DNA from: Bacteroidota bacterium
Lineage (GTDB): Bacteria > Bacteroidota > Bacteroidia > B-17B0 > Aurantibacillaceae
DNA: 64,000 bases
NCBI GenBank assembly: GCA_013288015.1
Contig: JABDCR010000007.1
Location: forward strand, 1-64,000
Reading direction: 5' to 3'
The notes below the pieces were generated by a model, which searched no databases, was not told where the DNA came from, and worked only from the letters and a program-made list of their open reading frames with translations. Below are positions 1-64,000 of the stretch, piece after piece; within the stretch, counting starts at the first letter, position 1; each line of letters opens with the position of its first letter. The translations under genes were made by a program, and so were the position numbers.

Positions 1-15
1 AGCACACCTGAAAAT

Positions 16-876
16 TTGGGCTATCCAATTAACGGACCTGAGGATGATGTATTTTTTGTAATTAGCGGAAGCGGTTACCACGGTTATTTTGCGTCGGCTA
101 AGCATGGTGGTTTTGGTAAAACTGATATATATAGAATTACCTTTTTAGGCCCCGAAAAAACACCTATGCTAATGAATGAAGATAATTTATTAGCCAGTGT
201 AGCCGCACCAATAAGCGATTTTAAAGCGGAAAAAATTGTAAGCAAAGGCCCTAAAATGACTATGCTAAAAGGAATTATTAGCGATGAGCAAACCAAACTG
301 CCTTTAGAGGCACAGATTGAGCTAATTGATAATGAAAAAAATGAATTGCTGGCTACTTTTAGTTCAAACAGTGCAACAGGTAAATATTTAGTGTCGTTAC
401 CATCCGGAAAAAATTATGGTATAGCGGTTAAAAAAGATGGTTATTTATTTCATTCAGAAAATTTTGATTTACCGGCTACGGCCGATTTTCAGGAGGTAGA
501 AAAAAACATTGAGCTTAAGAAAATTGATGTGGGTAAGTCTATTGTGTTGCGTAACATATTTTTTGATTTTGATAAAGCAACCATTCGCCCCGAATCGGCT
601 AATGAGTTAGATCGTTTAATAAAACTGTTAACCGATAACCCAACCCTGCGTATAGAATTAGGAAGCCATACTGACAGTAAGGGCAGCGATGATTACAATA
701 TGAAACTATCGCAACAACGCTCACAGTCTGTTGTAAATTATTTAATAAGTAAAGGCATTGCAACCGCTCGTTTAGAGGCTAAAGGTTATGGAGAAACCGT
801 GCCAATTGCTACTAACGATACCGACGAGGGCCGTCAACAAAACCGTCGTACTGAATTTAAGATTTTGAGTAAGTAA
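16..876 (+). CDS. OmpA-family protein C-terminus (truncated by the window edge)
   Basis: C-terminal OmpA motif: IFFDFDKATIRPES...LRIELGSHTDSKGSDDYNMKLSQQRSQSVVNYLISKGI...KGYGE...NRRTEF. N-terminus lies outside the window. Confidence 0.9.
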   Translation: MGYPINGPEDDVFFVISGSGYHGYFASAKHGGFGKTDIYRITFLGPEKTPMLMNEDNLLASVAAPISDFKAEKIVSKGPKMTMLKGIISDEQTKLPLEAQIELIDNEKNELLATFSSNSATGKYLVSLPSGKNYGIAVKKDGYLFHSENFDLPATADFQEVEKNIELKKIDVGKSIVLRNIFFDFDKATIRPESANELDRLIKLLTDNPTLRIELGSHTDSKGSDDYNMKLSQQRSQSVVNYLISKGIATARLEAKGYGETVPIATNDTDEGRQQNRRTEFKILSK

Positions 877-916
877 TTACTTATTGTTTTAAATAAAATT
901 TACATTATAAAGCATT

Positions 917-1765
917 ATGACACAAACAATATCTCCTATTATAAAACCGGAAGAATTATTGTCTTTAAAAAAAATATCCGGCATTATTCTTATAGATGCT
1001 AGGGCAGGAGCAAATGCGCAAGAGCAATATGAAAAAGGTCATTTAGAAGGTGCTTTATTTGTTGATTTAAACACACAGCTGGCGAGTATCAAATCTGACC
1101 CATCACTGGGCGGGCGACATCCTTTGCCAAGCCCTGTTCAATTCGCGCAGGTTTTAACGCAACTTGGTATAACGCCCGAAAGCCATGTAATTATATACGA
1201 CGATAAAAATGGCTCTAATGCAGCTGCCCGTTTTTGGTGGATGCTTAAATCTGTAGGGCATAATAAAGTACAGGTGCTTGATGGCGGACTTGATGCTGCT
1301 ATTAAAGCGGGATTTAAATTAAGTTCGAACGAAGAAATACCGCATAATACAGAAGCATATAAAGTAAGTAAATGGCTGCTACCACTTGCCGAAATAGATG
1401 AGGTGGCAAATGCTGCTAAGGATACTAATTTTCTTGTTATTGATGTAAGAGACAAGGTGCGTTATGATGGTGATAAAGAACCTATAGATTTAATTGCAGG
1501 TCATATTCCGGGAGCTATAAACATACCGTTTACAAGTAATTTAAATACTGATGGATTTTATTTATCTCCATCAGAACTGCGTGATAAATATGTAGAAGCC
1601 CTAGCAGGTAAAAAAACAGAGGATGTAATTGTTCATTGTGGCTCAGGTGTAACTGCTTGTCATACAATTTTAGCTATGGCTTATGCGGGCATTGAGTTTC
1701 CAAAACTATATGTTGGTTCTTGGAGTGAGTGGTCGAGAAACAAAAGACCCATAGCAACTAAGTAA
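917..1765 (+). CDS. sulfurtransferase with two rhodanese domains (SseA-like)
   Basis: Two rhodanese modules; active-site loop VHCGSGVTAC; GGRHPLPSPVQFA. Confidence 0.9.
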   Translation: MTQTISPIIKPEELLSLKKISGIILIDARAGANAQEQYEKGHLEGALFVDLNTQLASIKSDPSLGGRHPLPSPVQFAQVLTQLGITPESHVIIYDDKNGSNAAARFWWMLKSVGHNKVQVLDGGLDAAIKAGFKLSSNEEIPHNTEAYKVSKWLLPLAEIDEVANAAKDTNFLVIDVRDKVRYDGDKEPIDLIAGHIPGAINIPFTSNLNTDGFYLSPSELRDKYVEALAGKKTEDVIVHCGSGVTACHTILAMAYAGIEFPKLYVGSWSEWSRNKRPIATK

Positions 1766-1788
1766 ACAGAATAGTAGTAACACATAAT

Positions 1789-1823
1789 AAAAAAGCCTGC
1801 TTAAAAACTAAGCAGGCTTTTTT
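1789..1823. terminator. bidirectional intrinsic terminator between convergent genes
   Basis: AAAAAAGCCTGCTTA-aaaac-TAAGCAGGCTTTTTT perfect inverted repeat with A/T tails. Confidence 0.9.
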
Positions 1824-1839
1824 ATTCAAGTAAATTTAT

Positions 1840-4476
1840 TTATGATTTAGAAGAATCATATATTTCTTTTAATTTGTTTTTAGTTGCTGTAACTGTAGTA
1901 AGTTGATTGTTTACCGAAGTAGCATCTCCGTTTTGTTTTTTAATGTCTTCTAATTTAGAAGTTAGTTCATCTTCTTTATCTTGATACATTTTCATTAAAT
2001 CTTTCAATGCTTTTTGTGCCGAATATTTTACGTAAACATTTTTCCCTTTTTCGGTGTAGGTTTTAATAAGGGCAGCACCGCTAAGTACAGTTTCATCTTT
2101 AGTACAGTGTTTTAAAAACTGCCCGTAGTTATTTACAAAACCAATGGCTTCAAAACCTGTAAAATTGTCTTTTTGTTTTACAAAAAAATCGTTGTTTTTA
2201 TCATCACCATTGTTGGTGTATAATTCCATAATGGTAAAACGTATGTTGTCGCTGTCTTCGTTCTCCAGCTCTTTTGCTTTTTGCATAGCCGCTTGCGGGT
2301 TTTCTTTTGCCAAGGCATCTAAGCCTGCACCTGCAACTGCGTATGATTTTTCTGATAACGCAGCTGTGTAAATGGCTTTTACATCTGCATCACCTTTATA
2401 GTGTTTAGCTAAAAAGCTAATGGCTTCTGCACGCACTTTTGTTTTTTCGTCACTTTGCGCCAGTTTAACTAATAAAGGTTTTATCTCGGCAAGTTTTACT
2501 CCATCAACTTCTTCAAAAAGTTTTATGGCTTTTATTCTAAGGTCGGCCATTTTATCATTTAAAGCAAGCTGAGCAACTTCATAAACAGCTGCATTGCCAA
2601 CTCCATCTTTAAACTGGTTAAGGGCTTCGTGTCTGTCTAAATATTTGGGTGCGTTTTTATATTGATACACATAGTCGAGGGTAGTTTTGTTTTCGTTTTT
2701 TATGCAAAGCAATTGTTTCTCGCCATCAAAGTTAATTAAGGCAGGTTTTTTATCAGATGAAAAACTAAACTCTTCGCTTACCTTGGTAACTGTAATTTTT
2801 TCTCTTCTAACAGTTTTAGTTGCACCATCACCAAAATACAAATCAACATATACAGGTAGTTTGTATAATGGGTTTTCTTCAAAATCTTGTTTTTGTTCAA
2901 CTTTTATTTTTACTTGTTTAGCGGCATCATCGTAGCTATAAGTAATATCAAGTATGGGATGTCCACCTGTCATATACCATTGGTTAAAAAACCAATTTAA
3001 ATCTTCGCCGGTTACTTCTTCAAAGGCTAAGCGTAAATCGTGTACCTCGGCATTTTTAAAACGATTTTTCTCTAAGTATAATTTAAGCGATGCAAAAAAA
3101 GCATCATCGCCAACTTGTTTACGCAGCATATGTAAAATTTGTCCGCCTTTGTTATAGCTAACGCCATCAAACATATCTTCACGGTTTTGATATTCGAAAC
3201 GAATAAGCGGAGGGTCCTTTTGTGATGATTGCATCATGTAACCCATTTTGCTACCATAGCTGTGTGCATCGGCTGCATCAACACCATGTTTATATTCTTG
3301 CCACAAATATTCGCCATAGGTTGCAAACGATTCGTTTAACGATAAGTTGCTCCAGCTTTCAGCTGTAACTAAATCGCCAAACCACTGGTGAAATAATTCA
3401 TGCGAAATAACATCTTCGCCTTTACTGCCATCAAGCAACTCACGCTCAGTTTGATAAACAAACTCTCCGTGCAAAGTAGCTGATGTATTTTCCATAGCAC
3501 CCGATACGTAATCTCTTGCAACAATTTGAGCATATTTTTGCCAGGCAAAGGGAGTGCCTAAACGGGTAGAGAAAAACTCAATCATCTCAGGTGTTAAACC
3601 AAATATATTTTTTGCATAAGGTTCGTATTTTGCTTCTACATAATAAGACACCTCTTTTCCTTTCCAAGGCGTATCAAGTACTTTTTTAAACTCGCCAATG
3701 CCCATCATAACTAAGTAAGCTGAGTGTGGTAAATCCATTTTCCAATGGTCGGTACGTGTACCATCCGTATTTTTTTTGCTGTCGGTTAGCAAACCATTTG
3801 ATAGGGTAGTATATTTTTCATCCACTGTAATATAAATTTCATCCGTAAATTTTTCATTTGGACTATCTACCGTAGGGAACCAAGCTGAGTTACTTTGTGT
3901 TTCGCCTTGTGTCCAAATTTGTGGCATTTTACTTTTATCTTCACCTTTAGGGTTAATAAAATATAAACCTTTATCATCGGTAATGGCTTGGCTGCCACCT
4001 GCTTTCAACTCGTTTGGTTTCGATTTGTAATCAATAAACACGGTGTACTTATCATTACGTGTGTATTCTTTATCTAAATCAATTTTTAACGAATCGTTTT
4101 CATATGCATATTTTAAATCACTATTTCCTTTTGCACCTACTAACTGCACTTTGTATATATCCATGCCGCGCGCGTTTAAGTACAATTTTTTTACCGGATA
4201 GAAATAAGGTTTAATGTCGAGCGTGGCTTTACCAAATAACCACTGGTTTTGCCAATCAAATTTTACTTCGAGCTTAGTGTGTGTTATATCGTTGCTTTTA
4301 GTGTTTGTTGCCCGATATGTTTTAGGGCTGGGCAGTTCAGGTTTTTTATCTACATAAACAGTATCTGTTTTTACAATAATTATTTCCTCTGCACCTTTCT
4401 TTTTTTTCTGAGCAAAGGCTGTTTGTGAAACACACAATAAGGCAAAGGCACTTATAAATAATTTATTAGCTGACAT
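1840..4476 (-). CDS. M1 family metallopeptidase (aminopeptidase N-like) with C-terminal HEAT-like region
   Basis: GAMENTSATLHGEF (GxMEN) and HELFHQWFGDLVT...NLSLNESFATYGEY (HExxH-x18-E) motifs; signal peptide. Confidence 0.95.
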   Translation of the reverse strand: MSANKLFISAFALLCVSQTAFAQKKKKGAEEIIIVKTDTVYVDKKPELPSPKTYRATNTKSNDITHTKLEVKFDWQNQWLFGKATLDIKPYFYPVKKLYLNARGMDIYKVQLVGAKGNSDLKYAYENDSLKIDLDKEYTRNDKYTVFIDYKSKPNELKAGGSQAITDDKGLYFINPKGEDKSKMPQIWTQGETQSNSAWFPTVDSPNEKFTDEIYITVDEKYTTLSNGLLTDSKKNTDGTRTDHWKMDLPHSAYLVMMGIGEFKKVLDTPWKGKEVSYYVEAKYEPYAKNIFGLTPEMIEFFSTRLGTPFAWQKYAQIVARDYVSGAMENTSATLHGEFVYQTERELLDGSKGEDVISHELFHQWFGDLVTAESWSNLSLNESFATYGEYLWQEYKHGVDAADAHSYGSKMGYMMQSSQKDPPLIRFEYQNREDMFDGVSYNKGGQILHMLRKQVGDDAFFASLKLYLEKNRFKNAEVHDLRLAFEEVTGEDLNWFFNQWYMTGGHPILDITYSYDDAAKQVKIKVEQKQDFEENPLYKLPVYVDLYFGDGATKTVRREKITVTKVSEEFSFSSDKKPALINFDGEKQLLCIKNENKTTLDYVYQYKNAPKYLDRHEALNQFKDGVGNAAVYEVAQLALNDKMADLRIKAIKLFEEVDGVKLAEIKPLLVKLAQSDEKTKVRAEAISFLAKHYKGDADVKAIYTAALSEKSYAVAGAGLDALAKENPQAAMQKAKELENEDSDNIRFTIMELYTNNGDDKNNDFFVKQKDNFTGFEAIGFVNNYGQFLKHCTKDETVLSGAALIKTYTEKGKNVYVKYSAQKALKDLMKMYQDKEDELTSKLEDIKKQNGDATSVNNQLTTVTATKNKLKEIYDSSKS

Positions 4477-4572
4477 AAGGTTTAAATTTCCTGCAAAAAT
4501 GCAATTTTTATACGATTTAACACTTATTTTATTACAAGTGGTTAAGTTTACGGATAAGATGTCTTTAAACTA

Positions 4573-4600
4573 AAAATCCTCACATTTTTGTGAGGATTTT
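4573..4600. terminator. intrinsic terminator, probably for the sulP operon on the - strand
   Basis: AAAATCCTCAC-attttt-GTGAGGATTTT perfect 11-bp stem. Confidence 0.8.
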
Positions 4601-4630
4601 ATTAAAAAATAATTTCTTATAGAATAAGTT

Positions 4631-4719
4631 AAAAGAAAGCTCTGTGCTACCTGCGCAAGTCGTTAACAAACAACAACGAAAAAACGAAGCATGCACAGGT
4701 GGTGCACAGATTTTCTTTA
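4631..4719. repeat. imperfect inverted repeat directly downstream of the sulP stop codon
   Basis: AAAGAAAgcTCTGTGCtaCCTGcGCA ... TGCaCAGGtgGTGCACAGAttttCTTT pair with small bulges and wobbles. Confidence 0.55.
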
Positions 4720-6399
4720 CATTATTTTTTTAACACGGGTTGATGTTTCGTCGTGCCCTTTAGAACTGTGTAATTCATAACCGGTTAGGCTAACATTACC
4801 ACCATCATTTTCGTACTGAGTTTTAAACTCTTTAAGCGATTGTAATGAAGTGTGGTCAACTACTTTACAAGCAGATAAATCAATCACCACATGTTTACCT
4901 TTTTCAATTGCATATATTTTTTTCTTTAAACCTAAGTAATTAGAGAATAAAGCATCTCCGCTAACTTTTACACTTACGTTGTTTCCATTGGTGCTTATTT
5001 CCGAACGCGATTTAAATAAGTTGCCAACACCTGCGCCGCTTGCTATGTTTAAAATTAGCTCAAGTACTATACCGGTTGCAACACCCATTAATAAATCATC
5101 GCCTGCACAAACAAGTATAGTTACTACAAATACAACAAACTGATCTAAACCAAGATGAAACATATGTTTAAACTCTTTAGGACTTGCTAAACGGTAACCG
5201 GCAAAAATCAGTAGTGCAGCAAGTGCAGAATAAGGAATAACTTCAATAATAGGCACAGCCACTAATAATGCCACTAATAAAAATAAACCATGAAAGAAGT
5301 TAGCCCAACGGGTTTTTGCGCCAAAGCCAACGTTAGCCGAACTACGTACTACTTCAGCAATCATGGGGCTACCACCAATCATGCCTGTTAATGCATTACC
5401 AACACCAACACCGGTTAAATCTTTATTAGCGTTTGATTTACGTTTCCATGGGTCTAAACCATCAATGGCTTTTACTGTAAGTAACGACTCTAAACTACCA
5501 ACTAAGGCAATAAAAATAACCCATTTAATAAATACGCCAGGGTTGCTTGTTATACCATCAAAACTTACGTTAATAAAACTTTGGCTAAGTATGTCAGTGA
5601 TTTTTCCTGTTTTTACTAAAGCGCCCGGAGTGTCTTTAATAATAAATGAAATACCAAGTGATATAGCAATTACAATAACAACTAAAGGTGCAGGAATTTT
5701 TTTAAGAAACCCCGACTTAATAAAAGAGAAACCAAAAACAATTGCCAGTGATATAAGACCAATGATAAGAATATTTTTATCGTAGTTAGAGAGTATATCA
5801 GGCATGTGTTTTACAAGCCCCACAATATCATAACCTTTAGCTTTAGTTAAATCAGCAACGCCCGTAGTTGGGTCTATTGGAGCAGTGGTAGCATCTTTTA
5901 AAAATTTTCCATTAACACCAAATAAAATTGGTAATTGTTTAATGATAATCATTACACCTATAGATGCCAGCATACCGTGTATAGCTGCACCCGGAAAAAA
6001 ATCGGCGAAGTTGCCCATTTTTAATAAACCAAAAACTATTTGTAAAAGAGAAGCAATTACAATACAACCTAAAGCTAAATGCCAGCCTTGTTCGCCGCCG
6101 CCAAAAGCTGCTACACAACCCGATATAATTGGAATTAAACCTGCTGCAGGACCTTTAATAGTTAAACGAGAACCTGACAAGAGTGAGACAATTAAACCGC
6201 CTATTATAGCAGTAACTACACCAAATATGGGATTAGGAATGCCACTGGCTTTACCTATACCTAAACTAAGTGGTAGTGCTAATAAAAAAACCATAAAGCC
6301 CGATGTTAAATCGGCCATCAGGTTTTGTTTTAAGCCCGCTATACCATCTAACGGGATTTCTTGTTTTGTTGTCATTGTTGTTGTTTTGGTTGTTTCCAT
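4717..6399 (-). CDS. SulP family inorganic anion transporter with C-terminal STAS domain
   Basis: SulP N-terminal DLTSGFMVFLLALPLSLGIGKASG, GGSPMIAEVVRSSANVGFGAKTRWANFFHG; STAS-like HVVIDLSACKVVDHTSLQSL. Confidence 0.93.
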   Translation of the reverse strand: METTKTTTMTTKQEIPLDGIAGLKQNLMADLTSGFMVFLLALPLSLGIGKASGIPNPIFGVVTAIIGGLIVSLLSGSRLTIKGPAAGLIPIISGCVAAFGGGEQGWHLALGCIVIASLLQIVFGLLKMGNFADFFPGAAIHGMLASIGVMIIIKQLPILFGVNGKFLKDATTAPIDPTTGVADLTKAKGYDIVGLVKHMPDILSNYDKNILIIGLISLAIVFGFSFIKSGFLKKIPAPLVVIVIAISLGISFIIKDTPGALVKTGKITDILSQSFINVSFDGITSNPGVFIKWVIFIALVGSLESLLTVKAIDGLDPWKRKSNANKDLTGVGVGNALTGMIGGSPMIAEVVRSSANVGFGAKTRWANFFHGLFLLVALLVAVPIIEVIPYSALAALLIFAGYRLASPKEFKHMFHLGLDQFVVFVVTILVCAGDDLLMGVATGIVLELILNIASGAGVGNLFKSRSEISTNGNNVSVKVSGDALFSNYLGLKKKIYAIEKGKHVVIDLSACKVVDHTSLQSLKEFKTQYENDGGNVSLTGYELHSSKGHDETSTRVKKIM

Positions 6400-6434
6400 G
6401 TTTATTATTTAGAGCACATATTTTATAATATAAT

Positions 6435-8303
6435 TTAAGAAGACCTGTATGCTGTTTCGTGATTTGTTTTTATGTGCGGACCTAAGAACACGCGAGAAAA
6501 AATTCGTATCAAAGCAATGCCCGATATGATAAAACTTAATGAAGTAAAAAAAGCAAGCCCGGCTTGGTCTTCATGTATGTGTGTAAAAATTACATCTTCG
6601 CCAATAAATGTTGGAGTAATTGGGAAACCTGTTAAACCCAAACAAGAAAGTAAAAATACAAAGGCAATTTTTGGATGCTCGTATGCGTGTCCGTAAAACT
6701 GATTTAAATCGTAAGCGTCTTCTAGTAGCTTTAATCTACGAATACATAAATAACCAACGGTTCCGGCAAATACTACACCGCTCAAATAAAGATACACTTG
6801 GTTATGGGTAAAATTTTCGTTAAACGAAATAGCTAACACTAACCAAAAATGATTCATGATAATCATCATCCAACTCATTAGCACGTTTTTTCTTTCAGAA
6901 AAAGCTTTTAGTACACTAATTAAACCAACTAAGGCAAAAATAGTTGGTACATATTCGTGCAACTCGTAAGGTAAAGTTATGTGAGCATCTAAAACAACAA
7001 CGCCAATTATGTAGGCGGGAATAAAAAAAATAAGTAATCTTTTGGTAGTAAGAAAATCTAACATTTTTCCGGCTTCATTTAAGGGTGTCCATAAAATGCG
7101 ATTCATAAACGAATCTAAATTCCATTCTTTAACTGAAAGCATGTAAAAAGTGTTTCTTATTTTTCTTGGAAAAGAATTTTCAATGGTTTGCTTACGCGGA
7201 ATAAAATTATAAAACTGCTCTCGGATTAAATAACTAACTGATGATGGCGAAACCAATAACTGATAGGTTCTTAAAAAGGCATTGCCTGCAAAATGGAACA
7301 AGGCTAATTTTTCGAAACCAATAGAGACTTCAACAAAAATTAAACCAATTTGTGCCACCGATGAATAAGCTATCTGACTTTTTATTGTTGATTGAACTCT
7401 GGCTGTTAATGTAGCTACTGCGGAAGTTAATAAACCTAAAACAACAATTAATATACGTACTGAGATTTGATTTTCCCAAAAAGGGAATGTGCGCAGTAAA
7501 AGAAAAACACCCACATGTACCGAAAGCGAGCCGTAAAAAATAGCACTTGATGGAGTAGGGCCTTCCATAGCGCGTGGCAACCAAGATGAAAAAGGTAACT
7601 GTGCCGATTTAGCTGCTGCGGCAATTAAAATGGCAAACGATATAAAAACACCAATCATACTATGTGATGAAAGATGCTCATGCACTAAACTCTGATCATT
7701 TAATTTTGAAAAAGTAATGTTTTCGTGCCATAAATGATGGCTTGCCCACATAGCAAGAATTAAACCCACATCACCAATACGATAAACCGAAAAAACTTTG
7801 TATGCGTTTTTTACCGGCAAATAACGGTCGCGGTAAAATGCAATTAGTAAGAATGAACAAATGCCTAAAATTTCCCAACCAATAAAAAGGGTTTCAAAAT
7901 TGCCGGCAAAAATGGTAATGTTATAGCCAAAGTAAAACAATAACATAGCGTTAAAAAACCGTTTGTATCCTTCTTCTCTGTGCAAGTATCTTCTGCTATA
8001 AATAGTTACTAAAAAAGTTAAAAAGCCGCCAACAAAAAGATAAACAGCAGAAATTTTATCAAAATAAAAATCAACTAAAAACACATAGTTATCGGTGCGA
8101 TAAAGGGCAATATCAGGTAAGTTAAGTGTTGGATGACCATTTAATAACCAAATTGTAAAAAATATAAGAGAGCCGATAAAATGCAATCCAACAACTCCAA
8201 AAACTATCCACGAAATAAGCGACTCCTGTTTTTTAGGAATAAGTAAACTAATTATAAAGCCCACTAAAGGAAGAAGTACAAATAAGTGCAGCAATGAGGA
8301 CAT
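6435..8303 (-). CDS. dabB: DabB-like membrane subunit (NADH dehydrogenase subunit 5/proton-antiporter homologue)
   Basis: NuoL-like core (GWEILGICSFLLIAFYRDRY, AAAAKSAQLPFSSWLPRAMEGPTPSSAIFYGSLSVHVGVFLLLR), directly downstream of a DabA homologue with no other Nuo genes nearby. Confidence 0.88.
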   Translation of the reverse strand: MSSLLHLFVLLPLVGFIISLLIPKKQESLISWIVFGVVGLHFIGSLIFFTIWLLNGHPTLNLPDIALYRTDNYVFLVDFYFDKISAVYLFVGGFLTFLVTIYSRRYLHREEGYKRFFNAMLLFYFGYNITIFAGNFETLFIGWEILGICSFLLIAFYRDRYLPVKNAYKVFSVYRIGDVGLILAMWASHHLWHENITFSKLNDQSLVHEHLSSHSMIGVFISFAILIAAAAKSAQLPFSSWLPRAMEGPTPSSAIFYGSLSVHVGVFLLLRTFPFWENQISVRILIVVLGLLTSAVATLTARVQSTIKSQIAYSSVAQIGLIFVEVSIGFEKLALFHFAGNAFLRTYQLLVSPSSVSYLIREQFYNFIPRKQTIENSFPRKIRNTFYMLSVKEWNLDSFMNRILWTPLNEAGKMLDFLTTKRLLIFFIPAYIIGVVVLDAHITLPYELHEYVPTIFALVGLISVLKAFSERKNVLMSWMMIIMNHFWLVLAISFNENFTHNQVYLYLSGVVFAGTVGYLCIRRLKLLEDAYDLNQFYGHAYEHPKIAFVFLLSCLGLTGFPITPTFIGEDVIFTHIHEDQAGLAFFTSLSFIISGIALIRIFSRVFLGPHIKTNHETAYRSS

Positions 8304-8314
8304 ATTTTTTTAAA

Positions 8315-10843
8315 TTAATTTAATGTGTAAACAGGTAAATTTTCTTGTGAGGTTTCAATTACCTCGGTATCCGTTACCTTATCAATATTTTCTGCTAAAG
8401 GTTGGTACAGAGAAAAAGCACCATCTTTAATTAAATAAAATTCTTTTGTTTCAGGATTCATAGCAACTAAGTGTACCCACTCGTTTACAAACCACTCATA
8501 CATTTCGGGTAATTTCTGAATAGTTTGCAGCACCACTTCCGGAAAATGTTCGACAATAACCAACAAGCGAAGCGGGTCATGTATCTCAATCATCTGGCTT
8601 GGAAGCCCAGGCCTTAAATCTCCATCGGTACCGTTAGCTACACCAAATAAACCCATTACGTTATGTGGCAGTTTTGTACCTGCACCAAGTTTTTGATTAT
8701 CAACGCGCGAGAAAAAATATTCTAAATTAATGCCGCCACAAACAGGCCCGATTGGTTTCATGATACCAAACAGTAATTTCCCATCAAGGTCGGTACTGTA
8801 ATCATACGAATTCATAAAAGCTCGCCTGTCTAAAAACAAACTTTTTGTAAGTGCTCGTCTACCAATAATACAAAGTGTGTTGGTTGCATGATTATATTCA
8901 GGACGAGGTTCGAATAAAGAAACCGAACGGGTTTTTATTTTACTATGAATTTTTTCGGGAGTTTGTTTGGTGCTAATAGATTCAAACCTTCTCGACCTTT
9001 CTTTAGAATTTAAATCTAAGGCCTTTGCAAAAATTGCTTGATTTTTTTTGTGTATTTCTAAGTTTTTTGCTGATAAATTTTTTTCATCATAAAAAGCAAT
9101 TTCGTCGCGTGTGGTATCGTGTAAGCCTCCTAAAAATTGTGTCTCTTCAGGCACAACTAAACCCCTAGCAGCTAAAACCTCTCTTACCTTTGTATGATTT
9201 GCCATAAAACTCATTACGCGCGAGTTAACCGAACCCGGCCGACCAGAACAAGCACCACAGTCGTAACCGGCATAGTATGTGTTATTTACACTGCTGGCTC
9301 CATGACCAATTAAATAAATCAACGGGGTAAAATCTTTTATTAATGCAATGCTCCGTAACTGGCCCTCAACACGATTTGCCATTTCTTCAATGGTAAAACC
9401 TATCTGCAAACTATTTTCAATATCGGTAATGCTTTTATTTTCTATGGTAAGTGTTGAAACAGGGTCCATGTGCTCAAAAGAAGAAACCATAGTAGGGCTT
9501 TCTTTCGGACGGAAAATAGAAATCATTAATTTGAACGCTGACCAAAAACCAATCGTTTGCGAAACAAACCAACCTCTTACTAACGAATGTGTATGTTTAG
9601 TAAAAAGCACATCAGTTTCTTTTTTTGCTTTTGTGCCAAGCTCTTTAATTAAATATTTTGGTGTAACAGGTGCCGGACAAAGTTTGGTATAAAATTTTCC
9701 ATGTTCGGGCTTAAAGTAAAACTCAACACCAAAAAAACCGGGCGTGCCAAAAGTTTCGCAAGCAGTGTCTAGTTTTTCTAAATAACGACGTATAGAACAC
9801 TCTCTGTCATCAATACAAAACGCTGCCTGAAAACTTTTTATTGTATAAGTGTTTTTGTTGGCAGGTGCAATTTTAATTCCGGCAAGTACTTGGTTATAAT
9901 AAGTCCACTCATACGCATTTTGCCAAATAGCCATAACCTCGCTAAGTTCTGTCTCGGCAACTTCAGCAAAAATATCAACGGGCTTGCTTTCTATTCGAGT
10001 AGCCAAAGGCGCCCAAATTTTGCCAAACTTATCATCAAGTAAATCTATTTCAAGTAAAAGCTCAAAAATAATTAAATCCTTAAGCGATATTTTTTTTGTG
10101 TCTAATAGGGTTTGTGGTTGGTCTTCAACAGTAGCAACCATGCCAGCCCAACCTTGGTGTGCAAATTGCTGGTCGAATAAATATTGTTTGTAAAGTGATT
10201 CGTCGCCAACAATAATTTTCAGTAAACTACTAATATCATAATCTCCATGTAGCAATAAATTCTTAACCCTTTCGGTTTTAAAAAAACTGGTAAAGCTGTT
10301 ACGCTCCAATTCTTTTATAGAAGAAAGAAAGCCTTTATCCTGCACAGGAAAGTTCCACATAGAAATTCCTTGGTCTAAATAGCTACAAAGAATTCTGAAA
10401 AGAATGGGCTGTATAGATAAATCTAAATCTACATGATATACTTTTTTCCAGTTCAAACGAAGCAAACCAATTCTTGGATTGCCCATCGTATTGTATGGTT
10501 TGGTAGTTAACCGTTCCAACCACTCGACAACATTTGCTTCACCTTTTCTTTCAGTAATAATTTTTTCCAGAATATCCTTTCGGATCTTCCCGTTATCATA
10601 AAGCGAACGAAATTCGTTTAACGGAAGGGATACTTTATACCCAAAAATTTCGGAAGCATTATGTGTTGCTTTTTCAAATTTCAAATTTTGAAATGCATGC
10701 AGGGTGTTATGATGTATAAAATCTTTAAGGGGGGCTTGAGCAGGTAAAAAATGCTTTAACTCATGCAATACATCATGTTCATTAAAAGAAAAGGATTTCT
10801 GTTCCGTTTCTTGCACTTCGAGTACAGAATCGTGTATTTTCAT
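8315..10843 (-). CDS. dabA: DabA-like (DUF2309) inorganic-carbon transporter subunit
   Basis: 842 aa; FCIDDRE (C-x-D) and IGHGASSVNNTYYAGYDCGACSGRPG (H...C) match the beta-carbonic-anhydrase-like zinc site described for DabA. Confidence 0.9.
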   Translation of the reverse strand: MKIHDSVLEVQETEQKSFSFNEHDVLHELKHFLPAQAPLKDFIHHNTLHAFQNLKFEKATHNASEIFGYKVSLPLNEFRSLYDNGKIRKDILEKIITERKGEANVVEWLERLTTKPYNTMGNPRIGLLRLNWKKVYHVDLDLSIQPILFRILCSYLDQGISMWNFPVQDKGFLSSIKELERNSFTSFFKTERVKNLLLHGDYDISSLLKIIVGDESLYKQYLFDQQFAHQGWAGMVATVEDQPQTLLDTKKISLKDLIIFELLLEIDLLDDKFGKIWAPLATRIESKPVDIFAEVAETELSEVMAIWQNAYEWTYYNQVLAGIKIAPANKNTYTIKSFQAAFCIDDRECSIRRYLEKLDTACETFGTPGFFGVEFYFKPEHGKFYTKLCPAPVTPKYLIKELGTKAKKETDVLFTKHTHSLVRGWFVSQTIGFWSAFKLMISIFRPKESPTMVSSFEHMDPVSTLTIENKSITDIENSLQIGFTIEEMANRVEGQLRSIALIKDFTPLIYLIGHGASSVNNTYYAGYDCGACSGRPGSVNSRVMSFMANHTKVREVLAARGLVVPEETQFLGGLHDTTRDEIAFYDEKNLSAKNLEIHKKNQAIFAKALDLNSKERSRRFESISTKQTPEKIHSKIKTRSVSLFEPRPEYNHATNTLCIIGRRALTKSLFLDRRAFMNSYDYSTDLDGKLLFGIMKPIGPVCGGINLEYFFSRVDNQKLGAGTKLPHNVMGLFGVANGTDGDLRPGLPSQMIEIHDPLRLLVIVEHFPEVVLQTIQKLPEMYEWFVNEWVHLVAMNPETKEFYLIKDGAFSLYQPLAENIDKVTDTEVIETSQENLPVYTLN

Positions 10844-10943
10844 TTAGTAACACAAAAATAGAAATGCTTTTTTCTTAACTGTCATTAAATAGTGCGAATT
10901 AGCAAAGCTTAACAATAATTAAGAAATGAAATAAAATGTTAAG

Positions 10944-11651
10944 TTATTTACTGTAGTGGCTTTTGTACGCTGCTGCTGCATACAAACCCGCAGTTTCAGT
11001 ACGTAAGCGACTGCTTCCTAATGACAGAGGTTGGAACTTATTTTCAATGGCCAGCTTAACTTCTTCTTCGGTAAAATCTCCTTCGGGTCCAATAAAGACA
11101 AGGCTTTTAACATTTTGTACAGAATTTTTCAAATCAGTTTTATCTTCTTCTATACAATGCGCAATATATTTTGACGAAGTATTTTTATGCTTGGCCATAA
11201 AATCTTTAAACGTTTGTACTTCATTAATAATGGGCAACATAGCCTGAATAGATTGTTTAACCGCGCTCTCAGCAATTTTTTTTAGCCGCTCTGTTTTAAC
11301 ACCTGTTTTTTCGGTTCGTTTACAAATAATAAATGAAAACTCATCAACACCAAGTTCGGTACACTTTTCAAGCATCCACTCAATTCTGTCGGCATTTTTT
11401 GTAGGCGAAATAGCAATGTGTAAATAGTAAGGTTTAGGCGCAGCTATTTGTTTTTTATTGATAATTTTTGCGCTGCATTTTTGCGGATTGGCATCGGTAA
11501 TTTCTGCTTCGTAAAAATTTCCTTTGCCATCAATTAAATTTATAGTGTCGCCATTTTTATGACGAAGCACCCTTATACAGTGTTTAGATTCTTCAATCGA
11601 TAAAAGAATATTGTTTGCATCTACAAATATGTTGGCAAAAAAAATCTGCAA
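10944..11651 (-). CDS. rsmE: 16S rRNA (uracil(1498)-N(3))-methyltransferase RsmE
   Basis: SPTKNADRIEWMLEKCTELGVDEF, FIGPEGDFTEEEV, LGSSRLRTETAGLYA. Confidence 0.95.
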   Translation of the reverse strand: MQIFFANIFVDANNILLSIEESKHCIRVLRHKNGDTINLIDGKGNFYEAEITDANPQKCSAKIINKKQIAAPKPYYLHIAISPTKNADRIEWMLEKCTELGVDEFSFIICKRTEKTGVKTERLKKIAESAVKQSIQAMLPIINEVQTFKDFMAKHKNTSSKYIAHCIEEDKTDLKNSVQNVKSLVFIGPEGDFTEEEVKLAIENKFQPLSLGSSRLRTETAGLYAAAAYKSHYSK

Positions 11652-11652
11652 A

Positions 11653-12696
11653 TTACTTAGGCGCCTTTACCAGATTTTTTTTCATGTATTTTGGATTAGC
11701 GCAATTGGCCGCCATTTCTTTAGCCTCTTCAACACCCCGGTTGGCTGCTGCTGTAAACATATCGCAGGCACCTAATAAATCATTCATGGCATTGTGTTTT
11801 ACTAAGGCAACTTTATAATAATTCATCCCAAAATCAGGGCGCATTTTAATTAATTGGTTGTAATCAAAAATGGCGTTGTTCCATTTTTCTTGTTTTTCAG
11901 CTACTTCGGCACGTAACAAATAAGCGTCGTAATAATCTTTTTTAAGATTAAGACAGGTGTTTAAATCTTCAAAAGCCGAATCTAATTTATCAACTTTTAA
12001 ATCGGCCTGCGCGCGTAAATAATATACTTTGTAGTTTCTGGTTTTCTTTGCAATAGCCATATCTATATCTGCCATAGCTTTTTCGGGTTGGTTTGTTTCT
12101 AAATATACTTTGGCGCGCTCAGCATATATAGCACCCGAATCGGGTAGTATGGTCAAAGCCTCGTTTAATTTTACAAGTGCCGCATCGTATCTTTTTAAGT
12201 TAGATTGTGTTAAGCCGTCTTTATAAAGAATCATGCCTTCGGTCCAGCAAAAACAATCTTCAAAAACTTTTTTACCAATCTCACTGCCTTTAATTATTTG
12301 CTTTCTTATTAAGGTGCAGGCTTCTTTTTTACTTCCGGCTTTGTATTTTGTAGAAGCCAAAAGTGCACGTGCATCAGCATTTGCAGTATCAACAGATAAA
12401 ACTTTATCAGCATCTGCTTTCATGGCACTATAATTACCTGTATAGTAGTAGCAGGTTGCACGACGTGTATAAATATCTACCATACATTTTTTTATATCGT
12501 AGTTTAAATCCGGCTTTTTTGCATCGGCCTCTATAACCGCAATGGCTTTATCGTAGGCTTGAATGGCAAGACTATAGCTTTTACCTTTAAATTTGGTGTT
12601 ACCATCTTCAAAATCTTTATTATTGGCGCAAGTGATATTTTGAGCATTAATTTTTACGATTGAAAACAATGCGATAATAAATAGGAGTTTTTTCAT
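11653..12696 (-). CDS. tetratricopeptide repeat protein, secreted/periplasmic
   Basis: Signal peptide MKKLLFIIALFSIVKINAQ and multiple TPR units (YDAALVKLNEALTILPDSGAIYAERAKVYLE). Confidence 0.85.
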   Translation of the reverse strand: MKKLLFIIALFSIVKINAQNITCANNKDFEDGNTKFKGKSYSLAIQAYDKAIAVIEADAKKPDLNYDIKKCMVDIYTRRATCYYYTGNYSAMKADADKVLSVDTANADARALLASTKYKAGSKKEACTLIRKQIIKGSEIGKKVFEDCFCWTEGMILYKDGLTQSNLKRYDAALVKLNEALTILPDSGAIYAERAKVYLETNQPEKAMADIDMAIAKKTRNYKVYYLRAQADLKVDKLDSAFEDLNTCLNLKKDYYDAYLLRAEVAEKQEKWNNAIFDYNQLIKMRPDFGMNYYKVALVKHNAMNDLLGACDMFTAAANRGVEEAKEMAANCANPKYMKKNLVKAPK

Positions 12697-12729
12697 TTGT
12701 GTTTGTTTTTTCTTAACGATGCAAATTTA

Positions 12730-14058
12730 TTATTTATTTGTGATGACTTCAAAATCAATAATGCTATCGCCAAAACTTAAGGGCCAACGCATTAGTGTCA
12801 AAGAATTAGCGTTAACTGTATAAAAAGCAAGGACACCTGAGCTTGAAGTACTGCTGGCCGCTGTAAGTCGGTTTAATTTTGGTTGATAGACCAATTTTTG
12901 TGCGCCGATATTCTGATAGGGTAAATAGTTTGAGTACTGGTAAGAATATATTTTTGAACTGCTTGAAAAAATAATGTAATTGCCATTTATTTTAACAGCT
13001 GATAAAATATTATCAGTAGGCAGACCTCCTAATGGACTCGATAAACTATTACTTGGTGCATAATATATATAAGCCTGAACTTGATTGCTTGCGTCGTTAC
13101 CCAATACATACAAACTATCGTTTCCTTTTTCAAACATAGCAACTACCGTAAAATTTGGTATAGGAGTGCTGTTAGAAAAAGCACCAAAGCCCGTAAACGA
13201 AACTATCTTATCTGGACTATTGGCGGGGAATTTACTTTTAAAAACACCCACGCCATAATTGCTTGTTTTAGTAAATAAATAAGGATAAAAATTTATATCA
13301 TTTAAGCGATACGATGTACCATAAGAGCCTACATTATCAAATGAATATATATCACTATTTAAAAACCCCACATATGGCCTGGTTCCGTCTGTATATAGCG
13401 AGGTATAATCTAACTGATTAACTGTGACACTTTCGCTATAGGATAACTGATTAGCAGCCCCTGGCTGTAAATAAAATGATTGAAAAGGCCTTATGCCTTT
13501 ACCGTTAACATACAATTGCTGATAGTAAGCTCCATATTTCATGCCATTATAAGCCTGAGACAAAACTATGGGTGAAATGGAACCGCCGCCCGCAGTATCT
13601 ATTTGGTTAATAGTTTGAGGATGGTTTCTTAAAACGGTGCAATAACCCCAAAGTAGGGTTGGTGACTCTGTAATATAAATGGGTTGGTACGATGTAATAG
13701 TGTTATAACCATCATCAGCCGTAATTTGCATTAAATAGTTTCCGGTTTGTAAATGATATTGGGTTAAAGGATAACGTATGTTAAACGTAAAACCTGCCGA
13801 TGTAATTGGTATAGAATAACTTGTCTGCAAAGGCGTATGGTTTGCATCGGTAAGTACAACATTTATATATGATAGGTGCTCATTATCAACCACGCTTGCA
13901 TTAACCGTAATAGTATCAAACATGTTAAAATGTTGATTTATGCTAGGCGATATCCAGGTTATGACAGGAGGTATACTATCTTTTTTGTCCTTTTTGCAAC
14001 TCAGTAAAAAAAATATGAACAAAAAAAACAATGCTTTAAAAACAAACTTCATTGGCAA
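12730..14058 (-). CDS. hypothetical lipoprotein with Ig-like N-terminal segment
   Basis: Lipobox FLLSCKKDKKD; PPVITWISPSINQHFNMFDTITVNASVVDNEHLSYINV. Likely start at the internal MKFVFKAL. Confidence 0.7.
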   Translation of the reverse strand: MPMKFVFKALFFLFIFFLLSCKKDKKDSIPPVITWISPSINQHFNMFDTITVNASVVDNEHLSYINVVLTDANHTPLQTSYSIPITSAGFTFNIRYPLTQYHLQTGNYLMQITADDGYNTITSYQPIYITESPTLLWGYCTVLRNHPQTINQIDTAGGGSISPIVLSQAYNGMKYGAYYQQLYVNGKGIRPFQSFYLQPGAANQLSYSESVTVNQLDYTSLYTDGTRPYVGFLNSDIYSFDNVGSYGTSYRLNDINFYPYLFTKTSNYGVGVFKSKFPANSPDKIVSFTGFGAFSNSTPIPNFTVVAMFEKGNDSLYVLGNDASNQVQAYIYYAPSNSLSSPLGGLPTDNILSAVKINGNYIIFSSSSKIYSYQYSNYLPYQNIGAQKLVYQPKLNRLTAASSTSSSGVLAFYTVNANSLTLMRWPLSFGDSIIDFEVITNK

Positions 14059-14170
14059 TGATTGATTTTCACGAAATTAGTAAAAAAAACCGCACCCAAA
14101 AAGGCTAATAACTTGTTTAAAAACGGTTAAATATTTTTTCTACCTTGGGATTGAAAACATTGGTGCTATC

Positions 14171-15769
14171 TTGCACCTCCCTATGAATTCAATAAGTACA
14201 AATAAACCAAAATTAAAACTGCAAAACTACACACCACCTACTTTAGATGGTAAGTTGCAGCCGCAAGCTGTTGACCTTGAAGAAGCCGTATTAGGCGCTA
14301 TGATGCTTGAAAAAGAAGCACTGAGCAACGTTATTGATATTTTAAAACCCGAGGCTTTTTATAAACCGGCCCACCAAAGCATATACCGTGCTGTTTTAGA
14401 TTTATTTAATAACTCCGAGCCGGTTGATTTACTAACAGTAACTGCTCAATTAAAAAAAAACGCCGAGCTTGAAATTGCTGGTGGAGCTTACTATATATCG
14501 CAGCTTACTAACCGTGTAGCCTCATCTGCTAATGCAGAGTATCATGCCCGTATCATTCTGCAAAAATATATTCAGCGCGATTTAATTCGTATCAGCACTG
14601 AGGTTATCAATCATTCGTATGAAGATAGCACCGATGTGTTTGATTTGTTAGATAAAGCCACCGAAAGCATTTTTCAATTAGTTGATACCAACGTACGTAA
14701 GCAACAAGATAGTATTAGTAAATTATTGGCTAAAGCCATTACACAAATTGAAGAAGCTAGTCAGCAAACAAGTGGTGTAACAGGTGTGCCAAGTGGTTTT
14801 ACGGGTTTAGACAGAATTACCGGAGGCTGGCAAAAATCTGATTTAATAGTTTTGGCTGCTCGTCCTGCTATGGGAAAAACCGCATTGGTGTTAACTTTGG
14901 CGCGTAATGCAGCAGTTGAGTTTAACAAACCGGTAGTATTCTTTTCGTTAGAGATGTCTTCGTTGCAATTAGTAAATCGTTTGATATCCGCTGAAGCAGA
15001 ATTAGAACAAGATAAAATTCGTAAGGGACAATTGCGTGATGATGAGTTTGTACAATTAAACGAGCGAATTAAAAAACTAGCCAGTGCGCCTCTATTTATT
15101 GATGATACACCTGCCCTTTCTATTTTTGAATTGCGTGCAAAAGCACGTCGTTTAAAAGAGAACAGCGATATACAAATGATTATAATAGATTATTTACAAC
15201 TTATGACTGCCGGCGGAGAAGGTGGCGGACGTGGGGGTGGTAACCGCGAGCAGGAGATTAGTTATATTTCTCGTTCGTTAAAAGGGTTGGCTAAGGAGTT
15301 AGATGTACCAATTATTGCCTTATCGCAGTTAAGTCGTGATGTAGAGAAACGTGCCACGGGTAGCAAACGTCCACAGTTATCCGATTTACGTGAGTCTGGT
15401 GCCATTGAGCAAGATGCCGATATGGTAATGTTTATTTATCGCCCTGAATATTATGGTTTGGATGTGTTTGAAGATAACGAACCATCACGCGGTATGGCTG
15501 AGATATATATTGCTAAAAACCGTCATGGTGCTATAGCACAACCTCGCGTTAAATTTATTGGGCAGTTTGCCAAATTTGCCGATGTTGATTATGTGGAAGG
15601 CGCAAGAGATATGTATAATAACCAAACGCAGCCTTTAGCTCCTAACAGCGATTTTATAGCGCAACAAAATACAGTTACTGTACAATCTAAAGGATGGGAT
15701 AAAGCGGATGATGATGTTACCGACATCATTAAAGAAAATCCTAACCACGATATAGACGACCCTTTTTAA
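14171..15769 (+). CDS. dnaB: replicative DNA helicase DnaB
   Basis: LEEAVLGAMMLE, DLIVLAARPAMGKTAL (Walker A), FFSLEMSS, IIIDYLQLM, LKELDVPIIALSQLSRDVE. Confidence 0.97.
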   Translation: MHLPMNSISTNKPKLKLQNYTPPTLDGKLQPQAVDLEEAVLGAMMLEKEALSNVIDILKPEAFYKPAHQSIYRAVLDLFNNSEPVDLLTVTAQLKKNAELEIAGGAYYISQLTNRVASSANAEYHARIILQKYIQRDLIRISTEVINHSYEDSTDVFDLLDKATESIFQLVDTNVRKQQDSISKLLAKAITQIEEASQQTSGVTGVPSGFTGLDRITGGWQKSDLIVLAARPAMGKTALVLTLARNAAVEFNKPVVFFSLEMSSLQLVNRLISAEAELEQDKIRKGQLRDDEFVQLNERIKKLASAPLFIDDTPALSIFELRAKARRLKENSDIQMIIIDYLQLMTAGGEGGGRGGGNREQEISYISRSLKGLAKELDVPIIALSQLSRDVEKRATGSKRPQLSDLRESGAIEQDADMVMFIYRPEYYGLDVFEDNEPSRGMAEIYIAKNRHGAIAQPRVKFIGQFAKFADVDYVEGARDMYNNQTQPLAPNSDFIAQQNTVTVQSKGWDKADDDVTDIIKENPNHDIDDPF

Positions 15770-15770
15770 A

Positions 15771-16397
15771 ATGCACCTGAGAATAAATCCCGATAAAATT
15801 TTAATCGAAGATATTTTAAAGGCTGTTGAAATTTTAAAAAACGATGGCGTAATTGTGTATCCAACCGATTCGGTTTATGCTATGGGTTGCAGTTCGCAAA
15901 GCCCAAAGGCCATCGAAAAAATTTGCCGTATAAAAAGAACTACGCCAGAAAAAATTAATTTGTCATTAGTCTGTGCCGATTTAAGCCAGCTTAGTCAGTA
16001 CGCAAAACCCTTGCCTAACAACACCTTTAGGTTAATGAAAAAAGCCTTGCCTGGCCCATACACGTTTATTTTGCAAGCAGCAAACAACATTCCTAAAATG
16101 TTTTTAAGACAAAACAAAAAAACAATTGGTATACGTGTGCCCGATAATAATATTTGCCGAGAAATTATCAATCAGCTTGGTTTTCCTTTAGTGTCAACAT
16201 CCTTGCATAACGAAGATGATGAAATAACCGAATATTTTACCGACCCTGAAATGATTTACGGCCAATATGAAAAAATTGTTGATGCCGTAATTGATGGAGG
16301 TTGCGGAAACTTATATACCACTACTATACTTGATTGCACCGAAGATGAGCCGGTTATAGTACGTGAAGGTTTAGGAAGTTTAGATGTGTTGAGTTAG
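15771..16397 (+). CDS. L-threonylcarbamoyladenylate synthase family (Sua5/YciO/YrdC)
   Basis: DGVIVYPTDSVYAMGC...KICRIKRTTPEKINLSLVC...PGPYTFIL...KKTIGIRVPDN. Confidence 0.92.
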   Translation: MHLRINPDKILIEDILKAVEILKNDGVIVYPTDSVYAMGCSSQSPKAIEKICRIKRTTPEKINLSLVCADLSQLSQYAKPLPNNTFRLMKKALPGPYTFILQAANNIPKMFLRQNKKTIGIRVPDNNICREIINQLGFPLVSTSLHNEDDEITEYFTDPEMIYGQYEKIVDAVIDGGCGNLYTTTILDCTEDEPVIVREGLGSLDVLS

Positions 16398-16400
16398 CAA

Positions 16401-17123
16401 TTATTGCAACTGCCTTCTGTACATCATTATGGTATTTTCTAAACCAAAATACAAAGCATCATAAATAAGTGCGTGTCCAATAGAAACCTCCAATAAATGC
16501 GGTAAGTTTTCTTTAAAAAATTTAAGGTTATCTAAACTTAAATCGTGCCCGGCATTTAAACCCAAATTACATTCGTAAGCTAAGACACCCGCATCGGCAA
16601 ATGCTTGTATGGCTTTATCTTTATTTACATGAAAGTTTTTAGCGTACAATTCTGTATACAATTCAATTCTATCGGTATCAATTCCTGCGGCACCTTCAAT
16701 CATTTTTAAATCGGCATCTACAAAAACAGATGTACGTATGCCATGAGATTTAAACAATGAAATAATTTCTTTGAGATATGTTTTGTGCTTAACTGTGTCC
16801 CATCCGTGGTCGGATGTAAGTTGCCCATCGGTATCAGGCACTAAAGTTACCTGAGTAGGTTTTACCTCTAAAACCAAATCAATAAATTTTTGCTCACGCG
16901 GGTTGCCTTCAATATTAAACTCGGTGGTAACTACTTTTTTTAAGTCGTACACGTCCGCATAACGTATATGTCTTTCATCTGGGCGTGGGTGCACGGTTAT
17001 GCCTTGCGCACCAAAACGCTCACAGTCTTTAGCAACCTGTATTAAATCTGGTACATTGTGACCACGCGAGTTACGCAGGGTAGCAATTTTATTAATGTTT
17101 ACACTTAGTTTGGTCATTAGCAC
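16401..17123 (-). CDS. pdxJ: pyridoxine 5'-phosphate synthase
   Basis: [62 protein letters not shown]. Confidence 0.97.
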
Positions 17124-17143
17124 AAAGTTATAATTGTATTTTT

Positions 17144-18418
17144 TTAATAGCCGTATTTATTTTTCCAAAGATTTTTTAAAAAAGCCCTCAGTTCATTTTC
17201 ACGTGGGTTATTACTTGGGTTATAAATTTTTGTGCCACTAATTTCATCGGGTAAAAACTCCTGTTCGGTAAAATTTTGCTCATAAGCATGCGCATATTTG
17301 TAGTCTTTACCGTAATTTAAATCTTTCATCAACTTAGTCGGTGCATTACGTAAATGCAAAGGTACCGGCATGTTTGGTTTTTCTTTAACTAATTGCATGG
17401 CTATATTTATAGCCTCGTAACTGGCATTGCTTTTTGGTGAAGTTGCCAGGTAAGTTGCACATTGCGATAAAATAATTCTTCCCTCTGGATACCCAATTAC
17501 ATTTACTGCCTGAAAACAATTATTAGCAATAACCAAAGCGGTTGGGTTTGCATTGCCAATATCCTCACTGGCTAAAATCAATAAACGACGCGCAATAAAT
17601 TTAATATCCTCGCCGCCATCAATCATGCGAGCTAACCAATATACAGCAGCATTTGGGTCGCTACCGCGAATGGATTTTATAAAAGCTGAAATAATATCAT
17701 AATGTAACTCGCCACCTTTATCATACATGGCAATATTATTGGTTAAGCTTTCTTTCGCCATTTCATCAGTAATCACAATCTCATCCGATTCGGCAGCGTT
17801 TACAACAATTTCTAAGGCATTTAAAAGTTTGCGGGCATCTCCACCCGATACACGCAATAAAAATTCGGTTTCTTTTAATTCAATTTTTTTATGCTTCAAC
17901 AGCTCATCTTTTTTAATGGCATGTGTAAGTAAATTTTCTAATTCGGTTTTGGTAAGATGCTCTAACACAAAAACCTGACAACGAGAAAGCAATGCGGGAA
18001 TGACCTCAAATGATGGGTTTTCGGTTGTAGCACCAATTAAAGTAACTGTGCCTTTTTCTACAGCACCTAATAATGAATCTTGTTGCGATTTACTAAAACG
18101 GTGTATCTCATCAATAAACATAACGGGCTTGTTTTGCCCAAAAAAATGCTGACTTTGGGCTTTTTCAATAACCTCACGCACATCTTTTACACCCGAGTTT
18201 ATAGCACTAAGGATGTAAAACGGACGTTTTAACATATGTGAAATGATGTTGGCAAGGGTAGTTTTGCCCACACCGGGCGGACCCCAAAAAATCATAGATG
18301 GCAGCAAACCTTGTTCTATGGCTCTGCGCAGCGGTTTACCCGGCCCAATTAAATGCGTTTGTCCGGCATAGTCGTCCAAAGTTTGCGGCCGCATGCGTTC
18401 TGCTAAAGGCGTGTTCAT
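17144..18418 (-). CDS. rarA: replication-associated recombination protein A (RarA/MgsA AAA+ ATPase)
   Basis: [73 protein letters not shown]. Confidence 0.95.
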
Positions 18419-18509
18419 GACGTAAAAATGTTGAAAATAAAATTCTGTTGAAAACTATACAAAAAACCAATTCACTAATAAATTATTTTTAGCCCCAAAC
18501 CAGAAAAAG

Positions 18510-18959
18510 ATGATTCAGACAAAAAAAATAATAACCGTTGCGGCTTGCGTGTTGGCTTTCGGACTTTTTTCATTTAAAGGAGATAAAGATGCGTTAGATA
18601 AAAAAATATATACCCTACAGGTAGATGAAATGAAAGACGGTAAGCCAAAAGGTAAAAAGCCTGCCGAAGATGAACTTGAATTTAAAGATGGGAAAGTGTT
18701 TACCAATATAGCCTTTGAAAAACACGGCTTTAAATGGATGAAATATAAAGTTACTAAAGATAGCACCTATGATGATGAAGGGGAACAAAAAAAGTGGATA
18801 GAGGCCGAATCGATGGCTACTAATGAGATGGACGAAACCTTAGTTATTAATGTTAAAGTTGATGCTTACGATATTTCGGGCACTTATAAACTTACCAAAC
18901 ACGATGTACCTAAAAAATTGTACGAGTTTGTGGGCAAAGAAAAAGTTAAAAAGAAATAA
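18510..18959 (+). CDS. hypothetical secreted protein
   Basis: 149-aa ORF with N-terminal hydrophobic signal; good intergenic fit; no family recognised. Confidence 0.6.
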   Translation: MIQTKKIITVAACVLAFGLFSFKGDKDALDKKIYTLQVDEMKDGKPKGKKPAEDELEFKDGKVFTNIAFEKHGFKWMKYKVTKDSTYDDEGEQKKWIEAESMATNEMDETLVINVKVDAYDISGTYKLTKHDVPKKLYEFVGKEKVKKK

Positions 18960-18971
18960 TTTGTAAGGTTT

Positions 18972-19676
18972 TTGGTTTCTGTTCGTCTACCTTTACATAA
19001 ACCAAACCTTATGCAAACATTAAATATAAAAGCAACCCTGGTTTTAGTGGTTGCTTTTTTTATGGGCGCTTGCGCACAACAACCTAAATCGACTGAATAT
19101 AAATCAACTGAAAAAACTAAAATGACCGAAACAAAAAATAATAGCGTAACTGAAACCGCCACCTTTGGTGCCGGATGTTTTTGGTGTGTAGAAGCCGTTT
19201 TTCAGGAAATGAAAGGTGTTGTAAAAGTAACATCTGGCTATAGTGGCGGCACGGTAAAAAATCCAGGTTATAAAGAAGTTTGTACAGGTTTAACAGGTCA
19301 TGCCGAAGTGTGTCAAATCGAATTTGACCCTAAACAAGTTTCTTTTAAAGAATTATTGGAGGCTTTTTGGCAAACACACGACCCTACGACGCTTAATCGA
19401 CAAGGCAATGATGCGGGTACACAATATCGTTCGGTTATTTTTTATCATAACGAAACACAAAAGCAGTTAGCCGAAAAATATAAAGAGGAGTTAGACAAAT
19501 CGGGTGCTTTTGATAAGCCTATTGTTACTGCCATCGACCCATTTACTGTTTTTTATCCGGCTGAAGATTATCATCAAAATTATTTTAATCAAAATGGCGA
19601 TGCGCCCTATTGCCAGTATGTAATTAAACCTAAGGTTGATAAATTTAGAAAAGTGTTTCACAATAAATTGAAGTAG
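18972..19676 (+). CDS. msrA: peptide-methionine (S)-S-oxide reductase MsrA (lipoprotein/exported form)
   Basis: ATFGAGCFWCVEAVF, SGYSGG, FWQTHDPTTLNRQGNDAGTQYRS. Probable start at 19011 (MQTLNIKATLVLVVAFFMGAC). Confidence 0.95.
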   Translation: MVSVRLPLHKPNLMQTLNIKATLVLVVAFFMGACAQQPKSTEYKSTEKTKMTETKNNSVTETATFGAGCFWCVEAVFQEMKGVVKVTSGYSGGTVKNPGYKEVCTGLTGHAEVCQIEFDPKQVSFKELLEAFWQTHDPTTLNRQGNDAGTQYRSVIFYHNETQKQLAEKYKEELDKSGAFDKPIVTAIDPFTVFYPAEDYHQNYFNQNGDAPYCQYVIKPKVDKFRKVFHNKLK

Positions 19677-19782
19677 CACTAATCTTAATTAATCTTAAAA
19701 CTCAGGTCCGGGCAATTTAATTTTATTTTCTTTGCACTTTACTTTTGCCTGAAAAAAGTATCCAATAGGAAAATAGAGTTGA

Positions 19783-20538
19783 ATGAACCTGTCGCTTACC
19801 CCAAATAAATATAGAGATACGTTTCTTAAAATTTTATTTTTTTTGTGCTTATTTGCAACGTCAAAATCCTTGTTGCAGGCACAAACCAAGGCATGTAAGT
19901 TAGATTCCCTAAGAGATCAATTTATAAAAGATTCTACCTGGATTTTTCGCCCGAAAAACGTATTTCCTTTATTAGCCTCAGACCAACGTAACTCTTATAT
20001 AGGTGGAAAACCGGTAAACATTTGGGGTATAAAAGGTGGTGTTACATTATTTGATAGGCATAATGTAGGGTTAGGGGTATATAGCGTTACAAATTCTACC
20101 CAGCGTTATATAGCACGACAGGATAGAACAATAAATCAAAACACCACGTTACAATACTTAACTGCCTTTTACGAATACTCTTTTATTGAACGACGTTGGT
20201 GGGAGGTTGGTATACCTATTGAAATTGGTGGTGGCATGTATAATATTGGTAGTACAGATGTAAATACAAACAAAGCCCTTCCTAATAGAAAAGGACTTTT
20301 TATTCCTTTAGGAACAGCATTAGATGTGTATTTTAAACCTACCCGATGGTTTGCCATAAACGTAATGGGTGGTTATCGTGTTGCAATTACGGATAACGCC
20401 CGATTAAATTTTAACGGATGGTTTTATTCTTTTGGTGGGGCAATCTATTTAAGGCAAATTCTTCAGGATTTGCGTTATTACAATAAAAAAAGAATTTACA
20501 AAAAAGAGCTTGAAATAGTTAACCGTTTACCGGATTAA
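19783..20538 (+). CDS. hypothetical outer-membrane beta-barrel-like protein
   Basis: Signal peptide and alternating aromatic strand pattern (FIERRWWEVGIPIEIGGGMYNIG...VYFKPTRWFAINVMGGYRVAI). Confidence 0.6.
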   Translation: MNLSLTPNKYRDTFLKILFFLCLFATSKSLLQAQTKACKLDSLRDQFIKDSTWIFRPKNVFPLLASDQRNSYIGGKPVNIWGIKGGVTLFDRHNVGLGVYSVTNSTQRYIARQDRTINQNTTLQYLTAFYEYSFIERRWWEVGIPIEIGGGMYNIGSTDVNTNKALPNRKGLFIPLGTALDVYFKPTRWFAINVMGGYRVAITDNARLNFNGWFYSFGGAIYLRQILQDLRYYNKKRIYKKELEIVNRLPD

Positions 20539-20584
20539 TTTTAAATTCGCTTGCTTATTTACTTTTAACCTTATCTTATAAATT

Positions 20585-21439
20585 ATGAAAGGAATAATTT
20601 TAGCCGGAGGCTCCGGCACTCGTTTACATCCGCTTACGCTTGCCATGAGCAAGCAAATGATGCCTGTGTATGATAAACCGATGATTTACTACCCGTTATC
20701 AATCCTAATGATGGCCGGCATTAATGAAGTTTTAATAATTTCTACACCTGCGGATTTACCAAATTTCGAAAAATTGTTGGGTACCGGCGCTCAAATTGGT
20801 TGCAAGTTTTCGTATGCCGTACAAGAGGTTCCAAATGGTTTAGCGCAAGCCTTTGTTATTGGCGAAAAATTTATTGGTAATGAAAAAGTTGCCTTGGTTT
20901 TAGGAGATAACATTTTTCATGGGCAAGGTTTAGGTCGCCAGTTACAAACCTGCAAAAATCCTGATGGAGGCATTGTGTTTGCTTACCACGTGAGCGACCC
21001 TGAGCGTTATGGGGTGGTTGACTTTGATGCAAACCATAAAGTGCTTTCTATCGAAGAAAAACCCGCACATCCAAAATCTAATTATGCGGTACCGGGTTTA
21101 TATTTTTACGATAACACAGTGGTGAAAATTGCTAAGGAGTTAAAACCGAGCCCGCGTGGCGAGTATGAAATTACTGATGTAAATAAAAAATATTTAGAGG
21201 CTAAAAAACTAGAAGTTCGTATACTTGATAGAGGTACGGCTTGGCTTGATACAGGTACTTTTGCATCACTTATGCAAGCGGGGCAATTTGTGCAGGTTAT
21301 AGAAGAGCGCCAGGGCTTAAAAATTGGATGTATAGAAGAGATTGCTTACAATATGGGCTATATCGATAAAGAGCAGCTGCACAAAATAGCGCAACCACTT
21401 ACCAAAAGTGGTTACGGAAGCTATCTTTTAAAGCTGTAA
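20585..21439 (+). CDS. rfbA: glucose-1-phosphate thymidylyltransferase
   Basis: [18 protein letters not shown]...[18 protein letters not shown]...LGDNIFHG...[10 protein letters not shown]. Confidence 0.97.
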
Positions 21440-21442
21440 TTT

Positions 21443-21730
21443 TTGTTGGCGGTTGAGGCAAAAAATAAAGCAAACGCTATAAAAGAGTTGATGCAAATTC
21501 CGGGCGTGGGTAAATCTATTGCTAACGATTTATACAACATCAACATAAAAAGTATAGCGGCTTTAAAAAATCAATCGCCCGAAGAGTTATATCATCTGTC
21601 AAATCAATATGCGGGTGTGGTGCAAGATAGGTGCTTGTTGTATGTTTTTAGATGCGCCGTTTATTATGCTACCGAGAAAAAACACGAAACCGAAAAATTA
21701 AAGTGGTGGAATTGGAAAGAGAAAAAATAA
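21443..21730 (+). CDS. helix-hairpin-helix protein, Cdd1/pathogenicity-locus-like
   Basis: LMQIPGVGKSIANDLYNINIKSIAALKNQSPEELY HhH motif; TTG start; TAATG overlap with the next gene. Confidence 0.75.
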   Translation: MLAVEAKNKANAIKELMQIPGVGKSIANDLYNINIKSIAALKNQSPEELYHLSNQYAGVVQDRCLLYVFRCAVYYATEKKHETEKLKWWNWKEKK

Positions 21731-22716
21731 TGACAGAAAACCCTTACAAAAATTTTTCAATTGCGTTTGATGCTTATTTTAATCAGGCGGTAAATCAGTT
21801 TCCTAAAACGCCCGAAAATTTATATCAGCCACTAATATATTTTTTGGCACTTGGCGGCAAACGTGTTAGACCCTTGCTAACATTAATTGCGGCTGATTTT
21901 TTTAATGGAGATGTAACTAAATGTTTATCGGCCGCTACATCAATCGAGTTTTTCCATAATTTTTCATTGATACACGATGATATTATGGATAATGCGCCAC
22001 TAAGGCGTAACAAACAAACTATACACGAAAAATGGAACAGCAGTGTAGCTATTTTAAGTGGCGATGTGTTGATGGTAAAAGCTTATCAGGAACTTGCCAA
22101 AACCGATAAAGAAATATCAACCGAACTACGAACTATTTTTTCTAAAATGGCAGTTGAGGTTTGTGAAGGACAACAGCTTGATATGGATTTTGAGACAAAA
22201 AACAATGTTGCCATTAACGAGTACATTAATATGATTCGCTTAAAAACAGCGGTGTTATTGGGTTGCAGTTTACAAATGGGTGCTATTTGTGCCAATGCTT
22301 CTAAAAAGGATTGTGAATTATTATACCAAACCGGAGAAAAATTAGGCATTGCTTTTCAATTGACGGATGATTATTTAGATGTGTTTGGTAACCCCGACCA
22401 AGTAGGTAAACAGATAGGTGGCGATATTATTTCAAACAAAAAAACATGGTTGCTTTTAAAAGCATTTGAGTTAGCTGATGCAAATCAAAAAAACAAATTG
22501 CAAGATTGGATTGCTAAGAAGGACTTTAATGCTACAGAAAAAGTGCAGGCCATAAAAGAAATTTTTACTGCACTTAAATTAGAAGATTACTTAAAAGCTG
22601 AAATAGATTTTTATTATAACGAAGCAATTGTTCTTTTAAAATCGTCTTCGGCTTCGCCCGAAAAAATACATGTATTTACTTTATTTGCGCAAAGTTTAAT
22701 GCAACGCACAAAATAA
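21730..22716 (+). CDS. polyprenyl synthetase family protein (E-isoprenyl diphosphate synthase)
   Basis: LALGGKRVRPLL, LIHDDIMDNAPLRR (DDxxD), FQLTDDYLDVFG (second DDxxD). ORF track start 21652 trimmed to ATG at 21730. Confidence 0.94.
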   Translation: MTENPYKNFSIAFDAYFNQAVNQFPKTPENLYQPLIYFLALGGKRVRPLLTLIAADFFNGDVTKCLSAATSIEFFHNFSLIHDDIMDNAPLRRNKQTIHEKWNSSVAILSGDVLMVKAYQELAKTDKEISTELRTIFSKMAVEVCEGQQLDMDFETKNNVAINEYINMIRLKTAVLLGCSLQMGAICANASKKDCELLYQTGEKLGIAFQLTDDYLDVFGNPDQVGKQIGGDIISNKKTWLLLKAFELADANQKNKLQDWIAKKDFNATEKVQAIKEIFTALKLEDYLKAEIDFYYNEAIVLLKSSSASPEKIHVFTLFAQSLMQRTK

Positions 22717-22717
22717 A

Positions 22718-23065
22718 ATGAAACAAGAATCAAAAACTCCCCCCGATTTTTACGATATGGTATACCAAGTGGTTCGCCTTATTCCTAAAGGTAGAGTTAC
22801 TTCTTATGGGGCTATAGCCAAATATTTAGGTGCTGCGGGTTCATCTCGTTTGGTGGGTTATGCCATGCACGGTGCTCATAACCAAAAACCAAAAGTACCT
22901 GCACACAGAGTAGTTAATAGAAATGGTTTGCTTACCGGCAAACATCATTTTGCTACTCCATATCAAATGCAGGAGCTTTTAGAAAAAGAAAAAATAAAAG
23001 TAGAGAATGATAAAATCATTCATTTCGAAAAATATTATTGGGATCCCCTAAAGGAGTTGTTGTAA
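22718..23065 (+). CDS. alkyltransferase-like protein (ATL; MGMT homologue lacking the catalytic Cys)
   Basis: RVTSYGAIAKYLG, SSRLVGYAMHG, and PAHRVVNRNG in place of the MGMT PCHRV motif. Confidence 0.9.
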   Translation: MKQESKTPPDFYDMVYQVVRLIPKGRVTSYGAIAKYLGAAGSSRLVGYAMHGAHNQKPKVPAHRVVNRNGLLTGKHHFATPYQMQELLEKEKIKVENDKIIHFEKYYWDPLKELL

Positions 23066-23072
23066 ACGCAAG

Positions 23073-24821
23073 TTAATCAACCCTAACTCCATTATGATAG
23101 CTAATGCGTTTTGTTTCCGCACCGTTTTTGTCGTAAAAAATCCACGTGCCATCGGGTACACTTTGCTCATGCCCTTTGCGCTTATCATTTATAACCTTAT
23201 AGTTCATTATGCTTTGTAATTTTTGGTTGGGTTGCCACACGGCGCTTTTACCCGATAAATGTCCGTTTTTAAAATGTTGTTCGCGCTGCAAACCACCGTT
23301 TTCATAATAATATTGCCATGTACCTGTTTGCTTGCCTTTTCTGTATTTGCCTTTACTATCAATAGTACCGTTTTCGGTATATTGTATAAAGCTGCCGTGT
23401 TTAAAACCAAATACGTAATTCGAAATTTCTCTTAGTTTACCAGTACGTTCAAACCAATACTGCCACTTGCCATTTTTTTGCCCGGCTTTATATTCGCCGG
23501 TATAACTCATTTTACCATTGTTATAAAACCCTTGCCACAAGCCATCTAAAATACCGGCTTTGAAAAAGCCCTTATCTTTTAATTGTCCGTTTTGCCACCA
23601 GGCTTGCCATTCGCCTTCTTCTTGATTAGCTACATAATTCCCTTCTTGTAATTTTTTTCCGTTTTCAAAAAAAGTAGTCCATAAACCGTTTTTTAAATCG
23701 TCGGCAAAAATCCCTTGCTTCCATAACTCACCTGTTTTGTACCAATATTTCCAGGTTCCGTTTTGTTTATCATTTGCAAAATCTCCCTCGCTTTCTTTTT
23801 TTCCATCTTCAAAAAAGTAAGTCCATAAACCTTCGCGTAAATTGTTTTTAAAAGTGCCTTTCATTTCCATACCGCCATTACTGCGATAAAAACTCCAAAG
23901 ACTATCTTTTTTACTTTCTATATATTTTCCATCCGACTTAATAGTTCCATCCTGAAAATATGCTTTGTACGGCCCATTTATTTTTCCGTTAACATAAGTA
24001 GTAGTATACTCTAAAGCTCCGTCTTCGTAATAAAATTTCCAAAGCCCAGTGCGTAATCCATTTTGATAAACACCCTTACCACGCAAAATATTTTTGTCGG
24101 TTACTAAAGTAAGTGTGCCATTTCCGTTTACAATAACCTGTTTGCCTTCCTCGTTCCAAAGGTTCATCAAATACTCAACACTGTCTTTATATTCTTTTTC
24201 CAGTTTAACTTTTCCGTTTTCGTAAAACTCGGCAAACTTGCCACAAGGTCTGCCATTGCAATAATTTTCTTGCGACTGAATATTTCCATTTGCATAATAA
24301 TTAACCAGTGGCCCATTTTTTCTGTCGTTTTCAAACAAGCCGTCGCTTTGTAATTTTCCGCTTTCAAAATAATATTTCCAGGCACCCTGTCTTTTTCCGT
24401 AGCTAAAACTTTCTATGCTTCGTTGCGTGCCATTTTCAAAGTACGATGTCCAAATACTATCAGGTCTGTCGTTTTTAAATACGGTTTCTTGCGCTGTTTT
24501 TCCACTATTATAATAATATAGATAATGGCCTTGCTTTACCCCGTTTTGATAATGCTCAACAGCCTTTAAATTTCCGGTATTATAAAAAAACCTCCAGGTG
24601 CTATCCTGTTTTCCGCCTTTATACCAACCTAAACGGGCAATTTTTCCGTTCTCATAATAGTTAACGGTTTTGCCGTGTGCAATGCCGCGTTTGTAGTTGT
24701 CTTCCGATTTTACTTTGTTTTTATCGGCATCCCAATATTCATAACGAGGCTGTGCCAATGTAATAAGTGGCAAACAATACAAGAGACAAATAATAGCACG
24801 GCATATTTTTTTCATAAACAC
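23073..24821 (-). CDS. MORN-like / YwqK-type repeat protein, exported
   Basis: About 20 degenerate repeats of the form [W]xxYYENGxLxxxGxFxxxxxxGxW across 582 aa; signal peptide. Confidence 0.85.
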   Translation of the reverse strand: MFMKKICRAIICLLYCLPLITLAQPRYEYWDADKNKVKSEDNYKRGIAHGKTVNYYENGKIARLGWYKGGKQDSTWRFFYNTGNLKAVEHYQNGVKQGHYLYYYNSGKTAQETVFKNDRPDSIWTSYFENGTQRSIESFSYGKRQGAWKYYFESGKLQSDGLFENDRKNGPLVNYYANGNIQSQENYCNGRPCGKFAEFYENGKVKLEKEYKDSVEYLMNLWNEEGKQVIVNGNGTLTLVTDKNILRGKGVYQNGLRTGLWKFYYEDGALEYTTTYVNGKINGPYKAYFQDGTIKSDGKYIESKKDSLWSFYRSNGGMEMKGTFKNNLREGLWTYFFEDGKKESEGDFANDKQNGTWKYWYKTGELWKQGIFADDLKNGLWTTFFENGKKLQEGNYVANQEEGEWQAWWQNGQLKDKGFFKAGILDGLWQGFYNNGKMSYTGEYKAGQKNGKWQYWFERTGKLREISNYVFGFKHGSFIQYTENGTIDSKGKYRKGKQTGTWQYYYENGGLQREQHFKNGHLSGKSAVWQPNQKLQSIMNYKVINDKRKGHEQSVPDGTWIFYDKNGAETKRISYHNGVRVD

Positions 24822-24879
24822 AAAAGTAAAAATTGAACGATTTTAATTTTAACTAAGTCTTAAAACTTGTAAACATAAC

Positions 24880-26358
24880 TTAGTTACCACAGGTGCAAAG
24901 TACTTCCTTGGTAACTGTTTGTTTTTGATTGGGGAGTACCGAAAACTCTTTCATGTAGATAATTTTCAGCGAATCAATTTTGGCATCGGCATGGTTTTTA
25001 TTCCAATCATGTATCATGTAAGTACACATGTAAGGACGTATAAACGCATTGCTGGCAAAAACATAATTTTCGTAAAATTTGCGCCACCTGTCATTTTTAA
25101 TATAAGCAAGTACACTGGTTGGCTTTGTATAATCAACTTTTGCGCCTTTACGGTTTATGTCAATTTTCAACGAGTTTTTTGCAGAGCCCTCCATAATATA
25201 CCAGCCATCATCTTTAAAAACGGTAGGCGCAAACATGCCCCAGTTTTGATTAAAACGTAAACTATAACCAAATTGAAAAAAACCGTTCGCCACCGTTAAA
25301 CCCGAACCATTTACCGTGCTTATATTCCAAAGCATACAAAGGGCTATGCAAAAAAACAAGAAAGAGTTTTTAACTACATTGAAATAATAATTTGCTGTAA
25401 TTTTTTTAAAGAAAGAAGTATCAATTCTCGTTTCGCTGAGTTGTTTACGTTTAATTTTTTTATCGAACCAATCCATTACATAGGAAGGAAGCAAACCTAT
25501 CGATGTCGTAATCCCAATTAAGTAAAACAAACCTACAAATAACGTAAGCGAAATACTCAGGTGAAGTGCTGCAATGCAGAAAATAAAAATTAAACGGAAG
25601 CGCGCATTTTTAAACGGAACAAATAATAAAAATGGAATGAGCATTTCAAACCACCTGATAAAAATGGTAAGATATTTTAAAACCTCTGGATAGGCTAACA
25701 ACACCTTTCCTAAAGGCCAGGTCATTTGGTCGAGACTAAGAGCATAGTATATAGCAGTGCCTTCGCTGTTCCATTCAGGCGATTCTTTCAGTAAGCCTGT
25801 AAAAAAGTAAATCGAAAAAAGCAAAATTACGTAACCCACTGTTGCAATAGTTAAAATGGTTTTTTTCTTTTCCGTACCTCTTAATAAACTTATTTTTTTA
25901 GAGTCGATGGAATAGAAATTACCCCAGGGCATAAAAATGCCCCAAAATAAAACCAAGCGCAATAAATCATCGCCGCTTTGTAAAACAAGTGTGTTGCGGT
26001 TTTGTAAGGATGTAAGTAAAAACCAGGCTAAAATGCTAAACACTTTGGTTTTATATCCTGCCAATAAAAAAAGATACACTATGCCTGTAATGATAAACAT
26101 GGTTAGCGCAAACGCATATGTATCAGCAAACTCAAAAAGAGAGAAATAGCCCGGGTTCCAAAAAGAGCGTTCAATGGGGTTAAAAGGCACTACACCCGTT
26201 TCAGTATAAAATGCTGTTAACGAATTTGCCCGTATACATAAATCAACTAATAAAATTAGCGATAGGGCTATGCGCATTAAACTAAGCGCGCGTACATCTA
26301 GTCCGTACAAATGTTTTAAGCGGATATAGAAACGGGGTATAAATTTTGCACTTATCAC
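24880..26358 (-). CDS. HTTM domain protein (vitamin K-dependent gamma-carboxylase-like membrane protein)
   Basis: LYGLDVRALSLMRIALSLILLVDL, SGDDLLRLVLFWGIFMPWG, FQFGYSLRFNQNWGMFAP. Confidence 0.8.
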   Translation of the reverse strand: MISAKFIPRFYIRLKHLYGLDVRALSLMRIALSLILLVDLCIRANSLTAFYTETGVVPFNPIERSFWNPGYFSLFEFADTYAFALTMFIITGIVYLFLLAGYKTKVFSILAWFLLTSLQNRNTLVLQSGDDLLRLVLFWGIFMPWGNFYSIDSKKISLLRGTEKKKTILTIATVGYVILLFSIYFFTGLLKESPEWNSEGTAIYYALSLDQMTWPLGKVLLAYPEVLKYLTIFIRWFEMLIPFLLFVPFKNARFRLIFIFCIAALHLSISLTLFVGLFYLIGITTSIGLLPSYVMDWFDKKIKRKQLSETRIDTSFFKKITANYYFNVVKNSFLFFCIALCMLWNISTVNGSGLTVANGFFQFGYSLRFNQNWGMFAPTVFKDDGWYIMEGSAKNSLKIDINRKGAKVDYTKPTSVLAYIKNDRWRKFYENYVFASNAFIRPYMCTYMIHDWNKNHADAKIDSLKIIYMKEFSVLPNQKQTVTKEVLCTCGN

Positions 26359-26406
26359 AGCTTGTTACCTTTTATCAAAACAATAAAATTGTAGCTTGTT
26401 TAATTT

Positions 26407-26414
26407 TACTTTTG
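26407..26414 (+). promoter_or_regulatory. Bacteroidota-type -7 box upstream of the ABC ATPase gene
   Basis: TACTTTTG matches TAnnTTTG, 11 nt before the ATG at 26426. Confidence 0.45.
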
Positions 26415-26425
26415 TGTGAAGATAT

Positions 26426-27118
26426 ATGCAATTACCCATTATACAAATTATTGATGTTACAAAAAAGTACGTAATAGGTACCGAGGTTATCAACGCTCTA
26501 AATGGCGTATCACTAACGGTACAAAAAAACGAGTACGTTGCTTTAATGGGCCCGTCGGGTAGTGGTAAATCAACTTTAATGAATATGTTGGGTTGCCTGG
26601 ACACTCCCACATCTGGCGAATATATTTTAAACCAAATACCCGTTGCCAAAATGAGTGATAATGAGTTGGCTGAGGTGCGTAATAAAGAAATTGGCTTTGT
26701 ATTTCAAACCTTTAACCTTTTGCCGCGTTCAACTACTTTAGAGAATGTGGCTTTGCCTTTGGTTTATGCCGGGACAAAAAAAGAAGAACGAGAAAAACGT
26801 GCCAAAGAGGTGCTAGAGCAGGTTGGTTTGGGTAACCGTATGAGTCATAAACCCAATGAGTTATCTGGTGGACAAAGGCAGCGGGTGGCCATTGCACGTG
26901 CTTTGGTAAATAAACCTGCCATTATTTTGGCCGATGAGCCTACAGGTAACTTAGATAGTAAAACATCTATTGAAATTATGGCTTTGCTGGAGGATATACA
27001 TAAGCTGGGCAACACCATTATTTTAGTAACCCATGAGGAAGACATTGCCCGTTATGCCCACCGCATCGTTCGTTTGCGTGATGGACTTACCGAAAGCGAT
27101 ACATTAAATCCTAAATAG
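26426..27118 (+). CDS. ABC transporter ATP-binding protein (MacB/LolD type)
   Basis: [59 protein letters not shown]. Confidence 0.95.
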
Positions 27119-27198
27119 TTTTCTAACAAAACATAGTTTAAAACTATGTGGCATGCGTCCTTATAAATGCCTTGTATCTACTACATTTGTTAGGTAGC

Positions 27199-29727
27199 AT
27201 GGCCGAAGAAGTAAAAAAAAATAAGTTAAAAATTCCCGTTTCTCCCGAAGAAAACAAAACCGAAATTCAAGATGTTTCAGGTGAAGGTTTTAGTACTCCT
27301 AAACCTAAAAAAAATCCAGCAGAAAAAAAAGAAAAGCCCAAAGCGGCTGATAGCATTAGTGTTTTAGATCGCGTAAAAAAAGTAGTAGAATTTTTTAAGG
27401 CAGAACAAACGCAACGCATTATTGGTTTGTTTTACATTTTTGCAGCCGTTTATATTGGTGTTGCTTGTGCATCATACTTGTTTACCTGGCAGGCCGACCA
27501 AGATAAAGTAATGGGACCTGCATCTTATCTTTTCTCTCCTGAAGTGCGCGTACAAAACTGGTTTGGTAAAATGGGTGCCATGCTTTCTCATTTATTTATG
27601 TACAAATGGTTTGGCGTTTCCTCGTTTTTATTTGTGCCTTTGTTGTTGTTAGGTGGCATAGCAAAAGCATTTCAACGTAACATTTCTATCAGCGCTAATT
27701 TATGGGCAAAAGCTGTTTTTGTGGTGGTGTGGGTATCACTTACGCTTGGCTTTATTTTTAGCGATAAACTACTTTTTTTAGGTGGCGGTTTTGGTTACAT
27801 CATCAGCACCAATTTACAATCTTTAATAGGGGGCATTGGTTTACTTGCACTACTGGTGTTAAGTTTTACCGGCTTTATTTTTATCATCTTTAAATTTAAA
27901 AAGAAAGAGCCCATAGCAGAAGAAGTTATTGTATCACCTGTTGCTCAACCTGTTGCCGTAGCTCCTCAGCCCGAAATAAAAAACGCCAATAAATTTGTTT
28001 TTGAAAAACTGCCTGAAGAAAAAGTAGTTGAAGAACAAATTATTGTGGAAGAAGTTGAAAGCAGCGAAATAGTTTTAGAAGTTTCTGATTCGGATAAAGA
28101 AGTCGAAAAAAAAAACGAGATAGTTGACTTAGAAATTGAGCCTGTAAAGTCTGAACCACCCGTTTTAGTTGATACAGATGTACTAGCGCAAAAAATTGTT
28201 GACCAGTTTGGCGAGTACGACCCCACCTTAGATTTAGGCTCTTACCAAATGCCGCATATTGGTTTACTAAACGATTATGGTAATGTAGAAACTACTATCA
28301 ATCAGGAAGAGTTAAACTCTAACAAGGATAAAATTATTGCAACCCTGCGTAATTACGGCATCGAGATTGATAAAATTAAAGCTACCATTGGACCCACCGT
28401 TACACTTTACGAAATTGTTCCTGCTGCCGGTGTTCGTATTTCTAAAATTAAAAACTTAGAAGATGACATTGCACTGAATCTTGCTGCACTTGGTATCCGT
28501 ATTATTGCGCCCATTCCGGGTAGAGGTACCATTGGTATAGAGGTTCCAAATCAAAATCCTGAAATGGTGCCCATGCGCAACATTTTAGCTACCGAAAAAT
28601 TCCAAAATACAACATTTGATTTGCCTATTGCGCTTGGTAAAACCATTAGTAACGAAACCTTTATTGCCGATTTAGCTAAAATGCCTCACTTGCTTATGGC
28701 GGGTGCAACGGGTCAGGGTAAATCGGTTGGGTTAAACGCGGTGCTGGTTTCTTTATTATATAAGAAGCATCCATCACAAATAAAATTTGTGTTGATTGAT
28801 CCTAAGAAAGTTGAGTTAACACTTTACAATAAAATTGAGCGTCATTATTTAGCAAAACTTCCAAATTCAGAAGAGGCAATCATTACCGATAACACCAAGG
28901 TTGTTCACACGTTGAATTCGCTTTGTATTGAAATGGATAACCGTTACGCTTTACTGCAAGATGCGCAGGTGCGTAACATAAAAGAGTATAACACAAAATT
29001 TGTTGCGCGTAAATTAAATCCTAACGACGGACACAAATATCTGCCTTATATAATTGTAGTAGTTGATGAGTTTGCCGATTTAATTATGACGGCTGGTAAA
29101 GAAGTTGAAATGCCAATTGCCCGTATAGCGCAGTTAGCGCGTGCTGTGGGCATACATTTAATTATTGCCACACAGCGCCCTAGTGTAAACATTATTACAG
29201 GTGTTATTAAAGCCAACTTCCCGGCACGTATTGCGTTTAGAGTAACTTCTAAAATTGATAGCCGTACTATTTTGGATGCCGGTGGTGCCGAGCAGTTAAT
29301 TGGTAAAGGAGATATGTTGTTAAGCACAGGTAACGATTTAATACGCATACAATGTGCTTTTGTTGATACACCTGAAATTGAAAAAATTACCGAATTTATT
29401 GGTTCGCAACGTGGTTACTCAAGTGCCTTTATTTTACCTGAATATATTGATGAAAATGCCGAAGGTGTTGCTGACATTGACCTTAGTGAGCGCGACAAAA
29501 TGTTTGACGATGCAGCGCGTGTTATTGTGCAGCATCAGCAAGGTTCAGCTTCTTTATTACAGCGTAAATTAAAACTTGGATATAATCGTGCAGGTAGAAT
29601 TATTGACCAGCTTGAAGCTGCCGGAATTGTGGGCTCTTTTGAGGGTTCTAAAGCCCGCGAAGTGTTAATTAAAGACCCTGTTTCGTTAGAGGAACGTTTA
29701 AAAGAGATGAGCCAACCAAAAAGTTAA
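27199..29727 (+). CDS. ftsK: DNA translocase FtsK/SpoIIIE
   Basis: Four N-terminal TMs, acidic linker, LMAGATGQGKSVGLNAVLVSLLYK, VVVDEFADLIMTAGKEVE, RLIIATQRPSV-type motif, C-terminal gamma-like winged helix. Start trimmed from 27148. Confidence 0.97.
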   Translation: MAEEVKKNKLKIPVSPEENKTEIQDVSGEGFSTPKPKKNPAEKKEKPKAADSISVLDRVKKVVEFFKAEQTQRIIGLFYIFAAVYIGVACASYLFTWQADQDKVMGPASYLFSPEVRVQNWFGKMGAMLSHLFMYKWFGVSSFLFVPLLLLGGIAKAFQRNISISANLWAKAVFVVVWVSLTLGFIFSDKLLFLGGGFGYIISTNLQSLIGGIGLLALLVLSFTGFIFIIFKFKKKEPIAEEVIVSPVAQPVAVAPQPEIKNANKFVFEKLPEEKVVEEQIIVEEVESSEIVLEVSDSDKEVEKKNEIVDLEIEPVKSEPPVLVDTDVLAQKIVDQFGEYDPTLDLGSYQMPHIGLLNDYGNVETTINQEELNSNKDKIIATLRNYGIEIDKIKATIGPTVTLYEIVPAAGVRISKIKNLEDDIALNLAALGIRIIAPIPGRGTIGIEVPNQNPEMVPMRNILATEKFQNTTFDLPIALGKTISNETFIADLAKMPHLLMAGATGQGKSVGLNAVLVSLLYKKHPSQIKFVLIDPKKVELTLYNKIERHYLAKLPNSEEAIITDNTKVVHTLNSLCIEMDNRYALLQDAQVRNIKEYNTKFVARKLNPNDGHKYLPYIIVVVDEFADLIMTAGKEVEMPIARIAQLARAVGIHLIIATQRPSVNIITGVIKANFPARIAFRVTSKIDSRTILDAGGAEQLIGKGDMLLSTGNDLIRIQCAFVDTPEIEKITEFIGSQRGYSSAFILPEYIDENAEGVADIDLSERDKMFDDAARVIVQHQQGSASLLQRKLKLGYNRAGRIIDQLEAAGIVGSFEGSKAREVLIKDPVSLEERLKEMSQPKS

Positions 29728-29794
29728 TTTAATTAATTCTTTTTCTAATCTCTTTTTTAATACATTTAGCTACTAATTTCTAAAACCATTAATT

Positions 29795-30466
29795 ATGAAA
29801 AAACAGATTTTAACAATAGCTGTTGCTATTAGCTCATTGCAATTTTTTGCGCAAGATGTTAAGGTTAGAGAATCTAACGAAAGCTTTAGTAATGGCGGTC
29901 ATAATTCGCTATCGGTAACGCTTTATGTAACTGATGTTAACATGGTAGAAAAAGAATGGAAAAGTAAAATGAAAGATTTTGGTTACGATAAATCAAGCGA
30001 AAAAAGCAACGAATACTTTTTTGATAACGTTGTTATGAAAGATTTAGGTAACAACACAATGGATGTTTTCTCTAAAGTAACCGAACAAAAAGGTGAGAAA
30101 TCAGTTACGTTAACTGCTGCTTTCGATTTAGGGGGCGCTTATTTAAGCTCATCTGAACATAAAGATAAATTTGAGTATGTTAAAAAAATGATGCACGATT
30201 TTGCGGTTAAAATCAGCAAAGAAGAGCTTGATGATCAAATAAAAGCGGCAGGAAAAGCCTTATCAAACCTACAAGATAAACAAGCAGGTTTAGAGAAAGA
30301 TAACAAAGGTTTGGCTGATGACATTACGAATTATAACTCAAAAATTAAAAAAGCAAACGAGCAAATAGAGCAGAACAAAAAAGATATAGAAACCAAAAAA
30401 GGCGAAGTTGCCGCACAACAAAAAGTAGTAGAGGGCATTAAAGCAAAAAAAGAATCTATCAAGTAA
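29795..30466 (+). CDS. hypothetical exported protein with C-terminal coiled coil
   Basis: Signal peptide; last ~90 aa heptad-like, Lys/Glu-rich. Confidence 0.65.
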   Translation: MKKQILTIAVAISSLQFFAQDVKVRESNESFSNGGHNSLSVTLYVTDVNMVEKEWKSKMKDFGYDKSSEKSNEYFFDNVVMKDLGNNTMDVFSKVTEQKGEKSVTLTAAFDLGGAYLSSSEHKDKFEYVKKMMHDFAVKISKEELDDQIKAAGKALSNLQDKQAGLEKDNKGLADDITNYNSKIKKANEQIEQNKKDIETKKGEVAAQQKVVEGIKAKKESIK

Positions 30467-30481
30467 ACGCTTGATTTTACC

Positions 30482-30489
30482 TATATTTG
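30482..30489 (+). promoter_or_regulatory. putative -7 box upstream of lepA
   Basis: TATATTTG matches TAnnTTTG; -33 element weak. Confidence 0.4.
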
Positions 30490-30505
30490 CCGACTTATTG
30501 TAGAG

Positions 30506-32297
30506 ATGAAACAGATTCGTAACTTTTGCATTATTGCACACATTGATCACGGAAAATCAACACTTGCCGATAGATTATTAGAATATACAAATACTATATC
30601 TAAGCGCGATATGCAAGCGCAGGTGCTTGATGACATGGACTTAGAGAAGGAGCGTGGCATAACGATTAAAAGTCATGCCATACAAATGGATTATGAATTA
30701 AACGGACAGAAATATGTCTTTAATTTAATTGATACTCCCGGTCACGTTGATTTTAGTTACGAAGTTTCCCGTTCTATTGCCGCCTGCGAAGGTGCGCTGC
30801 TTATTGTAGACGCCGCACAGGGCATTCAAGCACAAACCATTTCTAATTTATATTTAGCATTAGAGCATGATTTAACCATCATTCCTATCCTTAATAAAAT
30901 AGATTTACCAAGTGCCGAGCCTGAATTGGTAAAAGACCAAATTGTAGATTTATTAGGTTGCAAGCGCGAAGAAATTATGTCGGCATCGGGTAAAACTGGT
31001 ATGGGTGTACACGAAATTTTGGCTGCCATTGTTGATCGTATCCCTTCTCCCAAAGGAGATGAAAATGCGCCACTTCAAGCCTTAATTTTCGATTCGGTTT
31101 TTTAACTCTTTCCGTGGCATTATAGCTTACTTCCGTATTTATAGTGGCTCAATAAAAAAAGGCGATAAAATTAAATTTGTAAACACAGGTTCAGAATATA
31201 ATGCCGATGAAATTGGCGTGTTGCGTTTAAAGCAAGAACCTAGAGATAAAGTGCTGACAGGAGATGTAGGTTATATTATATCAGGTATAAAAGAAGCTCG
31301 CGAAGTAAAAGTGGGTGATACCATTACAACATCAGCTAACCCATGTATAGAAGCCATACAAGGTTTTGAAGATGTAAAACCTATGGTGTTTGCAGGCATT
31401 TACCCGGTTGATACAGAAGATTTTGAAGAACTGCGTTACAGCATGGAAAAACTTCAATTAAACGATGCCTCACTTACCTGGGAGCCTGAAAGCAGTGCTG
31501 CGCTTGGTTTTGGTTTCCGTTGCGGATTTTTAGGAATGCTGCACATGGAAATTATACAGGAGCGATTAGAGCGTGAGTTTAATATGACGGTTATAACCAC
31601 CGTGCCCAATGTGTCATACATTGCTTATTTAACCAATGGTGATGAGGTTATCGTTAACAACCCAAGCGATTTACCTGACCCGGGAAGGATTGATTATATT
31701 GAAGAGCCTTATATTAAAGCGGCTATTATTACTAAGTCTGAATTTATTGGACCTGTAATGAGTTTGTGTATTGAAAAACGCGGACAAATTGTGGGGCAAA
31801 ATTATTTAACGGCCGATAGAGTTGAATTACTTTTTGAAATGCCTTTAGGCGAGATTGTATTTGATTTTTACGACCGTTTAAAATCTATTTCTAAAGGTTA
31901 TGCTTCATTCGATTATCATCGCATCGGCATGCGTACATCTGATTTAGTGAAGCTTGATATTTTATTAAATGCAGAACAGGTAGATGCTTTATCTGCCTTG
32001 ATACACAGAAGCAACGCACATGAATTTGGTAAAAAAATCTGCGAAAAATTAAAAGAATTAATTCCGCGCCAGCAATTCGAAATTCCTATACAGGCTGCCA
32101 TTGGTGCAAAAATTATTGCCCGCGAAACTATACGTGCTATTCGTAAAGACGTTACTGCAAAATGTTACGGTGGTGATATATCGCGTAAGCGTAAATTATT
32201 AGAAAAACAAAAAGAAGGTAAAAAGCGTATGCGTCAGGTTGGTAGTGTAGAAATTCCGCAAAGCGCGTTTATGGCTGTACTTAAATTAAACGATTAA
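30506..32297 (+). CDS. lepA: elongation factor 4 (LepA), reading frame interrupted by a single-nucleotide frameshift at 31098-31103
   Basis: ORF1 (30506-31105) [17 protein letters not shown]...[15 protein letters not shown]...[14 protein letters not shown]2 (+1 frame, to 32297) continues with [19 protein letters not shown]...[17 protein letters not shown]...[28 protein letters not shown]. Removing one T from TTTTTT joins both into ~596 aa. Confidence 0.93.
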
Positions 32298-32330
32298 TAA
32301 AAAATTATAGTTTTACTTTAACTAAAAACT

Positions 32331-33212
32331 ATGGAAAGAATAGAAGTTTTAAAAACCTATAAAATATTTATAGGCGGACAATTTCCTCGCACCGAAAGTG
32401 GACGTTACTATCCCTTGCTTGATAAAAACAAAAAAAACATTGCCAATATGTGTCTGTCATCACGTAAAGATTACCGAAATGCCGTTGTTGCCGCGCGTGG
32501 CGCAGTAGGCGGATGGGGCGGAAAATCAGCTTTTAATCGCTCACAAATTTTATATCGCCTTGCCGAAATGCTGGAAGGGCGCAAAGAACAATTTATTGAA
32601 GAACTAACCAAGCAAGGTTCAACCAAAGTGCAGGCTTTAAAAGAAGTTGAATTAAGCATAGACCGCATTGTTTATTATGCAGGCTGGTGCGATAAATATC
32701 AGCAAATATTGAGTTCAGTAAACCCTGTAGCATCATCTCATTTTAATTTCTCGGTGCCTGAGCCAATGGGCGTTATAGCCGTTGTGGCTGATGAAACAAC
32801 TTCTTTAATCGGGTTAATTTCGGTTATCATTCCGGTTATTGCAGGCGGAAACACCTGCATTGCTTTAGCATCCGAAACAAAACCATTATGTGCTATCACC
32901 TTAGCTGAGTGTCTTGCCACCAGCGATTTACCGGGCGGTGTAGTAAATATACTTACCGGCACAAGTGCCGAATTGCACACACATTTCTCATCCCACATGG
33001 ATGTAAATGCCATTGTTTATTGCCGCGATAGTGCTACCGAGCGTAAAACCATTGACGAAAACTCATCTTTAAACGTAAAACGCTCGTACTACTGGCATAA
33101 AAACTGGACTAACGAAAGCGAGCAAAATCCATACTATATAACTGATTTACAGGAAATTAAAACAACCTGGCACCCGGTTGAAAATATTGGTGTTGGTGGG
33201 GCTAAGTACTAG
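32331..33212 (+). CDS. truncated aldehyde dehydrogenase-fold protein (ALDH16 C-terminal-domain-like), probably non-catalytic
   Basis: YKIFIGGQFPRTESGRYYPL...SRKDYRNAVVAARGAVGGWGGKSAFNRSQILYRLAEMLEGRKEQF; ends at 293 aa without the catalytic Cys region. Confidence 0.8.
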   Translation: MERIEVLKTYKIFIGGQFPRTESGRYYPLLDKNKKNIANMCLSSRKDYRNAVVAARGAVGGWGGKSAFNRSQILYRLAEMLEGRKEQFIEELTKQGSTKVQALKEVELSIDRIVYYAGWCDKYQQILSSVNPVASSHFNFSVPEPMGVIAVVADETTSLIGLISVIIPVIAGGNTCIALASETKPLCAITLAECLATSDLPGGVVNILTGTSAELHTHFSSHMDVNAIVYCRDSATERKTIDENSSLNVKRSYYWHKNWTNESEQNPYYITDLQEIKTTWHPVENIGVGGAKY

Positions 33213-33252
33213 TTATTTGGCATAAAACTGCCAAAAACCTCAATTTTTTAGC

Positions 33253-33280
33253 TTGCATTTCAGGAAATGTGCTATCTTTG
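33253..33280 (+). promoter_or_regulatory. Bacteroidota-type promoter of rpmI
   Basis: TTG (33253) -N17- TATCTTTG (33273-33280), 22 nt before the rpmI start. Confidence 0.6.
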
Positions 33281-33302
33281 CCATCCTTAAAAAAATAGAG
33301 AC

Positions 33303-33503
33303 ATGCCAAAAATGAAAACAAACTCCGGTGCAAAGAAAAGATTTGCATTAACCGGGACCGGTAAGATTAAGCGCAAGCATGCCTTTAAAAGACACATATT
33401 AACCAAAAAAGAAAAAGATCGCAAACGTGGTTTACGTGCAAGTGGTCTTGTTCACAAAACAGACTTAGGAAACGTAAGGTTTCTTTTGGCTATTGGTAAA
33501 TAA
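33303..33503 (+). CDS. rpmI: 50S ribosomal protein L35
   Basis: [36 protein letters not shown]. Confidence 0.98.
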
Positions 33504-33531
33504 GTTCTTTCAAAGCAAATTGCACAAAATC

Positions 33532-33605
33532 AAAATCGGTAAAGAATCAATTGTTAAACCCGATTTTCAGTAACAAGATTTACTATAAAATGTAAACACT
33601 GAAAG
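33532..33605 (+). promoter_or_regulatory. structured rpmI-rplT intergenic RNA with two mutually exclusive hairpins
   Basis: Stem 1: AAAATCGG (33532-33539)/CCGATTTT (33560-33567). Stem 2: TTTCAGT (33565-33571)/ACTGAAA (33598-33604) enclosing TTTAC (33579-33583)/GTAAA (33592-33596). The two stems share 33565-33567. Confidence 0.5.
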
Positions 33606-33627
33606 TCTAAAACAAAAAAAAAAGAAA

Positions 33628-33972
33628 ATGCCACGTTCAGTCAATCACGTTGCCAGCAGAGCACGCAGAAAAAAAGTCCTTAAGTTAACCAAAGGTTACT
33701 GGGGCGCTCGTAAAAACATTTGGACTATAGCCAAAAACGTTTGGGAGAAAGGTTTAACTTACGCTTATCGCGATCGTAAAAACAAAAAACGCAGCATGCG
33801 TGCTATGTGGATACAACGTATCAATGCGGCAGCTCGCGAAAACGGTTTAAGCTACTCTCAGTTTATGCACAAAATTCACCAAAAAGATGTGCAATTAAAC
33901 CGTAAAGCTTTAGCAGATTTAGCACTTAATCATCCAGAAGCTTTTAAAGCAGTACTTAATTCAATTAAGTAA
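33628..33972 (+). CDS. rplT: 50S ribosomal protein L20
   Basis: [30 protein letters not shown]...[23 protein letters not shown]. Confidence 0.98.
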
Positions 33973-34007
33973 TCTTGTAGTAAATTTAACAGCTATAATA
34001 GTTAAAT

Positions 34008-34040
34008 AAAACCCCGGGCTAGTAAATAGCTTGGGGTTTT
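34008..34040 (+). terminator. intrinsic terminator after rplT
   Basis: AAAACCCCGGGCTA-gtaaa-TAGCTTGGGGTTTT (two G-U pairs) followed by TTT. Confidence 0.85.
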
Positions 34041-34094
34041 TTTATATTTGGTAACTTTAATTTAACATAAGAATGAACTTAATTTAATGTGAGT

Positions 34095-35369
34095 ATGAAA
34101 AAAATAATTACAGTAGCGGCTTCGGCTTTTTTGATTTGCAACACACTGTTTTCTCAAACAGCAGGACAAAAGAAAATTTTATTTGATTGCACCAAGGCAG
34201 AAACTTCGGGCAATGGTGATTGGGTTATTGATGCAGATTTGCATGATTTAAACTGGAGCCCGGGGCCTGTTGTGGGTTCAGGAAACACTCACTCAGACCC
34301 GCAAATTCTTCCAACGCCGTCACAAACAACTATAACATCTTCAACAGCCGAAACCTATTGGGAAGGTGCTTTATCATACTGGGCTATTGATTGTGTAAAT
34401 TATGGTTATTGGGTAGAAACATTGCCTTATAATGGGCATATAACCTATGGTAGTGGCACTAATGCACAAGACTTAAGTAAGTTTGACATATTTGTTGTTG
34501 ATGAACCAAATATACTTTTTACCGCGGCTGAAAAAACAGCCATGATGAATTTTATAAATAATGGCGGAAGCTTATTTATGATATCAGATCATATTACAAG
34601 TGATAGAAACAATGATGGTTATGATTCGCCAATGATATGGAAAGATTTTTTAACCAATAATAGTGTTCAAAATAATGCTTTTGGTTTTGCAATTGAGTAT
34701 CAAAATTTTTCGGATGCAAATTACAATTCTAATGTATCTACTATTTCAAACGATTCGATTACAAGAGGACCTTATGGTAATGTTAGTGAGGTTAAATGGA
34801 GTAATGGAACTTGTTTTACAATGACCCCTTCACAAAACAGCAAAGTAAAAGGACATGTATGGAAAAGTGGTAAAGGGCAAACTGATACTGCTGTTGTTTG
34901 TGTAACTTCTCAATATGGTTGCGGAAAAGTAGCTGCTATTGGAGATAGTTCGCCTCCTGACGACGGAACAGGCAACCCTTCAGCCAGTTTATATACAGGG
35001 TATACTGGTGATGCAAACGGAAATCATCGTCCATGGTTAATGAACATGATGATTTGGTTAGCAGAAGCACCTAATTGTACTACAACAGGTATCAAATCAT
35101 CTGTAACAGAGGGTAATGAGTTAAGCATGTACCCAAACCCGGCAAATGATAAGGTGCAGGTTAATTTTACTAATAGCTCAGAAAAAAATGCCGTTTTAAG
35201 TTTAATAAACATGAATGGTCAGGTAATAAATGCCCCACAAACACACCAAAAAAACAATAATCAAGATGTGTTTGTAGTTGATACTACTCCACTTGCAGCG
35301 GGAATATACTACTGCAAAGCGCAAGTTGACGATAAAATAAACATCAAAAAACTAGTGGTTATAAAATAA
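34095..35369 (+). CDS. secreted protein with GATase1/DUF4350-like N-terminal region and T9SS C-terminal sorting domain (tandem copy 1)
   Basis: Signal peptide; DIFVVDEPNILFTAAEKTAMMNFINNGGSLFMISDH; SMYPNPANDKVQVNF...GIYYCKAQVDDKINIKKLVVIK. Confidence 0.8.
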   Translation: MKKIITVAASAFLICNTLFSQTAGQKKILFDCTKAETSGNGDWVIDADLHDLNWSPGPVVGSGNTHSDPQILPTPSQTTITSSTAETYWEGALSYWAIDCVNYGYWVETLPYNGHITYGSGTNAQDLSKFDIFVVDEPNILFTAAEKTAMMNFINNGGSLFMISDHITSDRNNDGYDSPMIWKDFLTNNSVQNNAFGFAIEYQNFSDANYNSNVSTISNDSITRGPYGNVSEVKWSNGTCFTMTPSQNSKVKGHVWKSGKGQTDTAVVCVTSQYGCGKVAAIGDSSPPDDGTGNPSASLYTGYTGDANGNHRPWLMNMMIWLAEAPNCTTTGIKSSVTEGNELSMYPNPANDKVQVNFTNSSEKNAVLSLINMNGQVINAPQTHQKNNNQDVFVVDTTPLAAGIYYCKAQVDDKINIKKLVVIK

Positions 35370-35416
35370 CCGCTAGTTTTGTTAGCTTTGTACTTAATAT
35401 TTTAGTATAATTGAGT

Positions 35417-36715
35417 ATGAAAAAAACAATTATCGTTGCTTCGGCTTTTTTATTTTGTAATGCACTTATTTCTCAAACAGCAGGACAAAAGAAAATTTTA
35501 TTTGATAACACACATGCCGAAACCGCTGGTAGTGGTGATTGGTGTATAGATTCTGATTTACAGAACATGACTTGGTACGCTGCCGGACAAACAGGTTCTG
35601 GTGGAAGTTATTATCATGCTAACCCACAACAGTATCCAACGCCTACACAAACAGCCGTAACAGCTTCAACGGCTGAAACATATTGGGAGGGTGCTTTATC
35701 GTACATTGGAATTGACTGCGTAAACAAAGGTTATTGGGTAGAATCGTTACCGTACACAGGAGCCATTACTTATGGTGCGGGTAACACACAAGATTTAAGT
35801 CATTACGATATATTTGTAGTTGATGAGCCTAATATTCGTTTTACTCAAGCAGAAATAACTGCCATAACGCATTTTATTGCAAATGGAGGTAGTTTATTTA
35901 TGATATCGGATCATACAGGGAGTGATAGAAATAATGACGGCTGGGATTCTCCTATGATATGGAATGATTTTTTGACGAATAATCCCGTTCAAAATAATGC
36001 TTTTGGTTTTAAATATGAATTACAAAATTTTTCGGACGGAAATGGAACTCAAACAAGTGGGGGCAATCCAAATATATCTGGTGTAGCAACTGATTCTATT
36101 ATAAAAGGGCCATTTGGCAATGTTAGCAGGGTTAAATGGAGTAATGGTACTTGTATGACCATGATTCCTTCTCAAAATGCCAAAGTAAAAGGACATGTAT
36201 GGAAAAATGGTAAAGGGCAAACAGATACGGCTGTTGTATGTGTTACAACTCAATACGGTTGTGGAAAAGTAGCTGCTATTGGCGATAGTTCACCTCCTGA
36301 TGACGGAACGGGTAACACAGCAGGTGGTCAAATTAGTTTATATAATGGTTATACCGGAGATGTTGGTCAAAATCACCGCGATTGGATAATGAACATGATA
36401 ATTTGGCTGGCAGCAGCAGAGCCTGCTTGTACAGCTGGCATTAACTCTATTACCGAGAGTAATGAGTTAAACATGTATCCTAATCCTGCAAATGGCAAAG
36501 TGGAGGTTAATTTTATCAATAATTCAGAAAACAGTGCTGTTTTAAGTTTACTAAACTTAAACGGACAAATTATAAATGCCGCGCAAACACATCAAAAAAG
36601 CAATGATAAAGATGTATTTGTAATTGATACTGCTCCATTAACAGCAGGCATTTATTATTGCAAAGTACAAGCCAATGATAAAATGAGCATTAAAAAATTA
36701 GTAGTTATAAAATAA
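35417..36715 (+). CDS. secreted T9SS protein, tandem paralogue of the preceding gene (copy 2)
   Basis: Collinear with 34095-35369, with long near-identical blocks (TAGQKKILFD, KVKGHVWKxGKGQTDTAVVCVTxQYGCGKVAAIGDSSPPDDGTGN); NMYPNPANGKVEVNF...IKKLVVIK. Confidence 0.8.
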   Translation: MKKTIIVASAFLFCNALISQTAGQKKILFDNTHAETAGSGDWCIDSDLQNMTWYAAGQTGSGGSYYHANPQQYPTPTQTAVTASTAETYWEGALSYIGIDCVNKGYWVESLPYTGAITYGAGNTQDLSHYDIFVVDEPNIRFTQAEITAITHFIANGGSLFMISDHTGSDRNNDGWDSPMIWNDFLTNNPVQNNAFGFKYELQNFSDGNGTQTSGGNPNISGVATDSIIKGPFGNVSRVKWSNGTCMTMIPSQNAKVKGHVWKNGKGQTDTAVVCVTTQYGCGKVAAIGDSSPPDDGTGNTAGGQISLYNGYTGDVGQNHRDWIMNMIIWLAAAEPACTAGINSITESNELNMYPNPANGKVEVNFINNSENSAVLSLLNLNGQIINAAQTHQKSNDKDVFVIDTAPLTAGIYYCKVQANDKMSIKKLVVIK

Positions 36716-36757
36716 CTGCTAATTTAGCTGCAATAACTCACCTCTATTTTCGTTTAA

Positions 36758-37606
36758 TTGCTGATGAAAAAAGTATGCCTTTTGTTTTTATGTTGCCTTG
36801 GCATGTTTTCATCTATTGCCCAAAACAATAGGAAGCAATATTTTTCGCACGATGTTGGCATCCTTTTAGGAGCAAGTTATTACATAGGAGATTTAAATAG
36901 CAAGCATTTTGCTATGTCGCAACCGGCAATTGGTGTTTTTTATCGCTTTAATTATAGCTATCGCGTTGCCTTTAAAGCTGCGTTTAATTATGGAAGCATA
37001 CAGGGCGACGATTCTCAAAGTAGTAACCCCGACCAGTTAGAACGTAATCTTAATTTTAAGACAAACATTATGGAGTTTTCTGTGCGAACCGAATTTAATT
37101 TTTGGGAGTATAGAACCGGACATAAAGATTTTCTTTTTGCACCCTATGTTTTTTTAGGCATTGGAGTTTTTAATTTTAATCCGCAGGCACATTATCAAAA
37201 CCAATGGGTTAGTTTAAGAGATCTTTCAACCGAGGGACAAGGCACACCCTTAGCGCCGGGTACAAAGCAATATCCGTTAACGCAAGTATGTTTGCCCTTT
37301 GGTATAGGGTTTAAGCTAACTTTATCGCAACAAATTGGTCTTGGTATAGAGTGGGGACCCCGCAAAACATTTACCGATTATTTAGATGATGTAAGTGGCA
37401 CTTATGTAGATGCCGGTAAACTTGGCGAATATAAAGGTAGTATGGCTTCGATACTTAGCAATACCAGTAAAAAACCAGGTGCTGTAGCTGATGATACAGG
37501 TAAACTTCGTGGCAATCCAAATACGAAAGATTGGTATTTTTATTATGGATTAGTTATAAGCTTCAAGCTAAAATCTAAACCAAAAGAGTGCAAAGGGGCC
37601 TTTTAA
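36758..37606 (+). CDS. DUF6089-like outer-membrane beta-barrel protein
   Basis: HDVGILLGASYYIGDLNSKHFAMSQPAIGVFYRFNYSYRVAFKAAFNYGSI; LGIEWGPRKTFTDYLDDVSGTYVD. Confidence 0.85.
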   Translation: MLMKKVCLLFLCCLGMFSSIAQNNRKQYFSHDVGILLGASYYIGDLNSKHFAMSQPAIGVFYRFNYSYRVAFKAAFNYGSIQGDDSQSSNPDQLERNLNFKTNIMEFSVRTEFNFWEYRTGHKDFLFAPYVFLGIGVFNFNPQAHYQNQWVSLRDLSTEGQGTPLAPGTKQYPLTQVCLPFGIGFKLTLSQQIGLGIEWGPRKTFTDYLDDVSGTYVDAGKLGEYKGSMASILSNTSKKPGAVADDTGKLRGNPNTKDWYFYYGLVISFKLKSKPKECKGAF

Positions 37607-37635
37607 ATTTTTGCATTTAGTGTACTGTAAACTTT

Positions 37636-38133
37636 ATGCAAAAAATACTCCTCATATCAGATACCCATAGTTATTTAGACCAAAAACTTTTTAAATACAT
37701 AGAAACTGTAGATGAGGTGTGGCATGCAGGCGATATTGGTGATATTGGGGTTTGCCGCGAAATTAAAAAGCTAAAACCCTTAAAAGCTGTGTATGGCAAT
37801 ATTGATGGGCAAGATGCCAGAAAATTGTATCCCGAAAACGCCATTTTTATGTGTGAGCAGGTAAAAGTGTTTATTACTCATATTGGAGGTTACCCCAACA
37901 GATATAACCTAGAGGCAAAAAAAATAATTGAGCTGGAAAAGCCAAACCTCTTTATTTGCGGGCATTCGCACATATTAAAAATAATGTACGATAAAAAGTA
38001 TAATTTACTGCACCTAAACCCCGGAGCTTGCGGAATTCAGGGGTTTCATCAGGTAAAAACCATATTACGGTTTGCCATTGAGGGCTCCGAAATTAAAAAC
38101 ATGGAAATTATTGAATTGGGTAAAAGAGCCTGA
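37636..38133 (+). CDS. metallophosphoesterase, YfcE/MJ0936 family
   Basis: LLISDTHSYLD, WHAGDIGD, YGNIDGQD, FICGHSHILK, LHLNPGACG. Confidence 0.93.
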   Translation: MQKILLISDTHSYLDQKLFKYIETVDEVWHAGDIGDIGVCREIKKLKPLKAVYGNIDGQDARKLYPENAIFMCEQVKVFITHIGGYPNRYNLEAKKIIELEKPNLFICGHSHILKIMYDKKYNLLHLNPGACGIQGFHQVKTILRFAIEGSEIKNMEIIELGKRA

Positions 38134-38261
38134 TTTTGGGCACGAAAAGTTACCAAATCATTAATACTGTTAAAAAAACGCTATTATTAAAAAAATACTT
38201 GACTTATGTACTTAAAATGTCCGACATTTGCAGCGCAAAATAAACGATTAAACCCAAAAAA

Positions 38262-39614
38262 ATGAAGACGAACAACCCGATCCTTGACAACATTATTGAA
38301 ACACAAACTCAAGCTGTTAACAGCTGGGTAGATTCTACTAAAAAAATTCAATCTGCTTTAATGGGCGGAAACATTGCTACAGAAGGACAAAACATCTACA
38401 AAGAGTGGATGGAAAAACAAATGGGCGCATTTAGCGGCATGCAAGCTAACTACTCTAAAATGGATACCAGCAAACCAGAAGAGTTCTTTAAAAACTGGTA
38501 TAACCAACAATTAGCTGAAGTAAAAAAAATGACTGATTTTAACCAGGGCATTTATAGCAGCGTAGCTAATTTCGGTAAATCTCCGGCTGATTATATGACT
38601 AACTACAGTCAAGCTAACCAAGCGTGGACAAAAATTTACAACACTTGGATGGGCACACTTAACTCTACTTACGATACATTTTCAAAAAATATTCCTAGCT
38701 CTTTAAACCAAGATGCTTTCAAAAATATTTTTGAAGGAAGTAAAGTTTATTTAAAACTTCAAGAGTTTTGGCAACCTGCTTTTGCATCTTTTCAAAACGG
38801 AAATTTTACAGCTGATAATTTTAAAAAATTCATGCAGCCTAACGCTTACAAAGAAATTACGGAGCAAATGTTCCAATCTATGTACGGTCAGGCAACATTA
38901 AAAGATGTATTTGATGCCTCTATCAAAAAAATACAAGACTTTTTTGTTAACCAACATAACTTATCAAAAGAGTACGCAAGCACTTTTACCAATATCTCTA
39001 ACGAATATCCTCAGTTAATTTCTGGTGATTTTGCAAAGCTTACTGATATGTACAAACATGCACAAAACGTGTTTGGAAAAAGCTTTGAGCCAATTTTAAA
39101 ATTAGCTCAACCAGGTAAAGAAAAAGAAGCTATCGAAGCAAACATTGCTTTATTAGATAAAATTTCTGAGTACTCTGTAAAACAAGCTCAATTGCAACAA
39201 CACATGTATAGCACTACTCAAAAAGCAATTGAAGAGTCGGCAAAACATGCGTTTGAAAAAATTACGCCTGATACTTTACAACAACAAAGCTTTACTGAAT
39301 TTTATAACGAGTGGTTAAAAACAAACGAAACTTTGTTTACTGAACTTTTTGAATCAGACGATTACTCTAAACTTAAAGGTGAACTTTTAAGCATCTCTAT
39401 GGATGTGAAAAAAGATTTTGAAAAACAATACGAAAGCGTATTTGCTATTTACCCTATTGTTTTTAAAAGCGAAGCTGAAGAGTTATACAAAACTGTTTAC
39501 GAATTAAAAAAACAAGTAAAAGCTCTTGAAACACGTTTAGCTGCTCAAGGCGCTGCTACAATTACTTTTGATGACGAAGACAAAACTTCTAAAACTGCTA
39601 CTAAAAAGAAGTAA
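38262..39614 (+). CDS. PhaE-like (class III PHA synthase subunit E) or phasin-like helical protein
   Basis: Amphipathic all-helical protein with Trp/Tyr-rich N-terminal half and C-terminal coiled coil (ELYKTVYELKKQVKALETRLA) similar to PhaE; no phaC in the window. Confidence 0.5.
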   Translation: MKTNNPILDNIIETQTQAVNSWVDSTKKIQSALMGGNIATEGQNIYKEWMEKQMGAFSGMQANYSKMDTSKPEEFFKNWYNQQLAEVKKMTDFNQGIYSSVANFGKSPADYMTNYSQANQAWTKIYNTWMGTLNSTYDTFSKNIPSSLNQDAFKNIFEGSKVYLKLQEFWQPAFASFQNGNFTADNFKKFMQPNAYKEITEQMFQSMYGQATLKDVFDASIKKIQDFFVNQHNLSKEYASTFTNISNEYPQLISGDFAKLTDMYKHAQNVFGKSFEPILKLAQPGKEKEAIEANIALLDKISEYSVKQAQLQQHMYSTTQKAIEESAKHAFEKITPDTLQQQSFTEFYNEWLKTNETLFTELFESDDYSKLKGELLSISMDVKKDFEKQYESVFAIYPIVFKSEAEELYKTVYELKKQVKALETRLAAQGAATITFDDEDKTSKTATKKK

Positions 39615-39633
39615 TCTTTAATTCTCTAATACT

Positions 39634-39669
39634 AAAAGCTCCTGTTGTGTTTATACAACAGGGGCTTTT
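39634..39669 (+). terminator. intrinsic terminator
   Basis: AAAAGCTCCTGTTGT-gtttat-ACAACAGGGGCTTTT followed by T-run. Confidence 0.88.
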
Positions 39670-39733
39670 TTATTGCACTGCTATGCTTTATTCTTGGTTT
39701 CCTTATCTATTGTTATAAAAGCAATTTGCCTAT

Positions 39734-39848
39734 GTCATTTTGAATAATAGGCTGAAGTAAAGAGAATTTACAGTGTACTGCGGGGTGAAGAGAAGTTTGG
39801 TGTAGAAACCTACTATATAAAGATTTCTCCTTAGGAGGGTTAACATGA
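39734..39848. repeat. possible degenerate copy of the palindromic GTCATTT.../...AAATGAC element
   Basis: Starts GTCATTTTGA and contains AAAGATTTCTCCTTAGGAGG near its right end; much diverged from the copies at 55-57 kb. Confidence 0.3.
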
Positions 39849-39931
39849 TCAGAAGCAACAAGAATCAAGATTGTTTCAAGGCATTTACACACCATTCTTT
39901 ATTCTTAATAGATTACAACAGATCAATAAAA

Positions 39932-39963
39932 AAACCGCCGTATGATAGTTCATACAGCGGTTT
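39932..39963 (-). terminator. intrinsic terminator of the SBBP/T9SS gene
   Basis: AAACCGCcGTATGA-tagt-TCATACaGCGGTTT; on the - strand followed by a T-run. Confidence 0.82.
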
Positions 39964-39981
39964 CAGAAAGTTTAAAGAAGC

Positions 39982-42315
39982 TTATTTTACAATAACTAAG
40001 CGTTTGTTTACAACACCTTCGTTACCCATAATGCTTACATTATAAACGCCTTCAGCTAAATTACTTGCATCAACATTTATATTTCCGTTTATAGTTTGGC
40101 TAAATACTAGTTTACCGTTTACATCAAACACTTGTACAGTTTGTTTTTCTGTTGCGGTAGTTTCTATAGTAAAGTTGCCTTTGTTAGGATTAGGGTAAAT
40201 GTTAACCTGACTAGCATTTGATAAAGACTTAATGCCTGACATGCGGTTATTATTTTGATTACTGTGCGATTTAACCTTCGCAGCCATTGTGCTGTTATTT
40301 CCGTTTAACCTAAGTGTTGGAGTACAGTTAAAGCCGTTAGATGAAACGCGCCAATCGCCTGTTGTAGCATAAGTGCTATAGTTTGGATCGGTTATGTTTG
40401 TTTGTGTACCAGATCCTGAAGCAATAACCTGCCAATTTCCGGTGCTATTATTATCTCTTTCTAAATCAACCGAGCTTACCGGTGTAAGTGTCATATTCTC
40501 TACAGCATAGGTGTTCCAGGTAAATGTACCTGAGCCATTGCCTACAAAATATACTGTATTATGATAAGGGCTCATAAAACTATAAGCACCGCTGGTATCC
40601 ATAAATTGAATTTTATAACGATATGTACTAACCATAGGGTCTCCGTTAGCTGGACCAATACTACGAACTGTATCCATAAACTGACTTAAAGCGTTATATG
40701 GCTGCGAGCCTATTTCTTTATAAATTCCGCTTGCAACTTCGCGGTAGATAATAAATTTGCTTGCGGTAGGGTAAGCTGTTTTATCCCAATAAACATAATT
40801 GTATTCATTTACGCCTATGCTATCATCAGATACCAAACAAATATTTGGAGTTACCGGTAAAGTAGCCATGTTGTTTACAATAAATGCATCTCCATATGAA
40901 TTTGCTGAAGTAAGTGCTATTCCGTTAAAAGAAATAGTAGGAGAATTATATTCACCAGTAATATATAAAGCACCATGAGGTCCGGTTGTAATGCCATTAC
41001 CTTGATCAAGAGAATCTCCTCCGGCAGTTCTTGCCCAAGACAACATACCGTTAGATTTGTATTTTGCTACAAAAACATCATATGTAGGGTTTCCTGTACT
41101 TGCGTTTGTAAACCATGTATTAAAAAGGGTTATAGGACCAACATTTAACGAATCTGAACTATAACTTCCTATAATATATGGGTTTCCGGCTGCATCAAGT
41201 GTTATGCTGTTACCATTGTTATTAGAAAATCCGTCTCCCTGAGTACATTGTGCCCATAAATCGTTTCCGTTAGCATCGTATTTTGCTATAAAAGCCTCTA
41301 ATGAATTTGTGTTATTTGTAACGCTATGTGTGCCAAAAGAAACAGTAGACGAAGCACCAATGTTCCCTGTTATATATACATTTCCGGCAGCATCAGAAGC
41401 TAATGAAAATGCAGCGTCATTATCAGTACTACCAGCTGTTTTTAACCACTGAAAAGTACCACTTGTATTGTATTTAACTACAAACATATCAATGTACCCA
41501 TTATTAGCAAGAGTAGTTCCGCCAAATGTAATATTGCTTGATTCAAAACTACCGGTTACGTATACGTTACCTGCTGCATCTGCACCAATTCCATATCCAA
41601 GTGCATCACCGGTTGTGCTAGAATTACTGGTGCTTCCTTTTACCCATAAACTATTACCGTTATTATCAAACTTAGCTATAAAAACGTCATTAGTAACACC
41701 ATCATTAGTACCGTTAATTGCGTTATTAATTCCAAAGGCAATTGATGTGCTGCTAAAATACCCGGTAATATATACATTGTTTGAAGCATCTACTGCAACA
41801 CCATAGGCTTTGGATGCTGCATTTCCTGTGCCTTGTTGTGCCCACTGAGCAACACCACTTGAGTTATATTTTGCAACAAAGGCCGTATAACCGCTTGTAT
41901 TTATTAATTTAACAGTACCGCCAAAATTAAGTGTGTCGGCATTATAATAACCTGATACATACACGTTTCCGGCAGCATCTGTTGCTAAGCCATTAGGATT
42001 AGTTCCGCCATTTCCGCCGGCTTGTTTTGCCCACAGTAAATTACCACACGAATCGTATTTTGCTAAATACATATAAGGGCCAGCCCCATATACATTGTGT
42101 AAAGTGGTGGTGCTAAAAGTTATGGTTGTTGAATAATAATAACCTAAAGCATAAACGTTGCCCGAAGCATCTGTAGCAACAGCATTACCGCCATCTTCAA
42201 AAGTTCCGCCTGCTTTTTTAGCCCATGCACAAGATGATTGTGCTTTTGCCTGATTTGATAAAACAACGGCTGCAACAAACAACAGTGTTGTAAATAACGT
42301 AGTGATTTTTTTCAT
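39982..42315 (-). CDS. SBBP-repeat beta-propeller protein with T9SS C-terminal sorting domain
   Basis: Repeats of ATDAxGNVYVxGxF...FIAKYDSNGNxLWAKxxGG; NIYPNPNKGNFTIETTATEKQTVQVFDVNGKLVF...VNKRLVIVK. Confidence 0.9.
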   Translation of the reverse strand: MKKITTLFTTLLFVAAVVLSNQAKAQSSCAWAKKAGGTFEDGGNAVATDASGNVYALGYYYSTTITFSTTTLHNVYGAGPYMYLAKYDSCGNLLWAKQAGGNGGTNPNGLATDAAGNVYVSGYYNADTLNFGGTVKLINTSGYTAFVAKYNSSGVAQWAQQGTGNAASKAYGVAVDASNNVYITGYFSSTSIAFGINNAINGTNDGVTNDVFIAKFDNNGNSLWVKGSTSNSSTTGDALGYGIGADAAGNVYVTGSFESSNITFGGTTLANNGYIDMFVVKYNTSGTFQWLKTAGSTDNDAAFSLASDAAGNVYITGNIGASSTVSFGTHSVTNNTNSLEAFIAKYDANGNDLWAQCTQGDGFSNNNGNSITLDAAGNPYIIGSYSSDSLNVGPITLFNTWFTNASTGNPTYDVFVAKYKSNGMLSWARTAGGDSLDQGNGITTGPHGALYITGEYNSPTISFNGIALTSANSYGDAFIVNNMATLPVTPNICLVSDDSIGVNEYNYVYWDKTAYPTASKFIIYREVASGIYKEIGSQPYNALSQFMDTVRSIGPANGDPMVSTYRYKIQFMDTSGAYSFMSPYHNTVYFVGNGSGTFTWNTYAVENMTLTPVSSVDLERDNNSTGNWQVIASGSGTQTNITDPNYSTYATTGDWRVSSNGFNCTPTLRLNGNNSTMAAKVKSHSNQNNNRMSGIKSLSNASQVNIYPNPNKGNFTIETTATEKQTVQVFDVNGKLVFSQTINGNINVDASNLAEGVYNVSIMGNEGVVNKRLVIVK

Positions 42316-42447
42316 GTAAGTGGTTTTAATTTTTAAGGAAATAAAGGTAATAAATATTTAGTTACCAATACGAATCAAAGAAATACTGATATGTTAAATC
42401 ATTGACTTAGTAGTAAATAAAATGAAATTCATCATAAAAAATGAAGC

Positions 42448-43791
42448 TTATCTGTTACCACGCTTGCTAATGCTTTTTTCTAATTTTCTGCGCTGATTTT
42501 CTCGGCGGCGGGCACCACCTAAATTAACCTTTTTGTTTTTCTCTTTTTTCTCGGCGAAGGCGCTATTGGTTGGTACTAATTTCTTCCCCTTTTTGGAGTT
42601 TTTATTTATATTTTTATCTTTTTTAACCGGTATCTCATCCGTAGTTAACTCGTCAGAAATTTCGACATCACTTGGTATAGTAAGAATTGGAATTTTTTTA
42701 TTCATTAATTCCTCAATTTCTTTTTGTTTTTCTTTTTCAGCCGGAATGACAAAACTCAATGCTATACCTGTTTTTTCGGCTCTTCCGGTTCTTCCAATTC
42801 GGTGTATATAAACGGCTGCTTCTCTTGGTATATCAAAGTTTATAACGTGCGTAACATCTGTAATATCTATGCCGCGTGCTATAACATCGGTTGCAATTAA
42901 TAAACGGTGTGTGCCATCTTGCAATTGTCTTACGGCAGTAAAACGGCGTTGCTGCGATTTATTAGAATGTATCAAACTTATTTGATCGGGGAAAGTAACC
43001 TTAATCATTTTATACAAAACATCGGCTACTTTTTTATTTTTTACAAAAAGTAATGCCTTGCTAATACTTGGGTCGTTTGCCAATAACGATTGTAATAAAT
43101 TTACCTTGGTATAAAAATTAGGCACCTGATATGCTCCTTGTGTAATATTTGCCAAGGGAGTTCCTCGCGAAATCAACTCTATATACTCGGGTTTATAAAA
43201 ATAATCTGTAATCATTTTCTCAACTTCATCTGTAAGCGTAGCCGAAAATAAAAGGTTTTGTCTTTTAGGAGGCAATGCATCCATTATTTGTAAAAGCTGA
43301 GGCCTGAAACCTAAATTAAGCATTTCATCAACCTCGTCAATCACTAATTTTTTTACGGAGTTTAGCTGTAATACACGGCTTAAATATAAATCCATCAATC
43401 GGCCGGGTGTTGCTACTAAAATGTCAACCCCATCATATACCTGTTGTTTTTGTGCTGTTGTTTTTACACCACCATACACACCCAGGCAGCGTACACTCAT
43501 GTATTTAGATAGTTTTTCTATTTCGCCAACAACCTGTACAACTAACTCGCGGGTTGGAACAACAATCAGTACACGTGGTTGTCTCTGCTCCGAATAGGTC
43601 AATTGCCTGAGTAAAGGCAAGATATAAGCAAATGTTTTTCCGGTACCGGTTTGTGCAATGCCTATGGCATCTTTGCCCGACATGATGATGGGGAATGCTT
43701 TTTCCTGAATGGGGGTAGGAGTTACAAAGCCTAAATCATCTAAAGCTTTATGTAATTGTTTTGATAAGTTGAGGTCGTTAAAAGTGCTCAC
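42448..43791 (-). CDS. DEAD/DEAH-box RNA helicase (RhlE-like)
   Basis: AQTGTGKTFAYILPLL, PTRELVVQV, VIDEVDEMLNLGF (DEVD variant of DEAD), FSATL, HRIGRTGRAEKTG. Confidence 0.94.
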   Translation of the reverse strand: MSTFNDLNLSKQLHKALDDLGFVTPTPIQEKAFPIIMSGKDAIGIAQTGTGKTFAYILPLLRQLTYSEQRQPRVLIVVPTRELVVQVVGEIEKLSKYMSVRCLGVYGGVKTTAQKQQVYDGVDILVATPGRLMDLYLSRVLQLNSVKKLVIDEVDEMLNLGFRPQLLQIMDALPPKRQNLLFSATLTDEVEKMITDYFYKPEYIELISRGTPLANITQGAYQVPNFYTKVNLLQSLLANDPSISKALLFVKNKKVADVLYKMIKVTFPDQISLIHSNKSQQRRFTAVRQLQDGTHRLLIATDVIARGIDITDVTHVINFDIPREAAVYIHRIGRTGRAEKTGIALSFVIPAEKEKQKEIEELMNKKIPILTIPSDVEISDELTTDEIPVKKDKNINKNSKKGKKLVPTNSAFAEKKEKNKKVNLGGARRRENQRRKLEKSISKRGNR

Positions 43792-43969
43792 GGCTTGTAA
43801 AATTTGCGTAAAGATACTTTAAATAAATAGCAAGTTTGTATTGAATAAAAACGCGTGATTTAAGTAAAAACTATCCACAACATATCGTTAATTATTTGTG
43901 TTTTTTACATTTTTATTTTCAATTTAAAAGCTATACCTTTCATAGCTTATTTTAACGCACTAAATTTTT

Positions 43970-44854
43970 ATGAAGGCATATGTTTTTCCCGGACAAGGTT
44001 CTCAGTTTTCGGGCATGGGTAAAGAGTTATACGATGGCAATTCTACCGCAAAAAGTTTATTTGAAAAGGCTAATGATATATTAGGTTTTCGCATTACGGA
44101 TGTAATGTTTGATGGCACGGATGAAGAATTAAGACAAACAAAAATTACGCAGCCAGCTATATTTTTACACTCGGTTGTTTTAGCACATACTTTGGCAGAC
44201 TTTAAGCCTGATATGGTTGCAGGGCATTCGTTAGGAGAGTTTTCGGCCTTGGTTGCCAATAAAACATTATCGTTTGATGATGCTTTGAAATTAGTTTACA
44301 AACGTGCTATGGCTATGCAAAAAGCTTGCGAAATTAACCCAAGCACTATGGCCGCGGTTTTAAATTTAGATGATAAAATTGTGGAAGAAGTTTGCGCCAG
44401 CATTACACGCGAAACAGGTGAGGTTGTTGTGGCGGCAAACTATAATTGTCCGGGTCAGTTAGTAATTTCGGGCAGTATAAAGGGGATTGAAATTGCTTGC
44501 GAAAAAATGAAAGCTGCCGGAGCTAAACGTGCTTTGGTGTTACCGGTTGGTGGCGCATTTCATTCACCATTGATGGAGCCTGCCAGAGCAGAATTAGCCG
44601 AAGCAATTAATCAAACAAATTTTAGTGCACCTATTTGTGCAGTATATCAAAACGTAACGGCAAAAGCGGTAACTAAGCCCGATGAAATAAAAAAGAATTT
44701 AATAGCCCAATTAACTGCGCCTGTACGTTGGACACAAACTGTAGAACAAATGCTGGCCGATGGCGCTACAAATTTTGTAGAAGTTGGACCGGGTAAAGTG
44801 TTGCAGGGTTTAATTAAAAAAGTAAATAAAGACGCTGAAGCGATAAGCGCATAA
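43970..44854 (+). CDS. fabD: malonyl CoA-acyl carrier protein transacylase
   Basis: YVFPGQGSQFSGMGKELYD, VAGHSLGEFSALV, PVGGAFHSPLMEPA, NFVEVGPGKVLQGL. Confidence 0.97.
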   Translation: MKAYVFPGQGSQFSGMGKELYDGNSTAKSLFEKANDILGFRITDVMFDGTDEELRQTKITQPAIFLHSVVLAHTLADFKPDMVAGHSLGEFSALVANKTLSFDDALKLVYKRAMAMQKACEINPSTMAAVLNLDDKIVEEVCASITRETGEVVVAANYNCPGQLVISGSIKGIEIACEKMKAAGAKRALVLPVGGAFHSPLMEPARAELAEAINQTNFSAPICAVYQNVTAKAVTKPDEIKKNLIAQLTAPVRWTQTVEQMLADGATNFVEVGPGKVLQGLIKKVNKDAEAISA

Positions 44855-44858
44855 CAAT

Positions 44859-45596
44859 ATGATAAAACACACCCGTATACTTTTAGTTTTTGGTTTTTTA
44901 GTTTTTGCTAATCAGTTTATTTACGCGCAACGATTTTTACAAGGCATAGCACTTTTTATAGGCGAAACTTCTTCGCGGGATAGATATATAAATTTATATC
45001 CGCAAGACCCACAACATGACCCTACATTTTTACATGCTTATCCACCTTCGCACAAGTCGGCTGAGCTGGAAAATTTTAGTGTGGGCTTTTTTGCCGAAAT
45101 GCTTAAAAGTTATGATTGGCGCTGGGTTACCGAAATAGATTTTTGTAACAAAGGTGCTTTAGAACACGAATTATTAAATCCATATACTAATGCACAACGT
45201 TTTGCGACAAATCACTACTCTAACCTGCAATGGAACAACTATTTAAAACGCTGGATTGATTTAGGTTTTAAGTTTAGAACTTACGCTATGGTAGGCGCAC
45301 GACTTGAATTTACAGTTGCAAGTGCTACACCGGCTTATACATATATTTCGGGTAGAGCAGCAAAACTTACGGTTAGCCCCGATGTGGCAATAGGAGCCGA
45401 GTTTCATTTAAAAGGCCCTTGGAATTTATTTGTAGAAGAGCATTATAACCCCGATGTTATTCCGCTATATACAAATGGAAAAGTAACAATGTGGAATCGT
45501 ACTTGGGAAACACGTTTAGGAATTATATACAGGTTTAAGGCCGGTATAGGCTCAGTAGATTTAGATTGTAACGCACCACGCTATCACGGCAGATAA
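44859..45596 (+). CDS. hypothetical outer-membrane/secreted protein
   Basis: Signal peptide; beta-rich pattern; no recognised family. Confidence 0.6.
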   Translation: MIKHTRILLVFGFLVFANQFIYAQRFLQGIALFIGETSSRDRYINLYPQDPQHDPTFLHAYPPSHKSAELENFSVGFFAEMLKSYDWRWVTEIDFCNKGALEHELLNPYTNAQRFATNHYSNLQWNNYLKRWIDLGFKFRTYAMVGARLEFTVASATPAYTYISGRAAKLTVSPDVAIGAEFHLKGPWNLFVEEHYNPDVIPLYTNGKVTMWNRTWETRLGIIYRFKAGIGSVDLDCNAPRYHGR

Positions 45597-45607
45597 AAAG
45601 TAAAAAT

Positions 45608-46825
45608 ATGGTTATTTCAAAAGAAGCTTTGTACTCACTTACCAAAGGAGTAATGATGCCACAAGAAGAAATGCTTGAGGTGGCTCGTAAAAAAGGAAAG
45701 CTGTTTATTGGCATTCCGAATGAAATTGCTTATCAGGAAAACCGTGTGCCTTTAGTGCCCGATGCTGTTGCCCTATTAGTTAACAATGGACACCGCGTGT
45801 TGATAGAAACCAATGCCGGCAAAGCTGCTAACTTTTTAGATAATGATTATAGCGAAGCAGGCGCAGAAATTGCTTACTCTGCCGAAGAAGTTTATAAAGC
45901 AGATATCGTTATAAAAATTGCTCCACCAACGATGGAAGAGGTTGAGCTTTGTCAGCAAAAACAAACCATATTATCAGCATTACAATTTACAGCACATGCC
46001 GAAGATTTCTTAAAAAAATTATCTCAGAAAAAAATAAACGCTGTAGCTGTTGATTGGATTACGGATGACCAAGGCATTTTTCCTTTTGTACGTGCCATGG
46101 GTGAAATTGCCGGAGGTGCATCTATATTAATTGCAGCAGAGTATCTTACTAATACGCATAATGGAGTTGGTTCTATTTTAGGTGGCATATCAGGTATATC
46201 GCCAACCGAGGTTGTTATTGTGGGTGCCGGCACAGTAGGTGAATTTGCGGCGCGTGCTGCTATTGGTTTAGGAGCTTATGTAAAAGTATTTGATAGTTCA
46301 ACCAGTCGTTTACGCCGTTTACAAAGTTCTTTAGGTGCACGTATATTTACTTCTATTATTCAGCCAAAAGTTTTGGCTAAGCATTTAAAATCGGCTGATG
46401 TGGTTATTGGTGCTATCCGTTCTAAAACAGGCAGAGCCCCAATTATTATCAGCGAAGAAATGGTAAGCGAAATGAAAGTAGGTGCTGTTATTATTGATGT
46501 GAGCATAGACCAGGGGGGTTGCTGCGAAACATCGGAAGTAACCAATCATACAAAACCTATTTTCAGAAAACACGGTGTAATACATTATTGCGTGCCTAAT
46601 ATTGCATCACGAGTTTCTCGTACGGCATCATATGCATTTAGTAATTTATACTTGCAAATATTATTGGCGTTAGGAGAGGAGGGTGGTTTTGAAAGTCTTA
46701 TTCGTAAAGATACGGGCTTGCGTAATGGTGTGTATTTTTATAATGGTGTGTTAACCAACCAGTACTTAGCCGAGTCATTTAATTTACCTTACAAAGACAT
46801 TAACTTGTTAGTAGGCATGTACTAA
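45608..46825 (+). CDS. ald: alanine dehydrogenase
   Basis: GIPNEIAYQENRVPLVPDAVALLVNNGHRVLIETNAG, VVIVGAGTVGEFAARAAIGLGAYVKVFD, VIIDVSIDQGGCCETS. Confidence 0.92.
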   Translation: MVISKEALYSLTKGVMMPQEEMLEVARKKGKLFIGIPNEIAYQENRVPLVPDAVALLVNNGHRVLIETNAGKAANFLDNDYSEAGAEIAYSAEEVYKADIVIKIAPPTMEEVELCQQKQTILSALQFTAHAEDFLKKLSQKKINAVAVDWITDDQGIFPFVRAMGEIAGGASILIAAEYLTNTHNGVGSILGGISGISPTEVVIVGAGTVGEFAARAAIGLGAYVKVFDSSTSRLRRLQSSLGARIFTSIIQPKVLAKHLKSADVVIGAIRSKTGRAPIIISEEMVSEMKVGAVIIDVSIDQGGCCETSEVTNHTKPIFRKHGVIHYCVPNIASRVSRTASYAFSNLYLQILLALGEEGGFESLIRKDTGLRNGVYFYNGVLTNQYLAESFNLPYKDINLLVGMY

Positions 46826-46840
46826 TTCTGTATTAAAATT

Positions 46841-47908
46841 ATGAGCGAAGAAAAAATAAGAGTTGGCATTACACAAGGCGATATAAATGGTGTAGGATTA
46901 GAAATAATTTTAAAAACATTTACTGAGCCTGAGTTGCTTGATATTTGTACCCCGGTGTTATTTAGTTCACAAAAAACAGTTGCTTACTACCGTAAAGTAA
47001 TTGGCATGGATGAATTAAATTTTAATGCCGTACGCGATGTAAAACAAATTGTACCTAAAAAACTAAACGTAGTTGTTTGCTACGAAGAAGAGGTACCTTT
47101 TGATATTGGAAAATCAACCAAAGAGGGTGGGAAATATTCTCTCATCTCTTTGCAAAAAGCTGCTGAGGCAGCTAAACAAGGTGTTGTTGATGTGTTGGTA
47201 ACAGCGCCTATCAACAAAAAAAATATACAATCAGAAAATTTTAAATTCCCCGGGCATAGTGAATTTTTAGCCTCTTATTTCGGATTTGAAAAAGGAGCTA
47301 TGATGCTAATGTGCAGCGATGATTTGCGTGTTGGTTTAGTTACCGGGCATGTGCCTTTGCAACAAGTAACTTCACTTATTACCGAAGAGAAAGTAGCTGA
47401 TAAAATTATTCATCTGAATAAAACACTGAAAACAGATTTCGGCATTCAAAAACCACGCATTGCAGTTTTAGCACTTAACCCGCACGCAGGCGATGGAGGT
47501 GTTATTGGTAATGAAGATGATACGGTTATTAAACCTGCCATTAATAGATTGAAAGAAGAAATTATGGTTTATGGTCCGTATCCGGCTGATGGATTTTTTG
47601 GTGCAGAGACCTATAAAAAATTTGATGCAGTACTTGCTATGTATCACGACCAAGGATTAATTCCGTTTAAAGCTTTATCGTTTAACAATGGTGTAAACTT
47701 TACAACAGGTTTACCGGTTGTGCGCACATCGCCAGACCATGGCACCGCTTACGATATTGCCGGAAAAAATGTAGCTGATGGAGGCTCTTTCCGTAAAGCA
47801 TTATATATGGCCATTGATATTTATAGAAGTAGGAAAGCATATAAAGAGGGAAGTGCAAATCCTTTGAAATCAAACCCAATTAGTAAACAAACATCTTTTA
47901 GAGATTAA
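46841..47908 (+). CDS. pdxA: 4-hydroxythreonine-4-phosphate dehydrogenase
   Basis: VGITQGDINGVGLEI, VTAPINKKNIQ, FPGHSEFLA, ALNPHAGDGGVIGNED, YHDQGLIPFKAL, RTSPDHGTAYDIAGK. Confidence 0.97.
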   Translation: MSEEKIRVGITQGDINGVGLEIILKTFTEPELLDICTPVLFSSQKTVAYYRKVIGMDELNFNAVRDVKQIVPKKLNVVVCYEEEVPFDIGKSTKEGGKYSLISLQKAAEAAKQGVVDVLVTAPINKKNIQSENFKFPGHSEFLASYFGFEKGAMMLMCSDDLRVGLVTGHVPLQQVTSLITEEKVADKIIHLNKTLKTDFGIQKPRIAVLALNPHAGDGGVIGNEDDTVIKPAINRLKEEIMVYGPYPADGFFGAETYKKFDAVLAMYHDQGLIPFKALSFNNGVNFTTGLPVVRTSPDHGTAYDIAGKNVADGGSFRKALYMAIDIYRSRKAYKEGSANPLKSNPISKQTSFRD

Positions 47909-47920
47909 TAAAACCACAGC

Positions 47921-48901
47921 ATGAAAGACTTAGTACAAAATTTTCCGAAGCAATTACAAGAGGCATTAAACATTGCGCAGGCTGCGAAAATTTCGGCACC
48001 AAAAAAAATAGATAATATTTTAATTACGGGTTTAGGTGGCTCGGGCATTGGAGGAACTAATGTAGCTGAGCTGGCTATAAAAATTGCAACAGTACCGGTT
48101 ACTATTAGTAAAGATTATTTTATTCCGGGTTTTGTAAGCGAAAACACTTTGGTTATTGTTTGCTCATATTCTGGCAACACCGAAGAAACTATTAGTGCTA
48201 TGCAATTGGCTATGCAAAAAAAGGCACAATTTGTTTGTATAACCAGTGGCGGAAAAATTAAAGAAATTGCCGAGCAACATAAATATGATTTAATTGTTAT
48301 TCCGGGTGGGTTTCCTCCTCGCTCTTGCATCGGATATTCGTTAGTGCAATTACTGCATGTGTTTGAAGCAAAACAAATTGCTAACCTTCATTATAAAAAA
48401 GAAGTGGAAGCCGCTATTGCATTATTGATTGAGAAAGAAGCAGACATTAAAGCAAAAGCAAAAGCGTTTGCCGATAAATTGCATAATAAAATACCTGTAA
48501 TTTATTCTTTAGGTAATACAGAAGGTTTGGCTGTGCGTTTTCGTCAGCAAATAAACGAGAACAGTAAAATGCTTTGCTGGCACCACGTTATACCTGAAAT
48601 GAACCACAACGAATTAGTTGGTTGGGCAGGTGGCAACAAAAATTTAGCCGTTTGTGTTTTACGCACCAGTTATGATTATGAAAGAAACGTAACACGTTTA
48701 GAAATAAACAAAGAGATTTTTGCTAAGTACACTGATACTGTTTTTGATATTGTGGCCGAAGGAAATTCGCCTTTGGTGCAAGCATTGTATTTAATTCATT
48801 TAACGGATTGGGTAAGTTGCTACTTAGCTGATTTAAAAAACATAGACCCAACCGAAGTAAAAGTTATTGATTTTTTAAAGGGAGCCTTAGCTAAGGTTTA
48901 A
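47921..48901 (+). CDS. bifunctional phosphoglucose/phosphomannose isomerase-like SIS protein
   Basis: [58 protein letters not shown]. Confidence 0.9.
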
Positions 48902-48908
48902 GAACTCA

Positions 48909-49634
48909 ATGATTCTACGTTCAGAAAAAATAACAAAGCGATATAAAAGCCGTACGGTTGCCAACGAGGTTAGTGTTGAAGTAAAACAAGGAGAAATTGT
49001 TGGTTTGCTTGGGCCAAACGGTGCAGGTAAAACAACTTCGTTTTACATGATTGTTGGGATGATAAAACCCAATGCAGGCCGTATTTTTTTAGATGATGTT
49101 GAAATTACAGATTTACCCATGTACAAACGCTCACAAATGGGCATTGGGTATCTTCCCCAGGAAGCATCGGTGTTTCGTAAATTAAGCATTGAAGATAATA
49201 TACGTGCGGTGCTTGAAATGACCAAGCTAACCAAGCAGGAGCAAGCAGAAAAATTAGAATCACTTATTAGTGAATTTAATTTAAATCATGTACGAAAAAA
49301 TTTGGGCGACCAGTTATCGGGTGGTGAGCGCAGACGTACTGAGATTGCACGTTGCCTGGCTACCAACCCAAAATTTATTTTGTTAGACGAACCCTTTGCG
49401 GGCGTTGACCCCATTGCGGTTGAAGACATACAAAACGTAGTTAGAAAACTAAAAGAAAAAAACATTGGTATTTTAATTACCGACCATAACGTACACGAAA
49501 CACTATCTATAACCGATAGAGCTTATTTACTTTTTGAAGGAAGTGTAATTAAACAAGGTAGCGCTGATGATTTAGCGAACGACGAACAAGTCCGTAGAGT
49601 TTACTTAGGACAGAATTTTGAGTTGAGGAAGTAA
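48909..49634 (+). CDS. lptB: LPS export ABC transporter ATP-binding protein LptB
   Basis: [86 protein letters not shown]. Confidence 0.96.
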
Positions 49635-49639
49635 TATGC

Positions 49640-50128
49640 CTAGTTATTGTACAACTTACTTTTAAAAGTTGCGCTGTTGTATTTCTTTTTTACTTCTGTC
49701 CAAACTTTAGAGTCTGCCGCAGGTGCGGATTTTGAAAGAGCATCCCATTCTTTAGTTATGTTTCTAATACATTCTTCAAGGTGGTTGTTATCGGTAAATG
49801 TTTTTTTTGAAACATATTCTATTTGTCTTCTTAATGCACCATAATTACTCGCGACTTCCTTGTGCTTTTCTGCTCGTTCACCATATTTTAAAAAAGTTTG
49901 CAAACCAACAAGAATTGCTGCAGTCACACTCACAAGATAAAAAATTGCAGAGTAGACCCCTTCTGTTTTAACTTCTTTAGTCGCGCCTAATAAGGCCACA
50001 ATAACTAATGCAATAATTCCTAATGTATGATGATGTCTCTGTAGTTTTTTTGCGGATTCGTAGTGAGCTTCTACTGCTCGAGTTACTCGTCTGTCCCATT
50101 CTTCAAAAGTCGTCTTATAATTGGTCAT
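49640..50128 (-). CDS. SLATT-like two-TM protein (DUF4231-like)
   Basis: Two central TM segments (HHTLGIIALVIVALLGA; YSAIFYLVSVTAAILVGLQTFL) followed by GERAEKHKEVASNYGALRRQIEY, the characteristic SLATT post-TM helix. Confidence 0.72.
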   Translation of the reverse strand: MTNYKTTFEEWDRRVTRAVEAHYESAKKLQRHHHTLGIIALVIVALLGATKEVKTEGVYSAIFYLVSVTAAILVGLQTFLKYGERAEKHKEVASNYGALRRQIEYVSKKTFTDNNHLEECIRNITKEWDALSKSAPAADSKVWTEVKKKYNSATFKSKLYNN

Positions 50129-50146
50129 GTTTTTATTTATGAGTTT

Positions 50147-51187
50147 TTAAAACTCATCATTATCATTAAACAAAGAGTTTCTGTTTTTTGACGGTATTTT
50201 TCCCATTTGTCGGTAAGCTTTTTCAGTGGCTTCTCTACCGCGTGGGGTGCGTTGCAAATAACCTTCCTGTATTAAAAAAGGTTCGTACACTTCTTCAATC
50301 GTTCCGGCTTCTTCACCTACTGCGGTACTAATAGTTGTAATGCCCACAGGGCCTCCTTTAAATTTTTCTATAATGGCACTTAGTATACGGTGGTCCATTT
50401 CATCCAAGCCATTGGCATCAACACTAAGTGCTTTGAGCGAGTATAGGGCAATTTCTAAATCAATTTTTCCCGTGCCTTTTATTTGTGCAAAATCACGTAC
50501 ACGGCGTAATAATGCATTTGCAATACGTGGGGTACCACGGCTACGGCGAGCAATTTCAAATGCAGCCTCGTGTTCAATTTCTATTTGTAAAATGCCTGCG
50601 CTGCGTTTTACAATACCGGTAAGTACAGTTGATGTATAATAATTTAAGCGTGATGTAATGCCAAAGCGAGCACGTAGAGGTGATGTAAGCAAACCACTAC
50701 GTGTAGTTGCACCCACTAAAGTAAAAGGGTTTAATTTTATTTGTACGCTGCGGGCACTTGGGCCGCTATCAAGCATAATATCAATTTTGTAATCCTCCAT
50801 GGCAGAGTACAAGTATTCTTCAACCACAGGGCTTAAACGATGTATCTCATCAATAAATAAAACATCGTAAGGTTCCAGGTTAGTAAGTAAGCCTGCTAAA
50901 TCGCCGGGTTTATCAAGCACGGGGCCCGATGTAATTTTTATGCTAACCCCTAAATCTTGCGAAATAATATGCGCCAAAGTTGTTTTACCTAAACCCGGAG
51001 GGCCGTGCAAAAGCACATGGTCTAATGCCTCTTGCCTTTGCTTAGCCGCTTGCACAAACACACGTAAGTTATCTACCACACCTTCTTGTCCGTTAAAATC
51101 ATCAAACAAAATGGGGCGCAAAGCACGCTCGGCTTCTTTCTCGGCAGATGATAAATTCTCTTCTTCGGGGTTTAAGTTCTCGTTCAT
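50147..51187 (-). CDS. ruvB: Holliday junction branch migration DNA helicase RuvB
   Basis: [69 protein letters not shown]. Confidence 0.97.
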
Positions 51188-51207
51188 TTCTTCTTCAAAG
51201 ATAGCCT

Positions 51208-52137
51208 TTAAACGCTTTGCTTTTTAACCTGTTCGTCCATCAGTTTAATGCCCTCAACAAAACTATGCGGGTTATAACCCAGGTCTTTTATAGCTTTATC
51301 AAGTATAAAACCTGTAATGGGTGGGCGTTTGGCAGGTTGTTTTATATCAGCTGATTTTGATGGAGTGATTAAGGATTTATCCAATCCATAATAATCGGCC
51401 ACCTGGTGTACCAATTGCAAAATGCTTAAAAAATCTTTACCGGATATATTGTAAACCCCTTGCGCTTTTTTCTGTACCAATAAAATACAACCATCGGCTA
51501 AATCTTCGGCCAGAGTTGGGGTTCTAAACTGGTCGTCAACCACGTTTATTTTTTTGCCTTGTTCTAAATTTTGCTTGGCCCATAAAACAATGTTACTGCG
51601 GCTCATGTTATCAACTATGCCGTATACCAAAACGGTACGTGCAATTGCCCAATGTAGTTTACTGCTTTGTATAATTTTTTCGGCATTTAATTTAGTCTCG
51701 GCATAAAAACTAAGTGGGTTAGGTTTTTCTTCTTCGGTAAGCGGGCCATGTGTTCCATCAAAAATAAAATCGGTAGACAGATGTACCAACTGTGGCTTGT
51801 AACCCGCATTTTTTTGCTGAAGGTTTTGCAGAGCATCCACTATATAACGCACGGCACTTGTGTTCATGGCTACCGCCCCTTCTTTATCGGTTTCGCAGGC
51901 ATCTACGTTTGTCATGGCAGCAGTGTGTATAACAGCATCGGGCATATGTTTTGTTAAAACCTGGTGCACCTGCTTTTCATTGGTTATGTCCATTTCATCA
52001 TACACATAACCGCTTGTTTGCAACAATCTGTTTTCTCCACGAGCTGTTGCAATAAGGTTTACATTGGCCTGGTTGCGCAGTTTGTACACCAGTTTTTGAC
52101 CCAATAAACCGTTGCTGCCTGTAATTAATATTTTCAT
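51208..52137 (-). CDS. SDR family sugar-nucleotide reductase (RfbD-like)
   Basis: [61 protein letters not shown]. Confidence 0.88.
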
Positions 52138-52195
52138 TTAATATAAGAATTAGTAAATTCGTTTTTATAATTGGCATCTAAAATAAGTAAAAATT

Positions 52196-53884
52196 ATGCT
52201 TGACTCACCCTTACACGAACATCATTTATTAAGATATAAAGTTGACATTGAGGATAAGCCCATGCGCAGCTTTTCTAAAACGGCTATTGTAAGCTTTTTT
52301 GACGAAAGCGATAAAAAAGTGGTTGTATTTAAGTATGGCGTAATTACGAAAGAAGAGATATTTGAAAAAATAAATAAAGGAGAAGACATGAACCTTAATG
52401 GGGCTTATGTATATAATTTCTCGTTAACCGATTACAGGGTTGATAAAGGCTTGGATGATAGTGTGCTTATTACACTAAAAAATTTCTCGGCCAAAAAGGC
52501 CTTTTTTGATTGCGATATTGTAAATGATTTTACCTACACAAATTTTGAAGGCGATAAAGTAGTTTTTGATTCGGCTATTTTTGGAAACGGAACCACCAAT
52601 TTTAGCAACTCGGTTTTTTGTAATGGCGATGTAAGTTTTAAAAAAACAAAATACGGTAGCGGAAGCACCAATTTTCAGAGTGTAAAATTTGGCGATGGCC
52701 TGGTTGTGTTTAACAACACCAATTTTGGTACAGGTAACCTGTCGTTTGTTGATTGTAATTTCAGTAATGGTAATGTTGATTTTAGGAACACGTATTTTGG
52801 CGATGGGCATGTAGATTTTAAGTTTGCCAAGTTTGCCAGCGGCGATTTAAGTTTTGAAAAAGCAGCCTTTGGTAAAGGAAAAAAAGATTTTAAAAATGTT
52901 GAGTTTGGCGGCGGTAAAATAGATTTCAGACGTGTTGAGTTTAACGATGGCGATGTATCGTTTGACGGAGCTGAGTTTGGCGATGGCAAAGTATCTTTTA
53001 GAAGTGCGCGTTTTGGGCATGGCGAAAAATTATTTACCCAGGCCGATTTTGCCAAAGGCGAGGCTCAGTTTGATTTGGTTGAGTTTGGTTCGGGGTCGGT
53101 AAATTTTAATAAAGCTACCGTAACCGATATTTCGTTTAAGGGTTGCGCGCTTAATTGCTATATTGATTTACGTTTTAACACCTGTCGCACGGTTGGTTTA
53201 AGCAACACCATTGTACGCGATATTTTAGATGTAAAACCCGAAGATGAAAAAGTAGTTATTTCGGTTTTTGATATATCGGGCATGCGCATTTTAGGCCGTA
53301 TGTTTATTGATTGGCGTGCTAACAATGTATATGATTTAATTTATCAGCAAACCGAAACCACCCTTTTCCAAAAGGCAGAGCAGTTTAGAATTTTGAAAGA
53401 GAATTTTAGAAACAATGGGCAGTACGAAGATGAAGATGCTGCTTACTTAGAATTTAAACGCTGCGAGGCCAAAGCAAACTTAAACGCCGCTATTGAAAAA
53501 GATAAAAAAAATGCCCTGTGGGCTTATCCTAATTTTTATTTTCAAAAATATGTGTTTGATTATGTGGGCCGTTATGCTACCGACCCAATACGGGTTTTAT
53601 CAAACATGTTTTTGGCCTTTACGGGTTTTAGTTTTATTTACTATTTTATTACTGAATATTTTCCGAGTTTTGGCACGGTGGCCACAACATTACCACCCGA
53701 GTTACAACACATACATAGTTTTGGTAACTGCGTTTACTATAGTGCTATAACCTTTTTTACCATAGGTTATGGTGATTATTTTGCCGAAGGTTACCTAAAG
53801 CCATTTGCCGCCTTTGAAGGCTTTACAGGGGTGTTTTTAATGAGTTATTTTACGGTTGCTTTTGTAAGGAAGATTTTGAGGTAG
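52196..53884 (+). CDS. 2TM potassium channel with N-terminal 12-residue-repeat beta-solenoid-like domain
   Basis: 16 gapless 12-aa repeats (FGDGKVSFRSAR type) at about aa 117-308; C-terminal TM1, pore helix with TIGYGD selectivity filter and TM2 ending the protein. Confidence 0.88.
   Translation: MLDSPLHEHHLLRYKVDIEDKPMRSFSKTAIVSFFDESDKKVVVFKYGVITKEEIFEKINKGEDMNLNGAYVYNFSLTDYRVDKGLDDSVLITLKNFSAKKAFFDCDIVNDFTYTNFEGDKVVFDSAIFGNGTTNFSNSVFCNGDVSFKKTKYGSGSTNFQSVKFGDGLVVFNNTNFGTGNLSFVDCNFSNGNVDFRNTYFGDGHVDFKFAKFASGDLSFEKAAFGKGKKDFKNVEFGGGKIDFRRVEFNDGDVSFDGAEFGDGKVSFRSARFGHGEKLFTQADFAKGEAQFDLVEFGSGSVNFNKATVTDISFKGCALNCYIDLRFNTCRTVGLSNTIVRDILDVKPEDEKVVISVFDISGMRILGRMFIDWRANNVYDLIYQQTETTLFQKAEQFRILKENFRNNGQYEDEDAAYLEFKRCEAKANLNAAIEKDKKNALWAYPNFYFQKYVFDYVGRYATDPIRVLSNMFLAFTGFSFIYYFITEYFPSFGTVATTLPPELQHIHSFGNCVYYSAITFFTIGYGDYFAEGYLKPFAAFEGFTGVFLMSYFTVAFVRKILR
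52544..53119 (+). repeat. 16 x 36-bp in-frame degenerate coding repeat (12-aa unit)
   Basis: FEGDKVVFDSAI/FGNGTTNFSNSV/FCNGDVSFKKTK/YGSGSTNFQSVK/FGDGLVVFNNTN/FGTGNLSFVDCN/FSNGNVDFRNTY/FGDGHVDFKFAK/FASGDLSFEKAA/FGKGKKDFKNVE/FGGGKIDFRRVE/FNDGDVSFDGAE/FGDGKVSFRSAR/FGHGEKLFTQAD/FAKGEAQFDLVE/FGSGSVNFNKAT. Confidence 0.95.
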
Positions 53885-53885
53885 A

Positions 53886-54224
53886 ATGACAGATAAGAAA
53901 TTAATAAATGCTTGGCAAAAAGCTGCTGTTGACTTAAAATTAAATATACAGACACCTTTTGTTTTAAATAAAATAAACGGTGGAGAAATTAAATGTCTGT
54001 TGCTAATTGAAAATTTTGGCAGTAAAAAAGGAACACTTATTCTTTCTACCGATGACATGGACGACTTCGATGAACCTGAAAAGTACGGTTATTATTGCTC
54101 AGCTTTAAACCCATTTCATTATTCCAAATATAATCGCGACGGTTTTGTAGAGACATTAATTGATTGGGGTTTTTATGGGAAAGAAGATGAAAAGCCAACT
54201 TGGTATAATGGAGTTGTCTATTAG
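53886..54224 (+). CDS. hypothetical small protein
   Basis: 112-aa ORF, start directly after the upstream stop; no family recognised. Confidence 0.55.
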   Translation: MTDKKLINAWQKAAVDLKLNIQTPFVLNKINGGEIKCLLLIENFGSKKGTLILSTDDMDDFDEPEKYGYYCSALNPFHYSKYNRDGFVETLIDWGFYGKEDEKPTWYNGVVY

Positions 54225-54321
54225 ATAAAAAACATACCGCAAAGTACATATATACTTGCCGCATAGTACAAGCTAAAAAATAGTGCCAAGTAATTTTGTA
54301 ATAAATTAAAACCATTACAAA

Positions 54322-54972
54322 ATGAACACAAAAACATCTTTTTATTTAATGCACCGTAGCGAGCAAACTAGTTGGTTACGAGAAAACCACCCCAATGCTT
54401 TTTTGTTGCTAACCATTATTGCCGAACGTGCCCGTTGGAACGAAAAAAACTTAACAGGCGGTTTAAAACCTTTGCAATGTGTACTTGGCACCACCGAAAT
54501 ATTATGGAAAGGTTGTACACGCATGCAATTACGAACAGCCATCAGAACCCTAATACGTAACCATCAAATTGTTACCAAGACAACCAAACGTGGAACCGTT
54601 GTAACCCTTATAAATACTGATATAGTAGAGGTTAATATAAATAAAGTTAACCACAAAATAACCAACCAACAACCATCTGAAGGTGAAAATGCAACCACTA
54701 ACCTAAAAGGTTATAAAAAGATAGAAGGATATAACCTCGACCTCCCTCTTTATTTCTCTAATGATGTTATACATGCTTTAGCTATTGAGTTAAAAAAAGG
54801 TGATGCTGAAACTAAACGCTTAACAGAGGAGTTTGTAAAACACTGCGGGGTTTTAAAAACCACTTACTCTAAAAATGCTGCGTTTGCCCTACAGCGAGAT
54901 TTTAAAGATTATGCAGAAACACATCGAGCAACTGAGCGTCTAGTGCCGTATGGTGTTGTGTATTACAAATAA
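54322..54972 (+). CDS. winged-helix protein resembling phage/plasmid replisome-organizer N-terminal domains
   Basis: LGTTEILWKGCTRMQLRTAIRTLIRNHQIVTKTTKRGTVVTLINTDIVE resembles the wHTH + 'TIVNYDKY' arrangement of phage/plasmid replication proteins; weak. Confidence 0.5.
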   Translation: MNTKTSFYLMHRSEQTSWLRENHPNAFLLLTIIAERARWNEKNLTGGLKPLQCVLGTTEILWKGCTRMQLRTAIRTLIRNHQIVTKTTKRGTVVTLINTDIVEVNINKVNHKITNQQPSEGENATTNLKGYKKIEGYNLDLPLYFSNDVIHALAIELKKGDAETKRLTEEFVKHCGVLKTTYSKNAAFALQRDFKDYAETHRATERLVPYGVVYYK

Positions 54973-54980
54973 ACAGCCTT

Positions 54981-55048
54981 GTCATTTAGAACGAGGAACG
55001 ACTGAGAAATCCATTTCCAAACAGATTTCTCCCTCCGGTCGAAATGAC
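54981..55048 (-). repeat. palindromic dispersed repeat, copy 1 (inverted relative to copies 2 and 3)
   Basis: GTCATTTAGAACGAGGAACGACTGAGAAATC...GATTTCTCCCTCCGGTCGAAATGAC; close to the reverse complement of copy 3, same 68-bp length. Confidence 0.9.
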
Positions 55049-55143
55049 ATATGTGGCTTGTTTTTTCCTTAATAAGTTGTTGAATTTTAAATGTGGTATA
55101 AAAAAATTAAAAATTACTTTTACCAAAACTTAAAATACAGCAT

Positions 55144-55791
55144 ATGAAATTTTTTATTGATACAGCAAACTTGGCTCAAATTAAAGAAGCGCAAGACATG
55201 GGCGTACTTGATGGCGTAACTACAAACCCATCATTAATGGCTAAAGAGGGCATTAAGGGGCAAAACAATATTTTAAAACACTACGTAGATATTTGTAACA
55301 TAACTACCGGCGATGTAAGTGCTGAGGTTATTGCTACCGATTTTGACGGCATGGTTGCCGAAGGCGAAGCTTTAGCTGCCCTGCACGAACGCATTGTGGT
55401 AAAAATACCAATGATTAAAGAAGGCGTTAAAGCCATTAAATATTTTACCGAAAAAGGCATTAAAACAAATTGCACCTTGGTTTTCTCTGCCGGGCAAGCT
55501 TTATTAGCGGCTAAAGCAGGCGCAACTTATGTGTCTCCGTTTATTGGCAGGTTAGATGATGTTAGCACCGATGGACTTGCGTTAATTGATGATATCAGAT
55601 TGATTTATGATAACTACGGATACGAAACACAAATTTTAGCGGCATCTGTACGCCACCCAATGCACATTATTGAGTGCGCTAAATTAGGTGCCGATGTAGC
55701 TACTTGTCCGTTAAGTGCCATTACAGCTTTATTAAACCACCCCTTAACTACCAGTGGTTTAGCGCAGTTTTTAGCTGACGCTAAGAAGTAA
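55144..55791 (+). CDS. fsa: fructose-6-phosphate aldolase/transaldolase (TalC/FSA family)
   Basis: MKFFIDTANLAQIKEAQDMGVLDGVTTNPSLMAKEG, VVKIPMIKEGVKAIKYF, FIGRLDDVSTDG, ILAASVRHPMHI. Confidence 0.94.
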   Translation: MKFFIDTANLAQIKEAQDMGVLDGVTTNPSLMAKEGIKGQNNILKHYVDICNITTGDVSAEVIATDFDGMVAEGEALAALHERIVVKIPMIKEGVKAIKYFTEKGIKTNCTLVFSAGQALLAAKAGATYVSPFIGRLDDVSTDGLALIDDIRLIYDNYGYETQILAASVRHPMHIIECAKLGADVATCPLSAITALLNHPLTTSGLAQFLADAKK

Positions 55792-55800
55792 TTTTACGTT

Positions 55801-55896
55801 GTCATTTCGACCGGAGGGAGAAATCTTTATTTGGGTGTATAAGAGAAAAATTGTGCGCAAATAAAGATTTCTCAGTCGTTCCTCCTTCGAAATGAC
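55801..55896 (+). repeat. palindromic dispersed repeat, copy 2 (longer central loop)
   Basis: GTCATTTCGACCGGAGGGAGAAATCTTTAT...ATAAAGATTTCTCAGTCGTTCCTCCTTCGAAATGAC. Confidence 0.92.
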
Positions 55897-55957
55897 AAGC
55901 GTGAATTAAATAACTAAATAATTTTCTTGATTTTTATTTTTGAAGGATAGCCAAAAA

Positions 55958-57151
55958 CTATCCTTCAATTGCTTTTACACCCGGCAAACTTCCTTGCTCA
56001 ATATATTCTAATAAAGCACCACCGCCTGTAGATACATAACTTACTTTGCTGCTTAGGTGATATTTGTTTATTGCTGCAACCGAATCGCCACCGCCAATTA
56101 AACTATAAGCACCCAAAGCAGTAGCTTTTACAATACTTTCGGCAACGGCTTTAGTGCCGGCTTCAAAATTGCTCATTTCAAAAACACCCATAGGGCCGTT
56201 CCATAAAATGGTTTTAGAGTTTTTTATAACCTCGCTAAATTGTTTTATAGATTCAGCACCAATGTCTAAACCCATCCATCCATCAGGAATTGAATTGATA
56301 GCACATTGTTTATGGTTGGCATCGTTAGCAAAATTATCTGCAATAACAGCATCGGTAGGTAAATGCAATTGCACGCCTTTTTGTTTGGCTTTGGTTAAAA
56401 GTTCTTTAGCGGTTTCTAATCTATCATCTTCGCAAAGCGATTTACCAATAGTGCCGCCCATTGCTTTTACAAATGTAAATGCCATACCACCACCAATAAT
56501 AATGTGCTGTGCACGACTCATTAATTGCTCAATAATTAAAATTTTGTCGGATACTTTTGCACCACCTATAATGGCTGTAAAAGGTTTTTCCGAATTGTGT
56601 AACACTTTGCTAATGCTGGCAACCTCACCAGCCATAACGTAACCAAAACATTTATGCACGGCATCAAAATACTTGGCAATAATAGTGGTTGATGCATGTG
56701 CGCGGTGTGCGGTACCAAAAGCATCGTTTACATAAATATCGCCATGCTTGGCCAGTTTTTGCGCAAAGGCTTCATCGCCTTTTTCTTCCTCTTTATAAAA
56801 ACGTAAATTTTCTAACAATAAAACTTCGCCGCTTTTTAAAGCTGCTGACGTTTTAAACGCCTCATCCGATATGCAATCGTTTACAAATTTTACAGGCACA
56901 CCCAATGCAGCCGAAACATTTTTTACAATATGCTGTAAGGAATATTTATTGGTAGGCCCATCTTTCGGTCTACCCAAGTGCGACATTAAAACTATGCTGC
57001 CACCATCTTTCAATATTTTTTTAAGGGTTGGTATAGCTGCGTTTATACGGGTTTCATCCGTTACTTCAAAAGCATCGTTTAAAGGCACGTTAAAATCAAC
57101 ACGAATAACGGCACGCTTGTTTGCAAAATTTATTGAGTCAACTGTTTTCAT
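55958..57151 (-). CDS. pgk: phosphoglycerate kinase
   Basis: [74 protein letters not shown]. Confidence 0.98.
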
Positions 57152-57179
57152 ATTTTACTTGTGATTTTTAGTACTCCTT

Positions 57180-57247
57180 GTCATTTCGACTGTAGGGAGA
57201 AATCCGTTTCTAAACAGATTTCTCAGTCGTTCCTCCTTCGAAATGAC
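57180..57247 (+). repeat. palindromic dispersed repeat, copy 3
   Basis: GTCATTTCGACTGTAGGGAGAAATC...GATTTCTCAGTCGTTCCTCCTTCGAAATGAC; 28 nt upstream of the pgk start. Confidence 0.92.
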
Positions 57248-57278
57248 AGAAGAGGTTATTTTTTTATTTTAAACATTT

Positions 57279-57716
57279 CTATTTTTTTCCGGTACTGCCA
57301 AAGCCACCTTCGCCGCGTACACTTTCTTCAAGGCTTTCAACGGTTTTCCATTCCACGTTTTCGTGTTTAGCAATAACCATTTGCGCAATGCGCTCACCAT
57401 CGTTTATTATAAACGTGTCGTTTGATAGGTTAACCAGTATAACTTTTATTTCTCCACGGTAATCGGCATCAATAGTGCCGGGTGAGTTTAAAACCGTTAC
57501 CCCGTTTTTAAATGCCAAACCACTACGCGGACGAATTTGTGCCTCATAACCCGCAGGCAATTCAATAAACAAAGCCGTAGGCACTAAGGCACGTTGCAGA
57601 GGTTTTAATTCAATGGGTGCGGCAAGTTCGGCACGTAAATCCATGCCGGCACTTTGGTTGGTAGCATAACTTGGTAAAGCATGCTTGCTTTTATTTACAA
57701 TTTTAACTGATAGCAT
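57279..57716 (-). CDS. dut: dUTP diphosphatase
   Basis: [62 protein letters not shown]. Confidence 0.97.
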
Positions 57717-59217
57717 TTAACTGTTTTAGGTTTGGAAGCTCGAATTTAATAAACAACCAACAATAAATTGCGAGCAATATATTATTTAAAATTAATTCTG
57801 TAAACACCGATACATGTCCTTGCCATATAAGCGACACAAAATAAAACACCAAGGCAAACCCGAAAAAGAAAACAAAGCTGCGCAGGTTATAATTTGTTTT
57901 GTAATATTTTTGTGATAGAAAATACGATACCACCATCATACTGGCATACGATATAAGTGTTGCCCAAGCCGATGCCGCATAACTGTATTTAGGGATAAAC
58001 ATAAAATTTATAAGCAATGTAATGGTAGCCCCAAATATGGTTATATAGGCGCCAAACCTTGTTTGTCCGGTTAGTTTGTACCAAACCGATAGGTTAAAAT
58101 AAATGCCCAAGCATAAATTAGCCAACAATAAAATAGGCACTACAAATAAACCCGCCCAATAATTTTCGCTCACAAAATATTTTATCCAACTCATGTTCAT
58201 CATCGTTCCTAAAAACAAAAAGGAACAAAAAATGACAAAATACTTCATCACCAAAGCATTTAATTTCCGGGAGTCTTCGCTTTTTGCATGATTAAAAAAG
58301 AAAGGCTCGGCCGCAAACTTAAAAGCTTGTATAAAAATGGTCATTAGGATGGAGATTTTGTAACAGGCACCATACACGCCCAAATCATGCATGCCAATAT
58401 CGGCAGGCAATAATTTTTTTAAAATAATGCGGTCAAAGGTTTCATTAATCATGCCGGCTAAACCAACCACCAACAAAGGCAAGGCGTATTTTAGCATTTG
58501 CAGCCACAAGGCTTTATCAAACGTAAACGTAAAGCCCATAAACTCTTTAGTAAGCAAAAGCAAACTAAAAATGTTAGCAATTAGGTTGGCTAAAAAAGCA
58601 TAACCAATGCCTATTTGCGGGTTATATAAACTACCCAGGGTAGATGTTGTTTGGTTGGCTAAATCATTCTCGTACGCATTTTTGCAGAAGTGAATAAAGA
58701 AAATATTTACACCAATGTTTACTAAAATATTGGCAATTTTAATAAAGGCAAATTTCATGGCTTTTTGTTCGGCACGCAAACGTGCAAAGGGTATAGCCAT
58801 AATAGCATCGGTAGCAATAATCAGCACCATCCATTGTATAAAGTTTACGTTATTGGCGTAATTAAGTTCAGCCGCAATAAAGTTTGAAGACACCAAGCCA
58901 ATTAAAAGAAACAGCGTTGATGTGCTTATTAAAGAAATAAGTGCGGTGCTATAAACCACATGCTTGTTTTCGTTTTTATTTACAAAATTGAAAAAAGCGG
59001 TTTCCATGCCGTACGTAAGAATTACATTTAGGAAAGAGATGTAAGCGTATATCTCCGTATTTATACCAAAATCTGCCGGGTTAGTAAACTTGTAAGTGAA
59101 GAAGGGAACCAGCCAGTAATTTAAAAACCTTGGCAAAATGGTGCTTAAACCATATACCGCAGTTTGTGATGCTAGTTTTTTTAACGGATTTGCCAATGCT
59201 AAAATTTGTACCCTCAA
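57703..59217 (-). CDS. polysaccharide biosynthesis protein / oligosaccharide flippase (MATE/Wzx-like)
   Basis: Multi-[56 protein letters not shown]. Overlaps dut by 14 nt. Confidence 0.88.
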
Positions 59218-59251
59218 ATGTAAGGCTTATTTTACAAGATAAAATTTTAGA

Positions 59252-59259
59252 TACATTTG
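59252..59259 (+). promoter_or_regulatory. putative -7 box of tandem paralogue 1
   Basis: TACATTTG matches TAnnTTTG; duplicated context TTTTAGATACATTTGTA recurs before copy 2. Confidence 0.5.
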
Positions 59260-59279
59260 TATTTCAACACATTTTACCC

Positions 59280-60161
59280 ATGAAAAATATTTTTACCGGG
59301 CTTGCTTTTTTCCTGTTTTTTGTTTTTACCCACAGCTGTTTACAGGCGCAGTACGATACTATTAAGTACGTTAACGGCACCAGACAAGCTGTAAAAATTA
59401 TAGAAGTAACTAAAAAAGTAATTAAGTTTAAAAACCCGAAAGATACAATGGGGCCAACTTTTGTGGTTAACATCAAAAATATTGAGCAATTTATTTTGAA
59501 GGGAGGTTGCGTTGATTTAAAAACAGAAGGTTATTTAAATTGTGTAAAAGACCCCGCTTTTGGCATTATTAAAAGCGAAGATTTTACTAAAAATATTTTT
59601 AGTATAGATGCGTTTCAGTTAACAAACTCTCATTTACAAGTATCGTACGAGCATATTTTTAAAAGCAGAACATTTGGCATTATGGGCTTTTATAATCAAG
59701 GTTTTTTAAGCGGAAAGGATTCTTTAACCTATAACCGACTCGAATGTAAAATAAATGGAAGTGCTTATTATAAAAACAACTATGGCGGACTGGATTTTAA
59801 ATTTTATCCTTACGTGCATAAAAAAAATACATTTTGGGTTGCTTTGGGTATAGAAAGTGGCAGGGCAACAAACATGAATATTGATTATCATTCTAAAACG
59901 GCGGCTTATCAGTATGGAGCAATGTACTATACCGATTTGCGAAACCCTTTTGCTTACTACGAAAATAAATTATACCTGGGATACCATGTTAATGCCGGGT
60001 TTTTATATAGAATAAATAAGCATTTTATTTGTCAGGGAAGCGTTTCGGTAGGGGTAAGTCAGTTTGGTAAAGACCCAGATCCTAACCCTCTGGTTAAAAG
60101 CCCTAATTATGCTTATTATTTAAAAGCTAATTTAGGTGTACTATTAGGATACGCTTTTTAA
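59280..60161 (+). CDS. hypothetical exported protein, tandem paralogue 1
   Basis: MKNIFTGLAFFLFFVFTHSCLQAQYDTIKYVNGTRQAVKIIEVTKKVIKFKNPKDTMGPTFVVNIKNIEQFILK; true start probably ATG at 59280 (ORF track 59130). Confidence 0.75.
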   Translation: MKNIFTGLAFFLFFVFTHSCLQAQYDTIKYVNGTRQAVKIIEVTKKVIKFKNPKDTMGPTFVVNIKNIEQFILKGGCVDLKTEGYLNCVKDPAFGIIKSEDFTKNIFSIDAFQLTNSHLQVSYEHIFKSRTFGIMGFYNQGFLSGKDSLTYNRLECKINGSAYYKNNYGGLDFKFYPYVHKKNTFWVALGIESGRATNMNIDYHSKTAAYQYGAMYYTDLRNPFAYYENKLYLGYHVNAGFLYRINKHFICQGSVSVGVSQFGKDPDPNPLVKSPNYAYYLKANLGVLLGYAF

Positions 60162-60169
60162 ATTTTAGA

Positions 60170-60177
60170 TACATTTG
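60170..60177 (+). promoter_or_regulatory. putative -7 box of tandem paralogue 2
   Basis: TACATTTG in TTTTAGATACATTTGTA, duplicated from the copy-1 upstream region. Confidence 0.5.
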
Positions 60178-60197
60178 TACTCCGACACATTTTACCC

Positions 60198-61097
60198 ATG
60201 AAAAATATTTTTGCCCGACTTGCTTTTTTCCTGTTTTTTGTTTTTGTCCAAAACTGTTTGCAGGCACAGTACGATACCATTAAATATGTTAATGGAACAA
60301 AACAAGCTGCCAAAATTATTGAAATAACTAAAAAGGTAGTTCGGTTTAAAAACCCGAAAGATACGCTGGGCCCAACTTTTGTGATTAACATCAAAAATAT
60401 CGATCAATTTATTTTAAAAGATGGTTGTATTGATTTAAGACAAGAGGGTTATTTAAATTGTGTAAAAGACCCAACTTTTGGCGCTATTAAAAACGAAGAT
60501 TTTACTAAAAATATAATCAGTATCGATGCTTTGCAGCTAACTGATTCGCATCTGCAGCTTTCGTACGAGCATATTTTTAAAAACAGAAAACTTGGAATAG
60601 TAGGTTATTATAATCAGGGTTTATTAGATGGCTTTGATACTTCTGTTTATAAGCGATTAGAAATCAAAATAAATAACAGCGCTTTTTATAAAAAAAATTA
60701 TGGCGGGTTTGATTTCAAATATTACCCAACAATTCATAAAAGAAATACTTTTTGGATTGCGTTTGGTGTTGAGGCAGGCAGGGTTGTTGAAAAAATTACA
60801 TATGATCAAACTTCACAAAAATCGATGCCTGGTTTTCAATACATACTAACAACCAACGGTTATGTTTATTCTTCAAATACTAACTATGTATCCTATTATT
60901 CAGGACCATCTACTATAAGTTTAGTAAACAGGTTTTTTATCGGTGAGCATTTTAGTAGTGGGTTTTTATTTAGAATAACAAAGCATTTAATTTGCCAGGG
61001 GAACCTTTCGGTGGGGTTAAATGAGTTTAGTGGGGTAGAAGGATATAAATATGGCGTAAAAGCAAGTGCCGGTTTATTGTTAGGCTATGCTTTTTAA
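60198..61097 (+). CDS. hypothetical exported protein, tandem paralogue 2
   Basis: MKNIFARLAFFLFFVFVQNCLQAQYDTIKYVNGTKQAAKIIEITKKVVRFKNPKDTLGPTFVINIKNIDQFILK; collinear with the upstream gene. Confidence 0.78.
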   Translation: MKNIFARLAFFLFFVFVQNCLQAQYDTIKYVNGTKQAAKIIEITKKVVRFKNPKDTLGPTFVINIKNIDQFILKDGCIDLRQEGYLNCVKDPTFGAIKNEDFTKNIISIDALQLTDSHLQLSYEHIFKNRKLGIVGYYNQGLLDGFDTSVYKRLEIKINNSAFYKKNYGGFDFKYYPTIHKRNTFWIAFGVEAGRVVEKITYDQTSQKSMPGFQYILTTNGYVYSSNTNYVSYYSGPSTISLVNRFFIGEHFSSGFLFRITKHLICQGNLSVGLNEFSGVEGYKYGVKASAGLLLGYAF

Positions 61098-61598
61098 TTA
61101 CTTACCCGCAATAATTTTATTGATAAGTGCCGTGGTTGAAAAACCTTGTGTAAGTTCAATAGTAACTACTTCTCCGCCACGGGCTTTTACAATGTCATAA
61201 CCAACAATTTCTTCGGCTTTATAATCAGCACCTTTTACCAGCACATCGGGTTGTACGGCTTTAATTAAATCGTAAGGGGTGTTTTCATCAAACAAAACAA
61301 CCGCATCAACAATGCCTAAGGCGGCTAAAATAAATGCCCGCGATTGCTCATTGTTTATAGGTCTTTCAGGTGATTTGTTTTGGCGTTTTACCGAAGCATC
61401 GGTGTTTAACCCTATAATAAGTTTGTTGCCAAAATCTTTTGCCTTGCTTAAGTATTCTACATGCCCTTGGTGCAAAATATCAAAGCATCCGTTTGTAAAA
61501 ATAATTTTTTGATTAAACATGCGCCAAACGTTTGCACGTTGTTCAATCTCGTGGCGAGATAAAATTTTATTCAATAGTATTTGCTGATAACTTATCAT
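61098..61598 (-). CDS. D-glycero-beta-D-manno-heptose 1-phosphate adenylyltransferase-like nucleotidyltransferase (RfaE2)
   Basis: IIFTNGCFDILHQGHVEYLSKAKDFGNKLIIGLNTDASVKRQNKSPERPINNEQSRAFILAAL; VLVKGADYKAEEIVG. Confidence 0.93.
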   Translation of the reverse strand: MISYQQILLNKILSRHEIEQRANVWRMFNQKIIFTNGCFDILHQGHVEYLSKAKDFGNKLIIGLNTDASVKRQNKSPERPINNEQSRAFILAALGIVDAVVLFDENTPYDLIKAVQPDVLVKGADYKAEEIVGYDIVKARGGEVVTIELTQGFSTTALINKIIAGK

Positions 61599-62598
61599 GC
61601 TTATTACTGTTCATTAAAGGTAAGAATAAAAAACATAATCCGCCAATTACAATGATGGCAATAAACTGTGCACCCCATACAATCCAAGGGAAGGCAACTG
61701 CTATACCATTAACAACACTATAAAACAAAAGTATTTGAGTGCCAATTAGCTGATAAGCCCCAATGCCACCCGGACTAACCATTACCCCAATTGAGGTAAA
61801 CAGCATAAAAGCCAGTGCAGGTTTTACGCCCAGAGTTTTGGTTTCATCAAAACAAAAAAGGCAAACGTATAAGCTTAAAAAATACATTACCCATATTAAA
61901 AAACTTTGAACTATAAATAGACCCGGTTTTTCAAGGTCTTTTATAGATTTTAAACCATCCCAAAAACTTCGTAACATGCCGCCAATTTTTCCGGTAAAAA
62001 GCGATTTTATTTTATTTCTCAATGCAAATAAGGTGCCTGCAATAACTAATAGCACAACAGCAATAATAACCAGGTACAATGTATTGTGTAACAAGCCGCC
62101 AAACTTGGCAGATAAAGGTTGTATCACATATATTTTTGTTAAACCAATTAGTTCGCTAAACTGCACAGCCAGTGTAATAAAAAACAACAGTAAAAGTAAA
62201 ATAACATCTATAATGCGCTCTGTAATTACGGTGCCAAGCACGGCCGCATACGGAATTTTTTCGTACTTAGCCGCCACCCCACATCGGCTAAACTCTCCGG
62301 CACGAGGCACTGCGTAGTTTACTACATAACCAATCATAACCCCTGCAAACGAATTTTTAAACGATATTTTATGTCCAATGGGTTTCATCAGCATATCCCA
62401 ACGCCAGGCACGTACAGCATGAGCCAAAATGCTTATAAGCGCAGAAATAATTACAATAGTATAATTAGCATTTTTAAAAGATTGCTTGGTAGTTTCAATG
62501 TCTTTATCAGGAATGTTGTGTATAGAAAGCCAAACTAAACCAATGCCAATAGCGGCAAATAAAATAAGTTGTAAAGTGGATTTTACTTTTGGATTCAA
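61567..62598 (-). CDS. lysylphosphatidylglycerol synthase TM-region/UPF0104 (AglD-like) membrane protein
   Basis: VIISALISILAHAVRAWRWDMLMKPIG, FAGVMIGYVVNYAVPRAGEFSRCGVAAKYEKIPYAAVLGTVITERIID. Confidence 0.88.
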   Translation of the reverse strand: MNPKVKSTLQLILFAAIGIGLVWLSIHNIPDKDIETTKQSFKNANYTIVIISALISILAHAVRAWRWDMLMKPIGHKISFKNSFAGVMIGYVVNYAVPRAGEFSRCGVAAKYEKIPYAAVLGTVITERIIDVILLLLLFFITLAVQFSELIGLTKIYVIQPLSAKFGGLLHNTLYLVIIAVVLLVIAGTLFALRNKIKSLFTGKIGGMLRSFWDGLKSIKDLEKPGLFIVQSFLIWVMYFLSLYVCLFCFDETKTLGVKPALAFMLFTSIGVMVSPGGIGAYQLIGTQILLFYSVVNGIAVAFPWIVWGAQFIAIIVIGGLCFLFLPLMNSNKHDKLSANTIE

Positions 62599-62603
62599 TT
62601 AGA

Positions 62604-62957
62604 TTAGGTTTTTAAACGATTTGTATTTGTGTCAGGAAAAATTACCCAGGGAGTAAAAGTTTTTGCTTTTTCAAAATCCATCATGGCGTATGAAATAATA
62701 ATTACCACATCACCCTTAGTTACTTTTAATGCTGCGGGTCCGTTCATGCAAATAACGCCAGAATCACGTTCGCCTTTAATTACGTATGTAATTAAACGCT
62801 CACCATTTCTTTTATTAAGTACATGTACTTGCTCGTTTTCAATGAGGTTAGCGGCATCCATTAAATCTTCATCAATAGTAATGCTGCCAATGTAATCCAG
62901 CTCGGCTTGCGTAACCGTTACCAAGTGTAATTTCGATTTTAAAACTTTGATTTCCAT
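62604..62957 (-). CDS. panD: aspartate 1-decarboxylase
   Basis: [71 protein letters not shown] (GSI self-cleavage site). Confidence 0.97.
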
Positions 62958-63087
62958 GAGTTGGGCAAAGGTAAAAATTATTTACGGGTTTTAGCCTTGT
63001 AATTGATTTTAACCATGCTGGTAACTTAAAATTGCATAAAACATTTTTCTTTATAAATTTGGCTGTTAACCAAATAAACTGTCGGGT

Positions 63088-63597
63088 ATGAAAAAAGTTT
63101 TTGTCTTATCGCTGTCTTTGCTTGTGTGCATGCTAATTACGTTTGCCTGTAAAAAGAGTAGTACAACTACCACCACCACACCTCCTGCATCAACAACCTC
63201 GGCACCTACTAACACCACTACAACCAACTTTACGGTAGATGGTGTTTCTGCGAGTATCCCCACGTCGTACACTAATGCTTACGTGAGCACTTATGTGGCT
63301 ACGGGTTTTGATGGAAGCCACCAGTATCCTCAAATTCAACTAACATTTCCCGGTGCATCAAGTCCGGCATCGGGCAACTATGCCATAGTAAACACCAACG
63401 GGGCTTCGCCTGCGGCAGGGCAATGCGAACTTATTTTAGTAAACACTTCAGGCTCATATCCTGCATCATCGGGCAATGTAACTGTAGCAGTTACAACCAC
63501 TAGCACTATCACAACCACATCGGCTTATTTTACTAATATTTCTTGTGCTTATGCAGGCATTACGCATACGGTTACGGGCAATGTAAAATGGCCATAA
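63088..63597 (+). CDS. hypothetical lipoprotein with Thr-rich linker
   Basis: Lipobox ITFACKKS; low-complexity STTTTTTPPASTTSAPTNTTTTN; beta-rich remainder. Confidence 0.7.
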   Translation: MKKVFVLSLSLLVCMLITFACKKSSTTTTTTPPASTTSAPTNTTTTNFTVDGVSASIPTSYTNAYVSTYVATGFDGSHQYPQIQLTFPGASSPASGNYAIVNTNGASPAAGQCELILVNTSGSYPASSGNVTVAVTTTSTITTTSAYFTNISCAYAGITHTVTGNVKWP

Positions 63598-63598
63598 A

Positions 63599-63994
63599 CT
63601 AAGGTTGTATTTTGGCGTTTGTAAAAAACTCTTTTAAATAAAAAGGTTCAAAGTAGGCTATATCTTCAAATTGTTTTTTCGAGAATTTTGTAAAAGCAAG
63701 TGTTGCTATGTTTTTTGCAGATGGAAAAATTTCATCTATAAAAAATGCCTTATTATTGTTTTGTAAGAGTTGTTTTACCTTAGGCATTCCATCGCCAAAA
63801 AAGTAAATGGCTTTTTTCAGGTTAAAAACTTCAACCGATTTTTCATCAACCACCAAAGCGTTAACGGGGGTTATGGTTTCTAAGTTTTTATCGTACACAG
63901 CACAGTAAACCTCCATACGGCGGGCATCAAGCATGGGGCAGTATAAGGCGTCTTCATTTTTAATTTGTGCAATAGCGTAAGCCATACTTTGCAA
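63599..63994 (-). CDS. tsaB: tRNA threonylcarbamoyladenosine biosynthesis protein TsaB (N-terminus beyond the window)
   Basis: SMAYAIAQ...LYCPMLDARRMEVYCAVYD...YFFGDGMPK; TsaB C-terminal half. Confidence 0.88.
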   Translation of the reverse strand: MQSMAYAIAQIKNEDALYCPMLDARRMEVYCAVYDKNLETITPVNALVVDEKSVEVFNLKKAIYFFGDGMPKVKQLLQNNNKAFFIDEIFPSAKNIATLAFTKFSKKQFEDIAYFEPFYLKEFFTNAKIQP

Positions 63995-64000
63995 GGTGTC

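Follow-up and report, generated by a model that had tools for sequence, protein, structure and literature searches.

A predicted two-TM K+ channel of Bacteroidota with a probable N-terminal pentapeptide-type beta-solenoid built of 12-residue units

Introduction

Where the mechanism of a bacterial K+ channel is known, the regulatory domains mostly lie behind the pore. A gene in the window (the whole 64,000-nucleotide stretch of Bacteroidota DNA that was analyzed) raises the question of how a minimal K+ pore might instead be controlled from in front, by a solenoid of sixteen 12-residue repeats, and of what kind of solenoid this is. The initial annotation had argued that the repeats do not fit the pentapeptide class, that they are better explained by a coil like that of the Tenebrio antifreeze protein, and that the architecture as a whole was one it did not recognize, with novelty resting on the repeat period because fusions of pentapeptide repeats with ion channels might already be described. 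The Tenebrio antifreeze fold has about 12 residues per turn, and every 12-mer of such antifreeze proteins contains disulfide cysteines and contributes to a regular face of Thr-x-Thr.

Results

The gene lies on the forward strand and its product divides into the parts listed here. We are highly confident in this overall anatomy.

52196..53884, + strand: whole channel gene, 562 aa, a presumed 2TM K+ channel with an N-terminal beta-solenoid (ORF, Pfam, orthologs)
52196..52543, + strand: N-terminal region and solenoid N-cap, aa 1-116, predicted small alpha/beta (AlphaFold, hydropathy)
52544..53119, + strand: solenoid, aa 117-308, 16 x 12 residues (repeat analysis, model, Pentapeptide_3, Foldseek)
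52796..53011, + strand: solenoid units 8-13, aa 201-272, top-conserved charged surface and candidate docking site (per-unit conservation)
53120..53311, + strand: C-terminal end of the solenoid with irregular coils and cap, aa 309-372 (AlphaFold, conservation)
53312..53584, + strand: helical linker and amphipathic helix into TM1, aa 373-463, conserved, with the motif QFRILKENFRNNGQYEDEDAAYLEFKRCEAKA
53585..53659, + strand: TM1, aa 464-488 (modelled helix 464-488; Kyte-Doolittle peak 467-485)
53720..53776, + strand: pore helix and K+ selectivity filter TIGYGD, aa 509-527 (Ion_trans_2), with the filter at 53759-53776
53795..53881, + strand: TM2 and invariant C-terminus ...AFVRKILR, aa 534-562 (modelled helix 534-561; ortholog alignment)

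The pore module matched the Pfam family Ion_trans_2 at 43.3 bits against a cut-off of 22.5 (E=3.3e-11), and the same family was matched in 26 of 26 close orthologs. The selectivity filter, T522-I-G-Y-G-D527, sits between helices 464-488 and 534-561, and the protein terminates at R562 directly past TM2, with no C-terminal domain and no Pfam or NCBIfam match to an RCK or cNMP domain. The two-TM pore, its abrupt end and the lack of these domains were thus as first described. The product is presumably a 2TM K+ channel that assembles as a tetramer. It shares TM1, pore helix, TxGYGD filter and TM2 with KcsA-type and RCK-gated (MthK/Kch) 2TM channels, but these carry their regulatory domains after TM2, whereas here the regulatory region stands before TM1 and nothing follows TM2.

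Because no signal peptide was seen (the top hydropathy near the N-terminus was 0.44), the hydrophobic peaks lie at 467-485 and 537-561, and basic residues precede TM1 and close TM2, the positive-inside rule would place both the N- and the C-terminus in the cytosol. The solenoid had been taken for the sole large cytosolic domain. A cytosolic location is indeed what this topology predicts, but the solenoid would share it with the alpha/beta region 1-116, for which AlphaFold gave pLDDT values of ~87-96 beyond residue 10, with the cap 309-372 and with the helical linker 373-463.

The genome it comes from contains the channel gene once and has three Ion_trans_2 matches in total. Neighborhood comparison found no conserved neighbor genes around the orthologs, the sole shared neighbor being an upstream rmlD-like gene in 5 nearer relatives, and since no neighbor is conserved, no partner can be named. 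A 112-aa ORF at 53886-54224 (+) begins one base past the channel stop codon; it has no Pfam match and is not kept beside channel orthologs. Further on, at 54322-54972 (+), lies a 216-aa ORF with no Pfam match above cut-off, which clusters only with its own copy.

We then turned to the repeats. Residues 117-308 form an uninterrupted series of sixteen 12-mers, with F at position 1 in 15 of the units and Y in 1, F at position 8 in all 16, G at position 4 in 15 and G at position 2 in 10, in agreement with the pattern originally reported. Self-identity at a lag of 12 was 0.36, while the maximum across all lags from 5 to 30 in 10,000 shuffles was 0.20. The spacing of Phe along the solenoid strictly alternates 7,5,7,5, and for this reason the 12-mer reads as a two-step unit, consisting of one plain pentapeptide step and one that is longer by two residues. 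In the sequence, V6-x-F8 and A11-x-F1 both follow the pentapeptide pattern, with a small residue two places ahead of the core residue, so read, F1-G-x-G-x-V-x-F8 is a pentapeptide step with two additional corner residues.

The solenoid scored 41.6 bits with Pfam Pentapeptide_3, whose cut-off is 27. The match aligned 41 protein residues with 37 profile positions, which is what would be expected if a 12-residue unit overlays an 11-residue one, and it was found at E<=0.01 in just 4 of 26 close orthologs. A pentapeptide-repeat protein has been defined as one with at least 8 contiguous 5-residue repeats (PMC8145042); within the solenoid no two 5-residue Phe steps are consecutive, and the protein falls outside that definition. 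In Pentapeptide_3 proteins from Bacteroidia the register is 10 residues (5+5) or 11 residues (5+6). Among 720 instances of the 7-residue slot across the family, six had 6 residues and one had 8, some of these perhaps being alignment noise. Since the slot shrinks to 6 at single units in several orthologs, the alignment indicates that the 5+7 and 5+6 registers are continuous within the family.

An AlphaFold model of the full protein, made with 26 orthologs as input, gave pLDDT values of ~84-95 over the solenoid. A Foldseek search with the full-length model returned weak, mixed matches to beta-helices and to KCNQ/Kv pores, none at E<0.001, and we therefore modelled the solenoid alone (residues 92-346; pLDDT 95.4, pTM 0.89). 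Against the PDB, this model gave 22 matches at E<0.001, all of the pentapeptide-repeat type: HetL, QnrB1, EfsQnr, MfpA, AlbG, a Nostoc fusion and synthetic Beta1 solenoids. The beta-solenoid originally proposed is therefore supported by prediction, as a beta-helix of the pentapeptide type. TM-scores to solved pentapeptide proteins were low: by query length, none of the listed matches at E<0.001 exceeded 0.37. The top BFVD matches were viral pentapeptide-repeat proteins, a likeness at the level of fold only. In a PDB sequence search the solenoid profile had no match, and the full protein had weak channel-pore matches only. A knotted solenoid described in Brevundimonas is a different, triangular fold (PMC13123833).

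We consider it probable that the solenoid forms a four-sided coil. Two units probably make up one 24-residue coil with four faces, so that 16 units would give about 8 coils. In a sister protein, L060, identity was 0.41 at lag 22 and 0.27 at lag 11, and because the former exceeds the latter, two units per coil are indicated there. L060 is a secreted-looking pentapeptide-type protein encoded by a 274-aa ORF, with a clear 22-residue alternation of FKYxxF and FSNxxF; its two 11-residue units per coil can be read directly from the sequence. In the channel itself, neither charge, conservation nor hydropathy showed a clear coil-level period; for surface charge and conservation only 1 of 21 tests reached p<0.01.

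These results bear directly on the proposal of a solenoid of the Tenebrio antifreeze type, with 12 residues per turn, binding ice, a membrane or a partner. The exact period of 12 is common to both proteins and speaks for it. However, the 22 best structural matches are all four-sided pentapeptide-type solenoids, no insect antifreeze protein was present among the 50 PDB matches listed for the solenoid model, and the two Phe per unit in an i / i-2 pattern (F8 with V6, F1 with A11), which form a large core, require a wider coil. Column composition over the 16 units showed neither a Thr-x-Thr ladder at exposed positions nor regular cysteines, Cys being rare. This reading, already disfavoured, is very unlikely.

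We also examined whether the plan of the protein occurs elsewhere. L049, a protein from another class of the phylum, combines Pentapeptide (PF00805, E=2.8e-12) with Ion_trans_2 (E=1.9e-12). Like the channel, it has an N-terminal pentapeptide solenoid, a helical segment and a 2TM pore with the filter TLGYGD, and it ends after TM2 (...ARKVLRY). It differs in its length of 369 aa and in its short, regular pentapeptide stretch without the 12-residue register, and it matches the channel-family profile only over part of the linker and the pore. The channel architecture thus has a precedent. Three further proteins carry other N-terminal regions on a similar pore (L046, L047 and L050); in L050 a SNAP/TPR-like region (PF14938, E=1.6e-5) stands ahead of a similar pore and pore-end.

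Four proteins from Bacteroidia (L061, L064, L068 and L086) resemble the channel in having a Pentapeptide_3 solenoid, a helical linker, two hydrophobic segments and the ending ...AFRKxx. They differ in their 11-residue (5+6) unit and in lacking the GYGD filter, and because of that absence they are probably not K+ channels; they may be filter-less cousins or non-channel membrane proteins. The family C-terminal profile had no match in them at E<0.01, and for this reason kinship of their membrane part with that of the channel is only suggested. The plan, in which a pentapeptide solenoid is followed by a helical linker and two TM segments that close the protein, is therefore a recurrent one, and the channel family is its 12-residue, K+-filter version.

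A related group of channels with a TLGYGE filter has a degenerate beta-helix as its N-terminal region (L058, together with L051, L053, L054 and L059, which are cut at the locus edge). This group has an additional hydrophobic segment before the pore, and in L058 the beta-helix follows an apparent signal peptide; its solenoid is possibly located in the periplasm.

Given the Pentapeptide_3 match, the Foldseek matches, the 5+5 and 5+6 sister proteins and the canonical repeats on a similar pore, the solenoid as modelled is a variant of the pentapeptide-repeat-type beta-helix and not a new fold, and the supposed misfit with pentapeptide repeats was not confirmed.

At least 45 orthologs were found, with identities of 39-91%. 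A scan of GTDB species genomes yielded 25 full-length orthologs (identity 55-91%), nearly all from metagenome-assembled genomes. Of these, 24 are labelled as Bacteroidota, with varying names, and one only as "bacterium". Within the class Bacteroidia, 26 of 396 genomes (~6%, own genome included) carry a family member; beyond these carriers, a 62-aa fragment occurs in one genome, and in three others the match is confined to the pore. A wider sample of the phylum gave no more full-length members, the other matches spanning the pore region and its flank only. A plasmid search returned mostly Streptomyces pentapeptide proteins, which align chiefly over the repeat region. Among the searches made, we found no characterized relative of the family.

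The gene tree is mostly coherent by family, the exceptions being f38 and f6, which fall within the f1 group, and f17, which is split. Because of this pattern, the history was likely one of descent with losses and some transfers. Values of dN/dS against the two closest relatives (L002 and L003) were 0.04-0.05, with synonymous sites near saturation, which we read as strong purifying selection. Solenoid units matched the same-numbered unit of a distant ortholog at 0.24-0.42 and other units at 0.16-0.20 on average. As same-numbered units match best across distant orthologs, the array is old and is not undergoing reshuffling.

It could be argued from the patchy occurrence among relatives that the protein is an anti-phage or toxin-like effector whose pore depolarizes the cell on command, and a deregulated pore can be toxic. 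Against this, there was no PADLOC match and no conserved neighborhood or defence island, the tree is mostly family-coherent, the filter is K+-selective and purifying selection is strong. We consider such a role highly improbable.

The geometry of the protein is fixed. In 45 of 45 orthologs the solenoid is 190-192 aa long, the filter conforms to T(I/V)G(Y/F)G(D/E), and the chain always stops at the equivalent of R562, which closes the motif (S/A/G)YF(T/S)VAF(V/M)RK(I/V)LR. The constant solenoid length and constant C-terminus therefore indicate that geometry matters. Conservation was highest in TM2 (0.85), followed by the filter region (0.76), the linker 373-463 (0.69), the cap (0.62), TM1 (0.51) and the outer loop (0.41). 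That the linker and TM2 outscore TM1 and the outer loop is what would be expected if a cytosolic coupling path were under selection.

Within the solenoid, conservation at exposed positions was 0.75-0.79 in units 10-12, compared with 0.45-0.6 in most other units. The charged residues of units 8-13 are D207, K229, D231, K233, E236, D243, R246, D253, E260 and K265, and all of these from K229 to E260 lie in the stretch of units 10-12. Because the conserved, charged, exposed positions cluster there, the simplest reading is that units 8-13 are a local candidate docking site on a rigid rod, the motion of which would be passed to the pore by the linker. A DNA-mimic role as in MfpA was rejected, the net charge of the solenoid being -3.7 on average with a range of -13 to +5.

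The same patch would suit a solenoid that itself senses a small ligand or ion: a metabolite, nucleotide or ion would bind there, and the solenoid would signal to the pore as the N-terminal counterpart of an RCK or cNMP domain. The acidic and basic residues conserved locally at units 8-13 are compatible with this, as is a gene that stands by itself, with no partner conserved beside it. Yet no known ligand-binding motif was found, and the roles of pentapeptide-repeat proteins are mostly protein-protein or scaffold roles (PMC8145042, and in part general knowledge), which leaves a ligand sensor rather improbable.

The main rival to a docking site that controls the pore is a solenoid with no gating role at all, serving as an anchor or spacer for localization, as a clustering scaffold or in folding and assembly, on a pore that is constitutive or modulated by voltage or lipid. 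Pentapeptide-repeat proteins act mostly as binding scaffolds (PMC8145042), a constant length of 16 units suits a spacer, and a pore that stops at TM2 has no C-terminal lever. We nevertheless regard a passive rod as unlikely, though less so than a ligand sensor, as conservation of the linker and of the TM2 end is among the highest in the protein, although a mere anchor would have no use for it, and the conserved patch is local and not distributed along the rod.

Discussion

The channel is a fusion of a pentapeptide-type solenoid with a 2TM K+ channel, a known architecture with a new repeat variant. The solenoid resembles pentapeptide-repeat proteins (PF00805, PF13576; HetL, QnrB1, MfpA, AlbG) in its Phe core, where a small residue stands two positions ahead of the Phe, in alternate steps of exactly 5, and in its fold class according to the model and Foldseek; it departs from them in that every second step is 7, the unit is 12, the coil is probably 24 residues compared with 20, and it is fused to a channel. 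We found no literature on pentapeptide-repeat ion channels in a search that covered few subscription journals, and channels are unmentioned in a 2021 review of pentapeptide repeats.

Our best explanation is that docking on the cytosolic solenoid controls gating of the channel, and we put its probability at roughly one half. It builds on the anatomy, on the fold class given by the model and on the observed conservation; the tetramer, the topology, the 24 residues per coil, the gating and any binding partner are inferred. Each subunit of the presumed tetramer would have its two termini in the cytosol and carry a rigid, right-handed pentapeptide-type beta-solenoid ahead of TM1, in which every second corner is lengthened by two residues to give the 12-residue unit and a pair of units would give one coil. 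This solenoid would be a docking or sensing arm whose charged patch, at units 8-13, would be bound by a protein partner, a neighboring solenoid or a ligand. Through the helical linker 373-463 and the amphipathic helix ahead of TM1, the resulting motion would reach TM1 as well as the invariant end of TM2, and the inner gate would open or close upon it. A more specific version, which we offer tentatively and consider rather less likely, is a class of K+ channel not yet described, with four 16-unit solenoids arranged in the cytosol as a ring or as a set of arms, each of 8 coils of 24 residues (a variant of the pentapeptide helix that is as yet unsolved), with no C-terminal gating domain and with partner binding that pulls on TM1 and the TM2 end.

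The family is noteworthy for its fixed geometry and its N-terminal regulatory region, not for its fold, and the repeats suggest that a regular 5+7 register can be accommodated by the pentapeptide helix. With a rigid, length-locked solenoid before the pore and no domain of any kind behind it, the family would be a clean system for the control of a minimal pore by an N-terminal rod.
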